Assembly: GCA_903875215.1 (NCBI GenBank)
Contig: CAIQVH010000016.1
Span: forward strand, 372,001-436,000
DNA length: 64,000 bases
Source of the DNA: an uncultured Anaerolineae bacterium
GTDB taxonomy: Bacteria > Chloroflexota > Anaerolineae > Anaerolineales > Villigracilaceae
Reading direction: 5' to 3'
Part shown: piece by piece, positions 1 to 64,000 of the stretch
Numbering within the stretch: position 1 is the first letter of the stretch
How the letters are laid out: each line of letters begins with the position of its first letter
The notes under the pieces: generated by a model
What the model was told of the DNA's origin: nothing
What the model saw: only the letters and a program-made list of their open reading frames with translations
The model's database searches: none
Made by a program: the position numbers and the translations under genes

Positions 1-624
1 GACGGAAAAAAAATGCCCGGCCCGGCCTCGCTCGATGACTTGCTCAAGCCCGAGTACCGCGGCCTGCTCGTCGTCGAGAATCCGGCCACTTCTTCGCCGG
101 GGCTGGCGTTTTTGTTGGCAACCATCCAAAAATACGGCGATCCGGGTTATTTGGAGTATTGGCGCGCGCTCAAAGCCAATGATGTGGTGGTGGTGGATGG
201 CTGGGAGACGGCTTACTATACCAATTTCAGCGCTTCATCGGGCCGCGGCCCGCAGCCGCTGGTGGTTTCGTATGCCACCAGCCCGGCTGCCGAGTTTATT
301 TTTGCTCCCAGCCCGCTGGCCGACGCCCCGACCGCTTCGATGTTGCAGGGCTGTTTTCGTCAGGTGGAGTTTGTGGGCATTTTGAAGGGCAGCCCCAACC
401 GCGCCCTGGCCGAAAAATTTATTGATTTCATGCTTTCCCGCGCCTTCCAGGAGGATATGCCGCTCCAGATGTTCGTTTATCCGGTTAACCCGCAGGCTGC
501 CCTGCCCGCCGATTTTGCCCGTTTTGCCCGCCTGGCGCCCAACCCGGCCAGCCTGCCCGTGGACGAGATTTCGGCCAACCGTGAAAAATGGCTGGCAGCC
601 TGGACGGAAGTAGTCTTGCACTGA
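1..624 (+). CDS. Thiamine/iron-type ABC transporter substrate-binding protein, 5'-truncated by window edge
   Basis: The reading frame is open from base 1, so the N-terminus, including any signal peptide, lies outside the window. The visible 207 residues match the C-terminal lobe of ThiB-like periplasmic binding proteins: an ENPATSSPGLAFLLATI segment, then VVVDGWETAYYTNFS, then VVSYATSPAAE. Known relatives (ThiB, and related Fe3+ binding proteins) deliver ligand to an ABC importer. The gene ends 13 bases before a fused permease gene and the ATPase follows, so this is a complete importer operon. Thiamine is the best guess from the SSPG and SYATSPAAE motifs. No thi-box could be checked because the promoter is outside the window. 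Confidence 0.85.
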   Translation, partial: DGKKMPGPASLDDLLKPEYRGLLVVENPATSSPGLAFLLATIQKYGDPGYLEYWRALKANDVVVVDGWETAYYTNFSASSGRGPQPLVVSYATSPAAEFIFAPSPLADAPTASMLQGCFRQVEFVGILKGSPNRALAEKFIDFMLSRAFQEDMPLQMFVYPVNPQAALPADFARFARLAPNPASLPVDEISANREKWLAAWTEVVLH

Positions 625-637
625 ACCGCGTTGCTCA

Positions 638-2320
638 ATGAAACTTCGTCTGTTGCCGGCTGTGCTGTTCCTGGGGATTTTCTTTTTCCTGCCGCTGGGG
701 CGGATCCTGGCTCTCAGCCTGGCACCGCTCTCCCAGCTGGATGCGGCCTTATTCTCGCGCCTGGCGGACGTGTTGCGCTTCACTTTTTTCCAGGCGGCGG
801 CCTCCAGCCTGCTGACTGTGCTGTTTGGCCTGCCTCTGGCCTTTCTCTTTGCCCGGGTTGACTTTCCGTTAAAACCCTTCCTGCGCACGCTGACCGCCAT
901 TCCGTTCATGCTTCCGACCGTGGTGGTGGCGGCCGCGTTTAACGCCCTGCTCGGTCCGCGTGGTTGGTTTAACCTGGCGTTGATGAGCGCTTTGGGTCTC
1001 TCACAACCGCCGATTATCTTTCTGGGGACGCTGGGAGCGATCCTGGCCGCGCATGTCTTCTATAATGCCACCATCGTCATCCGCCTGGTTGGCAATGCCT
1101 GGGCCAATCTCGATCCGCGTCTTGGGCAGGCTGCCCGCTCGCTGGGCGCCAGCCCGGCGAGTGTCTTCTGGCAGGTGACTTTGCCGTTGTTGCGCCCGGC
1201 TCTGCTCGCGGCCACGTTGCTGGTGTTTCTGTTTGATTTCACCAGCTATGGGGTGATTCTGTTGCTTGGCGGGCCAAAATTTTCCACGATTGAAGTGGAA
1301 ATCGCCCTGCAGGCGCTGCAAATGCTCAATCTTCCCGCGGCGGCGCTGCTCTCTCTGATTCAACTGCTCTGCACGCTGACGTTTTCCGTGCTATACACCC
1401 GCAGCCTCTCCCGGTTGGCCGCCCCGCTCAAACCCGTGCCGCAGACTCCGCGCCGCGCACAAACCCGGCTCGAACGCCTGTTGGTTGCCAGCCTGGTTTG
1501 TGTTCTGCTTATGTTCTATGCCCTGCCCTTGCTGGCCTTACCGCTGCGCTCCATCTCCCGCCTCGAAGCGCAGCGCGGCCAGCGCACGGCCAGCGGCCCG
1601 GCGCTGACACTGGAATATTACACCGAGCTGTTTATCAACCGCCGCGGCTCCATCTTCTACATTCCACCGGCCACCGCCGCGCGCAATTCGCTGGCCTATG
1701 CCGGGCTGACAGTGGCCTGCTCGTTGCTGCTGGGCTTTCCTGCCGCGCAGGCGCTTGCCCGCCCTGGCCGGCTGGAAAAATGGCTCGATCCCTTGCTGCT
1801 GCTGCCGCTGGGCGCTTCTGCCGTTACCCTGGGGTTGGGATACCTGTTGACGTTCAACCGCCCGCTTGTCCCGTTTCTTGTGCCTGGCAGGGGATTGGCG
1901 CTCTCCTTCCTGGCCTCCCCGCTGATCGTGCCGCTCGCGCACACCACCATTGCCCTGCCATTTGTCATCCGCAGTTTGCAGGCCGCGCTTGCCACCATTC
2001 CTCCGCGTTACCGCGAAGCCGCCGCTGTACTCGGCGCCTCTCCCTGGCAGGTCTGGTGGCAGGTGGATTGGAAGATCCTCTCCCGCGCGCTGGTTTCTGC
2101 CGGGGCATTTGCCTTCACCGTCTCGCTGGGAGAGTTTGGAGCCGCCTCGCTGCTGGCCCGTCCCGAATACCCAACCCTGCCGACCGCCATTTTTCGCTTT
2201 CTCTCACAGCCGGGCGGTATGAATTACGGACAGGCCCTTGCCATGGCAACGATCCTGATGACGATCACCGGCCTGGCCATCGGCCTGATTGAAAAAGAAC
2301 GCGTGGCCGGGGAGTTTTGA
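638..2320 (+). CDS. ABC transporter permease, two fused permease domains (ThiP/FbpB type)
   Basis: A 560-residue polytopic membrane protein with about twelve hydrophobic segments. It carries two copies of the cytoplasmic EAA loop that docks the ATPase: one near residues 162-190 (AARSLGASPASVFWQVTLP) and one near 456-480 (EAAAVLGASPWQVWWQVDW). This is the fused two-domain layout known for ThiP and for bacterial Fe3+ permeases. It sits between the binding protein and the ATPase gene with short gaps. The substrate is inferred from the binding protein; iron remains an alternative. Confidence 0.9.
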   Translation: MKLRLLPAVLFLGIFFFLPLGRILALSLAPLSQLDAALFSRLADVLRFTFFQAAASSLLTVLFGLPLAFLFARVDFPLKPFLRTLTAIPFMLPTVVVAAAFNALLGPRGWFNLALMSALGLSQPPIIFLGTLGAILAAHVFYNATIVIRLVGNAWANLDPRLGQAARSLGASPASVFWQVTLPLLRPALLAATLLVFLFDFTSYGVILLLGGPKFSTIEVEIALQALQMLNLPAAALLSLIQLLCTLTFSVLYTRSLSRLAAPLKPVPQTPRRAQTRLERLLVASLVCVLLMFYALPLLALPLRSISRLEAQRGQRTASGPALTLEYYTELFINRRGSIFYIPPATAARNSLAYAGLTVACSLLLGFPAAQALARPGRLEKWLDPLLLLPLGASAVTLGLGYLLTFNRPLVPFLVPGRGLALSFLASPLIVPLAHTTIALPFVIRSLQAALATIPPRYREAAAVLGASPWQVWWQVDWKILSRALVSAGAFAFTVSLGEFGAASLLARPEYPTLPTAIFRFLSQPGGMNYGQALAMATILMTITGLAIGLIEKERVAGEF

Positions 2321-2324
2321 AGCC

Positions 2325-3326
2325 ATGCTTGAACTACTTAATCTGACCAAATCCTACAACCTGACGGGCACAGGCGAGAACCAGCCGCTTTTGCGCAACA
2401 TCTCTCTCTCCGTGGCCCCCGGCGAGACGGTCTGTCTGCTCGGCCCATCCGGCTCGGGAAAAAGCACCCTGCTGCGCCTGGTGGCCGGGCTCGAAGCGCC
2501 CGAAGGCGGCGAAATCCGCTGGCAGGGACGCGATATTGCCACGCTTCCGGCGCACAAGCGTCAGTTTGGGCTGATGTTCCAGGATTACGCACTTTTCCCC
2601 CACCTGGATGTGCAGTCCAACGTAGCCTTTGGGCTGCGGATGCAAGCCATAGCATCATCGGCGCTGGCGGTGCGCGTGGCCGAGGTGCTGGCGCTTGTCA
2701 AAATGAGCGGCTTTGAACACCGGCGCGTCACCGAGCTTTCGGGTGGCGAGCAGCAGCGTGTTGCCCTGGCGCGCGCCCTGGCGCCGCGCCCGTTGCTGCT
2801 CATGCTGGATGAACCACTCGGCGCGCTCGACCGCGCCTTGAAGGCCACCCTGCTTGACGAATTGCGCCATATTTTACGCCAGGCGGGCATCCCCGTCATG
2901 TATGTGACTCATGACCAGGAGGAGGCTTTTACCCTGGCAGATCGCATCCTGCTGCTGCGCGAGGGCCAGATTGCCCAGGCTGGTACTCCGCTGGAAGTTT
3001 TTTCACACCCGGCAGACGGGTGGGTGGCGTCTTTTTTGGGGTTGGGGAATGTGCTCTCGGGCGTGGTGCGGGCTGGAGCATTGGATACGCCGTTTGGCCG
3101 CTTCCCCCTGCCGAAAACCAGGCCCGAAGGTGCCACCGTTACCCTGCTGATCCGTCCTCCCGCAGCCCTGGCGTCCGACGGGCCGCTGGCCGGGAAGGTG
3201 ACGGATGTCTTGTTCCGCGGTGAGCAGTTTCGGGTGGAACTGGAGAACGGGTTGTATTTTCATCTCGACCATGCGCCACGCGTGGGGACGATGATCCGAT
3301 TGCAGGCGCGGCTGGAGGTGTTGTGA
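2325..3326 (+). CDS. ABC transporter ATP-binding protein (ThiQ/PotA-like)
   Basis: A 333-residue ATPase that powers the importer. Walker A is GPSGSGKST near residue 40, the ABC signature LSGGEQQRVALARAL near 137, Walker B LLLMLDEP near 158, and the switch His lies in VTHDQEEA. The C-terminal 70 residues look like a TOBE-type regulatory domain. I chose the ATG at 2325, four bases after the permease stop with GGGGAG upstream, rather than an in-frame TTG at 2289 inside the permease gene. Its last codon overlaps the GTG of the next gene (GTGA), so the DUF402 gene is probably translationally coupled. Confidence 0.92.
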   Translation: MLELLNLTKSYNLTGTGENQPLLRNISLSVAPGETVCLLGPSGSGKSTLLRLVAGLEAPEGGEIRWQGRDIATLPAHKRQFGLMFQDYALFPHLDVQSNVAFGLRMQAIASSALAVRVAEVLALVKMSGFEHRRVTELSGGEQQRVALARALAPRPLLLMLDEPLGALDRALKATLLDELRHILRQAGIPVMYVTHDQEEAFTLADRILLLREGQIAQAGTPLEVFSHPADGWVASFLGLGNVLSGVVRAGALDTPFGRFPLPKTRPEGATVTLLIRPPAALASDGPLAGKVTDVLFRGEQFRVELENGLYFHLDHAPRVGTMIRLQARLEVL

Positions 3327-3778
3327 TTACGGTCATCAAGCGCAATGCCGCCGGGCGCGAAACATGGCGGTATGACGGCGTTCTTATGGAGCGCAGTGAA
3401 ACGTTTGTGCGCCTGGAAGCCCGGTTTAACCGGGACGATTTGCCCTTTCAGGATACCGTCTTCCGGCGCAACGACCGCTTTGTTGAGACGTTTTATACCG
3501 ATCGCTGGTACAACGTTTTTGAGATCCACGACTGCGAGGATGATCGCATTAAGGGCTGGTACTGCAATGTGGGTCGTCCGCTGGTTTGGGAGGCGCCGCA
3601 GGTCGTCTCGTATGTGGATCTGGCGCTGGATGCCTGGGTGTCGGCGGCGGGCCAGCTGACCTTTTTGGATTGGGATGACTATGCCCGCCTGAAACTGGAT
3701 GCCCCGACGCGCAGGCAGGTGCGCGGGGCGCTGTACGAGCTCTTGGCATTCCATGAATCAAAAAAGCCTCCGGCCTGA
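3323..3778 (+). CDS. DUF402 domain protein
   Basis: A 151-residue soluble protein starting with GTG in a 4-base overlap with the ATPase stop. The pattern ETWRYDGVLMER, then ETFYTDRWYNVFEIHD, then GWYCNVGRPLVWE, then YVDLALDAWV is characteristic of DUF402. Members of that family include nucleoside phosphatases and an RNA-associated protein, and conserved Asp residues bind metal. D-x-D-like positions are visible (FLDWDDY). The exact substrate here is unknown. Co-transcription with the importer suggests, but does not prove, a link to a phosphorylated nutrient such as a thiamine or nucleotide species. Confidence 0.8.
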   Translation: MITVIKRNAAGRETWRYDGVLMERSETFVRLEARFNRDDLPFQDTVFRRNDRFVETFYTDRWYNVFEIHDCEDDRIKGWYCNVGRPLVWEAPQVVSYVDLALDAWVSAAGQLTFLDWDDYARLKLDAPTRRQVRGALYELLAFHESKKPPA

Positions 3779-3791
3779 GCGGGAGGCTTTT
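3762..3791. terminator. Bidirectional rho-independent terminator
   Basis: AAAAGCCTCC pairs with GGGAGGCTTTT around a short loop and overlaps the stop codon of the DUF402 gene. A/T flanks on both sides suit termination of the plus-strand importer operon and of the minus-strand small membrane gene. Confidence 0.85.
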
Positions 3792-3805
3792 GGCTGGCTG
3801 GCAGT

Positions 3806-3994
3806 TTACAGGGTGTTAAGCAGAAGCGCGCCGTCGATTCCCAGTAGGGCGTCCCCGTTGTTCCAGAGCCAGTAGGCGCCTCCGGCGGCGATCAGGCAGC
3901 AACAGCATAGCACAATGGCGACGACGGCCACGATGATCAGGGTTTTATTGGCCTTCTTGGGTTCTGCAACGGGTTCCGGGGTGGGCATTTCCAT
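3806..3994 (-). CDS. Small single-pass membrane protein, unknown function
   Basis: A 62-residue protein with a Pro/Glu-rich N-terminus (MEMPTPEPVAEPKK), one strong membrane segment (about residues 18-45, LIIVAVVAIVLCCCCLIAAGG, with four consecutive Cys) and a short tail. GAGGAG lies 9-14 bases before the ATG. The Cys cluster at the cytoplasmic membrane face is reminiscent of palmitoylation-like or metal-sensitive motifs, but nothing more can be inferred. No family recognised. Confidence 0.6.
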   Translation of the reverse strand: MEMPTPEPVAEPKKANKTLIIVAVVAIVLCCCCLIAAGGAYWLWNNGDALLGIDGALLLNTL

Positions 3995-4019
3995 TTTATT
4001 TTCTCCTCTGATGTTTGAG

Positions 4020-4586
4020 TTATAGGACGCGAGCCTTTGAGCGCTTCCACGTTCGCCAGGTGAGCCAGGCTGCGAGCAGCAATAGAAGGCACGCGATGAT
4101 GACAGGCAGGATGATCGCCAGGAATGAAGTCAGGGTGGCAAGGAGATCTTCGGCCAGGCTGACGGGCAGGTTCGCGGCTCCGCCTGTCGTGGCGGTGACC
4201 GCTGGACGCACGATCCCGGCCTTGGCGGTGTGCACGCTGCCAGCTACGAGCAAGCCGCTGGCCAGTGCCAGCAGCGGGTTCAGGCTGGTTAGCGCCCGCG
4301 CAGCGGCGGCGAAGACGATGGCTCCCGCGACAGGTCGGATCAGGGTCTGGATCAGGTCGTTAAGGTGGTTGATGGCCGGGATTTTATCGGCCAGGAATTC
4401 GATCAGGATGAGTACGCCGAGCAGGATCAGAATCCACGGGTTAGCGAGGGCATCATAGGGCGCGGCAAGTTTGATCCAGTCGGTGTAGTGCGCGATGGCG
4501 CCGATGATAAACAGGGGAATGTAGGCGTTTAATCCCGCGCTGGCTGATAATCCGAAAGCCGAAAAGATGCCGAGCAGCAAGTCCAT
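4020..4586 (-). CDS. DUF4126 membrane protein
   Basis: A 188-residue integral membrane protein. The N-terminus LGIFSAFGLSASAGLNAYIPLF and the later EFLADKIPAINHLNDLIQT match DUF4126, a family of unknown function with about five transmembrane segments and a Gly-Leu-Asn motif. AAGGAAAC precedes the ATG. It is probably co-transcribed with the small membrane gene downstream (25-base gap). Confidence 0.8.
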   Translation of the reverse strand: MDLLLGIFSAFGLSASAGLNAYIPLFIIGAIAHYTDWIKLAAPYDALANPWILILLGVLILIEFLADKIPAINHLNDLIQTLIRPVAGAIVFAAAARALTSLNPLLALASGLLVAGSVHTAKAGIVRPAVTATTGGAANLPVSLAEDLLATLTSFLAIILPVIIACLLLLLAAWLTWRTWKRSKARVL

Positions 4587-4712
4587 CTGATGTTTCCTTG
4601 GGTTAAGTATACGATATTTTGGGTTAAAAAACGAAAATGGCGGATCAGGCTGCGGATGGTGCGTCGCATTGCTGTTGCTATTAAGGGGCGTTTTTTAAGG
4701 CGCGTGAGCAGT

Positions 4713-5552
4713 TCAGTGTGGCAGCGGGAATCCGCCCCAGGTGCCGGTCAGCCACAGTCGGAAGATGTCAATCAGGCTGATTTGGAGCAGGGCGATGGTC
4801 AACCCGGCCAGGATGGGCAGCCAGGCGGATCGCAGGGTGGAGTAGGCGTTTTCCTGGCGCATGAGCATGGCCCACAGCATGGCGTAGACCATCGTCAGCA
4901 GGGCCAGCACTCCGCCGGAGCTGAGGAAGGCGGCCGGGTAGAGCACCCAGCTCCACTCTGGCAGGATGAGCAGGTCGAGGCCGAGCGCAAGCAGGATAAG
5001 CCCGGCGAATTCCTGCCAGCGGCTCAGCAGCGGTCGGTCATTCCAGTCATCCCAGATCGTCTGGTTGAAAGAGAAAAAGACGGCGACTGCCAGTGCCAGC
5101 CCGGTTCCGGTGCCGGTCAACAGGCGCAGGGTGTTGTTGGGCAGGTACAGGTTGGGGATGAAATCCAGCCGTCCGGCGGAGGTCTGCTTGAGCAGGTACA
5201 GGTAAGAGTTGCTGCCGTCGATGGCGAACGCCAGCCCAAACAGGGCCAGCACCGCCAGCACGGCTTTGGGCGGTGTTCCGGCGCTGCGCTGGCTGGTGAG
5301 CGAAAGAAAGATCAGGCCCAGCACCGCACCCAGGTACATGCCTGAACAGCGCGCGCACAGCGGCAGCTGTCGCCCGTCCACGTGAAAGGAGCGCGCGTCC
5401 AGGCGGTGGCAGACGGCATAGCCGATGGCGTCTGCTTTGCCCAAAATGCCGGGTGGGGCGATGGTCAGGAAGGCGGCGACGATGGCAATAGCGGCCAGCG
5501 GCACCATCCAATTGGACAGATTGTGTGCGGCGGCGAGCAGGCGGGTTTTCAT
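4713..5552 (-). CDS. DUF2085 membrane protein with CxxC motif
   Basis: A 279-residue protein. It carries the DUF2085 hallmark CHRLDARSFHVDGRQLPLCARCSG near residues 48-70 (a Cys-His followed by CxxC, suggesting a metal site) and about seven further hydrophobic segments. The biochemical role of the family is not established. The start codon lies only 6 bases after a perfect TATAAT on this strand, so the mRNA is probably leaderless. The divergent neighbour is a DUF3048 lipoprotein. Confidence 0.82.
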   Translation of the reverse strand: MKTRLLAAAHNLSNWMVPLAAIAIVAAFLTIAPPGILGKADAIGYAVCHRLDARSFHVDGRQLPLCARCSGMYLGAVLGLIFLSLTSQRSAGTPPKAVLAVLALFGLAFAIDGSNSYLYLLKQTSAGRLDFIPNLYLPNNTLRLLTGTGTGLALAVAVFFSFNQTIWDDWNDRPLLSRWQEFAGLILLALGLDLLILPEWSWVLYPAAFLSSGGVLALLTMVYAMLWAMLMRQENAYSTLRSAWLPILAGLTIALLQISLIDIFRLWLTGTWGGFPLPH

Positions 5553-5558
5553 TCCGCG

Positions 5559-5597
5559 ATTATAACCGGGAAAATGGGCCGAATTTTGGGGTATGAT
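5559..5597. promoter_or_regulatory. Divergent promoters of the DUF2085 and DUF3048 genes
   Basis: On the minus strand TATAAT (5564-5559) is followed after 6 bases by the ATG of the DUF2085 gene. On the plus strand TATGAT (5592-5597) lies 17 bases before the DUF3048 start, with GGAGG between. No good -35 is visible for either. Confidence 0.55.
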
Positions 5598-5614
5598 AAA
5601 GACATGGAGGCACC

Positions 5615-6811
5615 ATGAAACGTCTTTTTTTCTTATTTGCGCTGATTTTCCTGGCCGCCTGCTCCACGGTTAGCCCGCTGGCCCAGCCGCTTGAGGCCCA
5701 GGCCACCGAACTGCCCTCGGCCACTGTAACGCTGACGGAAACGATCACGCCCAGCTTGACGCCCACCCCCACGCTGACGGTCACGCCCAGTCCGACGCGC
5801 GATTACCCGCTCGAAGGCTACGGGCCGCAGAATTTCCCTGCCAATGTCGACCCGCTGACCGGGCAAAAGGTCACCGACCCGGCCCTGCTCGAACGCCGCC
5901 CGATGATCGTCAAAGTGGCCAACCTGCCGCGCGCCTGGCGCCCGCAATGGGGGCTTTCACTGGCTGATCAGGTCTTTGAATATTACACCGAAGAGGGCAC
6001 CACGCGCTTCGCGGCGGTCTTCCTCGGCCAGGATGCGCCCATGGTTGGCCCAATCCGCTCGGCGCGCTTTTTTGACAATCACCTCATCACCATGTATAAC
6101 GCCAACTTCGCCTTTGGATCGGCAGATTACCGCGTCTTGAATTTGCTTTTCAACCAGAACTACTACGACCGCCTGGTAATTGAAAGCGCCTGCCCGCCGA
6201 TGTGCCGTTACGAACCCAACGGCGTCAATTATCTGATGACCAACACCACCGACCTGGCCGCCTTCATCAATTCACGCAACATCCTCGGCGGGAATGTGCG
6301 CCAGAACCTGGATGGATTCCACTTCAACTATGACCTGCCTGCCGCCGGGGAAACCGCCAGCCGCGTCTTTGTGCGTTACTCCTCCGCCATTTACAACCGC
6401 TGGGACTATGATCCCCAGGCTGGAAAATACATCCGCTTTTCAGATACCCGCGACGACCTTCAACAGGGCGCCGCGGAAGATTACCGCATGCTCACAGACC
6501 GCGCCAATGGTCAGGCCATCAGCGCCGATAATGTTGTTGTCTTGCACGTTCTGCACCAATATTACACTCGGCATCCTGAGATCGTAGATATTGTCATGTC
6601 TGGACCAGATGATGCCTATTTATTCCGCGACGGGCAAATGTTTCCCCTGCGCTGGTACCGTAACGCGCTCACGCAGGTATTTTCCCTGGTGGACGAACAG
6701 GGGCAGCCCTTCCCGCTCAAACCTGGCAATACCTGGTTTGAAGTCGTCGGCACCGGCACCCAGCACACCCAGCAAGGCGCGGATTGGCGCTTCATGTTCC
6801 AGATCCCATGA
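5615..6811 (+). CDS. DUF3048 (YerB-like) lipoprotein
   Basis: A 398-residue exported lipoprotein. The signal peptide ends in a lipobox (FLAAC, Cys16), followed by a Thr/Pro-rich linker to about residue 65. The DUF3048 domain follows (PLTGQKVTDPALLERRPMIVK, EEGTTRFAAVFL, VGPIRSARFFD) and runs to the C-terminus. YerB-type proteins are cell-surface and of uncertain function; in Bacillus YerB is linked to PcrA. GGAGG sits 5 bases before the ATG. Confidence 0.88.
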   Translation: MKRLFFLFALIFLAACSTVSPLAQPLEAQATELPSATVTLTETITPSLTPTPTLTVTPSPTRDYPLEGYGPQNFPANVDPLTGQKVTDPALLERRPMIVKVANLPRAWRPQWGLSLADQVFEYYTEEGTTRFAAVFLGQDAPMVGPIRSARFFDNHLITMYNANFAFGSADYRVLNLLFNQNYYDRLVIESACPPMCRYEPNGVNYLMTNTTDLAAFINSRNILGGNVRQNLDGFHFNYDLPAAGETASRVFVRYSSAIYNRWDYDPQAGKYIRFSDTRDDLQQGAAEDYRMLTDRANGQAISADNVVVLHVLHQYYTRHPEIVDIVMSGPDDAYLFRDGQMFPLRWYRNALTQVFSLVDEQGQPFPLKPGNTWFEVVGTGTQHTQQGADWRFMFQIP

Positions 6812-6830
6812 TCAGCCGCTTAATTAGTCG

Positions 6831-6854
6831 AATGCCGCCCGAGGGGGCGGCATT
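6831..6854. terminator. Hairpin, probable terminator between convergent genes
   Basis: AATGCCGCCC and GGGCGGCATT form a 10-bp perfect stem with a 4-base loop, 20 bases after the DUF3048 stop. Neither side has a long T run, so efficiency is uncertain. Confidence 0.6.
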
Positions 6855-6861
6855 CTGGTTG

Positions 6862-6909
6862 GGCGCAGTGGCTTCCTGATCAAAAATCGAGGAGGGATGC
6901 CACTGCGCC
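6862..6909. repeat. 11-bp inverted repeat over the 3' end of the small peptide gene
   Basis: GGCGCAGTGGC (6862-6872) and GCCACTGCGCC (6899-6909) are perfect complements separated by 26 bases. One arm lies inside the peptide coding region and the other just past its stop, so the minus-strand transcript can fold back over its own stop codon. Confidence 0.7.
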
Positions 6910-6942
6910 GCGTTGGAACCTGTTACTGTCCATGCTAGACAT
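6880..6942 (-). CDS. Tiny peptide gene (20 codons), function unknown
   Basis: The peptide MSSMDSNRFQRGAVASLLDF is encoded on the minus strand. Support is mainly in the signals. A TTGACA-N17-CATACT promoter sits upstream (7029-7001), a strong AAGGAGG lies 5 bases before the first ATG (6942), and two hairpins follow the gene. A second ATG at 6933 is also within reach of AGGAGG. The peptide has no Cys and no hydrophobic stretch long enough to span a membrane. It could be a regulatory leader or a stand-alone micropeptide; no large gene lies downstream on this strand. Confidence 0.55.
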   Translation of the reverse strand: MSSMDSNRFQRGAVASLLDF

Positions 6943-7000
6943 CACCTCCTCCTTTCCTAAGGATGGCTGTGAAAGATGTTTTTCCCCTGACGACGGTAAA

Positions 7001-7029
7001 AGTATGACACAGTTCAATTTGGATGTCAA
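7001..7029 (-). promoter_or_regulatory. Near-consensus promoter of the tiny peptide gene
   Basis: Read on the minus strand: TTGACA (7029-7024), a 17-base spacer, then CATACT (7006-7001). The predicted start is near 6994, about 50 bases before the ATG. The full -35 consensus with optimal spacing is rare by chance. Confidence 0.7.
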
Positions 7030-7143
7030 TAGTAGGAATTCAACTCTCAGCGAATTGTAAGGCAGCCTGGAGGCTTTTTGACAGTTCCTGAGAGTTCGCG
7101 CCAGCGCCAAAAGAGTATGCTGGCAATCAAAATTGGAGGTAGC

Positions 7144-8715
7144 ATGAAAAAATATCCCACCCAATTCTGGGTTGCTGTTCTGTGTCTGGGTTGGCTGTTC
7201 GACTTCTTGTTCTGGAAGCACACTCCGGGCCTTTCGTTTGCGCTGTATTCCCTTGTCACCCTGCTGGTTGGCTTTATCCTGCTCTGGCGGGAAGGTGTGC
7301 ACCCATCCACTCGCGCGCTGCTGCTGGTTCCGTTGATTGTGTTCTTCGCGGCGGTGACCGCTCTGCGCCGCGAGCCGCTGACCGCCTTACTGGCCCATGG
7401 GCTGACGTTGTTCCTGATGGCCGGGCTTGTGGTTACATATCGCGGTGGACGCTGGCTGGAATACAGCCTGGCTGATTACTTCGCGCGTGCGCTGGCGCTT
7501 GTTTCCAGCGCCTTCGTCCGCGCCGGGGCCTTCCTCGTGGAACGCCGCCAGCAGCAACGGGAGTTGGCGCCGGGCTCATTCTGGCCTGTGGTGCGCGGTA
7601 TCCTGCTTGCCATCCCGGTACTGGTCTTCTTCGCCGCCATGCTTGCCTCCGCGGACCTGATCTTCGCCCAGCGCTTGCAGGCTTTTACCGACCTATTCAA
7701 CCTCGACCGCCTGCCGGAGTTCATTTTTCGCGCGCTGTATATCCTGATCCTGGCCTACCTGCTGGCCGGGGTGCTGCTGCACGCCGCTGAGCGCTCGGAA
7801 GATCAATCTCTGCTGGGCCTGGAGCAGCCTCTGGTGCCGCGTTTTTTGGGGTTCACCGAGGCTGCGATCGTTTTGGGCAGTGTCGGATTATTGTTTGCCG
7901 GGTTTGTTTTGATTCAATTCCAATACTTTTTTGGCGGCCAGGCCAACATTCATCTGGATGGCTTCACCTTTTCGGAATATGCCCGGCGCGGGTTTGGCGA
8001 ATTGGTGGCCGTGGCTTTTTTCTCCCTGCTCCTGCTGTTAGGTCTCAGCACGCTGACTCGCCGCCATGGGCCGTTGCAGCAGCGCAGTTTTGCCGTGCTG
8101 GGCGGTTTGCTGGTGACGCTTGTGGGGGTAATGCTGGTTTCGGCCTACCAGCGTCTGGTGCTGTATGAGAACGCCTACGGCTTTACCCATTTGCGCACCT
8201 ACACCCACGTCTTTATGATCTGGCTGGCCGCACTGCTGCTGGCGGTGTTGCTGCTGGAAGTCTTCGAGCGCCAGCGTGCTTTTGCGCTGGCAGCCTTGCT
8301 GGCCGGGCTGGGATTTGCCCTCTCGCTCTCCCTGCTCAATGTGGATGCTTTCATCTTACGCCAAAACGTGCGCCGCGCGCAAGCCGGCCAGGAGTTGGAT
8401 GCCGGCTACCTGGCCTCTCTTTCCACCGACGCCATTCCAGCCCTGACTGATTTGTACCAGTCGCCGCAGATGTCTGACTCGCTCCGCGACCAGCTTGGTG
8501 CCGCCCTGGTATGTTTCCAGGCGCGGAATGACTCCACACATACCGATCAATCCTGGCAGGCCTTCCATTTTTCAACCTCCCGGGCAGATACCGCGCTGGC
8601 ACAGGTTGTGTCCCTTTTGCAGGCTTACACCCTGGATGCTTCCTCCACCTGGCCCGGATTGGTCTCCACTCCGCTTGGCGCGCAGATCGACTGCCTGGGC
8701 TCTGGGATGGATTGA
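7144..8715 (+). CDS. DUF4173 (DUF4153-like) multi-pass membrane protein
   Basis: A 523-residue protein with about twelve hydrophobic segments and a C-terminal soluble part. The segment FTFSEYARRGFGELVAVAFFSLL is the typical DUF4173 signature. The family is found in Firmicutes, Actinobacteria and Chloroflexi and its function is unknown. I chose the ATG at 7144 because GGAGGT lies 6 bases upstream; an in-frame start at 7078 would add a charged, non-conserved 22-residue tail. Monocistronic, ending before a strong hairpin. Confidence 0.8.
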   Translation: MKKYPTQFWVAVLCLGWLFDFLFWKHTPGLSFALYSLVTLLVGFILLWREGVHPSTRALLLVPLIVFFAAVTALRREPLTALLAHGLTLFLMAGLVVTYRGGRWLEYSLADYFARALALVSSAFVRAGAFLVERRQQQRELAPGSFWPVVRGILLAIPVLVFFAAMLASADLIFAQRLQAFTDLFNLDRLPEFIFRALYILILAYLLAGVLLHAAERSEDQSLLGLEQPLVPRFLGFTEAAIVLGSVGLLFAGFVLIQFQYFFGGQANIHLDGFTFSEYARRGFGELVAVAFFSLLLLLGLSTLTRRHGPLQQRSFAVLGGLLVTLVGVMLVSAYQRLVLYENAYGFTHLRTYTHVFMIWLAALLLAVLLLEVFERQRAFALAALLAGLGFALSLSLLNVDAFILRQNVRRAQAGQELDAGYLASLSTDAIPALTDLYQSPQMSDSLRDQLGAALVCFQARNDSTHTDQSWQAFHFSTSRADTALAQVVSLLQAYTLDASSTWPGLVSTPLGAQIDCLGSGMD

Positions 8716-8794
8716 TGGTGTGATGGACGGGAAAAAGGGGTAGCCCGGATTAAAGCTAGGCAAGGTGCATGCCCACTCCGGGGCGTAATAAAAA

Positions 8795-8831
8795 TAACGC
8801 CACTTGTTTCATTCGGAAACAAGTGGCGTTA
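8795..8831. terminator. Strong bidirectional terminator hairpin
   Basis: AACGCCACTTGTTTC and GAAACAAGTGGCGTT form a 15-bp perfect stem with a 5-base loop. It is A-rich on the left and has TTTT soon after on the right, and it separates the convergent DUF4173 and hydroxylase genes. Confidence 0.85.
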
Positions 8832-8856
8832 ACTTTTCTGCGCTGAACATGATGGG

Positions 8857-9492
8857 CTATTGGTTGGGGGGCATTGTGCCGAAGACCCAATCCCAGAGCG
8901 GTGAGCTGACACCGAATCGTTGTTCGGGGGTCTTGTAGTGGTGCTGCATGTGGTAGCGTTTCAGGAAGCGGGCGTAGCGGCTGCGCATGGGAAAGTGGTG
9001 GGTGGCGTAATGCGTCAGGTCGTAAATCAGGTACCCAATCAGCAGGCCGGATGTCAACGGATCAATCCATTGCGGCGCTTTCAAGAGAAATGTCAACAGA
9101 AGGTGGAGCAGGGCATACATGATCAGGGCCAGCGGCACGCTGACCACCGGGGGCATGACCAGCCGGGTCTTGCATTGTGGTTGGGCGTGGTGAACTCCAT
9201 GAAAGAGGAAGAAGATTCGTTCCTGGAGGGGGCCGCGCGCCGGGTAGTGAAAGACAAAACGGTGCAACGTATACTCGAGCAGTGTCCAAAAGAACAGTCC
9301 CAGCCCAAAACCAATCAGCACAAATGGCTCCAGCTTGCCGGCGGTACTTATCGGCTGGATAAAGAAGTAGACGGCCACCGGCAGCCAAATGATGGTCACT
9401 GTCACTGGGCTGATGTGGGTGAAAAATTCCAGAATATCAGATTTGAACAGGCGCAGCGGTGTGTCGCTGTGGTCGATGGGAAGGTGGCTCAT
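8857..9492 (-). CDS. Sterol desaturase / fatty acid hydroxylase superfamily protein
   Basis: A 211-residue membrane enzyme with the di-iron histidine boxes of this superfamily: HRFVFH, then HGVHH, then HYATHH, then HMQHH, spread over about residues 78-195 between four membrane segments. The closest known type is the FA2H-like fatty acid 2-hydroxylase, which hydroxylates acyl chains of membrane lipids using O2. That substrate is inferred from size and box spacing only. I chose the ATG at 9492 (GGAGGAG upstream); the longer frame begins with a TTG that overlaps this ribosome site. An O2-using enzyme suggests the organism meets oxygen. Confidence 0.85.
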   Translation of the reverse strand: MSHLPIDHSDTPLRLFKSDILEFFTHISPVTVTIIWLPVAVYFFIQPISTAGKLEPFVLIGFGLGLFFWTLLEYTLHRFVFHYPARGPLQERIFFLFHGVHHAQPQCKTRLVMPPVVSVPLALIMYALLHLLLTFLLKAPQWIDPLTSGLLIGYLIYDLTHYATHHFPMRSRYARFLKRYHMQHHYKTPEQRFGVSSPLWDWVFGTMPPNQ

Positions 9493-9590
9493 CTGGATCT
9501 CCTCCAAGGTTTTTTTGACTGCCTAATTATTGACCTTTTTTTGTCGGGGCGCAAATGACATTTGAACAGAATATTATGGACACTACTCAC

Positions 9591-9626
9591 AAAAAAACAG
9601 GGCGACTCTGAAACGAGTCGCCCTGT
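9591..9626 (-). terminator. Terminator of ppdK
   Basis: ACAGGGCGACTC and GAGTCGCCCTGT form a 12-bp stem. On the minus strand the stem is followed by seven T, and it lies 20 bases after the ppdK stop. Confidence 0.9.
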
Positions 9627-9645
9627 GGGTGGGAAGCGGATTGGC

Positions 9646-12351
<2,706 letters not shown>

Positions 12352-12463
12352 AGTTGGCCTCCTAAATAGAGAGAGTATGATTGCGACAGGGCCGTTTAAG
12401 GCATATCAGGCGAAGTTTACCACAAATGAATTCTTTCACTGTATGATTTTGCGTCATCCTTAT

Positions 12464-12481
12464 TTGTGACAAATATCACAA
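12464..12481. promoter_or_regulatory. CRP/FNR-like palindrome between ppdK and the receiver gene
   Basis: TTGTGA-CAAATA-TCACAA has perfect 6-bp arms and fits the TGTGA-N6-TCACA consensus. If ppdK uses the minus-strand TACAGT at 12443-12438 as its -10, the predicted start is 12431 and the site is centred at -41.5, the class II activator position. Confidence 0.65.
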
Positions 12482-12561
12482 TATCGTAAAAAACTTGTTA
12501 ATTATGTGCAAAGTCTGGACGTGATAAAATCTGGGATAATGTTAGCCAAAGGACGAACTGC

Positions 12562-13020
12562 ATGACAATCAAAGTATTGACGATCGATGACGACTCGGCG
12601 ATGACCGAATTGATCAGCCTGCTTCTGCGCAGTCATGGACTGCAGGTCATTACCAGCTGCGATGGGCAAACCGGCATCCAATTGGCAAAAAGTGAATCCC
12701 CGGATATCATCCTGCTTGACCTGATGATGCCCGGCATTGATGGCTGGGAGGTCTGCAAAAGTATTCGCGCCGAAATGAACACGCCGATCGCCATCCTGTC
12801 TGCAATCAATGACCCGCTCATCATTTCAAGCGCTCTGGATGCCGGAGCGGATGATTACATGGTGAAACCCATTCCAAGCGGTGTGCTGATTGCGCATATC
12901 AACAACCTGGCCCGCCGCCATATTGTGGAAAACAATACAAAAAAAATGCTCCGCCAGACCGGCCCGCTCATTAAACAGGCAATCCTGCCCGTCTTTGATC
13001 AAAAACCTTTGCAGGTCTAA
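12562..13020 (+). CDS. Single-domain response regulator
   Basis: A 152-residue receiver-domain protein. The acidic pocket is at residues 9-11, the phosphoacceptor Asp is D53 in LLDLMMPG, and the conserved Lys lies in MVKPI near 104. After the domain there is only a helical tail of about 30 residues, with no DNA-binding output. Such proteins usually act by protein contact (CheY-, DivK- or Spo0F-like). No kinase lies next to it; the nearest are in the 20.7-26.7 kb cluster. AAGGAC precedes the ATG. Confidence 0.9.
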   Translation: MTIKVLTIDDDSAMTELISLLLRSHGLQVITSCDGQTGIQLAKSESPDIILLDLMMPGIDGWEVCKSIRAEMNTPIAILSAINDPLIISSALDAGADDYMVKPIPSGVLIAHINNLARRHIVENNTKKMLRQTGPLIKQAILPVFDQKPLQV

Positions 13021-13060
13021 CCGCCCAGAGTAAAATAACCAAAAACTGAGGAGGCCAGCC

Positions 13061-13357
13061 TTGCAAACCTGCTCGCGCTGCAACGCATCATCCCTTGATA
13101 CTGCAACAACCTGTGGCAACTGCCAGGCCGATTTAAGCCAATTCTCCAGTAATGCTGTTACGCTGAAGAAATTCCGTGAAAATCCACGCGTTACTGCTGT
13201 GCGCATCAATGTTGCCAATGATGCCTGTCCGCTGTGTTACGAATCGCGCGGCACTTTTGCCAAGGAGTCTGTTCCGGCTCTGCCGCACGAGGGTTGTTCT
13301 CACGGATTGGGCTGTCGCTGCACTTATGAACCACTGCTGAGCGAAATCTACCCGTAA
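13061..13357 (+). CDS. Zinc-ribbon protein, unknown function
   Basis: A 98-residue protein with TTG start and GAGGAGG five bases further upstream. The N-terminal ribbon is CSRC...CGNC (Cys 4, 7, 18, 21). A second Cys/His-rich block (CPLCYESRG, then LPHEGCSHGLGCRC) near residues 60-90 resembles the metal-binding tail found in some phage-related and bacterial proteins. It follows the receiver gene by 40 bases and shares its terminator, so the two may be co-transcribed. Molecular role not known. Confidence 0.7.
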   Translation: MQTCSRCNASSLDTATTCGNCQADLSQFSSNAVTLKKFRENPRVTAVRINVANDACPLCYESRGTFAKESVPALPHEGCSHGLGCRCTYEPLLSEIYP

Positions 13358-13378
13358 GCGATTTCACCGTTAACGATG

Positions 13379-13413
13379 CCGCCCGACACTTGAAAGAGTG
13401 TCGGGCGGTTTTT
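13379..13413 (+). terminator. Rho-independent terminator
   Basis: CCGCCCGACACT and AGTGTCGGGCGG form a 12-bp stem followed by five T. It ends the receiver/zinc-ribbon transcript. Confidence 0.92.
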
Positions 13414-13419
13414 GGTGTT

Positions 13420-14166
13420 TTAAAGCAGTTGGAGCAGTGCGGCGGCGGTTGCGGCGGGAGCTTCGAACGGGGGGGAATGCCCGGTGCCGGGCAATTCCGT
13501 CAATATAGCGGCGGGCTGGGCGGCGTGCATTTCGCGGGCGCGCGCGACCGGGACGAGGGAGTCTTCGTATCCGTGGACGATGGCCACGGGAAACGAAAAG
13601 CCCGGGAATTGCGGCAGGGCATCGGGGCGTTCGGCGATGGCCTGGAGTGCGCCCATTACCCCGGCAGGGTTCTGCCGTTGGATGATGTCGCGGAAGAAGG
13701 GGCTGTGGGCCGGGTTGGCGGAGAGTTTTTCGGCCATGCCGAGGACGGTTTTCAGGCCTTCAGCTTTGATTTGCTCGATGGTGGCGTAGCGTCCCTGACG
13801 GCGTTCGGGGGTGTCGGGGGCGGCCTGGGTGCCGAGCAGGCCCAGGCCGAGGATGCGGTGCTTGAAGCGGCGGGCAAAGGCCAGGGCGATGTATCCACCC
13901 ATTGAATGGCCGGCCAGGCAGGCGGCAGGGAGTTCTAGGTGGTCGAGCAGGGCGTTCAGGTCGGTGGCCAGGTCTTCGAGGTTGTATCCGCTTGCGGTGG
14001 TGGGTGAGTTTCCAAATCCGCGCAGGTCGGGCAGAATAATGTCAAAATGCGGAGTCAGGTGAGGGAGGATGGGTTCCCAGAAGGTGTGGTCGAGCGGGAA
14101 GCCGTGGACGAGTAGCAGCGGCTGGCCTTTTCCGGTGCGCTGGTAGGCGAGCGGGATGGGGTTCAT
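13420..14166 (-). CDS. Alpha/beta-fold hydrolase
   Basis: A 248-residue soluble hydrolase of the 3-oxoadipate enol-lactonase / haloperoxidase-like group. The oxyanion loop is HGFPLD (21-26), the nucleophile elbow GHSMGG (Ser88), the acid lies in HGYEDSLVP and the His in GTGHSPPFE near the C-terminus. The substrate cannot be told from sequence. The start overlaps the stop of the upstream polymerase gene by 4 bases, making it the last gene of the tdk-hpt-cca operon. Confidence 0.85.
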   Translation of the reverse strand: MNPIPLAYQRTGKGQPLLLVHGFPLDHTFWEPILPHLTPHFDIILPDLRGFGNSPTTASGYNLEDLATDLNALLDHLELPAACLAGHSMGGYIALAFARRFKHRILGLGLLGTQAAPDTPERRQGRYATIEQIKAEGLKTVLGMAEKLSANPAHSPFFRDIIQRQNPAGVMGALQAIAERPDALPQFPGFSFPVAIVHGYEDSLVPVARAREMHAAQPAAILTELPGTGHSPPFEAPAATAAALLQLL

Positions 14167-15824
14167 TTGTCGCGTCCTTTGGCCAGCCAGCCGCGGGCGA
14201 AGGCCAGGGCTTCTGGGCGGGTGGCGAGGTGGCCGGCGGCCTGGGTTTCGCGCAGGGCTTCCAGCAGGCGGCCGATTTCGGGGCTGGTTTTCATTTTTAG
14301 CTCGTTGATCAGGTCGTGGCCGGTGAGGAGCTGTGGTGGGCGGATGATTTCTTCGGCTTTTTCGTAGTAGGCTTCGAGCAGGCTGCGGCTGACTTCCAGG
14401 CTGGCGGTCCAGTGTTCCTGGGTCAGGGTGTGGTCGTAGGTGGCGCGTTGGTCTGCCAGGGCGAGCAGGATGAGTGAAATTCCGGCTTCGCCGGCTTCGC
14501 GGAAGAAGCGGTAGATGGCTTTGCGTGAGGGGTTGCTGCCGGTTTCCAGTTTTCGGCTGGTGTGGAAGTGGATGCGCATGTGCAGGCGGACGAGCAGTTT
14601 GAGCCGGTCTAGTTCGTCGTTGCTGAGGTGCAGGGCCATGCCACGCTGCATGGCGGTTTGCGCGCCTTGTTCATCGTGGCCGAGGAAGCGGATGCGGCCG
14701 TTTTCTTCGGTGGTTTGGGTTTGCGGTTTGTTGATGTCGTGATAGAGGGCGGCGAAGAATAGCAGCGCGCGCGCCGGGCGGTCGGTGTTGAGGCTGGTGC
14801 TCAGGTGCTGGCTGATTTGCTGACGGTAGCGTCCGAGGTGCAGGACGAGCAGGCCGTTGAACAGGTCGGCGTTGGCTTTGGTTTCGTTGTATTCGGGGGC
14901 GAGGGCTTCCAGCAGGCTGTTGAGGTGGCGCAGCACGGCCAGGGTGTGCGTCCAGACATCGTGAACGTGTGGGCTGGATTGGGTCACGCCTTTGAGGGCT
15001 GTCAGTTCGGGCAGGAGCAGCGGGAAGAGGCCGAGTAGTTCGAGGGCGCGGAGTGATGCGTCTGGTTTGGGGCCAGCCAGGATTTTGAAGAGTTCGTCGC
15101 GTTGGCGTTCGGGGCTGATGCGGGTGAGGCCGGGAACGGCGGTTTTCATCAGCTGGCGGGTGGCGGGGTCGATGGAAAAGCCAAAGGAGGCGGCCTGGCG
15201 AATGGCGCGCAGGATGCGGATTGGGTCGTCGCTGAGCGAGGTGGGGGAGCAGGTGCGCAGGGTTTTGGCGCGCAAGTCGTTGAGGCCGCCAAGCGGGTCG
15301 TGGATTTGGCCGGTGTGCAGATCCATGGCGAGGGCGTTGATGGTGAAGTCGCGCCCGCGTAGATCGGCTTCGAGGGTTTCTCCGCGGAAGCCGGCGAAAT
15401 CGAGGATGTCGCGGGTTCCGTCGGGGTGCTGAAGGACGATGCGGGCGGTGTCGTTGTCTTCGTCGAGTGGGAAGTAGGCCCCGGGGAGTTGGTCGGCGAG
15501 TTGTTTGGCGAGTTGGAGCGCTCCGGGTGGGGTGGCAAAGTCGAGGTCGTGGGTGGTGTGTCCGAGAACGGCATCCCGCACGGCGCCGCCGACCAGGTAG
15601 ACGGGCCGGTCGGCTGGGATCAGCCGGCGGACTGAGTCAAGTAGGGGGGATTGAACTGGCGTGGCAGGCATGAATCGAATTTCCAATCGTTCTTTGGGGC
15701 GCGCCTGGCGTGCGGCATGAAAGGCTTGTTCGCGGGTTGCTCCCTGGGCAATCACTTTGCCTCGCACGAGCGCAACCCAGCGCCCGGCGTACAGGTGATT
15801 TTCGGGAGGTTCCGGCGTGGTCAT
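14163..15824 (-). CDS. CCA tRNA nucleotidyltransferase / poly(A) polymerase-family protein with HD domain
   Basis: A 553-residue protein. The class II nucleotidyltransferase head is clear (LVGGAVRD at 77-84, catalytic HDLDF at 92-96, RDFTINALAMDL, then the RNA-binding neck), followed by an HD phosphohydrolase region (VWTHTLAVLRHL, ALYHDINKP, GHDEQGAQ). CCA enzymes repair or add the tRNA 3' end. The first 50 residues (YAGRWVALVRGKVIAQGAT) resemble a small DUF5678-like domain not normally present. Its ATG directly abuts the hpt stop (TAAATG), implying coupling. Confidence 0.88.
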   Translation of the reverse strand: MTTPEPPENHLYAGRWVALVRGKVIAQGATREQAFHAARQARPKERLEIRFMPATPVQSPLLDSVRRLIPADRPVYLVGGAVRDAVLGHTTHDLDFATPPGALQLAKQLADQLPGAYFPLDEDNDTARIVLQHPDGTRDILDFAGFRGETLEADLRGRDFTINALAMDLHTGQIHDPLGGLNDLRAKTLRTCSPTSLSDDPIRILRAIRQAASFGFSIDPATRQLMKTAVPGLTRISPERQRDELFKILAGPKPDASLRALELLGLFPLLLPELTALKGVTQSSPHVHDVWTHTLAVLRHLNSLLEALAPEYNETKANADLFNGLLVLHLGRYRQQISQHLSTSLNTDRPARALLFFAALYHDINKPQTQTTEENGRIRFLGHDEQGAQTAMQRGMALHLSNDELDRLKLLVRLHMRIHFHTSRKLETGSNPSRKAIYRFFREAGEAGISLILLALADQRATYDHTLTQEHWTASLEVSRSLLEAYYEKAEEIIRPPQLLTGHDLINELKMKTSPEIGRLLEALRETQAAGHLATRPEALAFARGWLAKGRDK

Positions 15825-16382
15825 TTAGTTGGGTTGCTGGTATTTGCTCAGGTCAACGACCGCGATGAAGGGCAGGTTGCGGTAATACTCATCAATATCG
15901 AGGCCATAGCCGAAGACGAATTTGTTGTCGATGGCAAAACCGCGGTAGTCGATTGGGACAACCACTTCACGGCGCGAGGCTTTGTCGAGCAGGGCGCAGA
16001 CTTTGAGTGATTTTGGCCGGCGGGTGTTGAGCATTTCCAGCACATGAGCGATGGTGTGCCCGCTGTCCACGATATCTTCGACGAGCAGGACATGCCGGCC
16101 CTCGATGTTGGTCTGCAGATCCAGGTTGACGCGCACATTCCCGGTGAAGGAGCGGGCGCCGGCGCCGTAAGAAGAGATTGCCATGCAGTCGATGGCGTTG
16201 GGCACCGTTACATGCCGCATCAGGTCAACCAGAAAGGGCAGTGCGCCGCGCAGGATGCAAATGAGTAGTAATTCCTCTCCGGCGTAGTCATGGTTTATCT
16301 TTGCGCCTAACTCTTTAACGCGTTGTTGGAGGGTTGGTTCATCAATCAAAATTTCACTCATAAATTCATGATAATCTTGCAT
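15825..16382 (-). CDS. hpt: Hypoxanthine phosphoribosyltransferase
   Basis: A 185-residue purine-salvage enzyme converting hypoxanthine or guanine plus PRPP to IMP or GMP. The PRPP loop VLLVEDIVDSGHT and the N-terminal ILRGALPFLVDLMRH are diagnostic, and the flexible-loop SYGAGARS is present. I chose the ATG at 16382 because AGGAG lies 7 bases upstream; the longer frame (16403) has this ribosome site inside it. It sits between tdk and the CCA-adding enzyme. Confidence 0.95.
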   Translation of the reverse strand: MQDYHEFMSEILIDEPTLQQRVKELGAKINHDYAGEELLLICILRGALPFLVDLMRHVTVPNAIDCMAISSYGAGARSFTGNVRVNLDLQTNIEGRHVLLVEDIVDSGHTIAHVLEMLNTRRPKSLKVCALLDKASRREVVVPIDYRGFAIDNKFVFGYGLDIDEYYRNLPFIAVVDLSKYQQPN

Positions 16383-16411
16383 TTTTGTCTCCTGATAGTC
16401 CATTCTGCCGC

Positions 16412-16981
16412 TTATCGGGGTACTTCATGATGTTGGCGGCAGCGGGCTTCATACAATTCAGCTGCTCCGACAATTACGACCGGGTCATCGTGGCGGGCCG
16501 GGTGTCCGTTGACCAGCCGTTGGGTACGCGAGGCCGGTTCACCGCACACGATGCAGATTGCGCGCAGTTTATCAACCTGTTCTGCTTTAGCCATTAAGGC
16601 CGGTATTGGGCCGAAGGGCTCTCCGCGAAAATCTTGATCCAACCCGGCCACCAGCACACGAATGCCACGGTCGGCCAGCTGGCAGGTGACTTCTACGATG
16701 CCATCATCAAAAAACTGGGCTTCGTCAATGCCGACAACGGTGGTGTCGGCCTCCATACGTGCCAGGATATCATCCGATTTTTCCACCGGCATGGCAGAGA
16801 AATCGGAGCCGGCATGCGATGTCACCTTTTCGATGGCGTAGCGGACATCGATGGCGGGTTTGAAGACCTGTACTTTTTGGCGGGCAATGACTGCCCGTCG
16901 CAGCCGACGGATCAATTCATCCGTTTTTCCGCTGAACATCGAACCGCAGATAACTTCAATGGAACCATGAGTATGTTTCAT
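16412..16981 (-). CDS. tdk: Thymidine kinase (type II)
   Basis: A 189-residue enzyme phosphorylating thymidine in pyrimidine salvage. Walker A GSMFSGKT is at residues 13-20, the DEAQFF motif follows, and zinc-binding Cys occur in [13 protein letters not shown] and near the C-terminus. I chose the ATG at 16981 (GGAG just upstream) over an in-frame start 27 codons earlier, which would run through a terminator hairpin. That hairpin (17001-17034) lies only 20 bases before the ATG, so expression needs readthrough or a local promoter. Confidence 0.95.
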
Positions 16982-17000
16982 AGCATCTCCAAAAAAGGAA

Positions 17001-17034
17001 AAAATAACGGGCAGATGTATGCACATCTGCCCGT
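17001..17034 (-). terminator. Terminator between rpmE and tdk, possible attenuator
   Basis: ACGGGCAGATGT and ACATCTGCCCGT form a 12-bp perfect stem. On the minus strand it is followed by TATTTTTTCC and then, almost at once, by the ribosome site of tdk. Confidence 0.85.
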
Positions 17035-17080
17035 CAAGTTTACCTGATTTTGAGCGACACAACCGGCCGCCACAAAAATT

Positions 17081-17557
17081 TTAAGCGGCTTCGCCCGCAG
17101 TTTCAGGCAGATCGTAGCCTAATGCGCGGATTTTCTTTTTGCTGTCGATCAGCGCCTTGCGGCCAAATCCGTCGATCGTCAGGGCAGCTTCATCACCTTC
17201 ACCCAGCTTGGCCATCAACTGGGCAATCGTGGTGATTCCAGCCTTGGCCAGCGCGTCTGTGGCGCGTGTGCCGAGTTCAAGATCAGAAACCGGCTTGGGA
17301 GGTGCTTTTTTGGCGTCGTCGCGCACTTTTTGCTGGTCCACATACTCCTGGCGGGCCTGGAGCTTCTTGTAGAAGCGATCCACCTGCCCTTCCACATCGA
17401 GGATGCGCGCCTGTTCACCAGAAAAGAACGGGTGACACTTGGAGCACACTTCAACGTGAATGGATTTGCGGGTTGAACCGGTCGTCCAGGTGCTGCCGCA
17501 TGAAGCGCACACAACCTTGGCGTCCGTATAATACGTCGGATGGATTTTTTCTCTCAT
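17081..17557 (-). CDS. rpmE: Ribosomal protein L31 with C-terminal alpha-CTD-like extension
   Basis: A 158-residue protein, about twice the normal L31 length. Residues 1-70 are a zinc-type L31 (EKIHPTYY, Cys 17, 20, 38, 41, SKCHPFFSG), a 50S subunit protein. After a charged linker, residues 87-152 ([20 protein letters not shown], then [20 protein letters not shown]) closely follow the helix-hairpin-helix fold of the RNA polymerase alpha C-terminal domain. It lies in the rplU-rpmA operon, 12 bases after rpmA. The extension could bind nucleic acid or RNA polymerase; that role is inferred. Confidence 0.93.
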
Positions 17558-17569
17558 GACAAGCCTCTG

Positions 17570-17848
17570 CTATTCAGCCTTGGCGGCTTCCAGCGCTTCC
17601 GTGGGGATCACGTTGGCGCGCTTGCGGCCATGGAATACATCGTACACGACCACACCATCGACGACAGCGAAGATGGTGTCATCCTTGCCGACCGCCACAC
17701 CCAGACCGGGCTTGATGTGCGTCCCACGCTGGCGCACGAGAATATTGCCGGAGAGCACAAACTCACCCGCATAACGCTTCACGCCCAGGCGCTGGGAATT
17801 ACTATCACGACCATTGCGGCTTGAACCGCCACCTTTTTTATGAGCCAT
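17570..17848 (-). CDS. rpmA: Ribosomal protein L27
   Basis: A 92-residue 50S protein at the peptidyl-transferase centre. The N-terminus [16 protein letters not shown] has no cleavable extension of the Firmicutes type. The core [24 protein letters not shown] is canonical. Middle gene of rplU-rpmA-rpmE with 11-12-base gaps. Confidence 0.98.
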
Positions 17849-17859
17849 AGCAACCTCTC

Positions 17860-18171
17860 TTACTCAATCTTCTCAATCGCAAGGCGGGTGTAAGACTGGC
17901 GATGACCGGTCTTCTGGCGGATGCGCTTCTTCGGGCTGTACGTAAAATTGACAGTTTTCTCGCCTTTGAAGTGCTCAACAACCTTGACATTGACAGCCGC
18001 GCCCTTCACAACCGGAGCGCCGACGGTGACGTTGTCACCATCCACCAGTAAAAGCACCGATTCCAACTTCATGCTTTTCCCGGGTTCAACATGCAGCAGA
18101 TCGACATCGATCACACTGCCTTCGACGGCCCTATATTGTTTGCCGCCGCTTTCCAAGATAACGTATTTCAT
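17860..18171 (-). CDS. rplU: Ribosomal protein L21
   Basis: A 103-residue 50S protein. [18 protein letters not shown] and the C-terminal [20 protein letters not shown] are canonical. I chose the ATG at 18171 (AAAGGA upstream); the in-frame extension to 18285 covers the leader and is not conserved protein. First gene of the operon, behind a perfect consensus promoter and a leader of about 115 bases with a GC-rich hairpin. Confidence 0.97.
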
Positions 18172-18527
18172 GTTTCCTTTCTCCTGGTCTTCGCTTCGCC
18201 ACAGCCGCTGCACACTCATTTCATCCTGCCGCGCTGCGGGTAAGCCCGGATTTGCACGCCATTCCCCCTGAAAGGGGGGAGGCACGAAGAGCTATTATAA
18301 TCATCGGGTTGGGGAATGTCAACCATGCTGGCTGGCCAAAATCTGGTTAAAACGTGGTTTCTGTAGGGAAAGATTAGTCAAAAATCGCAAAATCTCGTTG
18401 TATTTTTCCCAAATTCGATATACACTATTACTTAATTACACGATTTCTCAACCTGTTTCCCAGCCAACCTGTTGGCATCTTTTTCCTGGGCATTCCGGGC
18501 TCATTTCACTTGCGAGGGGAGCTTATT
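18172..18527. other. Intergenic region: rplU leader and divergent signalling-operon upstream region
   Basis: No gene seen. The left part is the rplU 5' leader, which contains a hairpin (CCCCCCTTTCAGGGGG on the minus strand, about 18264-18279) that could serve autogenous control. The right part is AT-rich (18370-18450) and should hold the promoter of the plus-strand signalling operon. The best guess is TTGTAT followed by TACACT with 17-base spacing near 18398-18426, which is weak. Confidence 0.5.
18294..18322 (-). promoter_or_regulatory. Perfect consensus promoter of rplU-rpmA-rpmE
   Basis: On the minus strand TTGACA (18322-18317), a 17-base spacer, then TATAAT (18299-18294). Both hexamers match the sigma-70 consensus exactly. 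Predicted start near 18287. Confidence 0.93.
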
Positions 18528-19616
18528 ATGACCGAACTTGATATGGAAGATGATGATGGCCTAATGAAGTATTGGACGGAGTTCTTTGGGCGGAAAAAAC
18601 AATTTCTCCCTCCCTCGTTCGATGACAATGAAATTGTGGCCGGCCCTTATCCATTCAGTACCAATCTGCTTGGCGTTGGATTTGTTCCGACGTTTCACAA
18701 GCTGGATGCGATCGTCGTTGCAGCAAACGGGGAGAGACAGCTTACTCAGGGTGGCTACATCGAGCTGCCGGCAGGGAATTACAAACTTTATTACGTTGAC
18801 CGCCAGGAGCGCTATAAAGTACTGCCCGAGGTCAAAACCACTACATCGGATGGCGCCCAGGTCGCGATCAGCATTGGAATTACCTTTCATGTGCAAGATT
18901 CGCTTGCAGTGCAGGATGTCCGCAACCCGTTGGATGCGCTTTTCAAAGGCTGCGAAGCGGCTCTCCGGCACACCATCCGCACCCATCGGCATGATGAAAT
19001 CATTGGGGAGGATTTTGATAATCCCAACATTATCGTGGATGATGAGATCATCGAAGAAGTCAAATTGCAGGTCAGCCTGAGCGCAGCCTGCAAGCCTTTC
19101 TGGCTGGTCTATGTTGACGTTCTGGATCGGAAAGGACATGACCGGCTGCTTTCTCTGCGCGAACAGCAGGTCGTTCAGGAACGTGCCGGTAAGAAGGACG
19201 TTTCCAAAATTCGGACGCAAACTGAAGTTGCGGAAGAACAGCTGGGGTTGGTTGCTAAACAGGGCAAGGTGATTGCCCAACAAGCACACAACGAAGCTTT
19301 CCGGCGTGAAATCCTGTTCGGCGTTGAAAAAATGTCGATTGCGTTGAAGCGTTTTCGGGAATCGTCAGGCTTTCAACATGAGGAGCTCCTGGCTTATATT
19401 GAGTCTCAGAATAAGGTCTTGCAGGCGATGGTCAAGAGCCCAATTCTCTTGAATGGCCAGCATAGTGATGATCTGCAGCTTTGGATTGAAAAAATAAACG
19501 ATGCTCAATCTCATATTCTCCAAATCATCAACCGGACAGACCTGCAGGATGGTGAGCAAAATGATGATTGGGACCCAACGATGATCCAGCTGATGCTTCC
19601 CAGAAAAAGAAAATAA
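18528..19616 (+). CDS. SPFH / band-7 domain protein, first gene of the signalling cluster
   Basis: A 362-residue protein with no signal peptide or obvious transmembrane helix. Residues about 60-230 fit an SPFH (stomatin/prohibitin) domain: GGYIELPAGNYKLYYVDRQE, then KTTTSDGAQVAISIGITFHV, then DALFKGCEAALRHTI. The helix that follows (residues 215-275, Glu/Gln-rich) looks like the usual oligomerising coiled coil. SPFH proteins form ring-like scaffolds, often membrane-associated. I chose the ATG at 18528 with GAGGGGAG upstream, not the in-frame TTG at 18510. The next gene starts 19 bases later. Role in the cluster is inferred as an assembly platform. Confidence 0.75.
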   Translation: MTELDMEDDDGLMKYWTEFFGRKKQFLPPSFDDNEIVAGPYPFSTNLLGVGFVPTFHKLDAIVVAANGERQLTQGGYIELPAGNYKLYYVDRQERYKVLPEVKTTTSDGAQVAISIGITFHVQDSLAVQDVRNPLDALFKGCEAALRHTIRTHRHDEIIGEDFDNPNIIVDDEIIEEVKLQVSLSAACKPFWLVYVDVLDRKGHDRLLSLREQQVVQERAGKKDVSKIRTQTEVAEEQLGLVAKQGKVIAQQAHNEAFRREILFGVEKMSIALKRFRESSGFQHEELLAYIESQNKVLQAMVKSPILLNGQHSDDLQLWIEKINDAQSHILQIINRTDLQDGEQNDDWDPTMIQLMLPRKRK

Positions 19617-19635
19617 CCTCCGGGAGTCTTGGAAT

Positions 19636-20721
19636 ATGACAACGCAGCCCGCATGGATTGAAGTCACCCGGTCCGAAGCCGGTTGGCAGGCCTTGTGCGC
19701 CTGCCAGGTTTGTCTGCAACCGTTTGAAACCGTGCGCAGGCTGCTGTGGGGCTTTAATCCATCTTTCCTGCTCAGCGAGGCCCTGGACAGGCAAAAACTG
19801 TTCATCGAATCCCAATTTCACAGCAGCCCGCTGGAAGAAATTCACCCGGAAAAGCGCGCCCTGGCCTTGCGCTGCCAGCGCATCCCTGAAAAAGGCCTCC
19901 TGTTGGCGCTGGTGGGCAAGGTCAGCGCGCCGACACGGGCCGAAGCGCTTGAGGCGGCTCAGGCATATAGCCAGGAATTGGCCGCCATTTTCCCGCTGGA
20001 TTATAAAATCTACCCGGCTACCTCCGCCCGGACTTTTGCAATCCTGACCGGGAAGGAGATCTTCACCGGCTGCCGGCAGCCACAAAGCCTGATGCAGATC
20101 TTGCGCGTGGAAAGCGCGCTGCGCTCTCAGCAAGGCTTTATCTATCTTAATGGTTTCTGGCAGGGCATGGAACGCGCTGACGAGCAAATCTGGCGCACGC
20201 TGGGCAATTTCCCGCGGGCAGTCATGCTGAATATCAGTCTACGCCCCACCCGGTTGGATGCATCTGAACGCCAGCTGCTGTGGGAAATGGAGCAGACCCT
20301 GCCAGATGCGTCCAGTCCATCCGCCCTCCAGCCGTACGAGCGCTGGGTCCAGCCCTTGTTGAAACGGCGGCTTAATCCGTGGAAACGGTTTTATCTTGTG
20401 CAAGTGCATCTAATTGCCCCGGAAGGTGTCAGCGAGGCATTGGTGCGTCCGATTGGCTCAGCCATCACGCGCGAGAGCGAACAACTCAGTTCACCCGGAT
20501 ATATGACCCGTGCCCCTGAAAATAGCGCCAGCCTCACCCTCTGGCGGCAGAAGCTGGCCGGGTTGGAATTGGTGCCGGTGATTACCGGTACCCCCACGCT
20601 GCCTCACCTGAGCCACCTTGTCGACCTGGAGGAAGCCCAGGCCGTCTTTCGCTTTCCCTACCCGCCCGAACCCGGTCTGCCCGGCGTACATTTTCTAGAA
20701 AAACTTGATCCCGATGAGTGA
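19636..20721 (+). CDS. Unrecognised 361-residue protein in the signalling cluster
   Basis: I do not recognise a family with confidence. It begins WIEVTRSEAGWQALCACQVC, has a mid-region LLALVGKVSAPTRAEALEAAQ, and ends VDLEEAQAVFRFPYPPEPGLPG. That pattern of an alpha/beta region and a final EAQAVFRFP-type element resembles the N-terminal modules that precede HerA/VirB4-type ATPase cores. There is no Walker A motif and no ATPase part. No membrane segment. GGGAG precedes the ATG, and its end overlaps the next start by 8 bases, so it is translated with the S1-kinase and probably works with it. Confidence 0.6.
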   Translation: MTTQPAWIEVTRSEAGWQALCACQVCLQPFETVRRLLWGFNPSFLLSEALDRQKLFIESQFHSSPLEEIHPEKRALALRCQRIPEKGLLLALVGKVSAPTRAEALEAAQAYSQELAAIFPLDYKIYPATSARTFAILTGKEIFTGCRQPQSLMQILRVESALRSQQGFIYLNGFWQGMERADEQIWRTLGNFPRAVMLNISLRPTRLDASERQLLWEMEQTLPDASSPSALQPYERWVQPLLKRRLNPWKRFYLVQVHLIAPEGVSEALVRPIGSAITRESEQLSSPGYMTRAPENSASLTLWRQKLAGLELVPVITGTPTLPHLSHLVDLEEAQAVFRFPYPPEPGLPGVHFLEKLDPDE

Positions 20722-22939
20722 CTCACACCCTACCCGCCAGCTGCACAACGTCAAAGTCATCAAACATCTGCCGCTTGGGTTGCTGATTGAGTTGGAAAAT
20801 CATCAGCACGGCATCGTTCGGGTGCGCGAAATTGCCTGGGATGAACACCAACGCGAGCAATGGCGCAGCCTGTATCCACCGGGGTGGACAGGACAGGCTT
20901 TGCCCATCAGCAACCTGCAAAAAGGTCACCCGGAATACAGCCTGCGCCTGGCGGAGGATGACCCCTGGGATGAACTCGCCGCGATCCGAGATAAACAGCA
21001 AATTTTCCAGGGTACCGTAACGGGCGTGGTGACCTTTGGAGCTTTCATCGAAATTGCCTCCGGCCTGACTGGTTTACTGCACAAATCACAGTTGCCCGCC
21101 TGGGTTGGCACCCTGCCCATCGACCTGTTCTGGCCCGGCGACCGGGTGCGCGTCACCCTGCGCGAAATCAACCTTCATGAGCGCCGCCTCAACCTGGGTT
21201 TGCCGCCCACCAGCCTCGCGCCCGTGGCTGGCCAGCTGCCCGAAACACCCGCCCGCAGTCCGCTTGGCAGTGGCGAAAACGGCTCCAGCCTGGATGAATT
21301 TCTCAATTCGGGTACCCGCAACCAGCGCATTCTGCTCGTCGAAGATGAACCCGATCAGCAGGCTGCCGTCTCCAACTGGCTGACCCGCATCGGCCAGCAC
21401 GTCGACCCGGCTTCAAATGCCATGGAGGCCCTGCGCTACCTGTCCACATCCCGCCCCGACTTGGCGATTATCGATGTCGGCCTGCCCGATGTTTCTGGTA
21501 CCGACCTGGCTGCCACCATTCTCGAACGCTGGCCGCAAGTACGCGTGATCATCGCCACCGACTGGGCGCGCCAGGAAGCGATGGCTGACCTGCTGGATGC
21601 CTTGCGCGCCAGGGGAGTGGAAATGTACCCCAAGCCGCTCCTGCCCGAAGATCTGCTGGCCATGCTGCGCGAAAAAAACGCCCCCGCTGAGGCCCTGCCG
21701 GCCGCTTCGACAGATTTACCCCACCCTGGCCTCTCCCTGGATGATCTACCCGGCCTGCAAGCCGGACGTTCCCTTCAGGACCTGCTGCACCAATGCCGTC
21801 GCCATCTGGGCTTTGACCAGGCCCTGCTCTTTGAATTTGACCCGATTCACCGCGCCACCAGCCTGCTCGAGCGTTCTGGAGAGGGCCAGCTGAATAAGGC
21901 CGCGCTGCCAGGGCTGGTATACAGCCCGGTGCGTGATGTCGCTGAAGATGGAAAAATGATCGTGATGTCCGAAATTGGCGCGCACGAAAAAGACCGCTTC
22001 CGCTACCTGCTCGAACTGATCCCGGATATGGAAAGCTGCATTGGCGTGCCTGTCCGCGCTGAAACCCAAAGCGCTTATGCCTTGTTCCTGCCTGGTAAAC
22101 ATGTGCGCCAGATTACAAAAGAACAACGCCTGTACGCCGAGGCGCTGGCGCAGGTCATCGGCAGCCTTTTGGAGCAGAAGCAGTTCAAAGAAAAATCCGT
22201 GCTGATTCAGCGCACAACCCTGATTGGTCACCTGACGCGCGCCATGGTGCATGAAATCAACAACCTGGTTGTTCCGCTGGCTTCGCGATTGGACACGTTG
22301 CAAACCACCCTGGCCCGGCTGGAGAAAAATCCCAACCAGGCCGAAATACAGGAGCGCAAGAACCTTCTGCTCAGCGCAGCGCTAAACGAAACCCGTGAAA
22401 TCATCCGGCGCATCATCAATACCACCCGCATGTTTTGGCGCATCGTTGAGAAAGGCAAAAAGCCGGAAATCTTGCGCGTGGATGAAATTATCGATGAAAC
22501 CATCCATTTGCTGCGCGATAACGCTGCCCGGGCACATGTTCACATGGTTTTCAATCGGCCCGAGCAGATGCTCATCATCCGCAACCAGGCGGTGGCTTTT
22601 GAGCAAGTGTTGTTAAATGTGGTACTGAACGCCATACAACAGGTTAACGAATTTCGGCCGGAAACCGGCGGTTGGGTGCAGGTGCGCGTCGATACCAGCC
22701 TGGATCCTGCCAAGACCGGGTTGCATCGTCTGCTCATTGAAGACAACGGTCCCGGAATCCATGCCCGGTTGTGGAACAAAATTTTCGAAGCAGGCTACAC
22801 CACCCGCCACGATGGGAGCGGTATCGGGTTGTACATTTCCCGCAACCTGGTGGAAGAAATGGGTGGGCGAATCTACGTCAAAGAAAGTTGTGTGCTGGGG
22901 GGAACAACCTTCGCCCTGGAAATTCCAGCCCAATTGTGA
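20714..22939 (+). CDS. Hybrid histidine kinase with two N-terminal S1-like domains (S1-S1-REC-GAF-HK)
   Basis: A 741-residue protein. Residues 12-85 and 95-165 look like two S1/OB folds; the second is clear (FQGTVTGVVTFGAFIEIASGL...GLLHKSQL...GDRVRVTL). A receiver domain covers about 203-320 (LLVEDEP, phosphoacceptor Asp253 in IIDVGLPD, Lys in YPKPL). A GAF domain spans about 345-500. The kinase core follows: His in MVHEINN near 513, N box NVVLNAIQQV, G1 DNGPGI, G2 GSGIGLYIS. Soluble; no sensor membrane segments. I used the ATG at 20714 rather than TTG 20705. S1 domains normally bind RNA, so the input may be RNA; this is inference. Confidence 0.85.
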   Translation: MSDSHPTRQLHNVKVIKHLPLGLLIELENHQHGIVRVREIAWDEHQREQWRSLYPPGWTGQALPISNLQKGHPEYSLRLAEDDPWDELAAIRDKQQIFQGTVTGVVTFGAFIEIASGLTGLLHKSQLPAWVGTLPIDLFWPGDRVRVTLREINLHERRLNLGLPPTSLAPVAGQLPETPARSPLGSGENGSSLDEFLNSGTRNQRILLVEDEPDQQAAVSNWLTRIGQHVDPASNAMEALRYLSTSRPDLAIIDVGLPDVSGTDLAATILERWPQVRVIIATDWARQEAMADLLDALRARGVEMYPKPLLPEDLLAMLREKNAPAEALPAASTDLPHPGLSLDDLPGLQAGRSLQDLLHQCRRHLGFDQALLFEFDPIHRATSLLERSGEGQLNKAALPGLVYSPVRDVAEDGKMIVMSEIGAHEKDRFRYLLELIPDMESCIGVPVRAETQSAYALFLPGKHVRQITKEQRLYAEALAQVIGSLLEQKQFKEKSVLIQRTTLIGHLTRAMVHEINNLVVPLASRLDTLQTTLARLEKNPNQAEIQERKNLLLSAALNETREIIRRIINTTRMFWRIVEKGKKPEILRVDEIIDETIHLLRDNAARAHVHMVFNRPEQMLIIRNQAVAFEQVLLNVVLNAIQQVNEFRPETGGWVQVRVDTSLDPAKTGLHRLLIEDNGPGIHARLWNKIFEAGYTTRHDGSGIGLYISRNLVEEMGGRIYVKESCVLGGTTFALEIPAQL

Positions 22940-22946
22940 GAGTGCC

Positions 22947-25900
22947 ATGTGCCGAGTCTTGATCCTGGACGATGAGCTTTACTATGCCCAAGCGATTGAA
23001 CTTCTTCTGGTTGAAGAAGAGTCCACCCATCCTGAGATTGTCACCCAGGCTGCACACGCCCTGGAAAAAGTCACCCAGGCGGTGCGCAGTAACAAGCCCT
23101 ATGATATTCTGATGATTGATTACCGTCTCGGCCCGGAGAAGGACGGCATCGAGGTTTTCAAAGAATTGCGCGCCATCAGCCCGGATTCAGATGGCATTAT
23201 CCTGACCGGGTACGATGACGAGGAAAGCGGTTTGCGCTCCTATAAGGCGGGTGCATTTCGCTATCTGCCCAAAATCACCAGCAATCAGGAACTGTTGTTT
23301 GTTTTTCGTGCTTTACGGCAGTGGCGCGAGGAGCAACGCGCCACCAGTTGGCAGCAGATTTTCAGCGAGGTGTTGGAATCGGCCCTGCGCAAGAAGGAAT
23401 TTCAGGCGGTGGGACAGGCGGTGGTGCAGCATTCGCTCCGGCTGGGATTTTCCCGCGCGCACCTGTTCTGGAAACCTACCGCACGGGATGCTGATCAGGC
23501 TGATCTGGTCGGCATTGAGTGTGCCGGGGCAGGGCGGATGGCTAATTTTATCGGGCAGCGCTTCCAGCTGGCTGATTGGGGCCAGCCCGGCATGTTCGAG
23601 TCGGCGGAGAGTGTGATCTTCATCCGCAGTGAGTCGGTGACGCGGGTGCGATCGCGTCTCGAGGCTTACGGCTATCAGCCACCTTCGGGCGAGATCAGCC
23701 TGTTGCCATTGCGGAACAGCGAAGGTCTGTTGGGTGTGCTGATGCTTGATTACGGGCAGACTTCCAAAACCCTGGGCAGCCATGAACGTGGATTATTAAA
23801 ATTCTTTGCCCGGCAGGTTTCGCTGGCCATGGAACACGCCGCGCTCTACACTCGCGAGCAGAAAGCAATCCAGGAACAGACTCGCTTGAACGAAATTGGC
23901 CGCGACCTGACTGCCAGGGCAACTCATAAACCTCTGACGGAAATCCTGGCCGAAGTCCGCGAACGAATTGGCGAGTTTGGCATTGATACGGGCAATTTCA
24001 TGGCGATCCTGATCGACGAAGAAGTGCATGAATTGGATCTGCGCCTGGTTTATTGTGAAAACCAACCACTGGCACCGTCCCGTCGTCCGCTGGGAAATGA
24101 TCTGGAAGACTGGTTCTTCAAGCATGGAAAGCCGCTTTTGATCGAGACTGATATTGCAGGGTTTGCCCGACGAAACGGAATCCAGCTGAATGGGAAAGTG
24201 GCCGCCAGCTGGTTGGGGATTCCGCTCCGAGTGAACGGCAAGCTGATTGGCGGGCTTATCCTGCAGCAATTCCAGGCCGGTCTTCCGTTCATTGACAATG
24301 AATTGCGGCTCTTGACCGAAATGGCCGTCCAGGTTGCCGGCGCCATCCAAAATTGTGAGGCGGCGGAAAAAGAGCATCAGGAGTTGGAACGGCTGAACGT
24401 TCTCAATCGCGCCGGTGTGGAAATGCTGCGGGTGGCACAGCAACATCTCCATGAGCCGGAGCGGAAACAGGGCTTGTGGCAGGTTGTCTTGACGATCGCC
24501 ACTGCCCGTTTTGGGGTCGGGTTTAACGATGCCATGCTTTTTCTCAAAACCGAACCGCACACCCTGCAAGGTACCTGGGCTATTGGCACAGAGGATGCCA
24601 GCAAAGTCTACCAGGATTGGCAAATTGATGAAGCGCGGGATTACTCGTTCGATGATTTTTTGCTCGATCTGGACGCCAATACCCTGCGCCTGACTGATTA
24701 TGCAGCGCTGATTAAGCAGCTTGCCATTTCATGGCGGGGAAGTGAACACGCCTTTGGAGAAGTGCTTGAAACAGGTCAAATCCTGCGCCTGACAGCCGCA
24801 GAAGCGGCCCGCCGGCTGCCTGCCGAACTTCGGGCAGTCATCCAGCTGAATGCCGATTGCGCCATCCTGCCGCTCAAGGTACGCCAGGATGTGCTGGGCC
24901 TCTTGCTGGTAGACAACAAGCACAATGGCCGTGAGATTGCTGCGCGCGAACTAAACCGGCTCCAAACTGTGTTGAATTATGCTGGCCTGATCTGGGAAAC
25001 CCTGCGCGAGTATGAAAAAAGTCTGCAACTGCTGGAAATCACCCAGACCACCATTAGCCAGGATCGCAACACGCCTCTGCAAACGACGCTGAAACAAATC
25101 TGCGAGGCCGCCCTAAAACTGATTGGCGCTGACTGGGCTGTGATTTACCCATTCTCCGAGCACGATGGCGAATTGTTGTTTGACCAGGAAACGATGAGTT
25201 ATGCCGGGCATCTTTACTCCAGCCTTGAAACCGTGCAAAACAAAAGAAAACCTGCCACCAATGGGTTGACCGCCATGATTCTCAAAGCAGGGGAAGTCAT
25301 CGTTGAGCAAATCAACAAACCTATCAACGGCATCAAACTTGCCAACTATCAGTTCATCAAAGCCGAGAATGTAAAAGCCTTTTTCGGCCTGAAAATTCAA
25401 GATGTTGTCACCCATCAAGAGCTGGGGGTTTTTTACCTGAATTTCCGCGAGCCGCGCCATTTTTCAGCCGAAGAAATCGACCGAGCCCATTCATTTGCCA
25501 GCCTGGCCGCTTTTGTCATCTCCAATTCAACGCGGTACGCCGAACAGGAAATGCGTCGGCGGCTGGAAGCCGCCCTGGCAACCGCCGTCGCAGTCAGCTC
25601 CAGCACAGAGCAAACAGAAATGCTCAAAAATGTGCTGACAGGACTGCACAAATTCTTCAAAGAAACCACGCTCTGCGTGCTAACCTACGATAAGGCCGAA
25701 AACTCGCTGAAATTTGCTCCCGGAACCCTGGATTACTACCAGATCACCAACCCTACTTACCGGAAAACGCGCAATTTCCCGCTTAATGGAAAATCGCTGG
25801 CTTGCACAGTGGCCCGCAAAGCCCTGCAAAGCCACCAGATCGAATTTGAGAACGTGCCCAATGTTCACGCGCGCCAGGATTACATGGGGCTGGTGGAAGA

Positions 25901-26747
25901 CACCCAATCGGAACTATGCGTCAGCCTGATCAACGACGAAGATGGTTCCCTGCTCGGCGTCCTGGTTCTAGAACGAAAACACAGCACCAGGTTTGATCAG
26001 GATGACGAAGCCCTCGTTGAAACCGTGGCCCGTCAACTCAGCCTTGGGCTGAAAAGCTTCTCCCAGCGCGAGGAAATTACCTTCACTAAAACCGTCTCAA
26101 CGCTGACAGCTTCTGCGGCTGACCTGGCGCATGACATCAAAACCGAAGCCGGCAACATCCAGGCCTGGGCCTACCTGATCAAGGAATTTGCCGAAGACAG
26201 CCTGACGATCAGCGACTACGCCACCCAGATCGAAGAGAGCGCCCAGAGGCTATCCAAAACCTGGATCTGGAAAGACCAGGGCCACATCCTGCTCCCGCTC
26301 GATAAAACCCTCTACAACATCGCAGAAGCCCAAACCCGCCAGAAAAACATTGAATTTGAAATGCATCCTGGCGCGCCAGGCATTTACATCCTGGCTAACC
26401 CGACTCAGATTGAACGAATCTTGCGGCACCTGGTGCGGAACGCCGACCAGGCAATGAGAACTCATAAAAGGAAAAAGATCATTCTCCAGACCAGAAAAAT
26501 AGGAACCGCAGAAGTGGAGATTTTGTTTCAGGATTTTGGCCCCGGCGTCAGCGAAAAAGTCCGTCAGAGCCTGTTCAAAACCGATGTCACCACCAAACAA
26601 ACCAACGGAGGGTATGGCCTGCTGCTCTCGCGCCTGTTGGTGGAGGAAATGGACGGCACCATCCGGTTAATGCCCAGACAAGCCCAAAAAGGCGCTGTTT
26701 TTTCGATCAAATTGCCCATTGCCTCGGGAGAGGATGTTGAAAAATGA
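22947..26747 (+). CDS. Very large REC-multi-GAF histidine kinase
   Basis: A 1266-residue soluble hybrid kinase. An N-terminal receiver (VLILDDELYYA, phosphoacceptor Asp57 in MIDYRLGP) is followed by about five GAF-like modules (roughly 155-290, 310-470, 495-680, 705-865, 885-1045). The histidine kinase core has His1062 in LAHDIKTEAGN, N box LVRNADQAM, G1 DFGPGV and G2 GGYGLLLSRLL. The true start is the ATG at 22947; the longer frame runs back into the upstream kinase in a different reading frame. GAF arrays usually bind small ligands or chromophores. Its stop overlaps the next start (ATGA). Confidence 0.88.
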   Translation: MCRVLILDDELYYAQAIELLLVEEESTHPEIVTQAAHALEKVTQAVRSNKPYDILMIDYRLGPEKDGIEVFKELRAISPDSDGIILTGYDDEESGLRSYKAGAFRYLPKITSNQELLFVFRALRQWREEQRATSWQQIFSEVLESALRKKEFQAVGQAVVQHSLRLGFSRAHLFWKPTARDADQADLVGIECAGAGRMANFIGQRFQLADWGQPGMFESAESVIFIRSESVTRVRSRLEAYGYQPPSGEISLLPLRNSEGLLGVLMLDYGQTSKTLGSHERGLLKFFARQVSLAMEHAALYTREQKAIQEQTRLNEIGRDLTARATHKPLTEILAEVRERIGEFGIDTGNFMAILIDEEVHELDLRLVYCENQPLAPSRRPLGNDLEDWFFKHGKPLLIETDIAGFARRNGIQLNGKVAASWLGIPLRVNGKLIGGLILQQFQAGLPFIDNELRLLTEMAVQVAGAIQNCEAAEKEHQELERLNVLNRAGVEMLRVAQQHLHEPERKQGLWQVVLTIATARFGVGFNDAMLFLKTEPHTLQGTWAIGTEDASKVYQDWQIDEARDYSFDDFLLDLDANTLRLTDYAALIKQLAISWRGSEHAFGEVLETGQILRLTAAEAARRLPAELRAVIQLNADCAILPLKVRQDVLGLLLVDNKHNGREIAARELNRLQTVLNYAGLIWETLREYEKSLQLLEITQTTISQDRNTPLQTTLKQICEAALKLIGADWAVIYPFSEHDGELLFDQETMSYAGHLYSSLETVQNKRKPATNGLTAMILKAGEVIVEQINKPINGIKLANYQFIKAENVKAFFGLKIQDVVTHQELGVFYLNFREPRHFSAEEIDRAHSFASLAAFVISNSTRYAEQEMRRRLEAALATAVAVSSSTEQTEMLKNVLTGLHKFFKETTLCVLTYDKAENSLKFAPGTLDYYQITNPTYRKTRNFPLNGKSLACTVARKALQSHQIEFENVPNVHARQDYMGLVEDTQSELCVSLINDEDGSLLGVLVLERKHSTRFDQDDEALVETVARQLSLGLKSFSQREEITFTKTVSTLTASAADLAHDIKTEAGNIQAWAYLIKEFAEDSLTISDYATQIEESAQRLSKTWIWKDQGHILLPLDKTLYNIAEAQTRQKNIEFEMHPGAPGIYILANPTQIERILRHLVRNADQAMRTHKRKKIILQTRKIGTAEVEILFQDFGPGVSEKVRQSLFKTDVTTKQTNGGYGLLLSRLLVEEMDGTIRLMPRQAQKGAVFSIKLPIASGEDVEK

Positions 26748-28369
26748 CATTCATCCAAAAAGAAAAAACAGACCATCTCAACCCACCGCGGGTGCTGGTG
26801 GTGGAAAATGACGCCATGACTCGCCACGTCTACGCCGAGCTGCTCAAGCATTGGGGTTATCTGCCCATTCTGGCCGAAGGAGATGGCATCTATCTCCTCG
26901 AAAATGCCGGTGCGCTGGTACGCAATCAACGCTGCCGGCTGGCTCTGGTGGATTTACGCCTGCTGGATAATTTCGACGAGCAGGATAAAAGCGGCCTGCA
27001 TATCATTCCCAACCTCGCCCCGGCGGCCTGCATCATCCTGAGCGCGTTCGCCACGCCGAACGACTTCAATGATGCCAGACAAAATGGAGCTTATGCCGTA
27101 GTCCATAAAGGCGATGGGCCGCGAGCCCTCCGCAAGGAACTGGACAAACTGGCCGGAAAATTATGCTCGCAAAAAAAAGAAATCCAATTTGATCCCCCGG
27201 AATTGCTCAACGAAATCGGCCCCAGTGTCATGGGGACAGCGGTCGCGGAGCAATTTTACGATCAGGTTCTGGATGCTTTCATCCAATTATTCCCCAATGC
27301 TCGGCGGTTAAAGGTGGAAAAATTGGGAGCATCCCAGCCCTCTCATAACTACCTGAGCGCACCCCGCCTGCGCTCGACCCTGCTCACGGTTCGAGAAGAT
27401 GATCGCCAACCGGTCATCGTCAAGCTGGCCCGCCAACAAAAAGCTAAAATCGAAATCGACAACTATAATAAATATATTGATGAAAAACTAAAGAGAGCTT
27501 ATTACCCTGCCCTGAAAGGCGATTGCTACCTTTGGGACATTGGCGGCCTCCGATTTGCCTATGTGGGCACGCTTGACCAGGTTTTCTCCAACTTTTTTCT
27601 CAACCAAAGCACGAATCGGATCAAAACCAGCCTCGAGCAGTTCTTCAACGAAACCTGGAGCCCACACTACGAGGCGGCCACAACTCGCGAACATACATCC
27701 CTTTTCAGGCTATATTGTTCAGTCTGGGGAGACGAATGGGTGGAGAGGCTCAAAAAATATCAAGGTTTCCACCCCGAAGAAGCCATGGACTCTGCAAGAA
27801 TTGCAAAGCTCCAGCCGCCCAACCCATTTGAGTGGATGAAAACCAACATTCTGGGTGGGCAGGATGTGAGCCAAATGGAAAAAATCCGCGTGGCCGTAAC
27901 GCACGGTGACCTGCATGGCGATAATATGCTCGTCGACTCCAATCACAACATCTGGGTGGTGGATTTTGAGCGCACACAGCCGGGCCATATTTTGCAAGAC
28001 TTTATCGAGCTCGAAGTGGATTTGATCAGCCGCCTGCCGAACATACCCGAGAACAGCAGCGCTTTTTATGCCCTGTGCCTGGCGGTCTGCCAGCCGGACA
28101 GACTTCAGGCGTTGAAATCTGATCCGAGAATCGAGGCCAATGCAGAGGCCCGAAAAGTCTTCAGCACCATCTCTACTCTGAGAAAACTGGCCCACACCCG
28201 CACCGGTCTCACCGACATTCGAGAATATCGGTTGGGTTTGTTGTTCAACACCCTGTTCCGCGCCACCTTGGCCAAAAATCAGCAGCGCGCCTTGATGCTG
28301 GGCAGCATCCTTTGTTATCGCCTTGATCATCCAAACGAAACCTGGCCACCAGCCCATTGGAATTACTAA
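26744..28369 (+). CDS. Receiver domain fused to aminoglycoside-phosphotransferase-like kinase
   Basis: A 541-residue protein. Residues 16-135 are a receiver (VLVVENDAMTRHVYAELLKHWG, acceptor Asp near 69 in LALVDLRLLD). The rest is a protein-kinase-like/APH fold: the ATP-binding Lys likely in PVIVKLARQ, helix Glu in KIEIDNY, catalytic loop THGDLHGDNML near 386, metal-binding VVDFERT. APH-like kinases phosphorylate small molecules or proteins. A similar kinase family has been described as an associated domain of bacterial NTP-dependent ternary (conflict) systems; I cannot confirm membership. It starts in a 4-base overlap with the preceding kinase, so the receiver is likely its phosphorelay partner. 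Confidence 0.8.
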   Translation: MTFIQKEKTDHLNPPRVLVVENDAMTRHVYAELLKHWGYLPILAEGDGIYLLENAGALVRNQRCRLALVDLRLLDNFDEQDKSGLHIIPNLAPAACIILSAFATPNDFNDARQNGAYAVVHKGDGPRALRKELDKLAGKLCSQKKEIQFDPPELLNEIGPSVMGTAVAEQFYDQVLDAFIQLFPNARRLKVEKLGASQPSHNYLSAPRLRSTLLTVREDDRQPVIVKLARQQKAKIEIDNYNKYIDEKLKRAYYPALKGDCYLWDIGGLRFAYVGTLDQVFSNFFLNQSTNRIKTSLEQFFNETWSPHYEAATTREHTSLFRLYCSVWGDEWVERLKKYQGFHPEEAMDSARIAKLQPPNPFEWMKTNILGGQDVSQMEKIRVAVTHGDLHGDNMLVDSNHNIWVVDFERTQPGHILQDFIELEVDLISRLPNIPENSSAFYALCLAVCQPDRLQALKSDPRIEANAEARKVFSTISTLRKLAHTRTGLTDIREYRLGLLFNTLFRATLAKNQQRALMLGSILCYRLDHPNETWPPAHWNY

Positions 28370-28381
28370 AGGAGTAACCAG

Positions 28382-29461
28382 ATGAGTACAAACAGGAAAA
28401 CCAGCACAATGAAGGAAATTGGGAAAGAACACCCAGTTGAGTATCGCCGCGAGGTGCTAAAACCCTTGTTTGATTGCATCATCGGCGCAGAATCCTGTTA
28501 CCTGATCGGTGCTGGCAGCATGGGGAAAACCCGCATCCTTGACCACATGATCCGCAGTGACGTTCAGAATGACTACCTTAAGGAGAGAGCCGCCCAGACG
28601 TTGATTTGCCGTGTCGATATGAATCGCTTGAGCGATTACTCAGAATGGGAATTTTACGAACTGATGCTTTTTACATTCATACAGACCATCGGAAACCATG
28701 AAAAGGATAGCCTGGTCAAGCTATCTGCCAATCTCATGGAAAAATTCCTGCTTCCGGTCTTAGACCAACCCGAAAATACCATCCGGGCTTTACGTTTCCT
28801 CGAGCTGGCTATTTCAAATTTGATGGTTGAAGACGAAGAGAATTCCATCTGCTTTTTACTGGATGAATTTGACGAAGCCTATCGCCGTTTACCTGCCAAA
28901 GTCTTTGCCCATTTGCGCGGTATCCGCGATACCCATAAAAACCGATTGTGCTACGCTCTTCTGCTGCGGAATCAGCCTGCGCGGCTGCGCCCGCAAATGA
29001 AAGAGCATGAGAGTTTTTATGAACTGTTCTCAAGGAATGTGATCCCAATCCGGGCCTATACATCCAAGGATGCTTCAGCGATGATCAGCCAGTTGGAAGA
29101 AAGGCGCAATCGCCCGATTGAGGAGGATGAGACACGCGAGAAGATTTACCTGTTAAGCGGCGGTCATCCCGGCCTGATTCAGGCTATTTTTTCGTTGCTG
29201 CTCAAACTCTCTGAAGGGAATTCCGACCTGTTCGATCCGCGTTGGCTGATAACCCAGGAGGTCATCAGAGAAGAGTGCCGGAAGCTGCTGGAAAGCCTGG
29301 AAGCCGAGGAGCGTGCCTGGCTGGTGCAGTTCACCCGCGAAGGCTTGAACGGGTTGGATCCACAGGTACGCCAGATCTTGCAAGTTAAGGGAGTGTTGAT
29401 CAAAAATGAACTAAAAACAAGGGTTTTCAGCCCCATTCTTCACCTTTATTTGCAGCAATAG
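28382..29461 (+). CDS. AAA/STAND-like ATPase with C-terminal winged helix
   Basis: A 359-residue ATPase closing the cluster. Walker A is GAGSMGKT (43-50), Walker B is CFLLDEFDEAY near 159, and a sensor-like Arg cluster follows in LLLRNQPARLR. The helical lid contains YLLSGGHPGLIQAIF, the GxP motif typical of ORC/Cdc6 and STAND ATPases. The last 70 residues form a winged-helix-like region (GLDPQVRQILQVKGVLI). No effector or repeat domain is attached, so a partner protein probably carries the output. AAAGGAG lies before the ATG, 12 bases after the previous stop. Confidence 0.82.
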   Translation: MSTNRKTSTMKEIGKEHPVEYRREVLKPLFDCIIGAESCYLIGAGSMGKTRILDHMIRSDVQNDYLKERAAQTLICRVDMNRLSDYSEWEFYELMLFTFIQTIGNHEKDSLVKLSANLMEKFLLPVLDQPENTIRALRFLELAISNLMVEDEENSICFLLDEFDEAYRRLPAKVFAHLRGIRDTHKNRLCYALLLRNQPARLRPQMKEHESFYELFSRNVIPIRAYTSKDASAMISQLEERRNRPIEEDETREKIYLLSGGHPGLIQAIFSLLLKLSEGNSDLFDPRWLITQEVIREECRKLLESLEAEERAWLVQFTREGLNGLDPQVRQILQVKGVLIKNELKTRVFSPILHLYLQQ

Positions 29462-29503
29462 CTGGCTTTTTATCAGCCTGGCCGGGCTGGAGAAGTGACA
29501 AAA

Positions 29504-29550
29504 AAGGTGCGCTGGCATTCATCACTACAGCATGAATGCCAGCGCACCTT
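29504..29550. terminator. Long terminator hairpin between the signalling cluster and nrfA
   Basis: AAGGTGCGCTGGCATTCAT and its exact complement form a 19-bp stem around a 9-base loop, 42 bases after the ATPase stop. A-rich on the left, so it probably ends the minus-strand nrfHA transcript as well. Confidence 0.85.
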
Positions 29551-29580
29551 GTGTTTCAAAAATGGGTGGTACGGTTCAGG

Positions 29581-30954
29581 TTATTTTGCCGGGGATGGTT
29601 TGGGATCCAGGGCGTTGTAGACACCGGTCGCCAACAAGGCGGGGTCAGAGGCGGCCTGGGAGGCTTTCATCTGCGCCTGGCGGGCCAGGTCGGTGGAGTC
29701 GGCCAGCATTTTTAGGATGTATTCGGGGTTATGGAAGCCCATGCTGTTCTCGGCGGAGACAAAGTCCCACATGAACTGGGCTTTGCGATGCAGGGCGCGG
29801 GCTTCATCGAGCAGGGTAGCATTGCTGGCCGGGTTGGCGGTGGCAGTTTTGATGGCGGTCAGCGAGTCGATCAGGGCATTTTCGGTGGCGAGTTTGGTGT
29901 TGTAAACCTGATCCTGGATAAGGTTGACACGGCGCAGGACGGATTCGGTATCGGTATGGCATTGTCCGCAGGCCAGTTCGGGGTTTTTCAGCGGGCTGTG
30001 GATGTCGTGCATGGAGTATTTGGCCGCGCCTTCGCGGACGTAGGGCATGTGGCAATCGGCGCAGGAGACGCCTGCGTTATAGTGCGTCGAACCAGCGGTG
30101 TACATTTCGTATTCTGGGTGCTGCGCTTTCAGCATGGGGATTTTGGCATCGGGGTATTCCCAGTCGGCTTTGAAGGTGCCTTCGGCCAGGGCTTTGTCGT
30201 AGTAGGCCAGGATCTGGTCGATGCGCGTGCCTTCGGCCCAGGGGAAGTGCAGGACTTTCTTTTCTCCGACCATGTAATATTCCACGTGGCAGTTGGCGCA
30301 AACGAGTGAGCGCATTTCCTGGCGCGAGAAGGTTCGCCAGTCTTTGCCTTGTTCTTTCAGCGCGGCTTCGAGCGAGGGATTGGTGACGATCAGGCGCATG
30401 GTTCCGGCTTCGTGGCAGTTGGCGCAGCCGATGGAGTTCTGGATTTTTCCGGAGTCGGTCATCTGCTGGAAAGTCATAGCGTCGTAGCCTTCCAGGCCGA
30501 GTTCGTTCCACAGGGCGGGGTTGTTGGAGCTTTTGCAGCTGTAGCAGGTGGCGTGGGTTTCCTTGGGGTCGCCGGCTTTCAGGTTCAGGCGCGCTGTTTG
30601 GCGGACATCGGTCAGCGCCCACTCGTGGCCCCGGTCGTCGTTGTATTCTTTGCTGAAGGGGTATCCGGCAAAAAGAATGATCTGGCGCGGGTCTTTTTCG
30701 AGGTGTGAGAATTTGCTCGAGCCGCCGTAGGTGGTGTCGGTGGTGTTGAGCTTGGTTTTGAGCAGGGAGGCGTATTCGTTGGGGAAATTGATTCCCCATT
30801 GAGACGAATCGGGTTCCATGGCTTTGATCTCGACCAGCGGCTGCATGGCGCGCTGCTGCGGGGGGTTGTTGTTGACGAAGATCAGTGTGCCGGTGAGCAG
30901 GGCGCCGAGCAGGATGACCAGGCCGGCCAGGATCAGGGTGGTATATTTTTGCAT
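29581..30954 (-). CDS. nrfA: Ammonia-forming cytochrome c nitrite reductase, catalytic subunit
   Basis: A 457-residue exported pentahaem enzyme reducing nitrite to ammonium with six electrons. An N-terminal membrane/signal segment (9-27) precedes five haem motifs. The catalytic haem has Lys instead of His (CYSCK, 137-141), and the others are CANCH (177-181), CANCH (219-223), CADCH and CGQCH. The KAQH motif before haem 4 is the family marker and calcium-site element. It follows nrfH by 16 bases. This gives the organism respiratory or detoxifying nitrite ammonification. Confidence 0.97.
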   Translation of the reverse strand: MQKYTTLILAGLVILLGALLTGTLIFVNNNPPQQRAMQPLVEIKAMEPDSSQWGINFPNEYASLLKTKLNTTDTTYGGSSKFSHLEKDPRQIILFAGYPFSKEYNDDRGHEWALTDVRQTARLNLKAGDPKETHATCYSCKSSNNPALWNELGLEGYDAMTFQQMTDSGKIQNSIGCANCHEAGTMRLIVTNPSLEAALKEQGKDWRTFSRQEMRSLVCANCHVEYYMVGEKKVLHFPWAEGTRIDQILAYYDKALAEGTFKADWEYPDAKIPMLKAQHPEYEMYTAGSTHYNAGVSCADCHMPYVREGAAKYSMHDIHSPLKNPELACGQCHTDTESVLRRVNLIQDQVYNTKLATENALIDSLTAIKTATANPASNATLLDEARALHRKAQFMWDFVSAENSMGFHNPEYILKMLADSTDLARQAQMKASQAASDPALLATGVYNALDPKPSPAK

Positions 30955-30970
30955 GGTGTTTCTCCTCGGG

Positions 30971-31459
30971 TTATTTGGTTGGGTAGAGCGTGGAATCTTG
31001 CATGGGCAGCAGGGTCAGGCCGCGCGCGCCGTGGGCGACATTGCGGTGGCAATCCCAGCAGAAGCGGTCATTGGTTTGTGGGCCCATGACCACGGCCTCG
31101 ATGGTGTTTTTATGACAGCGGATGCAGTTTTCCATGATGATGGTTTTTGTCTCAGGCTTGGCGCGAATCAGCTCGGGGGTTTGGCCGGTGCTGAAGATGT
31201 AGACATCGTGCATGCCGGTGCGGCCTTTTTCCAGGTAGTAGATGAGCACGTTTTGGTGCGGCAGGTGACAGTCTACGCACTCGGTCCATTTTTCGTGCGG
31301 GCCGTGGTACCAGTTTTCGTAGGCGGCATCCATGACGTGGCAGTTGGCGCAGGTTTCGGGGCGGCTGCCGGCGTAGGTGAGCGCTTCACTGGTGTAGGCG
31401 AAAATTCCTAGGGCGATGACTGCAATCAGGATGGCGAGAATTGGAATATATTTGGACAT
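30971..31459 (-). CDS. nrfH: Cytochrome c nitrite reductase small subunit (tetrahaem quinol dehydrogenase)
   Basis: A 162-residue NapC/NirT-family membrane-anchored cytochrome. One N-terminal membrane helix (5-22) precedes four haem motifs: CANCH (37-41), CVDCH (61-65), CIRCH and CWDCH. It oxidises menaquinol and passes electrons to NrfA. First gene of nrfHA, behind a CRP/FNR-like site placed for activation. Confidence 0.96.
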   Translation of the reverse strand: MSKYIPILAILIAVIALGIFAYTSEALTYAGSRPETCANCHVMDAAYENWYHGPHEKWTECVDCHLPHQNVLIYYLEKGRTGMHDVYIFSTGQTPELIRAKPETKTIIMENCIRCHKNTIEAVVMGPQTNDRFCWDCHRNVAHGARGLTLLPMQDSTLYPTK

Positions 31460-31494
31460 GTTTCACCTTTACGGTGTGATTTCGATACTATGGA

Positions 31495-31539
31495 ATCATA
31501 TCGCAGGGGTTCGAATCTGTTTGTGATGTAAGTTACAAA
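31495..31539 (-). promoter_or_regulatory. nrfHA promoter with CRP/FNR-like activator site
   Basis: The palindrome TTTGTGA-TGTAAG-TTACAAA occupies 31520-31539. On the minus strand TATGAT (31500-31495) is a good -10 and predicts a start at 31488, which places the palindrome centre at exactly -41.5, the class II activator position. The -35 box is replaced by the site, as expected for activator-dependent promoters. Confidence 0.72.
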
Positions 31540-31596
31540 TAGCGCAGGTTGCGCAGGTTGGGGGAAGCAATTTGTACGGATTGTGGCCTGGTTCGA

Positions 31597-31602
31597 TATA
31601 AT
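31597..31602 (+). promoter_or_regulatory. -10 box of the GMC oxidoreductase gene
   Basis: TATAAT lies 28 bases before the start codon, with GGAGG between. No strong -35; TTGTAC at 31572 would need a 19-base spacer. The CRP/FNR-like site at 31520-31539 lies about 80 bases upstream of the predicted start and could serve both directions. Confidence 0.55.
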
Positions 31603-31630
31603 TAGCCGAAATTCCCAGGAGGCGTTCCAG

Positions 31631-33214
31631 ATGTCTGAAACTATTTATGATTTTGTGATCATTGGCAGCGGGTTTGGCGGCTCAGTTTCGGCTCTGCGGC
31701 TGGCCGAAAAGGGGTATTCTGTGCTGGTGCTGGAGAAGGGTAAACGCTTCCGCGATGAGGATTTTGCCCGAACGAACTGGCAGTTCTGGAAGTATGTCTG
31801 GATTCCGGCTTTGCGGGCGCATGGGATTTTGCAGATTGCGATTCTGAACGGGGTGATGGTGCTGCACGGGGCCGGGGTGGGCGGTGGGAGTTTGGGCTAT
31901 GCCAATGTGCTGGAGGTACCGACCGGGGAGACGTTTGCCACTCCGGCCTGGAATTTGCCGATTAAGTGGGGGGATGTGCTCGCTCCGCACTATGCCGAGG
32001 CGCGTAGAATGCTTGGCGCGGCGCGCAACCCGAGGTTGTGGAAGGCGGATGAACTTTTCCGCGAGATTGCGCAGGAGCGTGGCATGGGCGATTCTTTCCG
32101 CGCCACGGAGGTGGGGGCGTATTTTGGCGAGGCGGGCAAAACGGTTGCTGACCCTTATTTTGGGGGCGCTGGGCCGGAGCGGGCAGGTTGCCAGCATTGC
32201 GGCGGCTGCATGGTGGGTTGTCGGAAGAATGCCAAGAATACGCTGCCGAAGAATTATCTCTATTTTGCTGAGAAACGTGGGGTGAAGGTGCGGGCGGAAG
32301 TGGAAGTAGTGGATGTGCGTCCCGTGAGCGGTGAGGCGTGTTACGAGGTCAGTTTTCAGCCGAGCACTCACCTGTTTAAACGGGGGCAGGCTGTCCGCGC
32401 GAAGAATGTCATTTTCTCCGCAGGGGTGATGGGGACGATGAATCTGCTGCTCAAGCTGCGGGATGTCCGTAAGTCTCTGCCGGATCTTTCAGCGCGCCTG
32501 GGAGACCAGATTCGCACGAACAGCGAGGCCCTGCTCGGGTCGGTGGCGCGGACTGCGGAGGTCAATTACTCGGAAGGTGTTTCGATTTCGTCCATTTTCA
32601 ATGCGGATGCGGTGACGCGTATTGAGCCGGTGCGCTACCCGGATGGTTCGTCGCTGATGCGCTTCTTGGGCGCGCCGCTGATTTCGGATGTGACCAGTAT
32701 TCCGGCGCGGCTGTGGCGTTCGTTGGTTTGGGCGTTGCTGCACCCGATCGATTATTTGCGGGTGATGGCGCTGCCAGGTTGGGCGCATAATGCCACTATC
32801 ATCCTGGTGATGCAGCATGTGGATAATGCGATGAAGTTCCGCATTGGCCGCTCGTGGCTGACGGGTTTCCGGCGCGGGTTGGTGGCGGTGAAGGATGAAG
32901 GCCGCGCGATTGCGGCGCGCATTGGGGTGGGGCATGATGTGGTGCGCGAGTTTTCACGGCGCATGAATGGTGTGCCGCTCGGTTCGGTGACGGAAAATCT
33001 GTTCAACCTGCCGACGACGGCCCACATTTTGGGCGGTGCGCCGATCGGCGCGGAAGCTGGTTCGGGTGTGGTGAATGAGAATTTTCAGGTGCATAATTAC
33101 CCCGGCCTGTATATTATTGATGGCTCGATCATGCCAGCCAACCCGGGCGTGAACCCCAGCCTGACGATTACGGCCCTGGCTGAATACGCCATGTCCAAAA
33201 TTGCGCCGCGCTAG
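31631..33214 (+). CDS. GMC-family FAD oxidoreductase (cholesterol-oxidase-like) with Cys cluster
   Basis: A 527-residue flavoprotein. The dinucleotide-binding motif is IIGSGFGGSVSALRLAEKG at 9-27. A Cys cluster CQHCGGCMVGCRKNAKNT near 195-212 is typical of one GMC branch and looks like an iron-sulfur or structural site. The C-terminal FAD/substrate region is IIDGSIMPANPGVNPSLTI. No Sec or Tat signal. Relatives oxidise alcohols or sterols, but the substrate here is unknown. I chose the ATG at 31631 because GGAGG precedes it; the in-frame upstream start is inside the promoter. Divergent from nrfHA. Confidence 0.88.
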   Translation: MSETIYDFVIIGSGFGGSVSALRLAEKGYSVLVLEKGKRFRDEDFARTNWQFWKYVWIPALRAHGILQIAILNGVMVLHGAGVGGGSLGYANVLEVPTGETFATPAWNLPIKWGDVLAPHYAEARRMLGAARNPRLWKADELFREIAQERGMGDSFRATEVGAYFGEAGKTVADPYFGGAGPERAGCQHCGGCMVGCRKNAKNTLPKNYLYFAEKRGVKVRAEVEVVDVRPVSGEACYEVSFQPSTHLFKRGQAVRAKNVIFSAGVMGTMNLLLKLRDVRKSLPDLSARLGDQIRTNSEALLGSVARTAEVNYSEGVSISSIFNADAVTRIEPVRYPDGSSLMRFLGAPLISDVTSIPARLWRSLVWALLHPIDYLRVMALPGWAHNATIILVMQHVDNAMKFRIGRSWLTGFRRGLVAVKDEGRAIAARIGVGHDVVREFSRRMNGVPLGSVTENLFNLPTTAHILGGAPIGAEAGSGVVNENFQVHNYPGLYIIDGSIMPANPGVNPSLTITALAEYAMSKIAPR

Positions 33215-33231
33215 AAGAACTTTTGAAAACG

Positions 33232-33268
33232 AACAGGAGCCAGCGAAATTTTCAAGCTGGCTCCTGTT
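33232..33268. terminator. Hairpin between the GMC oxidoreductase and MerR genes
   Basis: AACAGGAGCCAGC and GCTGGCTCCTGTT form a 13-bp perfect stem with an 11-base loop between convergent genes. There is no long T run on either side. Confidence 0.7.
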
Positions 33269-33284
33269 GATTCTGCGGGGCGGG

Positions 33285-34040
33285 TTACTTTTTTGCGGCT
33301 TGCCGTGCAGTAACATAGATGCGCACCGCCTCCAGCATGAATTCGGCCAGCTGTGGGTGCATGGCGTCATAATTGGCCTTGAAGCGCGGGTCGGTGTTGT
33401 ACATCTCTGCCAGGCCGAGCAATTGTTCCAGGTTCGGCGTCCAGAAATAGCCCATGTGTTGGCGCCAGTGTTCGATACCGGCCTGCGCTGCGGGTGACCC
33501 GGCGCCCTGTGGCATAGCGGCGATCAGCTCCACGTGGACCTGGTTGCCTTCGGCCAGGATGGCCTGCTGTTTTTCTTTGCCGTAAGCCTTCCACTTGCGG
33601 TTCGATGCGCGCACAGTTTCCGGATCGTACAGTTGTTCGGCCTCGGCGGCCAGTTTTTCCTGTTCTTCCTCGCTAAACGCCGCGAAAAGTTGTTTGTTGC
33701 TCATTGTTTTTTGTCCTTTCAGGTGTAGTAACGTATTGTCCACTGTCTCGATCAGGCGCAGCAGGTGCTCGATGCGTGTTTCCAGTTCCAGCTTGTGGTT
33801 TTCCAGCGCAGAGAGTGCGTCAAAATCGGGGCGCTCCATCAGTTGGCGAATCTCCTCCAGCGGCAGATCCAGCTCGCGATAGAATAGAATTTGCTGCAGG
33901 CGCAGCACAGCCGCCTCGCCATAGTAGCGGTAACCATTCTCGCCCGTTTGGGTTGGCTTCAGCAGCCCAATCTGGTCATAGTGGTGCAAAGTGCGCGGGG
34001 TAACGCCCGCCAGGGTAGAGAGTTGTTTGACCGTGAACAT
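33285..34040 (-). CDS. MerR-family regulator with TipAS-like drug-binding domain
   Basis: A 251-residue regulator. Residues 1-70 are a MerR winged helix (FTVKQLSTLAGVTPRTLHHYDQIGLL), followed by a dimerisation coiled coil and a C-terminal TipAS-type globin-like domain (about 115-245; LFAAFSEEEQEKLAAEAEQLY, HWRQHMGYFW). TipA-class proteins bind peptide antibiotics or other drugs and activate their own promoter. I chose the ATG at 34040: the -10 box ends 6 bases before it, predicting a leaderless mRNA. A GTG/ATG 6 codons earlier lies inside the promoter. Confidence 0.9.
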   Translation of the reverse strand: MFTVKQLSTLAGVTPRTLHHYDQIGLLKPTQTGENGYRYYGEAAVLRLQQILFYRELDLPLEEIRQLMERPDFDALSALENHKLELETRIEHLLRLIETVDNTLLHLKGQKTMSNKQLFAAFSEEEQEKLAAEAEQLYDPETVRASNRKWKAYGKEKQQAILAEGNQVHVELIAAMPQGAGSPAAQAGIEHWRQHMGYFWTPNLEQLLGLAEMYNTDPRFKANYDAMHPQLAEFMLEAVRIYVTARQAAKK

Positions 34041-34046
34041 GGCGTT

Positions 34047-34077
34047 ATGATAAACCATGACGTAACGTTAATGTCAA
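34047..34077 (-). promoter_or_regulatory. MerR-type promoter with 19-bp spacer and dyad operator
   Basis: On the minus strand TTGACA (34077-34072), a 19-base spacer, then TATCAT (34052-34047). The spacer and flanks hold an imperfect dyad with TGAC at both ends (TGACATTAACGTTACGTCA). Over-long spacers with a central operator are the hallmark of promoters twisted into action by MerR proteins. Confidence 0.82.
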
Positions 34078-34171
34078 GGGCTGGCAACGGATTGGGAGCG
34101 GATAAACGGATAAAAACGGATAAAATGAACCTGACACCTGCCACCTCGCACCTGACACTTGATCCCTATTT

Positions 34172-34843
34172 ATGGACATTCTCTACGTAGACACTTCCCT
34201 GCTCATTCTCAATAAACCCGCCGGAATCCCCGTTCTGCCCGATGGCTGGGAACCGGACGCCCCGTATCTGTTCAACCAGCTCGAAGAGCAATATCCGGGC
34301 CTGGGGGTGGTGCACCGCCTGGACAAAATTACCAGCGGGGTGATGGTTTTCGCTCGCACAGCGCAAGCGCACCGGGCGCTGAACATCCAATTTGAAAAGC
34401 ACGCGGCCCAAAAGGTGTATCACGCCCTGTGTAACGGCAACCCGCGCTGGAAAGAACACGTCGCCAAACACCCTTTGCGCATTAATGTTGGTCACAAACA
34501 CCGCACCATGGTGGACACACGCCAGGGCAAACCGGCCGAAACCCACTTCAAAGTGCTGAAACGCTACCGCGGCCCGGCCTCCGGGCTGGAATTTGCCTTG
34601 CTGGAATGTACCCCCGCTACCGGCCGCACGCACCAGATTAGAGTCCACGCCTACGCTCTGGGCCTGCCTCTCGTCGCCGACACACTTTACAGCGCCCCGC
34701 CCACCGATTTAATCGCCCGCCCGGCGCTGCACGCCCTGGCCCTGACGCTGACTCACCCTGAAACCGGCGAACGCATGAGCTTCAGCGCCCCCTACCCGGA
34801 CGATTTTGCGCAGGCAATTACCGAGCTGGAGCATTTACCGTGA
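34172..34843 (+). CDS. RluA-family pseudouridine synthase
   Basis: A 223-residue RNA-modifying enzyme. The catalytic motif is VVHRLDKITSGVMVFA with Asp51; the later ATGRTHQIRVHAYALGLPLVAD is the second family signature. It has no S4 domain, so it is a short RluA-type enzyme; the target rRNA or tRNA site cannot be assigned. No strong ribosome site. Its TGA overlaps the GTG of the next gene. Confidence 0.9.
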   Translation: MDILYVDTSLLILNKPAGIPVLPDGWEPDAPYLFNQLEEQYPGLGVVHRLDKITSGVMVFARTAQAHRALNIQFEKHAAQKVYHALCNGNPRWKEHVAKHPLRINVGHKHRTMVDTRQGKPAETHFKVLKRYRGPASGLEFALLECTPATGRTHQIRVHAYALGLPLVADTLYSAPPTDLIARPALHALALTLTHPETGERMSFSAPYPDDFAQAITELEHLP

Positions 34844-35535
34844 AAGTCAGCGTTGTGGAAACTGCTGAAAACATCGAATTCTCTGTTCTGGAACGCGTAG
34901 ACGTCAGCGACGAGACCCTGCAAGGGATGTTTTACACGCTGAAAGATGAGCGTTGGGCCAGAGGCTATCCCAAAGACCGGTTGATGTTCCTGCAAAACCT
35001 GGCGCAGATGGAGCAGAACTACAACGCCTACCTGCCCGACGAACTCCACCAGGAAAACCGCACCCAGGCCGACCTGGACGCGGCACTAGAATGGTTGTGC
35101 ACGGAGTTCGAGGAGCGCAGCGTGCGCTGGTGGCTGGCTGGCAGCGGGGCGCTCTATGTGCGCGGGATTGCTGTCAAGCCGCACGACCTGGATGTGATGA
35201 CTTTCAAAACCGAGATCGAGAAAATTCGTGAGATGATTGCGCCGTACATCGTCGAGCCGTTCCATCACGTCACCGGCTGGGTCGTCAAGGGTTTTGGCGT
35301 CGTTAACTACCGCTACCGCCTCGACTTTGCCTTTGAACCGGAAGCTTGGGTCGATGGCCAGGGCCCGGTCGATTTTGGCCCGTATGCCGAGGCACACGTT
35401 CAACCGGTACAGTGGCACGGCCACGAGATTTTGGTGCCGCCGATTGAGCTGCAAATCGCGCCCAATGAGGCACGCGGACGGCATGAGCGGGTGGCGCTGA
35501 TACAGGAGTACATTAAATCCACTAATCTACACTAA
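34840..35535 (+). CDS. Nucleotidyltransferase-fold protein
   Basis: A 231-residue protein starting at a GTG in a 4-base overlap. Residues 97-120 (WWLAGSGALYVRGIAVKPHDLDVMT) contain the GS...DxD motif of the polymerase-beta-like fold (Asp116 and Asp118), with a likely third carboxylate in YRLDFAFEP. This resembles MNT/AbiEii-type or aminoglycoside-type nucleotidyltransferases. A toxin or antitoxin role is not suggested by the neighbours. The N-terminal 90 residues are unfamiliar. Coupling to a pseudouridine synthase hints at an RNA-related or housekeeping role, weakly. Confidence 0.65.
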   Translation: MKVSVVETAENIEFSVLERVDVSDETLQGMFYTLKDERWARGYPKDRLMFLQNLAQMEQNYNAYLPDELHQENRTQADLDAALEWLCTEFEERSVRWWLAGSGALYVRGIAVKPHDLDVMTFKTEIEKIREMIAPYIVEPFHHVTGWVVKGFGVVNYRYRLDFAFEPEAWVDGQGPVDFGPYAEAHVQPVQWHGHEILVPPIELQIAPNEARGRHERVALIQEYIKSTNLH

Positions 35536-35555
35536 TCAACGCGAAGTTTTACAAG

Positions 35556-35578
35556 AAAACCGCCCGTGAGGGCGGTTT
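35556..35578. terminator. Terminator hairpin
   Basis: AAACCGCCC, GTGA loop, GGGCGGTTT. It lies between the convergent nucleotidyltransferase and DUF1015 genes, with A and T flanks suited to both strands. Confidence 0.85.
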
Positions 35579-35604
35579 CTGATTACTGCTCACTGACTCA
35601 CTGA

Positions 35605-36912
35605 TTACTGGATCTTGCGGGCTTCCACGTAAAACCGCTTCTCTTTGGCTTCGCCCATTGAGAAGGTTTTGCGCGGCAGGGCGCCATCGAGGATCACCGT
35701 CTTGAATAGATCACCCTTGTGCATCCCGGGGATATAGATGCCGACATTTCCGGGCTGGCTGCCAAGGCGCACCGTGACCTCCTGGCCGTGGACGTAGTCG
35801 ATTTTTTCCGCGCCGCCGTTTTTCAGGAAGGGGTCGAGGCAGGCCTGGATCGTGCCGACCGGCAGGTTGGTGTGCGGGTTGGAAATTTCTCCGACGCCGC
35901 AGCCGTTTTCGGTGACGATACCGATCAACTGCCGGAGCGGATCGCCAGCATCGACGCGTTTCACCATTTCTGTGGCATTTTCCACCGGGCTGAACCCGAA
36001 ATCTGCGCCGAAGAATTCTGACAACGCTGCGAAGAAATCCTTTTTCAGCCCAAACAACACGCGATGGATTGGCTCAAATTCCAGGCCTTCATCGTGGACA
36101 TTTTCAATTTCAACCAGCGCATAGCGGGCGGGATGTTCCATCCCGACCGTGGCTTTCATCTTTTCCCAGATGGCCTTGGCAGTGGCGAGCGAGTGATTGC
36201 CGTCGCCCATTGCAAAGAGCAGGACGGGCTGGCCGGCGGGAAGGCCATATTTGGCGGCGAACACTTCCGGCTGGGCCAAATTGCGCAAGGCCGCCACAAC
36301 CTGCGCCTCGTCGGGGACGGCGTAACCGGTCAGGTGACCGCTGCCAAGCATCAGGTCAAAATCGTAGAGCTTTTCCAGCGTGGCTTTGGCGGCGGCGAGT
36401 GGTTCGATGACGGTTTGTTCGGGGTCGTCGATCAGCACCAGGATGTGCGGTAATTCGAGCGGCGCGCCCTCGCGGATTTTTATGCGCGGTGGCAGGCGTT
36501 CGACGATCGTGCCCTCGGTGGCGCGGATCAGGCTGGTGGAGCCTTTAGTGTAATCATAACATTCCAGGTCGAGGCACAGCATCAGGCCGCGGCGGGTTTT
36601 CCCTGCGACAGTGCGTTCGACATAGATCAGGCCTTCGCGCGGCTGGAGCAGACCAGCGTTCAGGTACTGGCGCATCGTTTGCTGGATGCTCTGGATGCGT
36701 TCTGCTTCGCCGGGTTGCTCGAGGTAGATTTCGGGCAGGGTGATGCGGAAGGTGGAAGGTGCATCGCCGACGATTTTTTCCACCTGTTCCCAGTATTCGG
36801 GCTCGGAGGTGAACTGGTCAACGGCGATGGCGGCCCATTTGTGCGGGTCGAGGCCCGCTTTGGGCAGGTAAATCTCGGGGATGAGCAGGCCGAGGTCGGG
36901 GTAGAGTTTCAT
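35605..36912 (-). CDS. DUF1015 family protein
   Basis: A 435-residue soluble protein. Typical DUF1015 elements are WAAIAVDQFTSEPEYWEQV at the N-terminus, LVLIDDPEQTVIEPL in the middle, and FAMGDGNHSLATAKAIWE, where the GDGNHS motif is the best-known family marker. Function is not established; members are often beside serA, as here. I used the ATG at 36912; the 9-residue in-frame extension is unlikely. Separated from serA by 78 bases that can form a hairpin. Confidence 0.88.
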   Translation of the reverse strand: MKLYPDLGLLIPEIYLPKAGLDPHKWAAIAVDQFTSEPEYWEQVEKIVGDAPSTFRITLPEIYLEQPGEAERIQSIQQTMRQYLNAGLLQPREGLIYVERTVAGKTRRGLMLCLDLECYDYTKGSTSLIRATEGTIVERLPPRIKIREGAPLELPHILVLIDDPEQTVIEPLAAAKATLEKLYDFDLMLGSGHLTGYAVPDEAQVVAALRNLAQPEVFAAKYGLPAGQPVLLFAMGDGNHSLATAKAIWEKMKATVGMEHPARYALVEIENVHDEGLEFEPIHRVLFGLKKDFFAALSEFFGADFGFSPVENATEMVKRVDAGDPLRQLIGIVTENGCGVGEISNPHTNLPVGTIQACLDPFLKNGGAEKIDYVHGQEVTVRLGSQPGNVGIYIPGMHKGDLFKTVILDGALPRKTFSMGEAKEKRFYVEARKIQ

Positions 36913-36933
36913 TTGGGGTAACCATGACCCCCC

Positions 36934-36990
36934 TTTCATCCCCCCATTTTCCGCGTAGTTCAGCTGAAAATGAGGGGAGACAGAGGGGGG
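36934..36990. repeat. C/G-rich inverted repeats between serA and DUF1015 genes
   Basis: CATTTTC (36945-36951) pairs with GAAAATG (36966-36972), flanked by C6 and G-rich runs that can extend the stem. No T run, so it may be a processing or pause structure rather than a terminator. Confidence 0.45.
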
Positions 36991-37890
36991 CTATTTTTTG
37001 GCAAAATCGATGACGATCTGCGCCACTTCCGCGCCGACGCGGGTTTGGGCTTCTTTGGTGGCGGCGCCGATGTGCGGGGAGCCGATCACGTTTTCGAGCT
37101 TGAGCAGTTTCCAGTCGGTGGGGGGTTCCTCGGCGAAAACGTCGAGGGCTGCGCCGGCCACTTTTCCGCTGGTCAGAGCCTCGTAGAGGGCATCTTCGTT
37201 GATGATGCCGCCGCGGGCACAGTTGATGATGCGCACACCGGTTTTCATCTTGGCGAACTGTTCCGCGCCGATCATATTGGCGGATTCGGGGGTTTTGGGC
37301 AGGTGCAGGCTGATATAGTCGGCGGTGGCGAGCAGTTCATCCAGGCTGAGGAGCTGCGCTCCGGCCAGTTCTTTGACATACGGGTCGTAAGCGACGACGC
37401 TCATGCCGAGGGCGGCGGCGCGTTTGGCGGTTTCCTTGCCGATGTTGCCGACGCCGATCAGGCCGAGGGTCTTGCCGCCGATTTCATCGCCTTCGAAGGA
37501 TTTTTTATCCCATTTTTCGGCTTTCATGGTGGCGGAGGCTTTGTAGAGCGAGCGGGCCAGCATGAACATGTAGCCAATGGCCAGTTCGGCCACTGAGGCG
37601 GAGGAGGCCAGCGGGGTGTTCTTGACGGTGATGCCTTTGCTGCGTGCGTATTCGACGTCGATGGTGTCGAGGCCAACGCCGCCGCGTACGATCAGCTTCA
37701 GGTTGGGGCAAACGTCGATCAGCGCCTGGCGGACTTTGGTGCGAGAGCGCACCACCAGGGCGTCATAGGCCGGGGCAACGGTTAGCAATTCTTCGGGAGT
37801 GATTTCAAAGCTGGTGTCGACCGTCAGGCCGGCGGTGCGCATCTGTTCGATGCATTCTTTTTCGGTTTTGTCGCAAACTAAGACTTTCAT
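36991..37890 (-). CDS. serA: D-3-phosphoglycerate dehydrogenase, short form
   Basis: A 299-residue NAD-dependent enzyme opening serine synthesis. The NAD fold shows GLIGVGNIGKETAKRAAALG, the catalytic Arg lies in RGGVGLD, and the catalytic His in SPHIGAAT at the C-terminus. There is no ACT or ASB regulatory domain, so serine feedback by the usual route is unlikely. I chose the ATG at 37890 with AGGAGA upstream. The long in-frame extension covers the leader hairpin and promoter. Divergent from serC. Confidence 0.92.
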   Translation of the reverse strand: MKVLVCDKTEKECIEQMRTAGLTVDTSFEITPEELLTVAPAYDALVVRSRTKVRQALIDVCPNLKLIVRGGVGLDTIDVEYARSKGITVKNTPLASSASVAELAIGYMFMLARSLYKASATMKAEKWDKKSFEGDEIGGKTLGLIGVGNIGKETAKRAAALGMSVVAYDPYVKELAGAQLLSLDELLATADYISLHLPKTPESANMIGAEQFAKMKTGVRIINCARGGIINEDALYEALTSGKVAGAALDVFAEEPPTDWKLLKLENVIGSPHIGAATKEAQTRVGAEVAQIVIDFAKK

Positions 37891-37918
37891 GGGTTTCTCC
37901 TGGGTTAGGTAGAGATAA

Positions 37919-37954
37919 AACAGGGTCAGCCCCCGATTACGGGCGAACCCTGTT
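37919..37954 (-). promoter_or_regulatory. Leader hairpin upstream of serA, terminator-like
   Basis: AACAGGGT and ACCCTGTT close a stem with an inner GCCCG/CGGG pairing. On the minus strand it is followed by TTTTATC and lies 29 bases before the serA start, inside the predicted 85-base leader. Could be an attenuator. Confidence 0.55.
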
Positions 37955-37981
37955 AGTGGAAAGGAAACGGAGCACGAAATT

Positions 37982-38010
37982 ATTCTAACAATCGCAAAAC
38001 GGTTTGTCAA
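37982..38010 (-). promoter_or_regulatory. serA promoter
   Basis: On the minus strand TTGACA (38010-38005), 17-base spacer, TAGAAT (37987-37982). Predicted start near 37975. Confidence 0.85.
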
Positions 38011-38047
38011 CCGACAACCGGCAGAGAATCTACATGTCAAAAGTCCT

Positions 38048-38076
38048 TTGTGATTTGTCAGACAAGTTGCTATAAT
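38048..38076 (+). promoter_or_regulatory. serC promoter with extended -10
   Basis: TTGTGA (38048-38053), 17-base spacer, TATAAT (38071-38076). TGC directly precedes the -10, giving the extended form TGCTATAAT. Confidence 0.8.
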
Positions 38077-38152
38077 GGGAGCAAAAGTGAACGGACGCCA
38101 TTCAGGGCGTTCTTAATTTCGATTTGTCATTAACGATCTACAGGAGAATAAA

Positions 38153-39247
38153 ATGTCTGAAACTCTTATTCGCGCTCATAATTTCAACGCCGGCCCGGCG
38201 GGTCTGCCGTTGGAGGTGATGCAGCAGGCGCAAGCTGAACTGCTGGATTACAAAGGCACGGGCATGTCGATTATTGAAATGAGCCATCGCTCGAAGGAAT
38301 TCGAAGCGATGATCAACGAAACCGAAGCCGATATGCGCGACCTGCTCAACATTCCGTCCAGCTATAAAGTGCTGTTCATGCAGGGCGGGGCCAGCCTGCA
38401 ATTTGCAATGGTGCCGATGAATCTGCGCCCAGCCGGCGCTTCGGCGGATTATATCGTCACCGGCGTGTGGAGCAAGAAAGCCTTGCAGGAAGCCCAGAAG
38501 CTCGGCCCAGCCCGCGCTGCCGCGGATTTGAAAGCCAGCAACTATAACGGTGTGCCTGCCAGCCTCGATCTCGACTCTTCCGCCGCCTATCTGTATTACT
38601 GTTCGAATGAGACCATCCACGGCGTGGAATTTTTCCAGGATCCCACCCCCCCGGCAGGCGTGGAGCTGATCTGCGACACTTCCTCCGACTTTATGAGCCG
38701 CCCGGTGGATGTCAGCAAGTACGCCTATCTCTACGCTGGCGCGCAGAAGAATGTTGGCCCGGCGGGTGTGGTTGTCGGCATCCTGCGCGAGGATATGCTG
38801 GCGCGTGTGCCGGCCAACTTGCCGGTCATGCTCGATTACAAAGTCCAGGCAGATGAAAAGTCGCTGTATAACACTCCGCCCTGTTTCTCCATCTACATGG
38901 TTGGGCTGGTGATGAAGTGGATCAAACGCCTCGGTGGACTTTCCGCTATTGAAGCCCGCAACATTGCCAAAGCGAACCTGATCTATAACGCCATCGATGC
39001 CAGCGGCGGTTTCTACAAGGGCCATGCCCAGCCTGAGGCCCGCTCGCGGATGAACGTCACTTTCCGCCTGCCCAGCGAAGAACTTGAAGAAACCTTTGCC
39101 AAGGAGGCCAAGAAGCAGAACATGATCGGCCTTAAGGGCCACCGCTCGGTCGGCGGGATGCGCGCATCCATCTATAACGCCGTCGAACTGGCCGATGTGG
39201 AAGTTCTGGTGCAGTTCATGAAGGAGTTCCAGAAGAAGAACGGGTAA
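38153..39247 (+). CDS. serC: Phosphoserine aminotransferase
   Basis: A 364-residue PLP enzyme making phosphoserine from phosphohydroxypyruvate and glutamate. FNAGPAGLPLEVMQQAQ at the N-terminus, EMSHRSKEFE, FMQGGASLQF, and the PLP lysine K199 in YAGAQKNVGPAG are canonical, as is the C-terminal GHRSVGGMRASIYN. AGGAG lies before the ATG. Functions with divergent serA; no serB in the window. Confidence 0.97.
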   Translation: MSETLIRAHNFNAGPAGLPLEVMQQAQAELLDYKGTGMSIIEMSHRSKEFEAMINETEADMRDLLNIPSSYKVLFMQGGASLQFAMVPMNLRPAGASADYIVTGVWSKKALQEAQKLGPARAAADLKASNYNGVPASLDLDSSAAYLYYCSNETIHGVEFFQDPTPPAGVELICDTSSDFMSRPVDVSKYAYLYAGAQKNVGPAGVVVGILREDMLARVPANLPVMLDYKVQADEKSLYNTPPCFSIYMVGLVMKWIKRLGGLSAIEARNIAKANLIYNAIDASGGFYKGHAQPEARSRMNVTFRLPSEELEETFAKEAKKQNMIGLKGHRSVGGMRASIYNAVELADVEVLVQFMKEFQKKNG

Positions 39248-39371
39248 AGCCGTCAGCGGCAGGTGAAGGGTACGCTCCAGTTCTTGGGGTTCGGTTAGGG
39301 CTTTGAAGCGCCAGGTCTGTGCCCCAAAGGGTTGGTTTTATCGCTGCGCTCTATATTTCAGGTAACAAACC

Positions 39372-39420
39372 AAAACCAGGCCCGCAAGTCTCCGGTGAGA
39401 GAGGCGCGGGCCTGGTTTTT
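39372..39420. terminator. Terminator between serC and the LLM oxidoreductase gene
   Basis: AAAACCAGGCCCGC and GCGGGCCTGGTTTT form a 14-bp stem around a 20-base loop, ending in T5 on the plus strand. Likely active for both convergent genes. Confidence 0.85.
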
Positions 39421-39439
39421 AGTTTGGTGAAAGGGGTGG

Positions 39440-40483
39440 TCAGGGCAGGGCGCGGAGCAGGTCGGCCCACCATGCGTCCCGCTCGCCGGGTTGGAAGGGC
39501 AGGTAAAGCGTCAGGCGGTGAGCGAGGGTCGGGCCGGAGGCGGGGGCGTAGCGTTCACGCAGGGCGGCGGCCAGTTCGGTGGGGGTGGCGGCTTCGGTCA
39601 GAAATTCTGAGAGCATCTCATCACTGATCAGGGCGGGCATGTCGGCCCACTGCCCGCGCGCGGCCAGGGCCGAGAGGCGCTCGCCCACTTCCGTCCAGCC
39701 GTGCAGGTCCAGCACGGGGCGGTAGGAGGGTGTGGAGGCGTAGAAGGAAATCTGTTGGCGGCAGAATTCGCGCTCGGTGGGGTTGGTGGCGGCAAAGACC
39801 GAGGTGGCCAGGGTGACGCGGGACGCTGGTCGCCCGGATTTTTCAGCGCCGGATGCGATGGCTGGCAGGATGACCGTGCGCAGGTAGCGCGGCGTGTGAA
39901 AGGGGTGAACGTGGAAGCCTTCGCACAGTTCTCCGGCCAGGCGCGCTAGCCCGGTGTTGACCCCGGCAATGTAGATGGGGAGACCGGCGGCGGGTTGCAT
40001 CCGCTCGTAAACGACGGGCGGCAGCGGGCCAGGGTTGAAGAAAGGCGACATGAGCGTGATCTTGTAATAGTCGCCGCGGAAGTTGAGTGGGGCGCCGGTC
40101 TGCCAGGTGTCCCATAGGGCGCGCATCACCTGGATTTGCTCGCGCAGCTGGCCGGTGACGGAGGCGGGCCAGGGCAGGCCAAAGCGGCGTTCGATGTGGG
40201 CCTTGACCTGCGTCCCCAGCCCGAGCAGGAAGCGCCCATTGGATTGGGCGGCCAGATCCCAGGCGGTGTAGGCCAGCGTCGCCGGGGAACGCGCAAATGA
40301 GACGGCGATGCCGGTGCCCATTTGCAGGCGGGTGGTGTGTTCCGCGATCAGCGCATGGGGCAAAAAGGGATCGTGCTGGGTTTCCTGGCTCCACAGCGCG
40401 GCAAAGCCCAGGCTTTCGGCGGCGGCGGCGATGGCTGGCACCTTGGCAAGGGGGACGATGGGCAGGGCGGCATCCAGTTGCAT
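39440..40483 (-). CDS. LLM-class (F420-dependent type) oxidoreductase
   Basis: A 347-residue TIM-barrel flavin/F420 oxidoreductase of the luciferase-like monooxygenase superfamily. Marks are the N-terminal FAALWSQETQHDPFLPHALIAEHT, the GTGIAVSFARSPATLA segment, and NGRFLLGLGTQVKAHIERRFG, typical of the F420-using branch. Substrate unknown. GGAGGAACC precedes the ATG. It is separated from hom by 18 bases and may be co-transcribed downstream of it. Confidence 0.88.
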   Translation of the reverse strand: MQLDAALPIVPLAKVPAIAAAAESLGFAALWSQETQHDPFLPHALIAEHTTRLQMGTGIAVSFARSPATLAYTAWDLAAQSNGRFLLGLGTQVKAHIERRFGLPWPASVTGQLREQIQVMRALWDTWQTGAPLNFRGDYYKITLMSPFFNPGPLPPVVYERMQPAAGLPIYIAGVNTGLARLAGELCEGFHVHPFHTPRYLRTVILPAIASGAEKSGRPASRVTLATSVFAATNPTEREFCRQQISFYASTPSYRPVLDLHGWTEVGERLSALAARGQWADMPALISDEMLSEFLTEAATPTELAAALRERYAPASGPTLAHRLTLYLPFQPGERDAWWADLLRALP

Positions 40484-40501
40484 GGTTCCTCCAGGGTGGA
40501 C

Positions 40502-41530
40502 TCAGGCCGGTTTGACGGCGTTCAAAAAGTCTGCCAGCAAGCCGTAGGCGGTGGTGTGCGGGCCGGGATCGTTTTCTATCAGCGTCAGGTCGCCGAGCAC
40601 ATCGGTCTGGAAGGAGATGATCGAGGTGGTGCCTTCCACGCTGGCAAAGGGCGAGGTGAGCGGAACGAGTTCGGGGGCCACCCGGCCGCGCACCCGGCTG
40701 CCGTCTTTTTCGGCGGTGCAGATCAGTTTGTAACGTTGGCCCTGGGCGCGGGCAGAGGCGATCATGGCGGGGGTGACGGCGCGGATGCCGGTGCGGTCAA
40801 TTTCCTGCGGTTTGAGTGGGGTATCCATCAGCACGGTGGCCAGCGCGGCAATTTTTATGGCGGCGTCCCAGCCATCCACGTCGCCGGAGGGGTCGGTTTC
40901 GGCGATGCCTATTTGTTGGGCATATTTGACGGCGCTTTCGAAGCTGTCGCCGTTTTCCATGCGTGTCAGGATCAGGTTGGTGGTGGAGTTGAGTATGGCG
41001 CGAAATGCTTTTAATTGTGCTCCGGGTAGTGCGCCGCGAAAGAGCGAGAAGATTGGCGCGCCATCCATGACGGTGGATTCGAAGAAGAAGCGCACGCCCT
41101 GGGCGGCGGCCAGCGTCTTGAGCTCGTGGTAGGCGTGGACAACGGTGCCTTTATTGGCCGTGGCGACATGCATGCCCAGCCCCATTGCGGCGCGGACGTG
41201 GTCAATGGCCGGCTGGCCGGTTTCATAATTGACGGGAGAATTCTCGAACAGCACCTGGGCCTGGCTTTGGGTGATGAAATCAATCTGATTCTTTAGTGAA
41301 ATCTGGCTGAGCTGGTCGAGCGAGCCTTGGCGCTGAAAAAGGGCCAGGGCCTGTTGCAGGTCGAGGCCCTGGGGGTTGACGGCCATGCCGTGGTGGGCGG
41401 TGGAAATGCCGGTTACGCTGAAGGTCAGGTCGTAGCGGGTTTGCAGTTCGGCGCGTTTGCGCAAAAGCAGTTCGGCCAGGGCGCGGCCAACATTGCCAAA
41501 ACCGAGCAGGGCGAGCTTGTAATGGGTCAT
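40502..41530 (-). CDS. hom: Homoserine dehydrogenase
   Basis: A 342-residue NAD(P)-dependent enzyme making homoserine from aspartate semialdehyde, for threonine and methionine. The nucleotide-binding motif is LLGFGNVGRALAELL at 8-22; the catalytic region contains ILNSTTNLILTRMENG and DPSGDVDGWDAAIKIAALA. There is no C-terminal ACT domain, so it is a short, probably feedback-insensitive form. GGAG lies before the ATG. Confidence 0.93.
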   Translation of the reverse strand: MTHYKLALLGFGNVGRALAELLLRKRAELQTRYDLTFSVTGISTAHHGMAVNPQGLDLQQALALFQRQGSLDQLSQISLKNQIDFITQSQAQVLFENSPVNYETGQPAIDHVRAAMGLGMHVATANKGTVVHAYHELKTLAAAQGVRFFFESTVMDGAPIFSLFRGALPGAQLKAFRAILNSTTNLILTRMENGDSFESAVKYAQQIGIAETDPSGDVDGWDAAIKIAALATVLMDTPLKPQEIDRTGIRAVTPAMIASARAQGQRYKLICTAEKDGSRVRGRVAPELVPLTSPFASVEGTTSIISFQTDVLGDLTLIENDPGPHTTAYGLLADFLNAVKPA

Positions 41531-41546
41531 CGATTCTCCAATCGGG

Positions 41547-42275
41547 TTAGAGCGGCGGGTAGGGAAAGGCGCGCCGATCCTGGGGGGGGAGGGGAAAGCT
41601 TTCGGCGACGATCAGGGCGGCGGCGCGTTCGTCCAGGGCAGCGATTTCTGCCGGGGCGAGGAAATCCGACAGCGCGGTATGCAGGCTGTCGGTGGGGCGC
41701 AGGGCGGCGCGAAGCTGATGAAGAGCGGTTAACAGGTCAGCGGGCAGGGGTTCACCGGCAAAATCCCAGATGACGGTGCGCAGTTTGTCTTCGGTGTGAA
41801 AGCACAATCCGTGGTCAATGGCGTAGAGGCGGCGGGTGCGCTTTTCGAAGAAAATGTGGCTGCCTTTGCGGTCAGCGTTATTAATTAACAGATCGAAGAG
41901 CACCACCGGGCGCAGGCGTTCACGGTCGGCGGGTTTGAAGTTGAAATAATGGTAAGCGGGGTTGTGATCAATGTAGGCTTGCAGTGAGCCGGGGCCAAAG
42001 GGGCCTTCGGTGCGCAGCAGGGTGTAGGGCACCAGGTTCCAGCCCAGCGCCTGGCTGACCAGGTAGGTGGCCACTTCGCGCCCGGCCAGGCTGTTGGCCG
42101 GGAAATCCCAAAGCGGTTGTTCGCCGCGCACGGGTTTGTAAACTGCGGGGAAGACTTGCCCGGCATGCTGCACCTCCACCAGGAAGGTGTAATTGGAGCC
42201 GAAGGTAAACTGGCCTTTGAGTTCGATTTTACCCTGCGCAAAGGCGGGCTGAAGTTCATTGGGTTGGGCAGGCAT
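41547..42275 (-). CDS. SCO1664-family protein (lipid-kinase-like fold)
   Basis: A 242-residue protein. The pattern GSNYTFLVEVQ...PAVYKPVRGEQPLWDFPANSLAGREVATYLVS, then LFDLLINNADRKGSHIFF, then LYAIDHGLCFH is that of SCO1664 proteins, which share the catalytic-loop pattern of PI3/4-kinase-like and HipA-like kinases (NNADRKGSH for the loop, IDHG for the metal-binding motif). Biochemical target unknown. Start at ATG 42275 or a GTG two codons earlier. It overlaps no gene but lies 10 bases after the DUF3090 stop, the usual SCO1664 partner. Confidence 0.8.
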   Translation of the reverse strand: MPAQPNELQPAFAQGKIELKGQFTFGSNYTFLVEVQHAGQVFPAVYKPVRGEQPLWDFPANSLAGREVATYLVSQALGWNLVPYTLLRTEGPFGPGSLQAYIDHNPAYHYFNFKPADRERLRPVVLFDLLINNADRKGSHIFFEKRTRRLYAIDHGLCFHTEDKLRTVIWDFAGEPLPADLLTALHQLRAALRPTDSLHTALSDFLAPAEIAALDERAAALIVAESFPLPPQDRRAFPYPPL

Positions 42276-42285
42276 GCGCACCGGG

Positions 42286-42813
42286 TCAGTGTTTGTGTCC
42301 GTTCTTCTTGGGGCAGAAGTGGCCGCTCACTTCAATCGGCTGGCCGCACTGCGCACAGATCGGCCGCCCGCGCTGGATGACTTCCACGCCCCAGCGCGCC
42401 ATCGCGCGCGCCTGCGACCGGCTGCACCAGAAGCGGATGACCGCGGCCTGTTCGGGGTCTTCGCCCTCGCCCTGGATCTCACGCGCGACAATCACCAGCA
42501 GGTCCCGGTCGCTATCGTAGCCCAGGCCAATTTCACCGCTGCGAAAAACCGGTTCAACCGGCGGGCTGATGCGCATCTGCGCCTCGTTGAAATCTGTCGA
42601 AGCTTCAGATAACTCCGGGTTTTGGCGCATCAACTGGGCCAGAAATTGCTCAATACCCACCGTTAGCGATTGCAGCTGGATTTTTTCAATCACAATTGTG
42701 ATGGTGCGCGCTGCCTGAAAGGCCTGAATGTAAAAAACACGCTGGCCGGGGGCGCCAATCGCATCGGCGGTAAGATGGTCACAAGGGTCAAGATCAATTT
42801 CGAAACGAGGCAT
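42286..42813 (-). CDS. DUF3090 family protein
   Basis: A 175-residue protein. The N-terminus MPRFEIDLDPCDHLTADAIG and GQRVFYIQAFQAAR are typical; the C-terminus has a zinc-ribbon-like CAQCGQPIEVSGHFCPKKNGH. Function unknown, but DUF3090 and SCO1664 genes are adjacent in many Actinobacteria and Chloroflexi, so the pair probably act together. I chose the ATG at 42813 with GGAAGAAG upstream; the in-frame extension of 21 residues lies in the promoter region shared with the mutase gene. Confidence 0.85.
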   Translation of the reverse strand: MPRFEIDLDPCDHLTADAIGAPGQRVFYIQAFQAARTITIVIEKIQLQSLTVGIEQFLAQLMRQNPELSEASTDFNEAQMRISPPVEPVFRSGEIGLGYDSDRDLLVIVAREIQGEGEDPEQAAVIRFWCSRSQARAMARWGVEVIQRGRPICAQCGQPIEVSGHFCPKKNGHKH

Positions 42814-42900
42814 GGCTTCTTCCTTACTGAACACTACGATCAAAAGTATACCAGAAATTGACCGCCGGGGCCTCACGGCGCAGGCCGGCGATTTTCAACA

Positions 42901-42909
42901 TGCTATAAT
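42901..42909 (+). promoter_or_regulatory. Extended -10 promoter of the mutase gene
   Basis: TGCTATAAT, 38 bases before the start codon. No clear -35, as is common with an extended -10. Confidence 0.7.
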
Positions 42910-42947
42910 CAGGGCAAGAATCCTTGCCAAAGGAGACAGGAGCGAGC

Positions 42948-44627
<1,680 letters not shown>

Positions 44628-44646
44628 CCCCGTCGCGAACAGTTGG

Positions 44647-44670
44647 CCTGCTGGCTATTGCGCCAGCAGG
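44647..44670. terminator. Hairpin overlapping the pfkA stop
   Basis: CCTGCTGGC and GCCAGCAGG form a 9-bp stem with a 6-base loop. It lies between convergent genes and has no T run; weak terminator at best. Confidence 0.4.
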
Positions 44671-45638
44671 TTGACCATCTCGTAATATTCCATATTCACT
44701 TCGCGCTTGTTGGCGATGACTTCCTCCAACGGGATGTAGTCAATGCCGCGCCCCTTCAGTCCGGTCATCACCCCACTGATGCCGGAGAGCAGCGCATCGA
44801 CCGCCTTCACACCCATGCGCGAGGCCAACAAACGGTCATACGCCGTTGGCGAGCCGCCGCGCTGAATGTGCCCGAGGATGGTCACACGCGTCTGGTAGCC
44901 GACATCCATATCTTCCAACGCCTGCGCCAGATCGTTGGTTTTGTAGCCGGAACCTTCGGCATTGATGATAAAGGCATGGGTCTTGCCGCGCAGGTAGGCG
45001 CTCTCCACCACCCGAGCAATTTCATCGAGCGTCACCTTGGTTTCAGGGATCAGCACAATCTCTGCGCCGCTGACGATGCCCGCCATGACGGCCAGGTAGC
45101 CCGAACCGCGGCCCATCGTCTCAACCAGGAAGACGCGCCCGTGGGAGGAAGCCGTATCGCGCAGTTTGTCCACCGCATCCATGATGGTGTTCATGGCGGT
45201 ATCCACGCCGATCGAGATGTTCGTGCCCCAGATGTCGTTATCAATACTGCCCGGCACGCCCACCACCTTGATGCCCTGCCGATGCAGCGCCAGCGCGCCA
45301 GTCAGTGAGCCATCGCCGCCGATCACCACCAGCCCATCCATGCCGACTTCATTCATCTTACGGATCGCTTCGCGCTGACCGCGCGGCTCGCGGAAAGCCA
45401 TCGAGCGCTTGGTTTGCAAAAACGTACCGCCGCGCACCAGGATGCCGCCCACATCGCGCGCGCCCAGCTCACGGAATTCGCCGTTGATCAGGCCTTCATA
45501 CCCGTTATTGATGCCAATCACCCGCGCCCCTCGGGCAATGCCCGTGCGCACAACTGCGCGGATGCAGGGATTCATACCCGGCGCATCTCCACCGGAAGTC
45601 AGTACGCCGATTTTCATCGGTCTTTGATCGAGTGCCAT
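44655..45638 (-). CDS. pfkA: ATP-dependent 6-phosphofructokinase
   Basis: A 327-residue glycolytic enzyme. GVLTSGGDAPGMNPCIRAVVR at 11-31, VVIGGDGSLTGA, the catalytic PGSIDND and the later ETMGRGSGYLA are canonical. The GGDGS and PGSIDND motifs indicate ATP rather than PPi as donor (PPi enzymes usually have GGDDS and PKTIDND). Five bases separate it from rnz upstream. The alternative start at M8 (45617) gives the usual family N-terminus. Confidence 0.96.
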   Translation of the reverse strand: MALDQRPMKIGVLTSGGDAPGMNPCIRAVVRTGIARGARVIGINNGYEGLINGEFRELGARDVGGILVRGGTFLQTKRSMAFREPRGQREAIRKMNEVGMDGLVVIGGDGSLTGALALHRQGIKVVGVPGSIDNDIWGTNISIGVDTAMNTIMDAVDKLRDTASSHGRVFLVETMGRGSGYLAVMAGIVSGAEIVLIPETKVTLDEIARVVESAYLRGKTHAFIINAEGSGYKTNDLAQALEDMDVGYQTRVTILGHIQRGGSPTAYDRLLASRMGVKAVDALLSGISGVMTGLKGRGIDYIPLEEVIANKREVNMEYYEMVNLLAQ

Positions 45639-45643
45639 ACTTT

Positions 45644-46561
45644 TTAATCTCTTCTAATGGTGAAATTATCAAAATCCCGCGCCACCACAGTCTGCGGAAA
45701 GATCGCCTGGGCTTCAGCCAGAACTTCCTTCTCGCGGTAACGGCGTGAAAGATGGGTCAGAATCAATTGCTTAACCCCGGCCTTCAAGGCCAGTTCGGCA
45801 GCGCCCCGCGCAGTCATATGCGCAAACTGGCGCGCCAGGTCAGCTTCGGCGCTCAGGTAGGTGGATTCAATCACCAGCGCATCAGCCTCCCGCGCCAGCT
45901 CCAGCAGGTCATCGGTGCGGCCGGTATCCCCGACCACCATCAGCCGCGTTCCACGCTGCAACGGGCCAAGCACCTGCTCGGGCCCCACCTGGCGGCCATC
46001 CGCCAGGGTGATGGTCGAACCATCCACCAGCAGGCGGCGCTCAGGGCCAAAGGGCACGCCCAATTCCGTCGCTTTATCATTCAAAAACGGCCGGCGCGCT
46101 TTCTCCTCGAACAGGTATCCCAGGTTATCCGGCCCGCGGTGTGTCACCGCAAAGGCGGTCACGCTAAAATTATCAGCATCGAACACCAGCCCAGGGCCAA
46201 TTTCGCGGAATTGCAACGCCATGGGTGGTTTCTGACCACGCAATACGACATCACCAATCAGTGTGCGCACGCGCTCGAGCGTGGTTCGGCCGCCGAAGAT
46301 TTCCAGCTCGTCGATCGCTTCCCAGCGCATGAAGGTCGACATCAGCCCGCCCAGACCGAGGATATGATCAAGATGTCCATGCGTGAGCAAAATGCGGCTC
46401 AGCTGTTTGAATCCAATACCCGATTGAAGGATTTGGCGCTGGGTCCCCTCCCCGCAGTCAATGAGGAAACGATACTCATCATGCTTCACAATGAGCGCCG
46501 GCAAACCTCGCTTGGCCGACGGCGCTGATGCAGACGTGCCTAGAAAAAGAATTTCGAACAC
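45644..46561 (-). CDS. rnz: Ribonuclease Z (tRNA 3' endonuclease)
   Basis: A 305-residue metallo-beta-lactamase-fold nuclease that trims tRNA 3' trailers. Zinc motif HGHLDH is at 61-66, with the early LGTSASAPSAKRGLPALIV, the later VVGDTGRTDDLLELA and the C-terminal LTHLSRRY. Upstream gene of pfkA, with which it is probably co-transcribed. Confidence 0.96.
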   Translation of the reverse strand: MFEILFLGTSASAPSAKRGLPALIVKHDEYRFLIDCGEGTQRQILQSGIGFKQLSRILLTHGHLDHILGLGGLMSTFMRWEAIDELEIFGGRTTLERVRTLIGDVVLRGQKPPMALQFREIGPGLVFDADNFSVTAFAVTHRGPDNLGYLFEEKARRPFLNDKATELGVPFGPERRLLVDGSTITLADGRQVGPEQVLGPLQRGTRLMVVGDTGRTDDLLELAREADALVIESTYLSAEADLARQFAHMTARGAAELALKAGVKQLILTHLSRRYREKEVLAEAQAIFPQTVVARDFDNFTIRRD

Positions 46562-46662
46562 AAGACATCCTTACCAAAAAAGTCTGATTATTTTACCTTA
46601 AATAAGCCTTTTTTCGGGTCAGCCCGGGTCGCAGAAATTCTCTGCGCAATATTACGCGAAGA

Positions 46663-46671
46663 TGCTATAAT
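46663..46671 (+). promoter_or_regulatory. Extended -10 promoter of ftsK
   Basis: TGCTATAAT, 45 bases before the ftsK start, identical to the boxes in front of serC and the mutase gene. Confidence 0.7.
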
Positions 46672-46716
46672 GAAAATGTGTTCTATGAACTTTAAGGATC
46701 AGCCGCAGAGCCGACT

Positions 46717-49035
46717 ATGCCATTAAAACTCCCATTTAAGAAAACTTCCTCTGCCAAAGGCGGAAAATCTGTCGCCCGCAAGGAAGAGAAGAAACCTGCC
46801 GCCCCTGCAAAAAGCGCACCTGCCAAACCCGCGGCGGCCAAATCTTCTCGCAAACCCTCTCCACCGGCTGGGGGGCCTGCTCTACCGCCGCTTTTTGATC
46901 TTTCCATCGATCGCAAGCTGGATATCCTGGGCATTTTCCTGGCCCTCGGAGGGTTGGTGGTCGGACTGACGCTGCTCTCGTCCAGTCAGGGCGCTGTGAC
47001 TGGTGGGCTGCTGGCACTGCTCAACTGGCTGGTCGGCGATGGAGTTTACTTCCTGCCAGTGACGCTGATCGGCTTCGGTGCCTGGCTGGTGCTGCGCAAA
47101 ATTGACCGCATCCCTCCGTTATCGATTGAGCGGCTGATGGGCCTGTTCCTGCTCTTCGTGCTGATCCAGATGCTGATTCATGGCGCCACCGGCAACGGCG
47201 GCAGGTTCGGTGAGCTGTTCTATCGCATGCTTGAACAAAGCTTTGGCCTGGCTGGCGCAATGATCATCATGGCGGCCTGGCTGTTGATTGCGCTGGTGAT
47301 GACCCTGGATATGACCGTGCCGGAACTGCTCGGCAAACTTAATCCACTGTTTGCATTACTCGCCAACCTGTTCCGAAAATTTCAGGGCCGCGCCCCTGCT
47401 GCTGAGTCGTCCCCGGTGGAAAATGGCGCCCTGGCCCCCGCCGAGGATGGTTTTCTACCGCTGGAACCGGAAGCGCCTCCCGTTTCGTTACAAGGTGCTC
47501 CCACCGTGCCAGAGGCTAGTTTGCCCGTCAGCACGGTGCCCAAAGCCGTGGAATGGGTGCTGCCCAATGCCCGCGAGATGTTACAACCGGGCAACGCGCC
47601 CTCCGTCAATGAAGAATTTGTCGAGCAGCGCGCCCGGCTGATCGAGGAAACGCTCGCTTCGTTTGGGGCACCCGCCCAGGTGGTGGAGATCAACCGCGGG
47701 CCGACGATCACCCAATTTGGAGTGGAACCGCTCTTCATCGAATCACGCGGCGGACGGACGCGCGTGCGCGTCAGCAAGATCGTGGCCCTGGCAGATGACC
47801 TGGCGCTGGCGCTGGCAGCGCCGCGCATCCGCATCCAGGCGCCAGTGCCGGGCCGCAGCTATCTCGGCATCGAAGTCCCCAACGAAGAGATGACCCTGGT
47901 CACCCTGCGCGACATCCTCGAATCGGAGGTTTTTACCCGCGCCAAGAAGATCATCTCCTTTGCCCTCGGGCGCGATGTATCCGGTCACCCGGTGGCGGCC
48001 GACCTGGCCAGCATGCCTCACTTGCTGATTGCTGGCACGACCGGCTCGGGGAAATCGGTCTGCGTCAATACCATTTTGACCTGCCTGTTACTGTATAACA
48101 CGCCCGATGACCTGCGACTGGTGCTGGTTGACCCCAAACGGGTGGAATTGACCGGCTATAACGGTATTCCCCACCTGCTCTCACCGGTTGTCGTCGAAAT
48201 GGATCGGACACTGGGCGCTTTGCAGTGGATGACGCGTGAAATGGATCGCCGCTATCACACCTTTGCACAGGTCGGCGCGCGCAATATCGTAGATTACAAC
48301 ACGCGCATGAAAGCTCAAAAACAGACCAAGCTGCCCTATCTGGTCGTGATCATTGATGAACTGGCTGACCTGATGATGATTGCCCCGGATGAAACCGAGC
48401 GCACCATTACCCGCCTGGCCCAGTTGGCGCGCGCCACCGGAATCCACATGATCCTGGCCACTCAGCGCCCCTCAGTGGATGTAGTCACTGGCCTGATCAA
48501 GGCCAACTTCCCGGCGCGTATCGCCTTCGCCGTGGCCTCGAACACAGACAGCCGGGTGATTCTCGATCAGCCAGGGGCAGAAAGACTGCTCGGGCGCGGC
48601 GATATGCTCTACCAGTCTCCCGATGCTCCGGCGCCGGTGCGTCTGCAGGGAGTGTTCGTTTCAGATGGAGAAATCCATCGTCTGGTGGATTTCTGGCGGG
48701 CACAAAATGCGCAGGCCCTGTCCCCCTCGGGCGCCAACCCACTGGAAAATGCCGCGCCAAACGTGCCGCTCAAGCAGGCAGCTCTATTTGGCGAGGATAT
48801 CACCGCTCCCACCGAACAGGGTGACCCGCTCTACGGCGAGGCGGTGGATCTGGTCCGCCGCGAAGGGCGCGCCTCGGTCTCAATGTTGCAGCGCAAACTG
48901 CGCATCGGCTACACCCGCGCAGCTCGCCTGGTGGATACCATGGAGGATAAGAAGATCATCGGGCTGCCCGAAGATGCCACCGGTGTGCGCAAAGTGTTGG
49001 ATTACGGCCCGGCTGCGCCGCCCATCGAATCCTGA
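46717..49035 (+). CDS. ftsK: DNA translocase FtsK/SpoIIIE
   Basis: A 772-residue chromosome-segregation pump. A Lys/Ala/Pro-rich N-terminus (1-55) leads to four membrane segments (about 65-215), a linker, then the motor: Walker A GTTGSGKS near 439-446, Walker B LVVIIDELADLMM, and ATQRPSVDVVTGLIKANFP. The last 70 residues form the gamma winged helix that reads polar KOPS-like sequences (GRASVSMLQRKLRIGYTRAARLVDTME). Monocistronic. Confidence 0.97.
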   Translation: MPLKLPFKKTSSAKGGKSVARKEEKKPAAPAKSAPAKPAAAKSSRKPSPPAGGPALPPLFDLSIDRKLDILGIFLALGGLVVGLTLLSSSQGAVTGGLLALLNWLVGDGVYFLPVTLIGFGAWLVLRKIDRIPPLSIERLMGLFLLFVLIQMLIHGATGNGGRFGELFYRMLEQSFGLAGAMIIMAAWLLIALVMTLDMTVPELLGKLNPLFALLANLFRKFQGRAPAAESSPVENGALAPAEDGFLPLEPEAPPVSLQGAPTVPEASLPVSTVPKAVEWVLPNAREMLQPGNAPSVNEEFVEQRARLIEETLASFGAPAQVVEINRGPTITQFGVEPLFIESRGGRTRVRVSKIVALADDLALALAAPRIRIQAPVPGRSYLGIEVPNEEMTLVTLRDILESEVFTRAKKIISFALGRDVSGHPVAADLASMPHLLIAGTTGSGKSVCVNTILTCLLLYNTPDDLRLVLVDPKRVELTGYNGIPHLLSPVVVEMDRTLGALQWMTREMDRRYHTFAQVGARNIVDYNTRMKAQKQTKLPYLVVIIDELADLMMIAPDETERTITRLAQLARATGIHMILATQRPSVDVVTGLIKANFPARIAFAVASNTDSRVILDQPGAERLLGRGDMLYQSPDAPAPVRLQGVFVSDGEIHRLVDFWRAQNAQALSPSGANPLENAAPNVPLKQAALFGEDITAPTEQGDPLYGEAVDLVRREGRASVSMLQRKLRIGYTRAARLVDTMEDKKIIGLPEDATGVRKVLDYGPAAPPIES

Positions 49036-49055
49036 CATTTACCCTGCGACTCACA

Positions 49056-49086
49056 GATACCTGCGACACGCAGGTATCACTTTTTC
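49056..49086 (+). terminator. Terminator of ftsK
   Basis: GATACCTGCG, ACA loop, CGCAGGTATC, followed shortly by TTTTT. A compact 10-bp stem. Confidence 0.9.
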
Positions 49087-49105
49087 TTATAAGGGAAGGA
49101 ACGAC

Positions 49106-49133
49106 TTGAAATTGTCCCGCCTATCACTATAAT
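49106..49133 (+). promoter_or_regulatory. Promoter of the LuxR-type gene
   Basis: TTGAAA (49106-49111), 16-base spacer, TATAAT (49128-49133). The predicted leader is about 150 bases, long for an 83-residue gene. Confidence 0.7.
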
Positions 49134-49287
49134 GAATTATGGCAAGCCAATCGTAATGGCAAGTTTACAGGTAGACGATAATGCCATTTTTCTGCCATGG
49201 GGATGAACACAGGCAAATTTAATTTTCCATCTCAGCCACATCGCACCCGGCAGATCGAACAGTTGACCTGCCGTGGGAGAATATCAA

Positions 49288-49539
49288 ATGAGAACACATT
49301 TACCGGTAACTGCTACACCTTCTTTAAAGAATACGGTGCTTGCACACCTGACTCGCCGCGAGTTGGAGGTTCTGCGCCAGATCGCCTCGGGAATGTCAAA
49401 CCAGGAAATTGCAGACCACTTCGTCCTGTCTGAAAACACGATCAAATACCACGTTCATTCGATCCTTGACAAGCTGAACGTTCCTGACCGAAAAGAAGCG
49501 GTCCAATTTGCGCGTGACCTGGGCCTTATCGTAGATTGA
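49288..49539 (+). CDS. LuxR-type helix-turn-helix protein, stand-alone DNA-binding domain
   Basis: An 83-residue protein that is little more than a GerE/LuxR DNA-binding domain: LTRRELEVLRQIASGMSNQEIADHFVLSENTIKYHVHSILDKL at about 21-63. There is no receiver or ligand domain. Such single-domain regulators act by dimerising with themselves or partners. I chose ATG 49288 with GGGAG upstream rather than the GTG at 49273. Its own promoter and terminator make it monocistronic. Confidence 0.9.
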   Translation: MRTHLPVTATPSLKNTVLAHLTRRELEVLRQIASGMSNQEIADHFVLSENTIKYHVHSILDKLNVPDRKEAVQFARDLGLIVD

Positions 49540-49562
49540 GAATCTTGTCTGACATGATTGAC

Positions 49563-49596
49563 AAAGGGAATCACCCTGGCGTGGTTTCCTTTTTTT
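49563..49596 (+). terminator. Terminator of the LuxR-type gene
   Basis: AAAGGGAATCAC pairs with GTGGTTTCCTTT (one mismatch and one wobble) and is followed by T7. Confidence 0.75.
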
Positions 49597-49669
49597 GCCT
49601 GTGGTAGAATGAAAAAACTTTCACAAGCCTGTCCTGAGGCAGCCCCCAATTTCTTTATCCGAGGTAATC

Positions 49670-51190
49670 ATGGAACCAGTTCTCGACTTGCGAGGCATCA
49701 CCAAAAGATTTCCTGGTGTTCTGGCCAATGACCACATCTCCATCGACTTGATGCAGGGTGAAATCCACGCCTTGCTGGGAGAAAATGGCGCTGGAAAAAC
49801 CACCCTGATGAATATCCTCTATGGGTTATACAAACCCGATGAAGGGGATATTTTCGTTAAAGGTCAAAAATTAACCATCGACACTCCCAACGACGCCATC
49901 AAGGCCGGGGTTGGGATGGTGCACCAGCATTTTATGCTCATCCCGGTCTTTACCGTCACCGAAAATATCATGCTGGGTGACGAATATCTCAAGCCGGGCG
50001 GCTTTTTGGATCGGAAAAAGGCGGCAGCCAGAATCCGTGAGATTTCGCAGCAGTACAACTTGCAGGTTGAGCCGGATGCGTACGTGAAGGATCTGCCAGT
50101 AGGCATTCAGCAGCGGGTGGAAATTATCAAGCTTTTATTCCGCAATGCCGATATCCTAATTTTGGATGAACCGACGGCGGTGCTCACGCCGCAGGAAGTG
50201 GATGAACTCTTCAATATCATGAAAAAGCTGGTCGAGCAGGGCAAATCCATCATCCTGATCACGCACAAACTGCGCGAGGTGATGGAATTCGCCGACCGCA
50301 CTACCGTCATCCGCGGCGGAAAAGTGATCGGCACCGCCAAACAGAGCGAGACAAATCAATTTGAGCTGGCGGCGATGATGGTCGGGCGGCAAATCGAGTT
50401 GAATATCGATAAAAAAACAGCGGAAACCAAAGATGTGGTGCTGGATGTGAAAAACCTGAAGGTGCTGGATACGCACCATCAGGTGGCTGTCGCCAACGTC
50501 TCTTTTGAAGTCCGGGCCGGGGAAGTGTTGGGAATTGCCGGGGTGCAGGGTAACGGTCAGACGGAACTGGTACGCGCTTTGACCGGGTTGACGCATCCGG
50601 TGGAGGGCAAGATCCACCTGCTGGAACGGGATATCACCCACGCGCCGGTCAAACAAATCACCGAATTGGGCACGGCCCACATTCCCGAAGATCGTCAAAA
50701 AGACGGGCTGGTGATGACTTATTCCATCGAAGACAATTTGATTTTGAATACCTGGTATAAAGCGCCGTTCACTCGAAATGTCATCCTGCAGCGCAAAGTA
50801 ATTCTCGATAACGCGCAGCAGCTGGTGTCCAATTTTGACATTCGCACGCCCAGCGCCCTGACGGCAACCAGCCACCTTTCGGGTGGCAATCAGCAAAAGG
50901 TGATCGTGGCGCGCGAGTTCTCCCGCCCGATCAAACTTCTGGTTGCCTCGCAGCCAACCCGCGGCCTGGATGTCGGTTCGATCGAATATATTCACAGGCG
51001 CATCATCGAAAAACGTGATGACGGCTGCGCCGTGCTGCTGGTCTCGACGGAGTTGGATGAAATCATGCAGCTTTCGGACCGGGTCGCGGTCATGTATCGC
51101 GGACAGATTCTGGCCATCGTCGACCCCAAAACTACCTCCCGCGAAGAAATCGGTTTGCTGATGGCCGGTGTTGTGCCGGAAGCTCACTGA
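49670..51190 (+). CDS. Nucleoside/sugar-type ABC transporter, double ATP-binding protein
   Basis: A 506-residue protein with two ABC domains. The first has a full Walker A (GENGAGKTT) and Walker B (LILDEPTAVLTPQE). The second has degenerate motifs (GVQGNGQTE without the Lys; ASQPTRGLDVGS without Asp-Glu), as usual for the NupO/RbsA class, but retains LSGGNQQKVIVARE. The partner permeases are of the BMP-linked nucleoside importer type. GAGG precedes the ATG. The lipoprotein that captures substrate is not in the window. Confidence 0.92.
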   Translation: MEPVLDLRGITKRFPGVLANDHISIDLMQGEIHALLGENGAGKTTLMNILYGLYKPDEGDIFVKGQKLTIDTPNDAIKAGVGMVHQHFMLIPVFTVTENIMLGDEYLKPGGFLDRKKAAARIREISQQYNLQVEPDAYVKDLPVGIQQRVEIIKLLFRNADILILDEPTAVLTPQEVDELFNIMKKLVEQGKSIILITHKLREVMEFADRTTVIRGGKVIGTAKQSETNQFELAAMMVGRQIELNIDKKTAETKDVVLDVKNLKVLDTHHQVAVANVSFEVRAGEVLGIAGVQGNGQTELVRALTGLTHPVEGKIHLLERDITHAPVKQITELGTAHIPEDRQKDGLVMTYSIEDNLILNTWYKAPFTRNVILQRKVILDNAQQLVSNFDIRTPSALTATSHLSGGNQQKVIVAREFSRPIKLLVASQPTRGLDVGSIEYIHRRIIEKRDDGCAVLLVSTELDEIMQLSDRVAVMYRGQILAIVDPKTTSREEIGLLMAGVVPEAH

Positions 51191-51217
51191 GCCTGTTGAG
51201 AAGATCAGGGTATTCCT

Positions 51218-52462
51218 ATGACAAAAACAGAAGCAACACAACAACCCAAAGATGCTTTTTCCATATTCCTGGATGAACTCAGGCGTAATTCGCTGACGGT
51301 GACCATCCTGGCAATCGTCACCGGTCTGCTGGCGGGCGGGCTGATTGCGGCAGTCACCACTGAAGGCGTTTACGCGGCTTTTCGCGTTTCCTTTTTCGGC
51401 GGGCTCAAGGCCGGCTTGATGGTTTTCTGGGATACCTATCGGGCCTTGTTTACCGGTTCGGTCGGCGTTCCAGCGGATATTTTCAACGCGCTGCGCTCCG
51501 GGGATGGGGCTGCCATCAACAAGGCTTTCACCCCCTTCTTTGAGTCGCTCTTACAGGCCACGCCCTATATTTTCGCGGGATTGGCCGTGGCGCTCGGTTT
51601 TCGCGTCGGCTTGTTCAACATCGGCGCGGAGGGGCAAATCTTCGTCGGCGCGCTGGGCACGGTTTGGGTGGCAACCTCCTTAAAGGGCTTGCCGACCATC
51701 ATCCACGTGCCGCTGGCTTTATTGGGCGGCGCCATCACCGGCGGAATCTGGGGCATGATCCCCGGCTGGCTGAAGGCCAAGACCGGGGCGCATGAAGTCA
51801 TCAACACGATTATGATGAACTATATTGCCTTCCGCCTGAGCGAATATCTGCTGAACGGCATTCTGCGCGACCCACACAAAAGCACCCCGATCAGCGCGCC
51901 GATTGAAAAAAGCGCCTGGCTGCCGCGTTTTTTCGATGATCCCAACCGTTTCCACGCCGGTTTCTTCATCGCCCTGCTGATGGCTTTCCTGGTGTACTGG
52001 CTGTTATTCAAAACCAGTTGGGGCTTTGAACTGCGCACCGTGGGCTTGAACCCGAATGCGGCGCGCTATGCCGGGATGAACATCGTCCGCAGCACTGTCA
52101 TCACCATGTTCCTTTCGGGCGCGCTGGCCGGAATGGCCGGGGCCAATGAAGTTTTGGGCGTCAACCACAACCTGGCGGTCGCGTTTTCATCCGGCTATGG
52201 CTTTGACAGCATCGCCCTGGCGCTGTTGGGCAACAGTCATCCGCTGGGTGTAGTGCTGGCGGCGCTGTTGTTTGGCTTCCTGCGCAATGGAGCCATTCAA
52301 ATGCAGCTGACGGCGGGCATCCCGATTGATATCATCTCCGTTTTACAGGCGCTGATCCTGGCCTTTATCGCAGCTCCGGCCATCATCCGCACCATGTATC
52401 ACCTGAAAGAACCCAAAGTCACCGAACCGACCCTGGTCGCGGCCAAGCCGGAAGGGAAGTAA
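51218..52462 (+). CDS. ABC transporter permease, nucleoside type, subunit 1
   Basis: A 414-residue membrane protein. A cytoplasmic N-terminus precedes about ten membrane segments. The segment ALGFRVGLFNIGAEGQIFVGALG and the later GFELRTVGLNPNAARYAGMN are typical of BMP-associated nucleoside permeases (NupP/YufP-like). It starts 27 bases after the ATPase and is followed 3 bases later by the second permease. Confidence 0.92.
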   Translation: MTKTEATQQPKDAFSIFLDELRRNSLTVTILAIVTGLLAGGLIAAVTTEGVYAAFRVSFFGGLKAGLMVFWDTYRALFTGSVGVPADIFNALRSGDGAAINKAFTPFFESLLQATPYIFAGLAVALGFRVGLFNIGAEGQIFVGALGTVWVATSLKGLPTIIHVPLALLGGAITGGIWGMIPGWLKAKTGAHEVINTIMMNYIAFRLSEYLLNGILRDPHKSTPISAPIEKSAWLPRFFDDPNRFHAGFFIALLMAFLVYWLLFKTSWGFELRTVGLNPNAARYAGMNIVRSTVITMFLSGALAGMAGANEVLGVNHNLAVAFSSGYGFDSIALALLGNSHPLGVVLAALLFGFLRNGAIQMQLTAGIPIDIISVLQALILAFIAAPAIIRTMYHLKEPKVTEPTLVAAKPEGK

Positions 52463-52465
52463 GCC

Positions 52466-53734
52466 ATGACACAGAGCAATGCAACCGTTCTCAAATCTTA
52501 CGAATATATCTCGCCGACCCGCCGCACGGTGATGGGTATCATTTTCCTGGCCCTGGCGCTGGGAATTTGGGCCTTATTCTCTCGCACCGTTACCCCTGAG
52601 ATGCAAACCACCTTCTCTCTTTATCCGGGTGGTTCATCGGTGGTCGTACCCGATTGGGTTTTCCCGACCCAGCCGATGCTGAATGTGCTCGCTTTTGCGG
52701 GCGCGCTGCTGGGCGCATACCAACTGGCGCGCGGCTTTGGGCGACAGACCAACACCATTCTGGGAGTCGTCTCAGCCCTGTTCATTTTCGGCTTTCTGGC
52801 CTGGGGCGCTTCCGGCTCAAGCCTGAATCTGGCTGGATTGCTCAAGGTGGCCGTGGTGCGCGCCGTGCCGCTGGTGCTGGGAGCTTTCTCGGGTATTCTG
52901 TGCGAGCGTTCGGGCGTCTTCAATATTGCCATCGAAGGCATGATGCTGACCGCTGCTTTTTGCGCCGCCCTGTTTGGCAGCCTGGTCAATATCTGGTTCG
53001 GGTTGTTCATCGCCATCCTGACGGGTGGAGTGATGGCGCTGGCACTGGCCGTGCTGGCAATCAAATACAAGGTTGACCAGATCATTGCCGGGACGGTGAT
53101 CAACATCTTCGCCACTGGCATCACCTCGTTCCTTTCGGCCAAGTTTCTGCAAAGATATGGGGATTTGAATGATTCCGGGCGTTTTGGCACCTGGGATGTG
53201 CCGGTGTTGTCTAAAATCCCTTTTATCGGGCCGGTTTTCTTCAGCCATAACCTGTTCATCTATGCCATGTTCATCTTTGTCATCCTGCTGACAGTGGCGC
53301 TTTTTTATACCCAGTGGGGTTTGCGCACGCGTGCTGTGGGCGAACATCCCAAGGCGGCGGATACGCTCGGCATCAATGTCAACCGGACGCGCTATATCTC
53401 GGTGGTGCTGGGAGGGATGATGGCCGGATTCGCGGGCGCTTACTTTGTGCTCGGCTCGGTCGGGCGCTTTGACGAGGTGATGACCGCCGGGCGCGGCTTT
53501 GTGGGTCTGGCTGCGATGATCTTCGGCAACTGGAACCCGATCGGCTCGCTTGGCGCGGGGATGTTATTTGGTTTCGCCGATTCGCTGGCCTCCAAGCTCG
53601 CCATCCTGAAAGTGCCGATTCCCAACAAGTTCCTGGAGATGGGCCCTTACATCATCACGATGATCGTCCTGGCCGGTGTCGTCGGGCGTGGACAGCCGCC
53701 TGCCGCGGGCGGCAAGCCCTACGAGAAAGAATAA
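52466..53734 (+). CDS. ABC transporter permease, nucleoside type, subunit 2
   Basis: A 422-residue membrane protein with about ten membrane segments. LCERSGVFNIAIEGMMLTAAF and GLRTRAVGEHPKAADTLGINV are the family signatures (NupQ/YufQ-like). The GxFNI(A/G)xEG motif matches the one in subunit 1, as expected for paralogous heterodimer partners. Last gene of the importer operon; a strong hairpin follows. Confidence 0.92.
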   Translation: MTQSNATVLKSYEYISPTRRTVMGIIFLALALGIWALFSRTVTPEMQTTFSLYPGGSSVVVPDWVFPTQPMLNVLAFAGALLGAYQLARGFGRQTNTILGVVSALFIFGFLAWGASGSSLNLAGLLKVAVVRAVPLVLGAFSGILCERSGVFNIAIEGMMLTAAFCAALFGSLVNIWFGLFIAILTGGVMALALAVLAIKYKVDQIIAGTVINIFATGITSFLSAKFLQRYGDLNDSGRFGTWDVPVLSKIPFIGPVFFSHNLFIYAMFIFVILLTVALFYTQWGLRTRAVGEHPKAADTLGINVNRTRYISVVLGGMMAGFAGAYFVLGSVGRFDEVMTAGRGFVGLAAMIFGNWNPIGSLGAGMLFGFADSLASKLAILKVPIPNKFLEMGPYIITMIVLAGVVGRGQPPAAGGKPYEKE

Positions 53735-53750
53735 AGGTCACAGACAAAAA

Positions 53751-53786
53751 AACGGGGCTGTCCTGTTGAAGCAGGGCAGCCCCGTT
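53751..53786. terminator. Bidirectional terminator
   Basis: AACGGGGCTG and CAGCCCCGTT with an extended inner CCTG/CAGG pairing form a stem of about 15 bp. On the minus strand it is followed by a T-rich run, so it probably also ends the Thr/Pro-linker gene. Confidence 0.88.
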
Positions 53787-53801
53787 ACTGTTAAACGCGG
53801 G

Positions 53802-54578
53802 TTACTTCTGGGTAAAGCGGATATAGATCAGGTTTTTGGCACAGTCGCTGTAGGTTGTCAGATAGATTTTATCCGAAAGTGGGGCATTCGATTGGTCGAA
53901 CATTTGCACCCAGAGTGTATTCTTCGAGGCAACTGGCGGAATGCCCAGGTCAAATTCGAAGCCGCTCTGGCCGTAGGTGCTGGCAATTCCAGTCATGGAA
54001 GTGCTGTCGAAGGTCTTCCCCGGCACGTTGCCGCCCAATTTGACAATGTACCCGAGCATCGGATTCTTTTTGTTGTCAATGGCCTGGCCGGCGACATACA
54101 GGGTATTGCAGCTGGAATCGGCGCGGTAGGTGGTGCTGTCCACGGCGGTGACGGTCACGCCGTAGGGCAGCCCGGTCGGTTTGGGGGTGCGCGTGGGTGG
54201 AATGACTGCAGTGGCGGAAGCGTTCGGGGTGGCGGTCGCCAGGCTGAAGGGGGTGTAGGTCGGCTCGAGGGTGTAAGTCGGGCGGGGTGTGGAGGTTTCC
54301 GTCGGCAGGAGGGTCGGTTCGGGCGTCCAGGTCGGCGGGAAAACGAGCGGTGTCCAGGTCGGCGTGATGGTCGGCGGGATGGGCGTATTGGGTTTGAACG
54401 GGTTGATCGCGCTGTAGGGGTTGGCATAGACGGTGTAAATCACCCAGCAACTGCACAACATCATCAGCAGTACCACAACGGTCAGGATGTTCCACACCAT
54501 GTCGCGGCTGGAACCTTTTTTCTTACCCTGCGCCGATTTGCGCGGTTTGTTGTTGAGAAAATCATCGTAATTACTCAT
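53802..54578 (-). CDS. Membrane-anchored protein with Thr/Pro-rich linker, unknown function
   Basis: A 258-residue protein. A basic cytoplasmic N-terminus (1-26) precedes one membrane helix (about 29-49, NILTVVVLLMMLCSCWVIYTV). A Thr/Pro-rich stalk covers about 62-135 (PTPTWTP- and PTYTLEP-like repeats). The outer globular domain (about 138-258) contains two Cys (SSCNTLYVAGQ and YSDCAKNLIYI) that could form a disulfide. No enzyme motifs. Such stalked proteins are common in Anaerolineae. GAGGAG lies before the ATG. Confidence 0.75.
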   Translation of the reverse strand: MSNYDDFLNNKPRKSAQGKKKGSSRDMVWNILTVVVLLMMLCSCWVIYTVYANPYSAINPFKPNTPIPPTITPTWTPLVFPPTWTPEPTLLPTETSTPRPTYTLEPTYTPFSLATATPNASATAVIPPTRTPKPTGLPYGVTVTAVDSTTYRADSSCNTLYVAGQAIDNKKNPMLGYIVKLGGNVPGKTFDSTSMTGIASTYGQSGFEFDLGIPPVASKNTLWVQMFDQSNAPLSDKIYLTTYSDCAKNLIYIRFTQK

Positions 54579-54602
54579 CCGTGCATCTCCTCGGAGGCGA
54601 TG

Positions 54603-55496
54603 TTAATTGAGATTTGAGACAATCGTACTTTGTTGCCGGCGCTGGGCCAGCCACTCTTTCAGGGCGCGGGTTTGTAGCGTCTGGAGCGCATCCGGGCTGA
54701 GCGGCCGGTCGGGTTGGGTTTCCAGCAATTTGAGCAGGTGATATCCCACCTGGCTGGGAATGATGGCACTGGTGGCTCCGGCCTGCAGCGAGAAAGCGGC
54801 TTCTTCAACCGCTGTTTCGGCCAGGTAGTTGCGTGGAAACCAGCCGATATCGCCGCCGGTGACCGGGTCAACTTGGGCCGCCAGGGCATCGAAATCAGCC
54901 CCGGCCTGCAATTGATCGGCATATTTTTGTGCAACTTCCTCATTATAGAGCAAAATCTGGCGGATGTGCACCTGCGGGGCTGAAAGGGGAACTGCTGCGA
55001 TGATCTTGTCGCGCATCCAGGCCGCCGCGCTGGCGCGCCGGAGCGCGGCTTTGAAATCCTCCTGGTTGTAGCCATGCTCCTGCTGCCAGGCAGAAAGCTG
55101 CTCCGCGCCGCCAACCTGCGCTGCCAGGGCCTCGATGCGGGCCTGTAAGGCAGCATCATCCAGCGTAAAACCTGCTTCTGCCGCGCCCTGGGCCAATAAA
55201 ATCTGGGCCACCAGATCATCAAAGACCACGCGCTGCGCCTCCGCTTCGGGTGCGGGGGTGGCCTGGGCCGCCTGGTAACGCGTCACTTCAGCCGAAAATT
55301 CAGCCAGCGGAATGGTCTCCCCGTTCACAGTCCCGGCGGAGGGAACAGGCGTCGCTGTGGGCGGGGCCGGGGTGACGGTCAACGTGGGAGTGGGGCTGGG
55401 CAGGTTTCCAATTCCAATTCCCCCGGAGGAGCAGGACGCCAACAGGAGCATTAAAAACCAAAAGAGCGGGCAACGGAATGATTTCAAAGCGGACAT
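54603..55496 (-). CDS. SurA/PpiC-type peptidyl-prolyl isomerase lipoprotein
   Basis: A 297-residue exported lipoprotein. Signal and lipobox LLLASC at about 17-22, then a short Thr/Pro linker, an N-terminal helical chaperone-like region, and a parvulin domain (VHIRQILLYNEE...AGADFDALAAQVD...GDIGWFPRNYL...PSQVGYHLLKLLE). It should fold secreted proteins. I chose the ATG at 55496: TATAAT lies 7 bases upstream, predicting a leaderless mRNA. The longer frame runs into the neighbouring gene. Confidence 0.88.
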   Translation of the reverse strand: MSALKSFRCPLFWFLMLLLASCSSGGIGIGNLPSPTPTLTVTPAPPTATPVPSAGTVNGETIPLAEFSAEVTRYQAAQATPAPEAEAQRVVFDDLVAQILLAQGAAEAGFTLDDAALQARIEALAAQVGGAEQLSAWQQEHGYNQEDFKAALRRASAAAWMRDKIIAAVPLSAPQVHIRQILLYNEEVAQKYADQLQAGADFDALAAQVDPVTGGDIGWFPRNYLAETAVEEAAFSLQAGATSAIIPSQVGYHLLKLLETQPDRPLSPDALQTLQTRALKEWLAQRRQQSTIVSNLN

Positions 55497-55503
55497 TCTG
55501 TCG

Positions 55504-55509
55504 ATTATA
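55504..55509 (-). promoter_or_regulatory. -10 box of the PpiC lipoprotein gene, leaderless start
   Basis: TATAAT on the minus strand, 7 bases before the ATG. -35 not clear. Confidence 0.65.
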
Positions 55510-55557
55510 CCGGATGTGAGTTGACCAGACAGCTCACTAAACAGAACTGACAACCGG

Positions 55558-56994
55558 TCAATGCGCCGGCAGGACGAGATAAATCTCAATTTTGCCGTAA
55601 TGCGTGACCAGCGTGGCGCCGGGCAGGTCGAGCAGCGCCGGGTCCAGCGCGGCGTCGCGGACAATGCTGACGAGCGTCTGGTCTTTCTGGTTGCTGGCCA
55701 GCAGCAGCCAGTAGCGTTCCCCATCGGCGCGCGGCTGCCAGGCGGTGGCGGGCACGCCCAGCCGGGTCAGGTAATACCAGACCTGGCTGTTGTTGGGATA
55801 TCCAACCAGCACCACATCCTGCTCGCGCAGATTTTCACTCAGGAACCGGGCAGAGGCCTGCGGGTTGCCGACCTTCACCCAGGCCTGCGGCAGCCCCGCC
55901 AGGCTGATTGCCAGCTGGAGACTGAGACCCGCCACCGCCAGCCCGAGCAGCAGATGCGCGCCAGAGAACTTCCCCACCCGCACCTTTCTGGCCGTTTCGA
56001 CGAGCCCGGCTGCAGCCCACAGCAGGCATGGAGCCAGCAGCCAAGACCAGAAACGGTCAAAGGCTTCGGGGCGGCGCGCCAGCACCAGCACAGCGACCCA
56101 AACCGCCAGCGTCAGCGCCAGCGGCCAGCGGGTGAGTTGAATCCGGCGGTGCAGAATCAGCGCCAGGAAAAAGCCCAGGACGAGCAGCACCGTCAGCGCG
56201 GCAGGCAGGTTCGCAGTCCAGGAGGCCCAGGTATCCTTCAGCCGGGTGGTCAGCACCCAGTCAAAATATTTTCCCGCCTCCACCGGCTGGACGAAGCCAT
56301 TGGCAATGATTTTCCGCCAGCCCGAAACGCGCAAGGCCGGCAGGTAGAAAGCCACCGTCAGCGCGCCTGCCAGCGCCCCCGAGCCCAGCCAGCGCAGAAA
56401 GAAGGAGCGCCGCCGATGGCCTTCCAGCGCCAGCCAGAGATACAGCCCGCCCGCCGGGTAGAGCATCAGAGGCAGGGTAAAGAAGCCGAGCGCCGTGCCA
56501 AGTGCCAGCAGCGCCCAATTGCGCCAGCGCTCGGTTTGGAGCAGTTCGTGACCGAGAAAGAAAATCAACAGGGTGAAGCCGGCCAGCATGCTGTAACCGC
56601 GCGCTTCGGTTGAAAAACGGATTAACGCGGGCAGGGCTGCTGTCAGCGCGGCGGTCAGTAGACCGGTCTGGGGGCTGTATATCCGCCGGCCCAGCAGGTA
56701 ACTGCCCGGAATCAACGCCAGCCCGGCCAGCAAGGCTGGCAGGCGCAAAGCCCAGGCCTGGTTCCCCAGCGCGGAGGTGCTGAAAAACACCAGGACGCTG
56801 TGCAGAATATGATTGTTGGGCAGGGAGTAATCGCTCAGCGCCCCCCACAGTGAATGCGAAGCGAACCCAATGTAGGTATAGGCTTCGTCATACGTCACCG
56901 GGCCGTTCAGGGCCGGCAGGCGCAGCAGCAAGCCCGCCAGCACAAAAAACGCCAGCAATCCGCGTTGGGGTGTCCACCAGGAGGCCTTGGTCAT
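55558..56994 (-). CDS. GT39-like (ArnT/PMT-fold) membrane glycosyltransferase
   Basis: A 478-residue polytopic protein with about eleven membrane segments and a soluble C-terminal domain. Near the N-terminus, PALNGPVTYDEAYTYIGFAS holds the acidic DE pair expected in the first outer loop of GT-C glycosyltransferases, and ARGYSMLAGFTLL follows. These enzymes transfer sugars from polyprenyl-phosphate donors. I chose ATG 56994; the longer frame overlaps the M42 gene. Substrates unknown. Confidence 0.78.
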   Translation of the reverse strand: MTKASWWTPQRGLLAFFVLAGLLLRLPALNGPVTYDEAYTYIGFASHSLWGALSDYSLPNNHILHSVLVFFSTSALGNQAWALRLPALLAGLALIPGSYLLGRRIYSPQTGLLTAALTAALPALIRFSTEARGYSMLAGFTLLIFFLGHELLQTERWRNWALLALGTALGFFTLPLMLYPAGGLYLWLALEGHRRRSFFLRWLGSGALAGALTVAFYLPALRVSGWRKIIANGFVQPVEAGKYFDWVLTTRLKDTWASWTANLPAALTVLLVLGFFLALILHRRIQLTRWPLALTLAVWVAVLVLARRPEAFDRFWSWLLAPCLLWAAAGLVETARKVRVGKFSGAHLLLGLAVAGLSLQLAISLAGLPQAWVKVGNPQASARFLSENLREQDVVLVGYPNNSQVWYYLTRLGVPATAWQPRADGERYWLLLASNQKDQTLVSIVRDAALDPALLDLPGATLVTHYGKIEIYLVLPAH

Positions 56995-57007
56995 GCCATC
57001 CGGCCGC

Positions 57008-58057
57008 TCAACTGAGCAGATACGCCACGATCCACTGCGTGGTGGCTTCGAGCGCCAGGGTATGGGTGCGCTCGTAATTGTGTGAAGCATCCACCCCCGG
57101 GCCGATCAACGCCACGGCCACATCGCCGCCCGCGCGCCAGAAAGCCTCGCCATCTGAACCATAATACGGGTAAATATCCACCCGGTACTCGATCGCATGC
57201 GCCGCGGCCAGGGCGCGCAGTTTCTGGCTGAAACCATGATGATACGGCCCGCCGCTATCTTTGACGCACAACGTCACGCTGTACTCATCCGAGGTCTGCC
57301 CGGCGCCGATGGCCGCCATATCCACCGTCAACAACTCCTGCACTTCGGGCGGAATGCCGGCCGCCGCGCCGTGTCCGACCTCCTCATAGTTGCTGAAATG
57401 GAAATACGTCGTCTGCGCCGGCTGCAAGCCCGCCTGCTGCAAGGCCCGGATGGCCGCCACCAGCGTTGCCGCGCAGGCCTTGTCATCCAGAAAACGCGAG
57501 CGCACAAAGCCCTCGGTCAGCTCTACGCGCGGGTCAAAGGCCACAAAATCACCGATCTGGATGCCAAGCGCGCGCGTCTCCTCGGCCGAAGTGGTGCGCG
57601 CATCCAGCCGGACTTCCATATTGTCCTCGCTGCGGCGGGTCTCGTTGACGCGAGCGCCATGTACATGACTGGAAGCATCCTCAAACAGATACGACCCGCG
57701 CACCTTTGTCCCGTTATTGAGCAGCACCCAGCAGCCCTCGGTTTCCACTCCGTTGAGCAGCAGACCGCCGATTCTGGTCAGTTTCAGGCGCCCGTTGGGT
57801 TTGATCTCTTTTACCATGGCGCCGAGCGTATCGACATGCGCCGTCAGCGCGCGCGGCGCCTCATCGCTGCGGCCCTGCCAGCGCGCCACCAGCGCGCCCT
57901 TGCGCGTGCGAGCAAGCGTCAGCCCGGAAAATTGCCGCAGGGTGGCCTCCACAAACTCCAGCGCAGAGTCGGTGCAGCCGGTTGGCGAGGCAATGTTCAG
58001 GAGTTGAACGAGAAAGTTGAGCAGGAAAGGGGTGTCAATCGCAGGCAGGCTGGTCAT
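57008..58057 (-). CDS. M42-family metallopeptidase
   Basis: A 349-residue di-metal aminopeptidase of the M42 (glutamyl aminopeptidase/tetrahedral TET) type. Metal and catalytic motifs are TAHVDTLGAM, RFLDDKAC, NYEEVGHG (catalytic Glu) and, near the C-terminus, GPGVDASHNYER. It acts in the cytoplasm on peptides. The start overlaps the stop of the thioesterase gene by 4 bases. Confidence 0.93.
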   Translation of the reverse strand: MTSLPAIDTPFLLNFLVQLLNIASPTGCTDSALEFVEATLRQFSGLTLARTRKGALVARWQGRSDEAPRALTAHVDTLGAMVKEIKPNGRLKLTRIGGLLLNGVETEGCWVLLNNGTKVRGSYLFEDASSHVHGARVNETRRSEDNMEVRLDARTTSAEETRALGIQIGDFVAFDPRVELTEGFVRSRFLDDKACAATLVAAIRALQQAGLQPAQTTYFHFSNYEEVGHGAAAGIPPEVQELLTVDMAAIGAGQTSDEYSVTLCVKDSGGPYHHGFSQKLRALAAAHAIEYRVDIYPYYGSDGEAFWRAGGDVAVALIGPGVDASHNYERTHTLALEATTQWIVAYLLS

Positions 58058-58488
58058 GGAAGGTCCTTATTAAAGAATTTTTCCTGGCGTTCAATCGCGG
58101 CGCGCCAGGTGGCGGGGATGGGCACGGTGGCCTGGGTGCTGTAATCATACGTGACGATCACCGTCGCACCTGTGGCGTACACTGTGCCATTGGCCTCGGC
58201 CATTTCATACTCCATCGTCAGAGACTTGTTGCCCAGGCGGCTGACGCGCACGCCCACGCGCGGAGCGCTGCTGAAATAGACTGGCGCCTTGAACGTCACC
58301 GTCGCCTCTGCCAGGATGATGCCAATTTCGAGAAAAGACTGTTCTTTGGAAAACAATCCCAGGTTGATCAGGTAATTCACACGCGCCTGCTCAAAGTACG
58401 TCAAAAAACGCGCATTGTTGACATGGCCCTGCGGGTCAAGATCCGAGTAACGAATTTCGATGGGGTGATGGAAGTGAAAGGCAGGCAT
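58054..58488 (-). CDS. Hotdog-fold acyl-CoA thioesterase
   Basis: A 144-residue 4-hydroxybenzoyl-CoA-thioesterase-like protein. IRYSDLDPQGHVNNARFLTYFEQAR (11-35) is the family active-site segment with catalytic Asp. Acyl substrate not known. TATAAT lies 6 bases before the ATG, so the operon thioesterase-M42-GT39 mRNA is probably leaderless. Confidence 0.9.
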   Translation of the reverse strand: MPAFHFHHPIEIRYSDLDPQGHVNNARFLTYFEQARVNYLINLGLFSKEQSFLEIGIILAEATVTFKAPVYFSSAPRVGVRVSRLGNKSLTMEYEMAEANGTVYATGATVIVTYDYSTQATVPIPATWRAAIERQEKFFNKDLP

Positions 58489-58494
58489 GCGCCG

Positions 58495-58500
58495 ATTATA
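58495..58500 (-). promoter_or_regulatory. -10 box of the thioesterase operon, leaderless start
   Basis: TATAAT on the minus strand, 6 bases before the ATG. It directly follows the terminator of the upstream crp-like gene. Confidence 0.7.
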
Positions 58501-58514
58501 AAACGGGAATCAAT

Positions 58515-58540
58515 AAAAAACAGCGGGGTTTGCCCCGCTG
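58515..58540 (-). terminator. Terminator of the Crp/Fnr-type gene
   Basis: CAGCGGGG, four-base loop, CCCCGCTG, followed on the minus strand by TTTTTTATT. Confidence 0.9.
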
Positions 58541-58564
58541 CTTGTTCAGCCAGCTCCATCCGCC

Positions 58565-59266
58565 TTACTTGCAGAATTTCATCAGGCCTTCGCGCTGTAA
58601 AACTGTAATCTTTCCGGCATCATTAATGGAAATCAACCCCTGCTCGCGGAAAGCCACCATCACCTGGTTAACGCGCCGGCGCGAGGCGCCCACCAGGTCG
58701 GCAATATCACTTTGCGTGATGTTGATGGAAAGGGTGACTGGTTTTTTCTCCTCGCTCGTGACGTGATTTCCTGCAAAGACCAGCAACTGGCGCGCCACCC
58801 GCCCGTAGGTATCCATCGTAGCCAGAGCCTGAATCAGCTCGTTGTTGCGGCGCAGGCGCATGCTCAGGATGGTCACCAAATTGCGGCTAACGATGGGGAA
58901 ATTATCCAACATCTGGTGAAAACTACTTTTGTCCATCCACAACATCAAGGTATCTTCCAGTGCGACGGCGCTGGCAGAATGCCCGGCGCTGTCTAGCAGG
59001 CTGATCTCTCCTAATATTTCACCTGCACCCATCATGGACAATACCACCGGCTTTTTATCGGCATGGTCAATGACGATCTTGACGACACCCTGCAAAATGA
59101 TATAAACCGCTTCCCCGGGCTGTTCCGCCACCAGCACAGCAACCCCTGCCGGGAAAATCCGCTGGTACATGCGCCTCGCAACCCATTCCAACCCGGCCCC
59201 ATCCAGCCCGCGAAAAAGCGGCAACCTCACAAGGGTGTTTAGGAATTCAGGCGTTAATTCGATCAT
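58565..59266 (-). CDS. Crp/Fnr-family transcriptional regulator
   Basis: A 233-residue protein. The cyclic-nucleotide-binding-type beta-roll covers about 10-125 (PGEAVYIILQGVVKIVI, GAGEILGEISLLD), then the dimer helix, then the winged HTH near 180-215 (TQSDIADLVGASRRRVNQVMVAF). There is no N-terminal Cys set, so it is not an iron-sulfur FNR. The effector pocket lacks a clear cAMP-type RxS signature. Recognition helix SRRRVNQ differs from CRP SRETVGR. It is the natural candidate for the CRP/FNR-like sites in this window. Confidence 0.92.
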   Translation of the reverse strand: MIELTPEFLNTLVRLPLFRGLDGAGLEWVARRMYQRIFPAGVAVLVAEQPGEAVYIILQGVVKIVIDHADKKPVVLSMMGAGEILGEISLLDSAGHSASAVALEDTLMLWMDKSSFHQMLDNFPIVSRNLVTILSMRLRRNNELIQALATMDTYGRVARQLLVFAGNHVTSEEKKPVTLSINITQSDIADLVGASRRRVNQVMVAFREQGLISINDAGKITVLQREGLMKFCK

Positions 59267-59341
59267 GAGTTTACCTCACCTCGATGACTAATTCGGCGAT
59301 TACAACCATTGTACGGCAAAAAAAACATTAATCACAAAAAT

Positions 59342-59372
59342 CGCAGAAATGGGATTTATTCCCATTCCTGCG
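59342..59372. repeat. Hairpin upstream of the crp-like promoter
   Basis: CGCAGAAATGGGA and TCCCATTCCTGCG pair with one mismatch. On the minus strand it is followed by ATTTTTG, so it could terminate antisense entry or shield the promoter. Confidence 0.55.
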
Positions 59373-59478
59373 AATAAACATGTCGGACCCCCGGCACCCC
59401 CCCAAAAAAAAAATTTCTTTTGTATTGATACATTATGACCTAAATCTTGCAATTCTGTAACGAAGTAAATGGCATCCG

Positions 59479-59498
59479 GTGTGAGAAATATTTCACAC
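59479..59498. promoter_or_regulatory. Operator-like palindrome near the crp-like gene
   Basis: GTGTGA and TCACAC form 6-bp arms around GAAATATT. The half-sites match the CRP/FNR half-site, but the spacing is 8 rather than 6. It is centred about 80 bp before the predicted start of the Cas4-like operon. Confidence 0.4.
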
Positions 59499-59571
59499 AT
59501 GGTGGCTGCCGGGTGCTGGTTTTCGCAAAACATATTCTTTCAGGCCATTATCGGTTAGAATAAATGTGCTA

Positions 59572-59814
59572 ATGAGACCTATCAAAGCCTCCGAAATTGG
59601 ATCGTACCTGTACTGTCGCCGGGCCTGGTGGTACCGCCTGCGCGGGCAGACCTCCCTGAATCAGCCCGAAATGGCCGCCGGAACCGAACTGCACCGTCAG
59701 CATGGCCGTAAAGTGCTGGTCGCCGGGATGCAGCGCGCCCTGGCATTCTTTGCCCTGCTGGCCGCATGCATGATGCTGACCGCCTTCGGCCTGATTTACT
59801 TCCTGGGGAATTAA
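59572..59814 (+). CDS. N-terminal half of a split Cas4/RecB-like nuclease, with C-terminal membrane helix
   Basis: An 80-residue protein. Residues 7-45 (ASEIGSYLYCRRAWWYRLRG, then AAGTELHRQHG) match the N-terminal part of Cas4/Dna2-like PD-(D/E)XK nucleases: Cys15 is the first iron-sulfur ligand and His41 the active-site His. From residue 56 it becomes a membrane helix (ALAFFALLAACMMLTAFGLIYFL) and stops. The following gene starts 1 base after the stop in another frame and supplies the rest of the nuclease. TAGAAT lies 10 bases before the ATG. Confidence 0.75.
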   Translation: MRPIKASEIGSYLYCRRAWWYRLRGQTSLNQPEMAAGTELHRQHGRKVLVAGMQRALAFFALLAACMMLTAFGLIYFLGN

Positions 59815-59815
59815 A

Positions 59816-60331
59816 ATGTTCCTCTTTTACGCCGCCCTCTTCAGCCTGCTCCTGGCCCTGATCCTCTTCTGGCAATCCGGGCGATTGCGTCGCGCCGCAG
59901 GACTGCCCGGCGGGCGCGTCATCTACACCGACACACGCTCCTGGAGCGAAGTCGAAAAACCACTCTACGACCCCGCTCTCAGCCTGATCGGAAAACCCGA
60001 TTACCTGATCGAACAAAATGGACGCATCATCCCCGTCGAAGTTAAAAGCGGCCCCGCGCCTCGCGCGCCCTACGATTCACACATCTACCAGCTCGCCGCC
60101 TACTGCCTGCTGGTGGAAAAAACCATGGGCAAACGCCCGCCGTATGGCGTGCTGCACTACACCAACCGCGACTTCGCCATCGACTACACCCCGGCTCTCG
60201 AAAGCGCCCTGCTCGACCTGCTGGCAGAAATCCGCCGCGATGAACGCCGCGCCGACGTGCCCCGCTCGCACTCCAGCCCAGCCCGCTGCGCCCGCTGCGG
60301 CTTCCGCGAAATCTGCGAACAAAAAGCCTGA
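59816..60331 (+). CDS. C-terminal half of a split Cas4/RecB-like nuclease, with N-terminal membrane helix
   Basis: A 171-residue protein. A membrane helix (about 1-19) is followed by the PD-(D/E)XK core: IGKPDYLIE (Asp62), IIPVEVKSG (Glu75, Lys77), YQLAAYCLLVE (Gln92, Tyr96). The last part SPARCARCGFREIC supplies Cys158, 161 and 167, the three C-terminal iron-sulfur ligands of Cas4-type enzymes. All catalytic residues appear intact. No CRISPR array or other cas gene is in the window. Neighbouring recN suggests a DNA repair setting, but the membrane anchors are unexpected. Confidence 0.8.
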   Translation: MFLFYAALFSLLLALILFWQSGRLRRAAGLPGGRVIYTDTRSWSEVEKPLYDPALSLIGKPDYLIEQNGRIIPVEVKSGPAPRAPYDSHIYQLAAYCLLVEKTMGKRPPYGVLHYTNRDFAIDYTPALESALLDLLAEIRRDERRADVPRSHSSPARCARCGFREICEQKA

Positions 60332-60363
60332 GCCCATACCCGCTCAACAGCCACGCTCTGGAA

Positions 60364-60369
60364 TATAAT
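60364..60369 (+). promoter_or_regulatory. -10 box of the NAD kinase gene, leaderless start
   Basis: TATAAT, 6 bases before the ATG. -35 not clear. Confidence 0.7.
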
Positions 60370-60375
60370 AACAAC

Positions 60376-61242
60376 ATGGTTTCAAACCCAGCCCCCACCC
60401 GGATCGTAATCGTCGGACATCCCAAGCTGGCAGATTCCCTTAACGAAGCCGCCGCCATCGCCAAAAGCCTGGCAAAAAAAGGCCTCGAAGCAGCCCACGG
60501 TTCGCTCTATGATGAAAAATTGCGCAAACGCGTCCACACCGGTGAATTCGACCTGTTGATCGCCGTGGGCGGTGACGGTACCATGTTGCGTGCCGGGCAT
60601 CTTTGCGCCCCGCACCACCTGCCCATCCTCGGCGTCAACAAAGGCCGGCTGGGATTCCTCTTTCAGGTTGACACCGGCGGCTGGCAAAAAATGCTCGACT
60701 TGCTGCTGGCCGGCGATTACTGGGTTGAAAACCGCATGATGCTGCGCGCCGAACACCTGCGCGCCGGAGAATCACTCGGACAATGGCAGGCGCTTAACGA
60801 TGTGGTCGCTGGACGCGGCCCCAACATGCGCCCCATTCACGTCAGCGCCAGCGTTGATGGTCAATACCTGACCAAATACATCGCGGATGGCCTGATCGCC
60901 TCCACCGCCACCGGCTCCACCGCCTACGCCCTGGCTTCCGGCGGCCCCATTCTGCCGCCCGAGTTGCGCAACATCCTGCTCATTCCCATCGCCCCGCACC
61001 TCTCCGTAGACCGGGCCGTCGTCCTCTCGGAAGGCGCCACCGTCCGCATGACCATCCTGAGCGACAACGCCATCCTGAGTATTGACGGCCAAACTCCAAT
61101 CGGTCTGGAAGAAAACGATCATGTCGAAGTCCACGCCGGAGAAAACACCGTCAAATTCATCCGCTTCGGCGACCCAGGCTACTTCTACCGCAACCTGACC
61201 GCCCACATGAACCAGAACACCACCATAGGACTGCCGCGATGA
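60376..61242 (+). CDS. nadK: NAD kinase
   Basis: A 288-residue enzyme making NADP from NAD with ATP. GGDGT (65-69), NKGRLGFLFQ and the nucleotide-contact STATGSTAYALASGGPILPP are canonical. Its stop overlaps the next start by 4 bases (ATGA), and recN follows, an order seen in many bacteria. Confidence 0.96.
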   Translation: MVSNPAPTRIVIVGHPKLADSLNEAAAIAKSLAKKGLEAAHGSLYDEKLRKRVHTGEFDLLIAVGGDGTMLRAGHLCAPHHLPILGVNKGRLGFLFQVDTGGWQKMLDLLLAGDYWVENRMMLRAEHLRAGESLGQWQALNDVVAGRGPNMRPIHVSASVDGQYLTKYIADGLIASTATGSTAYALASGGPILPPELRNILLIPIAPHLSVDRAVVLSEGATVRMTILSDNAILSIDGQTPIGLEENDHVEVHAGENTVKFIRFGDPGYFYRNLTAHMNQNTTIGLPR

Positions 61243-61763
61243 CCCAACTCACCCCCACCCATTGCGCCAACCACCCCACCATAGAAACCACCCTGCGCTG
61301 CAACCGCTGTGAGAAATACATCTGCGTCAAATGTGCCGTCAAAATCCCCACCGGCTACCGCTGCCGGGAATGTGTCCGAGGCCAGCTCAAAATCTTCGAT
61401 ACCGCCGAATGGTACGATTACCCGCTCGGCTTCCTGGTGGCAGCCATTCTCTCTGTCATCGCCAGCGTCCTCACCTCGTTAATCGGCATGATCGGGCTCT
61501 GGGGCCTGTTCATCCTCTTCGCTGCCGCACCCACCGCCGGCCTCATCATCTCCGAAGCCGTGCGCTTCATCACCCGCCGCCACCGCGCCAAAAACCTGTT
61601 TCTGACCATCGCCATCGGGGTCGCCCTCGGCGTCGTCCCGATGGTTGTCATCAGCCTGGTTGCCACCGACTTGTTCAGCCTGTTGTACCAGGGCGTATAC
61701 CTGTTCCTGGTGGTGCCCACCGTCTACACCCGCATGAGCGGCATTCAAATCTTCAAACAATAA
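61239..61763 (+). CDS. B-box-like zinc-finger membrane protein
   Basis: A 174-residue protein. Residues 9-45 contain a C/H-rich finger (CANHPTIETTLRCNRCEKYICVKC, then YRCREC) of the B-box type often found on bacterial membrane proteins. Four membrane segments follow. The function is unknown; a zinc-dependent sensor or scaffold is possible. Placed between nadK and recN, probably in one transcript. Confidence 0.75.
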   Translation: MTQLTPTHCANHPTIETTLRCNRCEKYICVKCAVKIPTGYRCRECVRGQLKIFDTAEWYDYPLGFLVAAILSVIASVLTSLIGMIGLWGLFILFAAAPTAGLIISEAVRFITRRHRAKNLFLTIAIGVALGVVPMVVISLVATDLFSLLYQGVYLFLVVPTVYTRMSGIQIFKQ

Positions 61764-61778
61764 AAACACCTCGCCACT

Positions 61779-63506
61779 ATGCTGACTGAACTACGCATCG
61801 AAAATTTTGCCATCATCGACCGGTTGGAGCTGGATTTCGGCCCCGGCCTGGTCATCTTTACCGGTGAAACCGGCGCGGGCAAATCCATCATCATGGATGC
61901 GCTCGAAATGCTGCTTGGCGGCCGGGCCGAGAACACCATCCTCCGCGCAGAAGCCGAGCGCGCCAGCGTGGAAGGCCTCTTCAAACTGACCGGTGCCACC
62001 CGCGAAACCGTCAACCAGATCCTCAAACGCGAAGACCTGCTCGACGACGAAAACTACGTCACCCTGGCGCGTGAAGTACGCCGCGAAGGTCGTTCCACCG
62101 CCCGCATCAACGGCCGCACCGTCAACGTGACCCTGCTGCGCGAAATTGGCGCCAGCCTGGTGGATATTCACGGCCAGACCGAACATCTCTCTCTGCTCGA
62201 TGTGCGCGCCCACCTCGGCCTGCTCGACCGTTACAGCGATGTGGAACCCCTGCTCGGCAGTTACCGTCAAACCTACTCTGCCCTGCAAACCCTGCGCCGC
62301 GACCTGGCCAGTCTGCGCGCCGCCCAGGCCGATTCCACTCGCCGCATCGAAATGCTCACCTTCCAGGTGGAAGAAATCGAATCGGCGCGGATCAAACCCG
62401 GCGAAGACGAAGAACTGCGCCAGGAACGCGACCGGCTGGCCAACGCCGAATCGTTGGCCGCCAATGCCCAGGAAGCCATCCTGCTGCTCGATGAAGGTTC
62501 GCCCGAAACCCCCGCCATCACCGACCAGCTCGGGCAGACCGTCGCCGCGCTGGCCTCATTGGCGCGCGTGGACGCCTCGCAAACCGAACTGGCCGCCCGC
62601 GCCGAAACCCTGCTCGAAAACCTGGCCGACATCGCCGCTGACCTGCGCAACTACCTCGAACGGATCGAATTCAACCCGCGCCGCCTCGAACAAGTCGAAG
62701 AACGCCTCGACCTGCTGCACCGCCTGATGCGAAAATATGGCGGCACGCTGGCTGCTGTCAGCGCCTTTGGCGCGCAAGCCCGCCAACAGCTGGAAACCAT
62801 CACCACCGCCGCCGAAAAAATTGACGAACTGGAAGCCCGCGAAGCCATCCTGCTCAACGAACTGGCCGCCCGCGCCGAAAAACTCTCAGAAAAACGCCAC
62901 AAAGCTGCCGAAAAACTCGCGCGCGGCATTGAAACCGAGCTGAACGACCTGAAAATGGCCGCGGCCCGCTTTGCCGTGGATTTTCAGACCAGGGCAGATC
63001 CGGCTGGTTTGCCGGTGGCAGGCTCCCGCGTGGCGTTCGATGCCAGCGGATTCGACCGGGTGGAATTTCTCGTCGCGCCCAATCCGGGCGAAGGGTTGAA
63101 ACCGCTCGCCAAAATCGCCTCGGGGGGCGAAACCTCGCGCCTGATGCTGGCGCTCAAGAACGTCCTGGCCAAAGCCGACCAGGTGCCCAGCCTGGTCTTT
63201 GACGAAATTGATCAGGGCATTGGTGGGCGCATCGGCGGCGTGGTCGGGCACAAGCTCTGGCAGCTGGGGCGCCGGCACCAGGTGCTGGTCATCACCCACC
63301 TGCCGCAGCTGGCTGCCTTTGGCGACCAGCACTTCCAGGTCCAGAAGGTGATCAAGAACGGCCGCACCTCCACCGAAGTGCGCCACATGGCAGGCGATCA
63401 GCGCCTGCTGGAACTGGCCGGGATGCTTGGCGAAGTCAGCGAGGGCACGCTGCGCTCAGCCTCCGACCTGTTGCAATCGGCACAGGCCTTAAGTACCCCC
63501 CCTTAA
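61779..63506 (+). CDS. recN: DNA repair protein RecN
   Basis: A 575-residue SMC-like ATPase in double-strand-break repair. Walker A GETGAGKS is at 29-36, with the N-terminal LRIENFAIIDRLELDFGPG. A coiled-coil middle (about 155-370) follows, then the signature IASGGETSRLMLALKNVL and Walker B PSLVFDEIDQGIGG. Full family length. It follows the zinc-finger gene by 15 bases. Confidence 0.97.
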   Translation: MLTELRIENFAIIDRLELDFGPGLVIFTGETGAGKSIIMDALEMLLGGRAENTILRAEAERASVEGLFKLTGATRETVNQILKREDLLDDENYVTLAREVRREGRSTARINGRTVNVTLLREIGASLVDIHGQTEHLSLLDVRAHLGLLDRYSDVEPLLGSYRQTYSALQTLRRDLASLRAAQADSTRRIEMLTFQVEEIESARIKPGEDEELRQERDRLANAESLAANAQEAILLLDEGSPETPAITDQLGQTVAALASLARVDASQTELAARAETLLENLADIAADLRNYLERIEFNPRRLEQVEERLDLLHRLMRKYGGTLAAVSAFGAQARQQLETITTAAEKIDELEAREAILLNELAARAEKLSEKRHKAAEKLARGIETELNDLKMAAARFAVDFQTRADPAGLPVAGSRVAFDASGFDRVEFLVAPNPGEGLKPLAKIASGGETSRLMLALKNVLAKADQVPSLVFDEIDQGIGGRIGGVVGHKLWQLGRRHQVLVITHLPQLAAFGDQHFQVQKVIKNGRTSTEVRHMAGDQRLLELAGMLGEVSEGTLRSASDLLQSAQALSTPP

Positions 63507-63513
63507 AACGCCT

Positions 63514-63549
63514 AAACCCCCGCTTTGGATGTGTAAAGCGGGGGTTTTT
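63514..63549 (+). terminator. Terminator of the nadK-recN operon
   Basis: AAACCCCCGCTTT and AAAGCGGGGGTTT form a 13-bp stem followed by T5. Confidence 0.92.
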
Positions 63550-63565
63550 GTGTAAAAATAGCGAC

Positions 63566-64000
63566 ATGCTCCGCATTCACTTGTTTGGTGCCCCAACCGT
63601 CTATAATGAACAAGGCGACCCGCTGCTGATTAAGCGCCGCCTGACGCGCGGACTGCTCTATTACCTGGCCGCCCAGGGCCGCCCGCTGACGCGCGACCAC
63701 CTGGTGGACCGCTTCTGGCCCAACATCCCCCTCGACCGAGCCCGAGCCGCCCTGCGCGACAGCCTGGGCAAACTGCGCGAAGCCCTGCCCGAAGCGGATA
63801 AAGATCTACTGCAAGCCACGCGCGACAGTGTGACGCTCGATTTTCGACGGGTGACGGTTGACCTGCTCGAAATCCAGGCCCTGCTCGAGAAAATTAACAC
63901 CAGCGTTTGGAAACTGCCCGATCTCCAGCCGCTGCCCGCCGAACATTATCGCCAGATGCTGCGCGTGATGCAGCTCTGGGATGGGCGCAACTTCCTGCCC
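63566..64000 (+). CDS. SARP/BTAD-type transcriptional activator, 3'-truncated by window edge
   Basis: The first 145 residues are visible and the frame is open to the last base. MLRIHLFGAPTVYNEQGDPL, then RRLTRGLLYYLAAQGRPLTRDHLVDRFWP, then RARAALRDSLGKLREAL is the winged-helix DNA-binding domain of the SARP/OmpR-like activators; the bacterial transcriptional activator (BTAD) region begins after it. Large members of this family carry NTPase and TPR domains downstream. The start lies 16 bases after the recN terminator with no clear ribosome site, so it may be leaderless. Confidence 0.85.
   Translation, partial: MLRIHLFGAPTVYNEQGDPLLIKRRLTRGLLYYLAAQGRPLTRDHLVDRFWPNIPLDRARAALRDSLGKLREALPEADKDLLQATRDSVTLDFRRVTVDLLEIQALLEKINTSVWKLPDLQPLPAEHYRQMLRVMQLWDGRNFLP

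Follow-up and report, generated by a model that had tools for sequence, protein, structure and literature searches.

Two adjacent genes in the window (the whole stretch of 64,000 nucleotides that was analyzed) probably encode the two subunits, A and B, of an integral-membrane, CRISPR-independent solo-Cas4; their assembly, iron-sulfur cluster, nuclease activity, and role are inferred. In the proposed architecture, each subunit would be anchored in the cytoplasmic membrane by one helix, and the two helices would lie side by side, resembling a hairpin without its loop. The cytoplasmic parts of A and B would meet below the helices and complete one Cas4 fold, with the first cysteine and the helix of the active-site histidine coming from A, and the remaining three cysteines and the D/E/K/Q site from B. 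Because A and B would supply different residues, cluster and active site would be incomplete in either subunit alone. The most likely activity of the complex would be to cut DNA where the membrane faces the cytoplasm, the target being, for instance, DNA that enters the cell or is broken.

Both genes and all of their features given here lie on the forward strand. Gene A (59572..59814) runs from an ATG at 59572 to a TAA stop at 59812-59814 and encodes 80 amino acids, comprising the N-terminal part of a Cas4 domain and a C-terminal membrane helix; a GTG at 59566 is an alternative in-frame start. Gene B (59816..60331), with an ATG at 59816 and its stop at 60329-60331, encodes 171 amino acids, beginning with a membrane helix that is followed by the remainder of the domain. 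At the junction (59812..59816), the TAA of A is separated from the start of B by one base (59815), and the reading frames differ, exactly as an earlier note on this DNA had claimed. The residues that the note had assigned to each protein were also found on re-reading. Gene A carries Cys15 (codon 59614..59616), the proposed first iron-sulfur ligand, and His41 (59692..59694), the proposed active-site histidine, which lies in a GxxxH motif. Gene B carries the PD-(D/E)XK residues (59999..60091), with the codons of D62, E75, K77, and Q92 starting at 59999, 60038, 60044, and 60089, and the motif C158-x2-C161-x5-C167 (60287..60316), the proposed other three ligands. A membrane helix had been placed at the break in both proteins, and a hydrophobic stretch is present at each site, at about residues 57-77 of A (59740..59802) and residues 1-19 of B (59816..59872). 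The charge pattern predicts that the N-terminal part of A is inside and its C-terminal tail outside, and that B has its N-terminus outside and its nuclease part inside.

These features are strongly conserved. In alignments of related loci drawn from the window's own class, C15, W19, G37, H41, and H44 are invariant in the 55 rows for A, and D62, E75, K77, Q92, Y96, H152, C158, C161, and C167, among others, are invariant in the 52 rows for B, which bears out the earlier statement that all ligands and catalytic residues are kept. A 19-residue segment with a mean hydropathy above 1.6 occurs in all 110 distinct A sequences and in 114 of 115 distinct B sequences. Lysine and arginine are distributed asymmetrically around both helices, with a mean of 3.4 in the 15 residues before the A helix and 0.27 in the 15 residues after it (n = 110), and a mean of 0.04 before the B helix and 3.5 in the 15 residues after it (n = 115). 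Since the positive charges flank the nuclease side of both helices, this side is predicted to face the cytoplasm, and A would end, and B begin, on the outer side of the membrane. Purifying selection acts on both genes: among 13 pairs, dN/dS is 0.03-0.26 for A (computable for 10) and 0.05-0.17 for B (computable for 12).

The two proteins together account for a Cas4 domain. On the 180 positions of the TIGR00372 model, A covers 2-45 and B covers 53-179, so that the pair tiles the model with 7 positions missing, and this gap falls where the helices are; the PADLOC models agree. By itself, B scores 77.4 bits and A 24.5 against a curated cut-off of 65. With PF01930, B scores 41.1 bits, above the cut-off of 22.7, and A scores 13.2, below it; gene B is the one PF01930 match in the whole genome. 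The Cas4 residue set is complete only over the pair, with H41 in A and D62, E75, K77, and Q92 in B, and the four cysteines of the family, which would bind the putative cluster, are likewise divided into one in A and three in B. The pair lies outside CRISPR-cas loci, as is characteristic of solo-Cas4 genes, and departs from the usual single-polypeptide form of solo-Cas4, a form that is not part of the family definition. We classify the pair as a new, probably two-subunit form of solo-Cas4 with predicted membrane anchors.

Predicted models of the artificially joined chains adopt a Cas4 fold. Folding relied mostly on unpaired alignments, and the chains were connected by a 1-residue linker for the window pair and by a linker of about 18 residues for a relative. 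The model of the window pair (mean pLDDT 83.8, pTM 0.77) contains a helical hairpin, and its best structural match is the Cas4 of 7mi5 (Z 15.7, 167 aligned residues, rmsd 5.3, over model residues 1-248); confidence is low at the cysteine-rich end and in one loop of A. The model of the relative (pLDDT 82.1, pTM 0.70) also contains a helical hairpin and matches the Cas4 of 7mi4 best (Z 16.1, 142 aligned, rmsd 3.6). In a Foldseek search with the window pair model, the first matches were Cas4s at an E value of 1.4e-5, the first three having query TM-scores of 0.36-0.48 and an rmsd near 8. Query TM-scores were modest overall, at 0.30 for 4r5q and 0.36-0.51 for the other Cas4 chains with E < 0.001. 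It is important to bear in mind that joining the chains forces their proximity, and the models therefore support the composite fold rather than the assembly of A with B.

With only one base and a change of frame between the genes of the window, the break could be put down to faulty sequencing, or to a frameshift that recently disrupted a single ordinary Cas4-like gene. The earlier note had named orthologues that uniformly encode one uninterrupted frame as the finding that would speak for such an error, and relatives gathered by a genome-contig scan and by whole-genome searches are not of that kind. In a uniform re-analysis of all loci, with B duplicates removed by sequence, A and B occupy separate frames in 168 of the 194 distinct B loci and a single frame in 4. 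The other 22, which have no A within the stretch examined, are uninformative on splitting. Another count of 125 loci with both halves, in which duplicates of one place are included, contained no one-frame case. Gene-sized stretches separate the halves in many relatives, the halves lie 2.8 Mb apart in one genome, and a helix sits at the break on both halves. On these grounds, error or recent frameshift was rejected as an explanation, and we give it practically no credence. The distribution of reading frames instead indicates that the split appears to be old and widespread in Chloroflexi.

The spacing of the halves was recorded for the 80 best of 104 relatives in the genome-contig scan, the titles of which name Chloroflexi, Anaerolineae, or genera that we take to be members of these groups. 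The genes overlap in 7 of these loci and are separated by 0-30 bases in 21, by 31-300 bases in 16, and by more than 300 bases in 31; 5 loci have no A. A gene that we label HEAT-like lies between A and B in 31 of the same best 80 of 104 loci, and the longest open frame in the large gaps listed measures 155-281 codons. One such locus (L037) encodes a HEAT-like protein of 210 amino acids at its positions 2334-2966, between A and B.

A related explanation would retain two genes and have them yield a single polypeptide, through read-through of the stop or a programmed frameshift. In some relatives, the genes do overlap by 1 to 10 bases or lie only a few bases apart, and a single chain is evidently tolerated in three natural fusions. 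These are single-chain versions with a helical hairpin, of the type that the earlier note had suggested looking for (L189/L280 in genome G218, L279 in G435, and L276 in G439). In these assembled sequences, all from the class of genome G400 that is considered below, a single frame runs through A and B, and both helices are present along with a short linker; three genomes of the same genus as G218 and G435 (G311, G436, and G437) have A and B split. The stop codon of A among the relatives is TAA, TAG, or TGA, and the frame relation and the spacing vary as well; the gap exceeds 300 bases in 31 of the best 80 of 104 loci, and other genomes carry the halves far apart or on separate contigs. Because stop, frame, and gap all vary, and gene-sized inserts occur, no common signal could serve all loci. 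Read-through or programmed frameshifting was rejected as a general cause on this basis, and we hold it to be highly improbable for the pair. A fourth one-frame case, L240 in genome G107, is a single chain that has no membrane helix and has lost E75; in the tree described below, it groups with a split-type row from the window's class (bootstrap 92, SH-aLRT 25).

Whether A and B are partners was judged from their co-occurrence in the genomes of the class. Among 199 genomes sampled from the class, B was matched in 147 (at an E value of 0.001) and A in 137. Ten of the 147 genomes, where B is matched only weakly and the best E is above 1e-10, were left aside in the co-occurrence count. Both genes are then found in 135 genomes, neither in 60, and one without the other in 4, of which 2 have A and 2 have B (Fisher's test with kinship ignored, p = 7e-46). 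The two genomes with A only, G044 and G166, are 82 and 83% complete. Where both are present, the alignment ends are at most 300 bases apart in 60 genomes, 0.3-3 kb apart in 31, and 5.5 kb apart in 1; in the remaining genomes, the two are 2.8 Mb apart on a single contig (1 genome, G010), on opposite strands of one contig (1), or on different contigs (41), some of which may be assembly breaks. A and B thus stay paired in genomes even where their chromosomal adjacency has been lost.

The same data bear on the suggestion that B is the nuclease by itself, accompanied by a membrane protein, A, that is either unrelated to it or regulates it. B does pass the Cas4 cut-off by itself, and the 22 of 194 B loci that have no A in the stretch examined would fit such independence. 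Set against this are the match of A to the missing N-terminal part of the Cas4 model, including its cysteine and histidine, and the scarcity of genomes with B only: of the 137 genomes of the class in which B is strongly matched, just 2 have no A match. In one of these (G043), the contig ends 0.3 kb from B, and the other (G107) encodes the single-chain form. We regard a nuclease consisting only of B as very unlikely and favor the two-subunit enzyme.

Beyond the class, a sample of 251 genomes from the phylum yielded B-profile matches in 98 (E value of 0.001, ordinary Cas4s included) and A matches in 67. Both genes retain their nuclease residues and cysteines at all 16 of the loci L191-L206, which come from other families. 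Some further loci depart from this pattern; in L173, for example, D62 is replaced by Glu. A tree of 30 membrane-type proteins, including one fusion and the helix-less single chain, and 20 other Cas4s of the phylum separates the two sets with a branch support of 100/97. The tree is unrooted, and a midpoint root draws four membrane-type rows (L172-L175) beside the single-chain Cas4s, so that one origin of the membrane type is the simplest reading only. The 20 other Cas4s, hand-picked from weaker profile matches, are all single-chain proteins, as judged by a script pattern for 16 and by eye for 4; in 19, the domain has no strong hydrophobic segment, and L302 has one at 2.03.

Loss of the active-site residues can be followed in another class, that of genome G400, in which 37 of 47 genomes have a match at an E value of 0.001 and 32 have a strong match. 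In the 30 loci with both halves (2 of 32 loci, which have no A, are left out of this comparison), D/E/K/Q of B and GxxxH of A are both intact in 16 and both lost in 12, and the remaining two are discordant, with B intact and the histidine of A lost in G273, and the Glu of B lost and A intact in G443 (Fisher's test with kinship ignored, p = 2e-6). Loss was scored when at least one of D/E/K/Q was absent from B and, for A, when the GxxxH motif was gone; in G218, one of the 12 loci with both lost, the glycine of GxxxH is missing and the histidine letters remain. Expressed per half, at least one of D/E/K/Q is absent from B in 13 of the 30 loci, and the GxxxH motif is lost in 13, in 12 of which the nuclease residues of B are lost as well. 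The cysteines behave differently: the three of B are retained in all 32 loci, and that of A in all 30 with both halves. What stays constant in the sequences of this class is thus the set of cysteines rather than the nuclease residues. The two discordant loci speak against strict coupling, and independent events are few: mapped on the tree, each half shows six changes, which include three independent pairs on well-supported branches, and a sign test on these was not significant. Joint decay of the nuclease residues together with constant cysteines is the pattern expected of one shared active site and one shared cluster. Given the losses in 13 of 30 loci, that of E75 in L240, and the change of D62 to Glu in L173, nuclease activity is not universally kept.

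Two B copies outside this comparison appear to be decaying: L171, a second copy in G409, has an in-frame stop, and L176 in G413 has lost two of its three cysteines, with no A found.

The losses are consistent with a different emphasis, in which A and B form a composite iron-sulfur membrane protein with a kept function in sensing, DNA binding, or scaffolding, and nuclease activity is secondary and often lost. The class of G400, with D/E/K/Q incomplete in 13 of 30 loci and the cysteines kept throughout (32 of 32 for B and 30 of 30 for A), argues for such a function, and there is a precedent in a Cas4-derived virus nucleocapsid protein without nuclease function, as reported in PMC4625639 and PMC5704561. 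In the window's class and in all 16 of the loci L191-L206, on the other hand, the nuclease residues are kept, which would be hard to explain without catalysis in these lineages. We therefore consider a primarily noncatalytic protein unlikely for the pair and retain the reading of A and B as subunits of a nuclease. In a broader scenario, Chloroflexi would hold a distinct, ancestral membrane Cas4 branch, the cluster of which is built across two membrane proteins. Its conserved job would be that of an iron-sulfur device that contacts DNA at the membrane and might, for instance, check DNA that enters the cell or is held at the membrane. In most lineages the output of this device would be cutting, which one class would have given up repeatedly. 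We put this scenario forward as possible but doubtful.

The pair shows no sign of a link to CRISPR. The earlier note had seen no CRISPR locus nearby, and this is upheld for positions 50000-64000, where none of the direct-repeat families listed (20 of 27) is regularly spaced in the manner of an array. The cas1/cas2 adaptation module that defines a CRISPR-associated Cas4 does not accompany the pair, and a whole-genome profile search returned no Cas1 match in the window's genome. Within the class, Cas1 is matched in 85 of 135 genomes with the pair (50 are without) versus 35 of 64 without it. The pair and Cas1 show no significant association (p = 0.28), and a CRISPR link was rejected for this reason.

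Downstream of B lie a NAD kinase gene (60376..61242, forward strand), a neighbor that is not part of the proposed enzyme, and a zinc-finger-like gene with hydrophobic segments (61239-61763), for which a B-box match fell below the cut-off; in the best 80 of 104 relatives, they are found downstream of B in 75 and 74 loci, respectively. The zinc-finger-like membrane gene sits between the NAD kinase gene and a further neighbor (61779..63506, forward strand), which we take to be a RecN-type gene from its sequence and position. This order of B, NAD kinase, zinc-finger-like membrane gene, and RecN-type gene recurs in 71 of the 73 loci that have enough downstream sequence among the best 80 of 104. Among 40 more distant stretches, with flanks of about 1.5 kb, a NAD kinase was identified in one. 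In another lineage, a gene for an M50 (site-2 type) protease immediately precedes A and B in three genomes (L290, L291, and L292). No transposase or phage families were among the Pfam matches of 20 scanned proteins, one of which is B and four of which had no match. Because the neighboring genes differ between lineages, genomic context gives no role.

A link to competence is not discriminated either, since nearly all genomes sampled from the class (178 of 199) match the ComEC family (PF03772). We tentatively propose that the complex may guard or process DNA at the membrane; a role with incoming DNA is a guess that we hold at less than even odds, and we rate a role in repair as somewhat less likely.

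If the two-subunit model is right, it ties one branch of solo-Cas4 to the membrane and to a build in which cluster and active site would span a subunit border. Such a build makes function testable by co-expression and point mutants, and nature supplies the controls in the form of catalytically decayed versions, fusions, and a helix-less form. On the same condition, genome annotation may often pass over A, entered as a small hypothetical protein, and label B a truncated Cas4. Searches of the openly licensed literature in PubMed Central with "split Cas4", "membrane-bound Cas4", and like phrases found no such paper, and none of the titles among the matches listed there names a split or membrane-bound Cas4.

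Among known systems, the closest is solo-Cas4, the Cas4 nucleases found outside CRISPR loci, the job of which is described as uncharacterized in the 2017 Cas4 survey (PMC5704561). The survey's main text reports a monophyletic group of solo-Cas4 in many Chloroflexi, a group that may well include B, and states that short fragments or disrupted sequences were discarded (PMC5704561). The pair shares with solo-Cas4 the Cas4 residues and cysteines and the absence of a CRISPR context; it differs in being split over two genes and anchored in the membrane, and the words "split" and "transmembrane" are absent from the main text of the survey (PMC5704561).

The Cas4 of Cas4-Cas1-Cas2 complexes (PDB 7mi5/7mi4 and 8d3l) provides the best structural match to both joined-chain models, and 8d3l is also the best sequence-profile match (E 1.2e-5). 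That Cas4 is a single chain without membrane helices that acts with Cas1 and Cas2, whereas the pair does not track Cas1. For its role, a Cas4-like nuclease of Synechococcus elongatus, an organism described as having no CRISPR system, offers a model by analogy: it is reported to reduce the transfer or maintenance of RSF1010 replicons (PMC10653904), and the word "membrane" does not occur in the main text of that paper. More remote PD-(D/E)XK relatives, namely MGME1, Dna2, AdnA, RecE, and lambda exonuclease, match the window pair model with Z scores of 8.6-12.8; they have other architectures and resemble the model less closely than Cas4 does.
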